Assembly (NCBI GenBank): GCA_018969885.1
Contig: JAGWXN010000067.1
Span: 1 to 12,700, forward strand
Reading direction: 5' to 3'
DNA length: 12,700 bases
Origin: Betaproteobacteria bacterium
GTDB lineage: Bacteria; Pseudomonadota; Gammaproteobacteria; Burkholderiales; Burkholderiaceae
Made by a program: the position numbers and the translations under genes. This document shows positions 1-12,700 of the stretch, one piece after another; the first letter of the stretch is position 1; every line of letters starts with the position of its first letter. The notes under the pieces are model-generated. The model was not told the DNA's origin, did not search any database, and worked only from the letters and a program-made list of their open reading frames with translations.

Positions 1-420
1 CGCCAGATCGATGGCCTTGAACTCGCTGTCGACCGCGTCGCCGGCCGAAGCGGCGGCTCCATCTACCTGCTCGAGGAAGATTCGATTGACGTGGGTCATG
101 CGGCGGTCGCCTCCGACACCGCAACCGACGCGCCCGAGGGCGAGGGCCTGATCGCGCTCGATGCGATCGCGGTCGATATCGAGGCCCTGGGCGATGAGGC
201 ACGGATGGGCCTCACAGGCCCACTCGATGCAGGTCCGCAGGGCTCGGTGAGCCTGCGCGCGAAGGGTGCCGACAGCACGCTACAGATCGATGCGCAGATC
301 CGTGCGCTCGGCGGCCACATTCTGGTGGAAGCCGCCAAGCAGGTGGGCGCGCGGAGCGGCCTCGCGTTCTTCAACGGTGGCGACCTGGTGATTCGCGCGG
401 CGAACGGTCTCGCCTTTGGC
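1..420 (+). other. Probable end of a beta-helix / haemagglutinin-like repeat region
   Basis: Residues 1-140 hold short alternating strands with motifs such as GGSIYLLEEDSIDV, GSVSLRAKGADSTLQIDA and IRALGGHILVEA. The pattern G-s-v-x-L-x-A followed by D-s-x-l-q-i-d and a-l-G-G-x-I-x-v-x-A is typical of right-handed beta-helix stretches in filamentous haemagglutinin-like and other giant surface proteins. Only the last few rungs seem to be present, and more of the helix probably lies upstream. No catalytic residues are evident. The assignment is by pattern only. Confidence 0.5.
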
Positions 421-3400
421 ACCTGGGACGGCGGAAAATGGATCAGCGCTCAGTCCGCCGTCTCGATCGATGAGTTGGGCGAGGGGCTCGCGGCCGCGAT
501 CGAAGCGGCGACCGACGGCCTTTATGGCGCGAGCTATGCCGACGGTGTGATCACGCTCGCCTCGGGCGCGGGCGATCTTGCCGTGACGATGCGTCGCGAC
601 GCGCTACGCCTTGACGGTAAAGAGGTCGAGGTGAGCGAGGCCGATGAAGCGGCCGATACCCCTCGCACGCTTGATCTCAACGGGCTTGGCGTGATGCCCT
701 TGGCCGGCCGTTACGTGATCGGAATTGGCGCGCAGCAGTTCGCGTTTGTCGCGGGCCCGGTCACCCTGGGCCGGGCGGTGTCGCCGGGCCTCATCCGGAT
801 CGAGGGCAATCAGACGCTCAACGCCGGGCAGGCGCTTCGTCTGGGCATCGCCGGACCCGAGTCATTCGACCGGCTTGAAGTGACCGGTAGGCTCACCGTG
901 GCGGGCACGCTCGATCTGGTCTATGCCGAGATCGACGACGGCACCGGTGCACTCGCGCCCTTTGTTCCTTCACTGGGCGACGTGTTCGAGGGCCTGATCA
1001 CTGCGGAGTCGATCGTAGGCAGCTTCAGTGCCGCAGCCGGCCTCTTCGGCTATGACAACGGCGACACCGTTCTGCAGATTAATCAGGATGCGGGCGGTGT
1101 GAACCTGGAAGTGATCGAGCGTCCGCTTGCCGGCCAACTGGGCATCGCCGCGCACTCGAAGGCTGATGCCGATGTGCTTGGCATGTTCTTTAACGCGGAC
1201 TACTTCGGTAATGCCCGCGACTACCTCGCGGGCGCCACGCTTACCGCAGCCGAGTTCGTCACGGTCGATGGCCGCTTCCGCCTGCGAAGCGAAGCCACCA
1301 CCGTCACGCTGTCGGACAAGTCGGTGGCCGATGTGCAGCGCTGGACGCTGGGCGGAAGCGAGCTTTACGGCTTTGTCGGCTTGAACGGCCCCTATCGACT
1401 CGATACCGATCATGACCTGAACCTTGAAGAAGAGGCAGTCAATCCGTATGCGGTGGGCTTCGAGGTGGAAGGCATTGATGTTGCCTTCGTGCTGCACCTG
1501 GAGAATCTGGACGAACCTGCTGCGGGTGCGGAACCTGGCGTCATCGATCCGCGCGGCTGGTTGAGCGTGAGTGGCACGGCCCGCCGCGCCACCGAGTTCG
1601 GGCTCGATGTCATCAGCATGAATGCGGATGATTTGAAGCTCGAACTCAACCTGGGCTCCGACAACCGTACGGTGGTGGACTTTGGCGGCCCGGCGGCACC
1701 GTTACCCGGCTCAGCGGCTACGCCGACCACGCCGACCACGCCGACCACGCCAGCACCGGCCACCGGCCCCGCGCCGCTCACTGTCTTCACAGGCGGTCTC
1801 ACCGCAGAGGGCGACGATGAATCGATCACGCTCGACTTTTCCGGCAAGCGCGGCACCCTGATCCGCGCCTCGGGCAACCTCACTATTCAGGTCGCCGACT
1901 TCTTCTACGTGACCGGCTCGCTGGGTTTCGAGAAGTCCACCCAGGACCTGGTGCTTGCTGATGGCACCGAGGTGCGGGTCGACACGCTGATGTTTGGCGG
2001 CCAGGACCTCTACGCGTTCGCAGGCGTCGACGGCCCCTACTGGCAGGACACCGACGGTGACGGCCGCATCACAAATACCGACGAACCCGAGAGCGATTCG
2101 CTCGGTCTTGCGATCGGCAATGCGCAGTTTGGTCTGGTGATCGGCAGCGCGTCGCCTGAACAGTCCGATATTGCCGGCATGAACTGGGTCACCGCGAAGG
2201 CTGCGGCCGACTCGGTGGAACTGGTTGGCGTGGCGGGCCTCACGCTCGCCGCGCGCGACCTTGCGCTCGACATCAACCTGGTCAGCGGCGTGGCCGCCGG
2301 GTTCGACGCCGACCGGAAGGTCATTGATTACACCGCGGAAGGCTTCGAGCTCGAGGTGGTGACCGGTACCGGCAAGTCGCTCGCGATGGATGCACCGGGC
2401 GAGAAGGGCCAGCTGGTGCGCGCCTCCGGCGCGGTGGACCTCTCGATTGGCGGCTTTGTGGAACTGGGCGGCTCGCTTGCGTTCGAGCGCGCGCGTCAGG
2501 TGGTCACGCTCACCGATGGCACCCAGGTTCAGACCGAGATGATCACCATCGGCGGCACAGACCTCGACGGTTTCGTCGGCATTGGCCCCTATGGCGACGA
2601 TGCTGATGGCGATGGCGTATTCGAAAAGAGCGAGATCAATCCCGATGCGCGGGGCTTTGGCGTGCGCGACGTCGAGTTTGGCGTAGCGCTCTTCAAGGGT
2701 CAGGGTGCGTACGCGGATTCACGCTGGGTAACGGCCACCGGCGTGGTCGGTGGCGTGGATGTGATGCTCGGTCTTCCGGAAAGTCTGCGCTTTGACATTC
2801 ATTCGCTTGGCCTGTCAGCGAACCTGGTGAGCCATGAAGCGCCGGTGCTGAGCGGGCCGGCGGTGTCGCTGCCGCCTGCGCTCAAGCTCGACGCCACGAC
2901 AGGCGCGATCGACTTCGCGATCGGAAGCTTTGCAGGCAGCACGCCCGATGAGGTGGTGACGCTCACCCTCAAGCCCTCTGCCGGCACGCTCACCCTCGCA
3001 GGCTCGGATCTGCCGCTGTCGCGCACTGCAACCGACACGCTCACGCAGACCGCAAGCTTTGCGCTCACCGGCAATTTCGCGGTGGGCGATGTGATTCGGA
3101 TCGAGGGCATTGCAGAATCGGCTGCGGGCGACGGCGAAGAGGGCGGTGGCGAGCCTCAGGCGTTCGAATACACCGTGACCAACGAGGATCTGCTCGAGCG
3201 TGATGCTGAGGGCGAGATCATCGGCGCGGCGCCCGTGACCTTGGCCCTGCGCCAGATCGCGGCGTCGATCCGCGATGCGATCAACAACGCCGAGGATGAA
3301 TCGGTTCAGTTCATCGCGTCGGCCTGGTATGCCGGTGTGCCGTTTGATGCGCAGGGCAAACCGATTCCGGGTGCCGAGGCGCCAGACCTGGGAACGCTGA

Positions 3401-6400
3401 TCGTGCTCCAGGCGGTCGAGCCGGGTCGGGACAACGGTTTTGCGCTCGCGGTAAGCGTCGAATCCGATGAAGGCGCGGTGCTGCGGCTGGAAGCCGAGCA
3501 GACGCTCCCTGAGACCACGACCACCGACAAGCGCGCAAGCGACAACCTGAGCGCAGGCGTGACGCGCCTGGTGCTTACAGGCCCGATCTGGGCAATTGAT
3601 GACTGGCTTGGTCGGCACGCGCCGCTTCGCTATGCGGCTGCGGCCGGTGCGGGGACCGACGCACGACTCGACGTATCGCTTGCGAGCGGCGCGGCCGAGG
3701 CGGTCGCCTACGCGGCCATCACCGCCTCCGAGGGCACGACATCAGAAGACCATCCGATCGATTCGGTGGCAGACGACCGGGCCGACACCTTCTGGCGGAT
3801 CGAGGAGGGCGAGGGCGCGGGCTTTACCGTCTCGCTTGATCAGGAAACCGTGCTCGACGGTCTGCGGCTCACCTCGGTTTCGAGTGACGAGCTCTGGCAG
3901 TTCGATCCCAAGACCTTTGAAGTCTATGGCTCCAACGACGGCGAGGAGTGGGAGAGCGACAGCTGGACGCTGGTGGGCGAGGGCGACACGGGCTTGAGCG
4001 ATGTCCGCGGCACAACCAGCGAGGCGCGATTTGGCAACGCCATGCCCTATCGCTACTACAAGGTGGTGTTCACCTCGACCAAGGGGAGCTTTGACGGCGA
4101 CAGCTATCTGCAGCTCGCCGAGGCGCGACTGTTCCAGACGCAGGGTACGCCGTGGAAAGTCGAATCCAGTCTGCATCTGGACGGCGGCCGCGCGCTGCCG
4201 GCAGGCTTTACCGCAGGCGGCATCGCGCCCGTGGTCGAGGCCATGACGGGCAAGTTCTGGATCAAGGCCAATGCGCCCGCGAATCTCAAGTTCGACAACC
4301 TGACGCTGGGTCTTGCAGGCACCGCGGTGGCCAATGCCACCGATGCGCAGAAGACGCTGAGCGTCTCGCTTGAGGTGCCGCTCGATGAAGACGGCCGGCC
4401 CATCGGAAGCTTCGAGCTTCGGAACCTTCCGCCACAGAGCGGCGTGCAGATCACCGAGCGTACGGGCCTGGTCAAAGGAAGCGGCCTCACCTTCTCCGGA
4501 TCGGCCGAGGCAATCGCCACGCTTCTGAAGCGCCCCAACGTGCTGTTCTATACCGGCGCGCTCACCGATGTGGCAGTGAAGGTCACCGCTACCGCGACGG
4601 GCGCATCGTTTGCCACCTCGATCGCGCTCGCCGCGAACCAGGTCATCGATTACGCCGATCGCTCCACCTATAACGATGAAGGCGAGGTACTTACCGACGA
4701 CGACCGCGCGCTCGAAATCGCGACCGGCACCGGACAGTCGCTCAGCTTTGATTTTGACGGCAGCCGCGGGCCGCTCCTGCGCGCCACCGGCGGCGTCGAG
4801 CTGCAACTTGGTGGCTTCGTGGCCGCGGGCGGCACGATGGCAATCGAGAAGTCGTCGTCCACGCTCACGCTCGCCGATGGCAGCACCGCGGAAGCCGACA
4901 TCCTCACGATCGGTGGCGCGAACCTTCATCTCTTTGCCGGCATCAACGGGCCGTATCGCAGTGACACCAACGACGACGGGCTGATCAATCTCGAAGACGA
5001 GGTGAACCCGGACGCGCTTGGCGTCTCGGCGGTGGGCGGGGAGTTTGGCCTGGTGCTGGGCTTTGAGCGCACGCTGGGCGAGGCAGGCGAATCGGGTAGC
5101 GTGAATCTGAACGCCGGCCGCACCTGGGTGGCGCTCGAAGCGCGCGTGGCCGAAGCCGCGCTGGTGGGTGTGCCCACCATCACGGCAACGGGCCGCGACC
5201 TCGAGGTCGCGGTCAATCTGGTTCGCAACATTGCACCGGGCACGCTTGCCAACCAGCAGGTGATTGACTTCTCCGAGTCGCCGTTTACGGTGGCGACCGG
5301 TTACCGCAGCACCACCCAGCTCTCGATCGATGGCGCGCGCGGCGAATCGCTTCGCGCCTCGGGTGAGTTTGAACTCGAAGTTGGTGGATTTGTTCAGGCC
5401 CGCGGCACGCTCGCACTCGAAAAGTATTCAACCAACGTTCAGCTGGCCGATGGCACGCGCATGACCGCCGACACGCTCTCGGTGGGCGGCAGCAAGCTCA
5501 ACGCATTCGCCGGGATCGGTGGCGGCTACTTCACCGACAGCAATGGCGACGGTGCGATCGATCAGCTCGATACGCCTAATGCGGACGCACGCGGCTTTGT
5601 GCTCCAGGATGCGGAGTTTGCGCTCGCGCTGATGGCGCCCTCCACAGATGCCGAGACGCTTCTGTCGGCCGAGGCTGGTGCGGTCGGCGTGTTTGACTTC
5701 GTGCCGGGCAATGATGTGCTTGCCAACCGCATTGCGGAGGGTCCGTCGCTCACCCGTGTGGCGAGTGCGGTCGGGACGCTTATCGCTTCGCCTGGCATCT
5801 CGCCTTCGGGCGAGGGCGTCGCCAATCTGACCGATGGCAACGCCGGCACCAAATATCTCAATATGTCGGGCCCGGGATCGGGCTTTATCCTTGCGCTCGC
5901 CGAGCCGCAGGCGCTCGATTCGCTCGCGCTCACCACCCGCACCAACGACGACACCTGGCAGTGGGATCCCAAGACCTGGGAGGTCTGGGGCACCAATGTG
6001 GCGCCGGGCTGGGCGAATGCCACCAGCTGGACGCGACTTGGTCGCGGCGATACCGGCCTTGGGAACGGGCGTGGCGCCACCAGCGTTGTGGGCTTCGACA
6101 ACAGCACCTCCTACCAGTACTACAAGGTGGTGTTCCCCACCACCAAGGGTGTGTCGGGTGGCAAGCGGTACATGCACCTGTCCGAGGCGCGGCTCTTCAG
6201 TGCGCTTGAGCAGCATGCCGCGCTCACCGACGATGCGGGCGTACGTGCAGGCGGGGTGATCACCACCGCGGCGGGACCGGGCAACTATCTGATGCTCGAT
6301 CGCGGCGCGAGCGCTGAGCCGCTGGCCGATTACACGGTGATGTTCGATATTCAGTCTCCCGAGGACAGTCGCGCGCTGTGGCGAAGCCTCCTGCAGACGA

Positions 6401-9400
6401 GCGGCTCCAACGCCGATGATGGCGAGCTCTTCATCCATCGCGAGTCTGATCTCCTTGGCAATGGCGCGGGCGGCGACGGCCTGGGCTATCTCGGTACGCC
6501 AGTCGATGAGACCCGCTGGCAGCGCGTGGTGTTCGTAAGCGAAGCGGGTGCGAAGCGTCTTTATATCGACGGCGACCTGGTGGCGAGTGCCACCAGCACC
6601 GCGGCCCGCTACACACTGGGCTCGAAGGTGCTGTTCTTTGCCGATGACAACTTCGGTAATGCGCCGCTCAACGTCGGCAAGCTCGCGCTCTGGGAGCGGC
6701 CACTCTCAGGCGCCGAGGTGGCGACCCTTGGCACCGCCGAGCGGCTGGGCATGGATGCCTACGCGGGCACGCGCTGGAGTGCGCTGGAAGTGTCGGCTGC
6801 GAAGGTGGCGTTCGTGGGCGGCGATCAGCTCTCGATTGCGGCCAACAACCTGCTGGTTGAAGTCAATCAGGTGAGTGGGCTGCCCGAGGGCATGGACAGC
6901 CGCACGCGCGTGCTGGATCTGAAGGCAAAGCCCGTCTCAGTGGTGACCGGCACGGGCACCAGCCGCGTGATTGATATTGATGCCGACCGGGGTGAGTTGC
7001 TTCGCGCAAGTGGTGAAGTCGAGATTCGGGTTGGTGGGTTCTTCGCCACCGAAGGCTCGCTCGCCTTCGAAAAATCCACCCGCATGCTCACGCTCGATGA
7101 TGGTTCGCGGCGCGCGCACGACGTGCTCACGGTCGGTGCCAGCGACCTCTCCGCGTTTGCCGGCATTAATGGCGGCGGCAGCGTCACGCCAGGGCCCAAT
7201 GCGACGGGTTTTGTGCTCGAGGATCTCGAGCTCGCGCTCGTCATCGCGACCGAGCGCGAGTCGGTCCAGCAGGTGCTCGCCGGTCGGATCGAGTGGACCG
7301 ATGTGGCGATGTCGGGGACGGCCGCTGCTGGCGTGCCCGCGATTCAGGTTGCGGTGGCGGGCGGCGCGGCAGGCCGGGTGTATCTCTCCGATGACCAGGG
7401 CTTGAGCTGGCGTGATGCAGGCGCGCCGCGCGGCGATTACCGCGCGGTCTCGATCTCGTCTGACGGCAACATGATCGCCGCGGTGATGGCAAACGGTTTT
7501 GTCGTCACGTCGATCGATCGTGGGTTGAGCTGGGGTCTCACCAGCGCAGCCGGCGCGCCCTATACCGATGTGGCGATGCTGTCGCGTGATCGGCTGGTGG
7601 TGACCGACACCTTCGAGGCGGTGCGCTTTGACGTGTTCGATGTGTCGGGCCGGTTTGTGCCGGGCGATGTGGTGGGCCTGCGCGTCATGGGACAGTCCAC
7701 CGAAAGCTTCCAGGTGACGGTGCCTCAGCGCTCGGCCAACAGCGCGCCGCTGTCCCAGTCACAGGTGAATGCCGCGCTGGCCGCAGCGCTTCGTGCGCAG
7801 ATCAATGCCAAGTCGACCAGCGTGCGGGCGATGGGCGTGGGTTCGCTGGTGATTCTGGAAGCGCGTGAGGGTGCCACGGGCTGGGCCGCGGTCGATCCCT
7901 GGACCCTCCAGGGTCAGGTGGATCCGGTGAGCAGGTCCACTTTCTTCGGCTGGAAGGTGGTCAACGAGCCGCGCAGCAATTTTGGTAATTTTGATCGCGT
8001 CGCGCTTGGCAATACTGAGTTCGCATTGCTCACCGGACGCTTCGCGATCGGCGATCAGTTGATGGTGACGGGCTTTGCCGAGGAAGCGCTGGTCTACACC
8101 GTTACCGCGGGTGACCTGATCGTCCGTGGCACAGGCGGCAAGTTCCAGATCGGCACGCCCGAGCAGGTCCGCGTCAACATCGCGGCCGGCCTTGCGCGCA
8201 TGCTCGCCGCGCAGCCCACCGCGAGCGCAGTGGTGTCGCAGAGCGGTCCGATGCTCACCTTCACCGGCGAGACCGGCCGGCCGGCAATCCGCATCACGGT
8301 GGTCGCGGATATCGACTCGAGCGGCAACCCGCTCGGCTCGGGCGGCGTTGAGCAGGCGAATGCCTCGACCTATCGCGACGCCGTGGGCGCGGTTTCGGTC
8401 GGGGATTCGTCGGCGCCTTCAGGCTTCGTCGATACGCTTGCCCCGCGCGCCGATGCGCGCTTCACCGCGATCGATACCTTTGGCGCGGGCACGTCCATGT
8501 TCGCCGCGGCGGGGGGTCCGGTCTCTGGGGTATGGCAGAGCGGCGACCCGGGCCTCTTCATTGGCACGATTGAACCCGCGCGCACCGCGCCTGCGGTCGT
8601 GCAGTCGATCGCACCGATCAAGGGTGCCTCGCCTCCAGGCGAGGGCGTGGACAGTCTGCTGGACGGCAACTCAGCAACCCGGTACCTGAGCCTCGCCGGT
8701 CCTGGCAGTGGCTTTACGCTCACGCTCGACCAGCCCGACGCATTCAATTCGCTCACGCTGGTGTCGCGCACCAACGACGACAACTGGCAGTGGGATCCGA
8801 AGTCATTCAAGGTATTCGGATCGAACGATACCGGCGCGGGTAGCGGCGCCTGGCCGTTCGGCACCTGGACCGAGGTGGCAGCGGGCGCGACGGGGCTTGC
8901 GAATGCACGCGGCTCGGTCAGCCAGGTTGGCTTTGCCAATAACACCGCCTACCAGCACTACGCGGTGGTGTTCGTCGAGACCAAGGGTTCAGTGGGCGGC
9001 AAGAGCTATCTGCAACTTGCTGAAGCGCGGCTCGGTCGAACCGCACCGATGCCGGTGCCCGAGGCGCTCGGCATGACCACCGCAGCCTCGCCCGGCGCAT
9101 CACCCGCCAATCAGGGCATTGGTAACGTCAATGACCGCAATCCTGCGACCAAATATCTGAATCAGGCGGGTGCGGACAGCGGCTTTACGCTCGCCTTCGA
9201 TACGCCTGAGGCGTTCAACGCGCTGCGACTGGTCGCCGCCAAGGATGGCCCGGCGCAGTGGGATCCGAAGACCTGGCGCGTGCTGGGCTCGAATGTGAGC
9301 GGGAGCTGGACCGACGCGGTCTGGACCGAGCTCGGGTCGGGCGACACGTTCCTTGCCGACGCACGCGGCTCGTCCAGCGTGGTGATGTTCGACAACACCA

Positions 9401-12400
9401 CCGCCTACAAGTACTACGCGGTGGTGTTCCCCGAGGTGAAGGGTGTCTCAGGGGGCAAGAGCTATCTCCAGATTGCCGAGGCGCAGCTCTTCCGCGCGCC
9501 GCTCGGTTCACCGGGCGGCTCGCCGGTGGATCAGGCGGTCGACAAGGCCACGGACGGCAATCTTGGCACGCACTATCTGAACTTCGAGGCCAATGGCTCG
9601 GGCTATGCGGTCACGCTCGCAGCGCCTGAAGCGCTCGATACGCTCCTTCTCGTGTCCCGGCTGTCGAATCCGCTCTGGCCGTGGGATCCGTCCACCTGGG
9701 AGGTCTATGGCTCGGATAGCGCCGAGGCCTTTACCGATGAGGGCTGGGAGTTGCTGGGCGCCGGTGAAACCGGGCTGGCCGACACCCAGGGCTCGTCGCG
9801 CCTTCTGAATTTTGCCAATGATGTGGCCTGGCGCAGTTATAAGGTGGTGTTCCCGACGGTGAAGGGCGGCATGCCCGGGCTCGAGGCGATGCAGATCGCC
9901 GAGGCGCGGTTGCTCCGCTCGGCGGTGCCCGCGTCGCTCTCGCCGATGGCGGGCGACCAGGTGAACTGGACCGATGTCACGCGTAATGCACCGGCCGATG
10001 CGGCCTGGGCGGCGGTGGCGGCCAGCGAAAACGGCACCACGCTCGTCGCAGCGGCCGCGGGCGGACAGATCTGGGTCGCCAATACCGCTCAAGCCGATTG
10101 GGCGTGGGTCGCCTCGCAGGCCCCGCGTGCCTGGACCTCGGTTGCGCTCTCGGCCAACGGCCGCGTGATCGCGGCCGCAGCCGAAGGCGATCACGGCGGC
10201 ATCTGGGTGAGTGAGGATCGTGGCGCAAGCTGGCGCATGGTGCTCGAGACGGGCACGCGCGCCTGGCGGTCGGTTGCGCTCTCGGCTGACGGCAGCCAGC
10301 TGATTGCAGCCGCCGATGGCGAAGGCGTGTTCACGGCGCGGCTGGCAGTGGCGGGCGCCTCGCTCTCCACGCGCATTGCGGTGGAAGCTGAGGCGGGTAG
10401 CGTGTCGGTGGTCGGCATCAATGGCATCACGCTCGAGGTGCGCGATGCGGCGGTGAAGGTGAATCTTGCCGATCAATCCACCGGTCGGGTGATCGACTTT
10501 GCCGCGGGCGATGTCAGTGTCACCACCGGTACCGATCGCAGTCGCACCATGACGATTGACGGTGCTGATCAGGAGATGCTGTCGGTCACCGCAGGCTTCA
10601 CCATCGCGATTGGCGACTACGTCTATCTCGATGGCAGCGCGGGCTTTGAGAAGCGTACCGACACCGTGACGCTTGCCGACGGCAAGACCACCGTCAAGGT
10701 GGATGTCCTGGCGATCGGCGCGGCAGAGGTGAACGCGTTCGCGGGCCTGAACGGGCCGTATCGAACCGATACCGATGAGGATGGCGATATTGACGACGCC
10801 GACACGGTCAATGCCGATGCGGTGGGCGTGTCGATGACCGACGTGAACTTCGGGTTGGGCCTCTTCAGTGCGCAACCCGGCCAGAAGGACGCCGCGGGCA
10901 ACTCACTCAATGGTGTTCGCTGGACGGCGCTGGCTGCGGAGGCTGGCGCGATTGAGCTGGTGGGCATTCCCGATGTAACGATTGCGGCCCGCAGCTTCCA
11001 GGTTGAACTGAATCGCGTAAGCGGACTGCCCGCGGGCGTGGTTGCTGACCAGCGCGTGATCAACTTTGGCGGCAAGAACGCCTACCCGGTTCGTACCGGT
11101 ACCGACAGCACGATTGATCTGGCCATGTCCTCGGAGCTTGGCCAGCTGCTCAGGGTGAGCGGCGATGTTGATGTGTCGCTCGCTGGCGTGCTCAGTGTTT
11201 CCGGCGGCATTCAGCTCGAGCAATACCAGCGCACCGTCACGCTCACCGATGCAACGGATGAGCAGCAGGTGATCGAGGTGATGACCGGTGCCTTGCCGGG
11301 CGCCAACTGGTACCGGATGGTGATCGAGATCGATGGCGAGCGGTATCTGACGCGCGACATCCATGTGACTGAGACTGCGCAGCAGATCGAAGACGCGATC
11401 AATGCTGCAATCGACACGGTACCCGGCGCGCAGGTCACCGTGACCACCGAAGCCGACGGCGATCGCCCGGTGGTGCGCTTTGGCGGCAGCCTCGCGGGCA
11501 CCAACATCAAGCCGATCAAGCTGGTGGTGCCAAGCGTTGGCACGTCCTGGGCAGCCAAGGGTGATGTCACCACGCTGGTTGAAGGCGGAGAAACCCAGGA
11601 AGTGCTCGCCCGGATGCTGGTGCTGGGTGGCGCCGATGTCAGTGCGCGCATCGCCACCGGCGCAGGTGAGGAGGCGGTCGGGCTTGAACTGACGGATCTC
11701 GACTTCGCGCTTGCGTTTGCTGATTCGGTCGATGATGACCGGAGCTTCCTTGCACTCAAAGGCAGCGCCGCCTCGCTCGGCGTGGTCGGCCTTGAGCGCT
11801 ATGGCCTTGCGCTGATGGGCACCAACCTCGCGGTCAATCTCAATCTGGGCTTTGGTGATGACCCGCAGGGTGGCCGCAACACCAACACCATCAACTGGGA
11901 GGCGACACCGCTTACGCTCAAGCCCGGTACCGGCTCCCCGATTACGCTTGACTTCACCGACGAGGTGCTCGAAGTGGGCGGCTCGATGCTGGTTCGCGTC
12001 GGTGACTTCCTGCGGGTCGAGGGCACGGTCGTGGTGTCGCGGAAGACGCTTGATGTGACGGTCTCTGGCCGTACCGAATTCGTTCAGGGCTTCCTGATCG
12101 GTGCGTCGGATGTGTCGGCGCAGGTGCAGGGCATTTCGGTGGAAGGGTTGAACCTGGCGGCAGCGCTGCTGCGCCCGCTCGATGCACCTGACTTCGACAA
12201 GCGGGCCTGGCTCGCAGTGCGCGCGGAGGTTGACTCGGTGGCGGTCACTGCCGAGATGCTGGGGCTACCGGCCGAGCTCTTCACGCTCGAGGCGAACTCG
12301 CTCCTCTTTGAGACCAACCGTGCGATCGGCAGCCGGGCCGGCGTCGACAATGATGCGGTGGTTGATTTCTCGGTGACCGAAGTAGATGGTGAGACGATCG

Positions 12401-12700
12401 ACCGCTCGCTCGCGGTGAAAACCAACCTCGCGACCGATTCCACGGTATCGATCGAATATGGCGTGGATGCCGGGCAGTTCACCACGCTCACGCTCGATGC
12501 AAGTTTGAGCATTGCAGACTACGTCACCGCAAGCGGCAGCTTTGCGCTCTCCATGCTGGGCGGCCGGACGGTCACGCTGAGCGATGGCCAGCGCCGCTCC
12601 ATGCGCACCACGCTGATTGCCGCGCGAAACGTTGATGTCCGGCTGGGCGTCAACGCCGGATCGGAAGAAGACTTCATCGGCGTATCGCTCACGGGCGGCT
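1..12700 (+). CDS. Internal part of a giant modular surface/adhesin-like protein (start and stop both outside window)
   Basis: Frame +1 is open through the whole window (about 4,233 codons) with no stop and no convincing internal start, so both ends of the gene lie outside. The translation is rich in Gly, Ala, Asp, Val, Leu and Thr, acidic, and contains very little or no cysteine, as is usual for exported bacterial giant adhesins. Order of domains: beta-helix-like tail (residues 1-140), sheath-like domain (141-200), autotransporter-type beta region (261-375), then ten copies of a ~170-residue module (from residue 381), interrupted by discoidin-like, LamG-like, Asp-box propeller, cadherin-like and sheath-like domains. 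Family knowledge: such domains bind carbohydrate or calcium on cell surfaces. Inference: a calcium-stabilised adhesive scaffold. No signal peptide, LPxTG, RTX nonapeptide block or outer-membrane barrel is in view, so the secretion route is unknown. The continuous frame and repeated motifs make the coding call near certain; the function is moderate confidence. Confidence 0.97.
421..645 (+). other. Sheath/flagellin-like insertion domain, copy 1
   Basis: Residues 141-215 start with TWDGGKWISAQSA, followed by an amphipathic helix-like stretch (ELGEGLAAAIEAAT) and then GASYADGVITLASGAGDLAVTM. The plan is strand, helix with L..AI.A, then a strand pair around a G.ITL core. It matches four later copies (3061-3480, 7636-7980, 8005-8340, 11278-11562) and resembles the small alpha/beta domain seen in phage sheath, flagellin-hook and large repeat proteins. 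This copy is the most degenerate, and the GD..R..G opening is not obvious. Confidence 0.45.
781..1125 (+). other. Autotransporter/PEP-CTERM-type beta-strand region
   Basis: Residues 261-375 read SPGLIRIEGNQTLNAGQALRLGI, then FDRLEVTGRLTVAGTLDLVY, then PSLGDVFEGLITAESIVGSF, and finally TVLQINQDAGGVNLEVI. This sequence of motifs (start of helix cap, 'yDqL.VtG.a.l.GtL.v', 'P..Gd.f.il.a..v.GsF', and a closing '.l.v.L.v' strand) is well known at the end of beta-helical passenger regions of autotransporters and related surface proteins. It probably caps the helix before the modular part of the protein begins at base 1141. Confidence 0.6.
1141..1683 (+). repeat. Long module, copy 1 (divergent)
   Basis: Residues 381-561. 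The RASG/GGF portion is divergent (ARDYLAGATLTAAEFVTVDG), but the downstream order is intact: TVTLSD hairpin, LGGSELYGFVGLNGPY, the Asp loop at 1402-1437, then NPYAVGF, and a tail ending in LKLELNLGSDN before VVDF. The loop is degenerate: Gly at position 6 is replaced by Leu, and position 12 is Ala. As the first copy after the beta-helix cap, it may be a junction variant. The loop between the FVLHL strand and the RGWLSVSG tail is about 20 residues, the same site where copies 5 and 6 carry whole domains. Confidence 0.75.
1402..1437 (+). other. Degenerate EF-hand/dockerin-like Asp loop in module 1
   Basis: The 12-residue stretch DTDHDLNLEEEA keeps Asp at 1, 3 and 5, but Gly at position 6 is Leu and position 12 is Ala instead of Asp/Glu. 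Calcium binding is doubtful. Confidence 0.55.
1720..1752 (+). repeat. Short 9-base tandem repeat encoding a Thr-Pro linker
   Basis: The unit acgccgacc occurs three times and continues into a partial fourth. It encodes Thr-Pro-Thr repeats within a PTTPTTPTTPAPAT segment, a flexible, rigidly extended linker between module copies 1 and 2. Being a multiple of three it can gain or lose units by slippage without breaking the frame. Confidence 0.9.
1777..2289 (+). repeat. Long module, copy 2 (complete)
   Basis: Residues 593-763. All elements are visible in order: RGTLIRASGNLTIQ, DFFYVTGSLGFEKS, LVLADGTEV, FGGQDLYAFAGVDGPY, a canonical 12-residue loop DTDGDGRITNTD at 2047-2082 (Asp at 1, 3, 5 and 12, Gly at 6), DSLGLAIGNAQFGLVI, and the tail NWVTAKAAADSVELVGV...LALDINLVSG. 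The loop is of the EF-hand/dockerin/thrombospondin-3 kind and should bind Ca2+. The start is placed at the first residue after the Thr-Pro linker. I do not know a named family for the module as a whole. Confidence 0.8.
2047..2082 (+). other. EF-hand/dockerin-like calcium loop in module 2
   Basis: DTDGDGRITNTD has Asp at 1, 3, 5 and 12, Gly at 6 and Ile at 8, as in dockerin and thrombospondin type 3 loops. Predicted Ca2+ site. Confidence 0.75.
2320..2832 (+). repeat. Long module, copy 3 (complete)
   Basis: Residues 774-944. Opens with VIDYTAEGFELEVVTGTG, then KGQLVRASGAVDLSIGGFVE, GSLAFERARQVVTLTDGT, TIGGTDLDGFVGI-GPY, a loop DADGDGVFEKSE at 2599-2634 (position 12 is Glu, as in classic EF-hands), NPDARGFGVRDVEFGVALF, and the tail WVTATGVVGGVDVMLGLP...LGLSANLVS. 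It is one of the most regular copies and joins copy 2 through a short Asp-rich linker. Confidence 0.8.
2599..2634 (+). other. EF-hand-like calcium loop in module 3
   Basis: DADGDGVFEKSE has Asp at 1, 3 and 5, Gly at 6, a hydrophobic residue at 8 and Glu at 12, which is the classic EF-hand bidentate position. Predicted Ca2+ site. Confidence 0.75.
2911..3060 (+). other. Cadherin-like domain, N-terminal half (split)
   Basis: Residues 971-1020: STPDEVVTLTLKPSAGTLTLAGSDLPL followed by Thr/Ser-rich strands. The 'D..VTLTL....GTLTL.G' pattern is the first part of a bacterial cadherin-like/VCBS-like beta sandwich. Its expected second part, containing TRLVLTGPIWAIDDWL...LRYAAAAGAGTDARL, appears only after base 3481, on the far side of a different domain. 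The family assignment is by motif only. Confidence 0.45.
3061..3480 (+). other. Sheath/flagellin-like insertion domain, copy 2
   Basis: Residues 1021-1160: FALTGNFAVGDVIRIEGIA, an acidic Gly-rich loop, FEYTVTNEDLLERD, a helix IAASIRDAINNAEDESVQF, and strands LGTLIVLQAVEPGRDNGFALAVSV. The order G-D-x-I-x-x-G, YTVT, IA..I..AI, G.LIVLQA is shared with the other four copies. It sits between two halves of a cadherin-like domain and looks like an insertion. Confidence 0.6.
3481..3693 (+). other. Cadherin-like domain, C-terminal half (split)
   Basis: Residues 1161-1231: LRLEAEQTLPETTTTD, then LSAGVTRLVLTGPIWAIDDWLGRHAPLRY...GTDARLDVSLASG. The 'L.LTG....I...L....L.Y.......T..L.V...DG'-like pattern matches the C-terminal half of cadherin-like repeats, in which an 'aln..L' helix precedes a final strand pair. 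It probably pairs with residues 971-1020 across the inserted domain. Confidence 0.45.
3718..4140 (+). other. Discoidin/F5-8 type C-like domain, copy 1 (most divergent)
   Basis: Residues 1240-1380. Landmarks are DDRADTFWRIEEGEGAGFTVSL, LDGLRLTSVSSDELWQFDPKTF, EVYGSNDGEEW, LVGEGDTGLSDVRGTTS, YRYYKVVFTSTKG and SYLQLAEARLFQT. The 'D...T.W......F...L....L..L.L', 'WDP.T.EV.GSN....W' and 'Y.YYK..F......D.LQLAE..L' motifs are those of the galactose-binding-like jelly roll used by bacterial F5/8C lectin modules. It differs from copies 2-5 by FDPKTF in place of WDPKTW and by lacking the TKYLN box. Likely sugar-binding, but the ligand cannot be predicted. Confidence 0.75.
4396..4614 (+). other. Possible second cadherin-like piece
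   Basis: Residues 1466-1538 read GSFELRNLPPQSGVQIT, then GSGLTFSGSAEAIATLLKRPNVLFYTGALTDVAVKVTATATG. The 'L.FSG.AEAIATLL....V.FYTG' segment matches the C-terminal pattern of the domain at 3481-3693. The preceding region (4141-4395) has strand-rich sequence such as KFWIKANAPANLKFDNLTLGLAG that I cannot assign to a family. Confidence 0.4.
4642..5229 (+). repeat. Long module, copy 4 (complete)
   Basis: Residues 1548-1743. VIDYADRSTYNDEGE, then ALEIATGTGQSLSFDFDGSR, PLLRATGGVELQLGGFVAAG, MAIEKSSSTLTLADGS, TIGGANLHLFAGINGPY, the loop DTNDDGLINLED at 4963-4998, NPDALGVSAVGGEFGLVL, and a tail after a ~21-residue linker: RTWVALEARVAEAALVGVP...LEVAVNLV. Acidic residues insert between the VIDY opening and the TGTG box, making this copy slightly longer. 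The Asp loop has Asp at positions 1, 4, 5 and 12 and Asn at 3, and should bind calcium. Confidence 0.8.
4963..4998 (+). other. EF-hand/dockerin-like calcium loop in module 4
   Basis: DTNDDGLINLED has Asp at 1, 5 and 12, Asn at 3, Gly at 6 and Ile at 8. Predicted Ca2+ site. Confidence 0.72.
5260..5640 (+). repeat. Long module, copy 5, first part (split by insertion)
   Basis: Residues 1754-1880: VIDFSESPFTVATGYRSTT, RGESLRASGEFELEVGGFVQ, GTLALEKYSTNVQLADGT, VGGSKLNAFAGIGGGYFT, the loop DSNGDGAIDQLD at 5536-5571, and NADARGFVLQDAEFALALM. The tail that should follow directly is absent here and is found instead at 6772-6882, after a discoidin-like and a LamG-like domain. Pro in NGPY is replaced by Gly. 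Confidence 0.8.
5536..5571 (+). other. EF-hand/dockerin-like calcium loop in module 5
   Basis: DSNGDGAIDQLD has Asp at 1, 5, 9 and 12, Asn at 3, Gly at 6 and Ile at 8. Predicted Ca2+ site. Confidence 0.73.
5776..6204 (+). other. Discoidin/F5-8 type C-like domain, copy 2
   Basis: Residues 1926-2068: SGEGVANLTDGNAGTKYLNM, GPGSGFILALAEPQALDSLA, TRTNDDTWQWDPKTWEVWGT, LGRGDTGLGNGRGATSVVGF, YQYYKVVFPTTKGVSGGKRY and MHLSEARLF. The DGN.GTKYLN calcium/ligand-loop style box, the WQWDPKTW motif and the YYKVVFPT strand are shared with copies 3-5, with near-identical codons in places. Placed inside module 5 and directly followed by a LamG-like domain. Confidence 0.82.
6214..6735 (+). other. LamG-like (laminin G / concanavalin-like) domain
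   Basis: Residues 2072-2245: YLMLDRGASAEPLADYTVMF at the start of the jelly roll, RALWRSLLQTSGSNADDGEL, DETRWQRVVFVSEAGAKRLY followed by IDGDLVASATST, and closing NVGKLALWERPLSGAEVATL. The 'W.r.V.v......lYIDG.lv....' segment and the 'G.l.lW.R.LS..Ev..L' end are the hallmarks of LamG/concanavalin-like lectin folds in bacterial surface and secreted proteins. This is the only such copy in the window. Predicted role is glycan or matrix binding; no catalytic residues are seen. Confidence 0.8.
6772..6882 (+). repeat. Long module, copy 5, tail part (after insertion)
   Basis: Residues 2258-2294: RWSALEVSAAKVAFVGGDQL followed by SIAANNLLVEVNQVSG. This aligns with the tail W.AL.A..A.VELVGV..LT..ARDL...NLVSG of copies 2, 4 and 7, and completes the copy begun at 5260. 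The two parts are separated by about 1.1 kb of other domains. Confidence 0.75.
6910..7260 (+). repeat. Long module, copy 6, first part (split; Asp loop lost)
   Basis: Residues 2304-2420: VLDLKAKPVSVVTGTGTS, DRGELLRASGEVEIRVGGFF, GSLAFEKSTRMLTLDDGS, VGASDLSAFAGINGGG, then SVTPGPNATGFVLEDLELAL. Where other copies have a D.D.DG..... Asp loop, this one has a short Pro/Gly stretch, so this copy should not bind calcium at that site. The tail lies 3.1 kb downstream at 10354-10473. Confidence 0.8.
7285..7635 (+). other. Asp-box (BNR/sialidase-like) propeller blades, first group
   Basis: Residues 2429-2545. Two Asp-box motifs of the S.D.G.SW type are visible: SDDQGLSW (7387-7410) and SIDRGLSW (7510-7533). 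Each is preceded by the strand pattern AVSISSDGNMIAAVMANGFV. About three blades: WTDVAMSG...LSWRDAGAP, YRAVSISS...LSWGLTSAAGAP, and YTDVAMLSRDRLVVTDTFEA. No sialidase catalytic Arg triad or Asp/Glu pair is recognisable, so a binding or structural propeller (YCF48/VPS10-like) is more likely than an enzyme. Confidence 0.65.
7636..7980 (+). other. Sheath/flagellin-like insertion domain, copy 3
   Basis: Residues 2546-2660: GRFVPGDVVGLRVMGQSTES, FQVTVPQ, LSQSQVNAALAAALRAQINAKS, VRAMGVGSLVILEAREG, then a long Trp-containing strand stretch. The order GD..L...G, F.VTV, an Ala-rich helix and G.LVILEA is the same as copies 2, 4 and 5. It directly precedes copy 4. Confidence 0.6.
8005..8340 (+). other. 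Sheath/flagellin-like insertion domain, copy 4
   Basis: Residues 2669-2780: LGNTEFALLTGRFAIGDQLM, VTGFAEEALVYTVTAGDLIV, helix EQVRVNIAAGLARMLAAQP, and strands GPMLTFTGETGRPAIRITVV. This is the clearest copy: G.F..GD.L.VTG, VYTVTAGD, IAAGLA..L, and LTFTGETG.P. It follows copy 3 in tandem, between blade groups of the interrupted propeller. Confidence 0.65.
8452..8580 (+). other. Isolated propeller-blade-like segment
   Basis: Residues 2818-2860: ARFTAIDTFGAGTSMFAAAG, GPVSGVWQSGDPGLFIG. The strand layout (T.ID.F..GT..FAAAGG....W.S.D.GLF) matches the blades before and after it, but the Asp-box is degenerate (SGDPGLF). Its position between the sheath-like pair and the discoidin-like triplet suggests it belongs to the same interrupted propeller. 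Confidence 0.4.
8596..9042 (+). other. Discoidin/F5-8 type C-like domain, copy 3
   Basis: Residues 2866-3014: GEGVDSLLDGNSATRYLSL, GPGSGFTLTLDQPDAFNSLT, SRTNDDNWQWDPKSFKVFGS, TGLANARGSVSQVGFANNTA, YQHYAVVFVETKGSVGGKSY and LQLAEARL. It is the first of three tandem copies. The DNA around the TNDD.WQWDPK motif (8770-8799) is very close to that of copy 2 (5941-5970), suggesting a relatively recent duplication across a distance of about 2.8 kb. Confidence 0.82.
9043..9498 (+). other. Discoidin/F5-8 type C-like domain, copy 4
   Basis: Residues 3015-3166: MTTAASPGASPANQGIGNV, DRNPATKYLNQAGADSGFTL, FNALRLVAAKDGPAQWDPK followed by TWRVLGSN, LGSGDTFLADARGSSSVVMF, YKYYAVVFPEVKGVSGGKSY and LQIAEAQLFR. 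Complete, and head-to-tail with copies 3 and 5 with almost no linker. Confidence 0.82.
9499..9921 (+). other. Discoidin/F5-8 type C-like domain, copy 5
   Basis: Residues 3167-3307: DQAVDKATDGNLGTHYLNF, NGSGYAVTLAAPEALDTLLL, SNPLWPWDPSTWEVYGSDS, LGAGETGLADTQGSSRLLNF, WRSYKVVFPTVKGGMPGLEA and MQIAEARLLRS. It diverges at several otherwise constant places (WPWDPSTW, WRSYK, GLEAMQ instead of GKSYLQ), so it may have a different ligand from copies 2-4. It ends the tandem array. Confidence 0.8.
9955..10353 (+). other. Asp-box (BNR-like) propeller blades, second group
   Basis: Residues 3319-3451: VNWTDVTRNAPADAAWAAVA, VAAAAGGQIWVANTAQADW, WTSVALSANGRVIAAAAEGD, then Asp-box SEDRGASW at 10210-10233, and finally WRSVALSADGSQLIAAADGE. 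About three blades, with the repeated W.SVALSA(N/D)G....AAA strand pattern. The opening WTDV echoes the start of the first group at 7291, and the last strand leads straight into the tail of module 6. Confidence 0.65.
10354..10473 (+). repeat. Long module, copy 6, tail part (after 3.1-kb insertion)
   Basis: Residues 3452-3491: STRIAVEAEAGSVSVVGING followed by ITLEVRDAAVKVNLAD. This aligns with the tail A.EA.A..V.LVG...LT...RDL.V..NLV of other copies and completes the copy begun at 6910. It is followed at once by the VIDF opening of copy 7. Confidence 0.7.
10489..11025 (+). repeat. Long module, copy 7 (complete)
   Basis: Residues 3497-3675: VIDFAAGDVSVTTGTDRSRT, FTIAIGDYVYLDGSAGFEKR, TVTLADGKT, IGAAEVNAFAGLNGPYRT, the loop DTDEDGDIDDAD at 10768-10803 (Asp at 1, 3, 5, 7, 9 and 12), NADAVGVSMTDVNFGLGLF, and tail RWTALAAEAGAIELVGIP...FQVELNRVSG. 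The RASG box is replaced by SVTAG. Its Asp loop is the most acidic in the window and a strong candidate for calcium binding. Confidence 0.8.
10768..10803 (+). other. EF-hand/dockerin-like calcium loop in module 7
   Basis: DTDEDGDIDDAD has acidic side chains at positions 1, 3, 5, 7, 9 and 12, Gly at 6 and Ile at 8. Strongest predicted Ca2+ site in the window. Confidence 0.75.
11056..11853 (+). repeat. Long module, copy 8 (split inside its TLTD hairpin)
   Basis: Residues 3686-3951: VINFGGKNAYPVRTGTDST, LGQLLRVSGDVDVSLAGVLS, GGIQLEQYQRTVTLTD, then an inserted sheath-like domain (11278-11562), after which the module resumes with TQEVLARMLVLGGADVSARI, GLELTDLDFALAFADS, FLALKGSAASLGVVGLERYG and LALMGTNLAVNLNLGF. 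The NGPY segment and the Asp loop are both missing. The insertion site differs from that of copies 5 and 6. Confidence 0.75.
11278..11562 (+). other. Sheath/flagellin-like insertion domain, copy 5
   Basis: Residues 3760-3854: VMTGALPGANWYRMVIEIDG, ERYLTRDIHVTETAQQIEDA, INAAIDTVPGAQVTVTTEAD, GDRPVVRFGGSLAGTNIKPI. The elements are a YRM.I.IDG strand pair, the helix TAQQIEDAINAAID, and strands VTVTTEADG...VRFGG. It is inserted between the TLTD and LVLGG strands of module 8, in frame and without disturbing the flanking motifs. Confidence 0.6.
11890..12330 (+). repeat. Long module, copy 9 (short, divergent)
   Basis: Residues 3964-4110: INWEATPLTLKPGTGSPITL, EVLEVGGSMLVRVGDFLRVE, GTVVVSRKTLDVTVSGRTEF, LIGASDVSAQVQGISVEGLN, LAAALL, then tail AWLAVRAEVDSVAVTAEMLG, LEANSLLFETNRAIG. 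RASG, NGPY and the Asp loop are absent; the core strands of the module and the tail remain. Confidence 0.65.
12358..12700 (+). repeat. Long module, copy 10 (cut by window end)
   Basis: Residues 4120-4233 and beyond: VVDFSVTEVDGETIDRSLAV, TLDASLSIADYVTASGSFAL, RTVTLSDGQRRSMRTTLIA, NVDVRLGVNAGSEEDFIGVS. The opening, the TLSDG hairpin and the final GF/GV segment are present, while the NGPY and Asp-loop elements are missing as in copies 8 and 9. The module tail and further copies probably continue beyond the window. Confidence 0.7.

Follow-up and report, generated by a model that had tools for sequence, protein, structure and literature searches.

Domain insertions are found in about 20% of multidomain proteins, and nesting reaches six levels in the cyanobacterial RNA polymerase, according to the available parts of a survey of such architectures (PMC13114784). 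Here we describe a 12,700-nt stretch of DNA (the window) in which frame +1 is uninterrupted throughout, encoding 4,233 residues of a protein truncated at both window ends. Orthologous frames (G001:C81 and G002:C9) carry the LEPR-XLL motif (NF012209, LEPR-8K) near the N terminus, and the same motif was found in nine of nine orthologue genomes searched and, above cut-off, in the module-bearing frames L038 and L043. NF012209 describes only this short N-terminal motif of 24 positions, and the window begins inside the gene, downstream of the N terminus. Orthologous frames measure 13,891 and 14,142 residues from stop to stop, and that of G007 at least 12,265. In the available parts of the open-access literature, including PMC10868602 and PMC9611531, there is no description of a module belt, cargo loops, or nesting in LEPR-XLL giants.

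The window protein contains ten look-alike modules in tandem, and the repetition of both modules and discoidin domains is recognizable already at the DNA level. The module matches no Pfam or NCBIfam model; structure prediction shows it to consist of six long strands, with copy 7 (10546..11067, residues 3516-3689; all nucleotide coordinates refer to the + strand) serving as the reference for this fold. Like copy 7, copies 1 (1219..1686, residues 407-562), 2 (1825..2337, residues 609-779), and 4 (4744..5274, residues 1582-1758) are uninterrupted, and all four carry short linkers at the loop where copies 5 and 6 are split, as the first-pass annotation of this DNA had reported. Copies 9 (11956..12372, residues 3986-4124) and 10 (12448..12699, from residue 4150 and cut by the window end) complete the series. 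Strand pairing and an antiparallel order within the module are putative.

The same annotation described modules split by whole-domain insertions, an observation that is confirmed here. Using a module HMM trained without copies 5 and 6, we recovered both halves of copy 5 (E = 2e-33 and 7e-11) and both halves of copy 6 (E = 3e-26 and 5e-8). Copy 5 begins at 5317..5646 (residues 1773-1882), breaks after about residue 1880, and resumes at residue 2255 in its second part (6763..6924, residues 2255-2308), so that the proposed 1.1-kb interruption corresponds to about 372 residues in the loop between strands 4 and 5 (5647..6762). The discoidin (residues 1926-2067) and LamG (residues 2109-2241) domains that had been read in this cargo belong to families whose Pfam gathering cut-offs are exceeded in the window: 41.5 versus 27.8 for PF22633 (F5_F8_type_C_2), 37.1 versus 28.2 for PF00754 (F5_F8_type_C), and 32.8 versus a gathering cut-off of 27.6 for Laminin_G_3, which rises to 38.9 bits with the cassette scanned alone. 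No solved relative of the cassette was found at E values up to 1, and a search for free-standing LamG relatives gave eight proteins, encoded on contigs of 680-2,895 bases. Read by eye, the first LamG strand lies ahead of the discoidin, and the discoidin appears nested in the LamG domain.

The cargo of copy 6 is larger and is itself interrupted. After the first part of the module (6964..7254, residues 2322-2418), the sequence departs for 1,035 residues, in agreement with the 3.1 kb originally estimated, and returns at residue 3454 in the second part (10360..10506, residues 3454-3502). Between them lie a first propeller piece (7255..7620), two VGD-type domains nested in the propeller (7630..8322, residues 2544-2646 and 2672-2774), a probable blade assigned by eye, poorly modeled and with a near-noise profile score (8458..8580), three nested discoidin domains (8602..9921, residues 2868-3014, 3025-3166, and 3170-3307), and a last propeller piece with three clear blades (9952..10344). 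Of the propeller, sheath-like, and discoidin domains first named here, the discoidins stand on Pfam matches and the propeller on the structure model; for the sheath-like assignment, the one PHROG match among six pieces is a weak sheath match of the copy 8 cargo, the other small cargo domains scanned giving none. In Pfam, the propeller stays below cut-off (BNR, 16.6 versus 27), and the model aligns across a whole six-bladed propeller, that is, a closed ring of blades. The best Foldseek matches of the model are chains that contain CBM32. As a whole, it has a mean pLDDT of 69.8 and a pTM of 0.44, with residues 423-545 below 50. It was built from alignment A4, in which segments of seven orthologues are wrongly placed on the first discoidin; this alignment was chosen because A5 and A6 misplaced more rows.

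Copy 8 is split elsewhere, as had been noted, in the hairpin between strands 2 and 3: a first part (11113..11262, residues 3705-3754) and a second part (11608..11904, residues 3870-3968) are separated by 115 residues (11263..11607, residues 3755-3869) that form one small domain of no assigned family, modeled at pLDDT 47-79. The comparison of this domain with phage tail sheath yields a weak phrog_165 match (E = 0.034) and a viral Foldseek hit at rank 8 (E = 0.19). A viral origin was rejected: 197 pattern-matching stretches in viral contigs include none that encodes a relative, and no viral Foldseek match reaches E < 0.001.

Insertion had been placed at two defined loops, a number that we correct to three, as copy 3 is also split, at the loop after strand 6. 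Its main part (2383..2841, residues 795-947) is followed by a cargo of ~600 residues (2842..4635, about residues 948-1545), which includes a VGD-type domain (residues 1018-1159) and a discoidin (residues 1238-1380), and then by the closing strand NQVIDY (4636..4653, residues 1546-1551). We regard copy 3 as split by cargo because the orthologue versions of this module continue without it.

Comparison with orthologues places the cargo inside single modules: whole domains occupy loops 2-3, 4-5, or 6-next in some orthologues and are missing from the same place in others. Predicted structures show both module parts, with cargo in place, keeping the same six-strand order at good confidence. Two contrary outcomes had been named beforehand; the parts are not predicted to fold separately, and the placement of cargo only between complete modules is contradicted by its positions within them. 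Assuming that the strands run as a simple antiparallel meander, all three cargo loops would fall on the same edge of the sheet, with the opposite edge confined to tight turns or to a DxDxDG loop of the calcium type. Only approximately seven independent sites follow this one-edge rule (equal-chance p = 0.008), including two L021 sites without recognized domains. The four listed truncated-hit candidates for cargo in loops 1-2 or 5-6 all trace to copies 5 and 6 of the window and of L001, where the hits are over-extended.

The cargo count depends on many gaps having been excluded by eye, and L052, with its many broken frames, was left out throughout. Gaps with an apparent undetected degenerate module were excluded (P3-P1 gaps of 268-273 in L029, L038, L046, and L051; P3-P2 gaps of 190 or more; P2-P2 gaps in L026, L033, and L050; P1-P3 gaps in L035 and L036), along with calcium-type-repeat gaps of 85-160 in L024, L026, L033, L039, L040, L042, L044, L053, and P0001, a doubtful P1-P2 gap in L053, the P1-P2 gap of 62 in L049, and the P3-P1 gap of 148 in L044. 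For L006 and L007, the gaps listed as P2-P2 were assigned to loop 4-5, since in these rows the second P2 falls in a propeller blade.

The cargo of copy 5 is confined to the window and L001. All 15 other orthologues covering the site lack it, among them L002 and L003, the nearest ones beyond the window's lineage; it is most simply a gain in that lineage. The copy 6 propeller and the copy 3 cargo are common to several lineages and missing in others (the latter from L006, L007, L009-L015, and L018, with L016 ambiguous), a distribution that fits loss as well as gain. It could therefore be argued that cargo-bearing modules are ancestral, with short linkers arising by loss and the loops being places of deletion rather than insertion hot spots, but the restriction of the copy 5 cargo and the separate amplification of discoidins in two lineages, at different places, make this account unlikely.

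Tandem repeats readily recombine, and the repeats visible in the DNA lend some weight to a different origin of the half-modules, in which cargo first arose between two complete modules and the facing halves were then deleted, leaving copies 5 and 6 as chimeras of neighbors. Against this, orthologues that carry cargo and those that lack it share one module order, and in L002, L003, and L010 alike the pieces of copies 5 and 6 all point to one and the same orthologue module as their best match, so we consider such an origin very improbable. Matching is less regular elsewhere: in L004, a neighboring module scores slightly higher for the first piece of copy 5 (129 versus 126), copy 8's first piece finds its best match in another module of L010, and the last long piece of copy 3, placed by hand, matched no clear orthologue module. 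That cargo-carrying modules are decaying spacers with a lost fold in a very long protein, as the low pTM of the copy 6 model might suggest, is likewise a very improbable reading, as six strands are still predicted with good pLDDT in the split modules, which remain alignable with intact orthologues, and the frame is open throughout the window.

We therefore favor, with good though not full confidence, the explanation that the window encodes the mid-portion of a LEPR-XLL-type giant protein, whose tolerant module belt takes up nested domain cargo at defined loops. The core is a conserved belt of ten modules that retains its order and predicted fold despite cargo. Cargo domains also act as hosts for guest domains, which makes the cargo nested, probably to three levels in L002. 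Discoidin copies have multiplied within the gene and occupy different hosts in different lineages. The belt may function as a tolerant scaffold in a secreted or cell-surface fiber, presenting mostly glycan-binding-type cargo from a single side, which is how we would understand the proposed "display platform"; the protein resembles a natural scaffold whose parts bacteria exchange.

A gene cluster neighbors the giant frame in orthologue genomes. It includes a TolC-type outer membrane factor and a HlyD-type adaptor of type 1 secretion: G001 and G002 give Pfam matches above cut-off for both OEP and HlyD, and G007 has blastp homologues. Five frames that follow the giant frame in G007 and tile 28,320-37,309 match OEP, HlyD, HlyD, M50, and SecA-like proteins, with no ABC transporter among these five; open-access searches, partly by multi-term queries, returned no description of the cluster. 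A bolder reading, which we offer tentatively and consider possible rather than probable, is that the ten-module, one-edged β-belt has evolved into a reusable docking strip, carrying recursively nested cargo only at the loops of one edge, in proteins of ~14,000 or more residues whose dedicated export machine would use a short SecA-like ATPase and an M50-HlyD protein in place of the ABC transporter of TolC/HlyD systems. The belt itself would be a natural scaffold already tried by evolution, with permissive loops that are defined and sites recorded both empty and filled, and so of use in studying how internal domains are accommodated by proteins. It also provides a first anatomy for LEPR-XLL giants and suggests a candidate export route for proteins over a megadalton.

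Several known systems resemble parts of this protein. Orthologues of the window share the N-terminal motif of LEPR-XLL giants, and the very long frame, which we take from the model name LEPR-8K to be a trait of these proteins, is seen in the window as well (4,233 residues or more). For the belt itself, the β-belt of apoB100, a long β-meander, offers a possible comparison. The cargo discoidin and LamG domains are related to discoidin/CBM32 and LamG families by Pfam scores above cut-off and by the CBM32-containing chains that top the Foldseek list for copy 6, but here they are placed inside loops of other domains. Pizza6 is a six-bladed propeller, and the copy 6 cargo model aligns with such β-propellers (Pizza6, NHL domains) over the whole propeller; unlike them, it has two VGD-type domains and three discoidins set into it, and its natural blade count could be six or seven. 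Finally, as in the nested insertions surveyed in the available parts of PMC13114784, one domain interrupts another, recursively, whereas in this protein a single module, arrayed in tandem, serves as host, the same loops are reused, and the nesting differs between relatives.

One reading frame stays open through the entire window (4,233 residues), is truncated at each end, and carries ten copies of a look-alike module of about 165 residues with six predicted strands. Using a profile built without copies 5 and 6, we recovered the separate halves of these two copies at E values of 2e-33 to 5e-8. Copies 5 and 6 are interrupted between strands 4 and 5, by about 372 and 1,035 residues, respectively, and copy 8 is interrupted by 115 residues in the strand 2-3 hairpin. 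The first-pass annotation had described splits in these three copies, and both its coordinates and its sizes are correct; its set was incomplete, as copy 3 is also split, by about 600 residues of cargo (guest domains spliced within module loops) after strand 6, with the closing strand NQVIDY standing beyond the cargo.

One scan of genome contigs identified 54 loci with relatives, labelled mostly as Betaproteobacteria, families thereof, or "uncultured bacterium." Verrucomicrobia, Planctomycetota, Desulfobacterota-type bacteria, and Thermoplasmata account for a few loci each, and Magnetococcales, Gammaproteobacteria, and Sulfurimonas for a single locus each. Together with the window and locus P0001, these contain 69 frames with 667 module matches (E < 0.01). 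The near relatives of the window are L001, L008, L019, and L020 (86-98% identity). The Thermoplasmata archaeal MAGs L030 and L031 have module-bearing giant frames with no match to M50-HlyD, a candidate export protein, and their occurrence could reflect transfer or a binning error. In Ramlibacter terrae (L052, complete chromosome), the module-coding region is split over many frames, a state explained by either decay of a giant gene or errors in sequencing.

We matched the pieces of each window module against the modules of L002, L004, L010, and L012 (ten each) and of the truncated L003 (seven). In L002, L003, and L010, every one of the three copy 5 pieces chooses a single, shared uninterrupted module; in L004 this holds for two of them, and the third favors a neighboring module (129 versus 126). 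For copy 6, three of three pieces are concordant in L002, L003, L004, and L010. The pieces of copy 8 are concordant in L002 and L004, and in L010 the first chooses a different module. In L012, from Magnetococcales, piece mapping is ambiguous for all modules. Judged from these sequence matches, copies 5 and 6 are each predicted to be one module, not two halves.

Cargo states were read from 20 orthologous frames aligned to the window, combined with gap lists; gap placement is ragged in several distant alignments, and L016 is ambiguous at copies 3, 6, and 8. The copy 5 cargo is shared with L001 and absent from 15 of 15 site-covering orthologues beyond the window's lineage (L002-L007, L009-L016, and L018). 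That of copy 6 is present in L001-L007, L009, and L010, and the alignments of L011-L015 and L018 show only short linkers there. Copy 3 carries cargo in L008, L019, L002-L005, and L017 and none in the alignments of L006, L007, L009-L015, and L018. At copy 8, the cargo is 115 residues long in L001, L020, and L002 and 473 in L004 and L005, with none in the alignments of L006, L009-L015, and L018; L003 and L007 stop at or ahead of this position.

Which loops take cargo was counted over 636 aligned module matches, including the window and P0001 and excluding L052. Surplus residues concentrate in loop 2-3 (profile positions 47 and 51), loop 3-4 (position 76), and loop 4-5 (position 107). No match has five or more surplus residues in loop 1-2, and near loop 5-6 the surplus is at most six residues, in one match of 636; no match is truncated at either loop except over-extended ones at copies 5 and 6 of the window and L001. 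Domain-size cargo, in rows that we selected among long gaps with some set aside, occurs in loop 2-3 (seven rows: window, L001, L020, L002, L004, L005, and L021), in loop 4-5 (13 rows: window and L001 twice each, L002-L007, L009, L010, and L021), and between strand 6 and the next module, or loop 6-next (13 rows: window, L008, L002-L005, L026, L028, L045, L029, L038, L048, and L049). By our reading, these rows collapse to about seven independent sites, two of them, both in L021, having no recognized domain; were six loops equally likely, the probability of all seven falling within these three would be 0.008. If the module is a simple antiparallel meander, these three loops share one edge, and loops 1-2, 3-4, and 5-6 the other. 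Loop 3-4 inserts reach 62 residues, and a DxDxDG-type motif occurs in this loop in 207 of 610 modules across all loci; EF-hand-like DxDxDG loops lie at window positions 4948-4980 and 10753-10784 and in other modules, presumably on the edge opposite the cargo. Across all loci, 86 of 636 aligned modules have at least 25 surplus residues in loop 2-3. A distinctive module, whose loop 2-3 is longer (TGLP...LSxDYSR by eye), recurs in L023-L025, L029, L032, L034, L039, L040, L042-L044, L046-L048, L051, L054, and P0001.

Guest domains are themselves hosts. The propeller in copy 6 of the window hosts a pair of VGD-type domains together with three discoidins; L002 instead has two discoidins within the second VGD-type domain, of which profile positions 2-40 of 106 were detected ahead of them and the remainder was assigned by eye. 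Three VGD-type domains split the copy 8 cargo domain itself in L004 and L005. A profile from the window's five discoidins, which distant ones could escape, found 18, limited to the window's lineage and L002. The copy 3 cargo of L002 has no discoidin, its flanks joining directly, and the profile search found none in L003-L005 and L017. In a tree of 17 of these 18, window-lineage and L002 discoidins form separate groups, with one exception, L001_3228, that clusters with the L002 copies; four form window-L001 pairs, and that of copy 3 pairs with L008 and L019. This pattern fits a reading in which discoidins would have been duplicated inside the gene and then inserted into different hosts. At L002 residues 4104-4386, two discoidins are inserted out of phase; the insert opens with a discoidin tail strand (by eye), and its last copy (profile 3-125 of 144) lacks the tail, as though a tandem array had been opened at a different position. 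The loop 6-next cargos of L029, L049, L026, L028, and L045 (588-1,071 residues) are mutually related, appear by eye to repeat a domain resembling the copy 8 cargo, and had no match to the window's copy 3 cargo.

The host proteins are giants. Measured from stop to stop, two orthologous frames comprise 13,891 and 14,142 residues, and their modules were detected at about 7,337-9,720 and 8,376-10,121, respectively; the giant frame of G007, the home of L001, runs 12,265 residues as far as the contig end. The LEPR-XLL motif (N-terminal in giant proteins) scores above cut-off in two module-bearing giants and occurs in nine of nine orthologue genomes. In G007, OEP/TolC-, HlyD-, HlyD-, M50- (M50-HlyD), and short SecA-like frames (L095, G007:C4:28320-37309) come directly after the giant frame and share its strand, with no ABC gene among the five. 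The five-frame set pertains also to L078 and L079. A comparable set adjoins the giant gene in G001 and G002, lying upstream of it in one genome and downstream in the second. In each of seven tested genomes, SecA is matched strongly (436-449 bits) and also, at least once, more weakly (125-321 bits) in a frame adjoining an M50 gene; these adjoining frames are mostly shorter than SecA (exception, 1,358 residues in G013). An M50 match was found in 25 of 29 genomes behind part of the loci and not in G004, G014, G015, or G020.

In 200 genomes of one order, including the query source G002, and with at most five M50-HlyD candidates scored per genome, LEPR-XLL occurs in 23 and M50-HlyD in 25 at E ≤ 1e-70, a threshold picked after the lists were seen. 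The two coincide in 21 genomes, or 21 of 23 LEPR-positive ones (Fisher p = 2e-22, kinship ignored); at E 0.001, M50-HlyD is found in 22 of 23 LEPR-positive genomes versus 28 of 177 others (p = 1.5e-14, kinship likewise ignored). The window is a real and informative case of a conserved module array with repeated, nested domain insertion.
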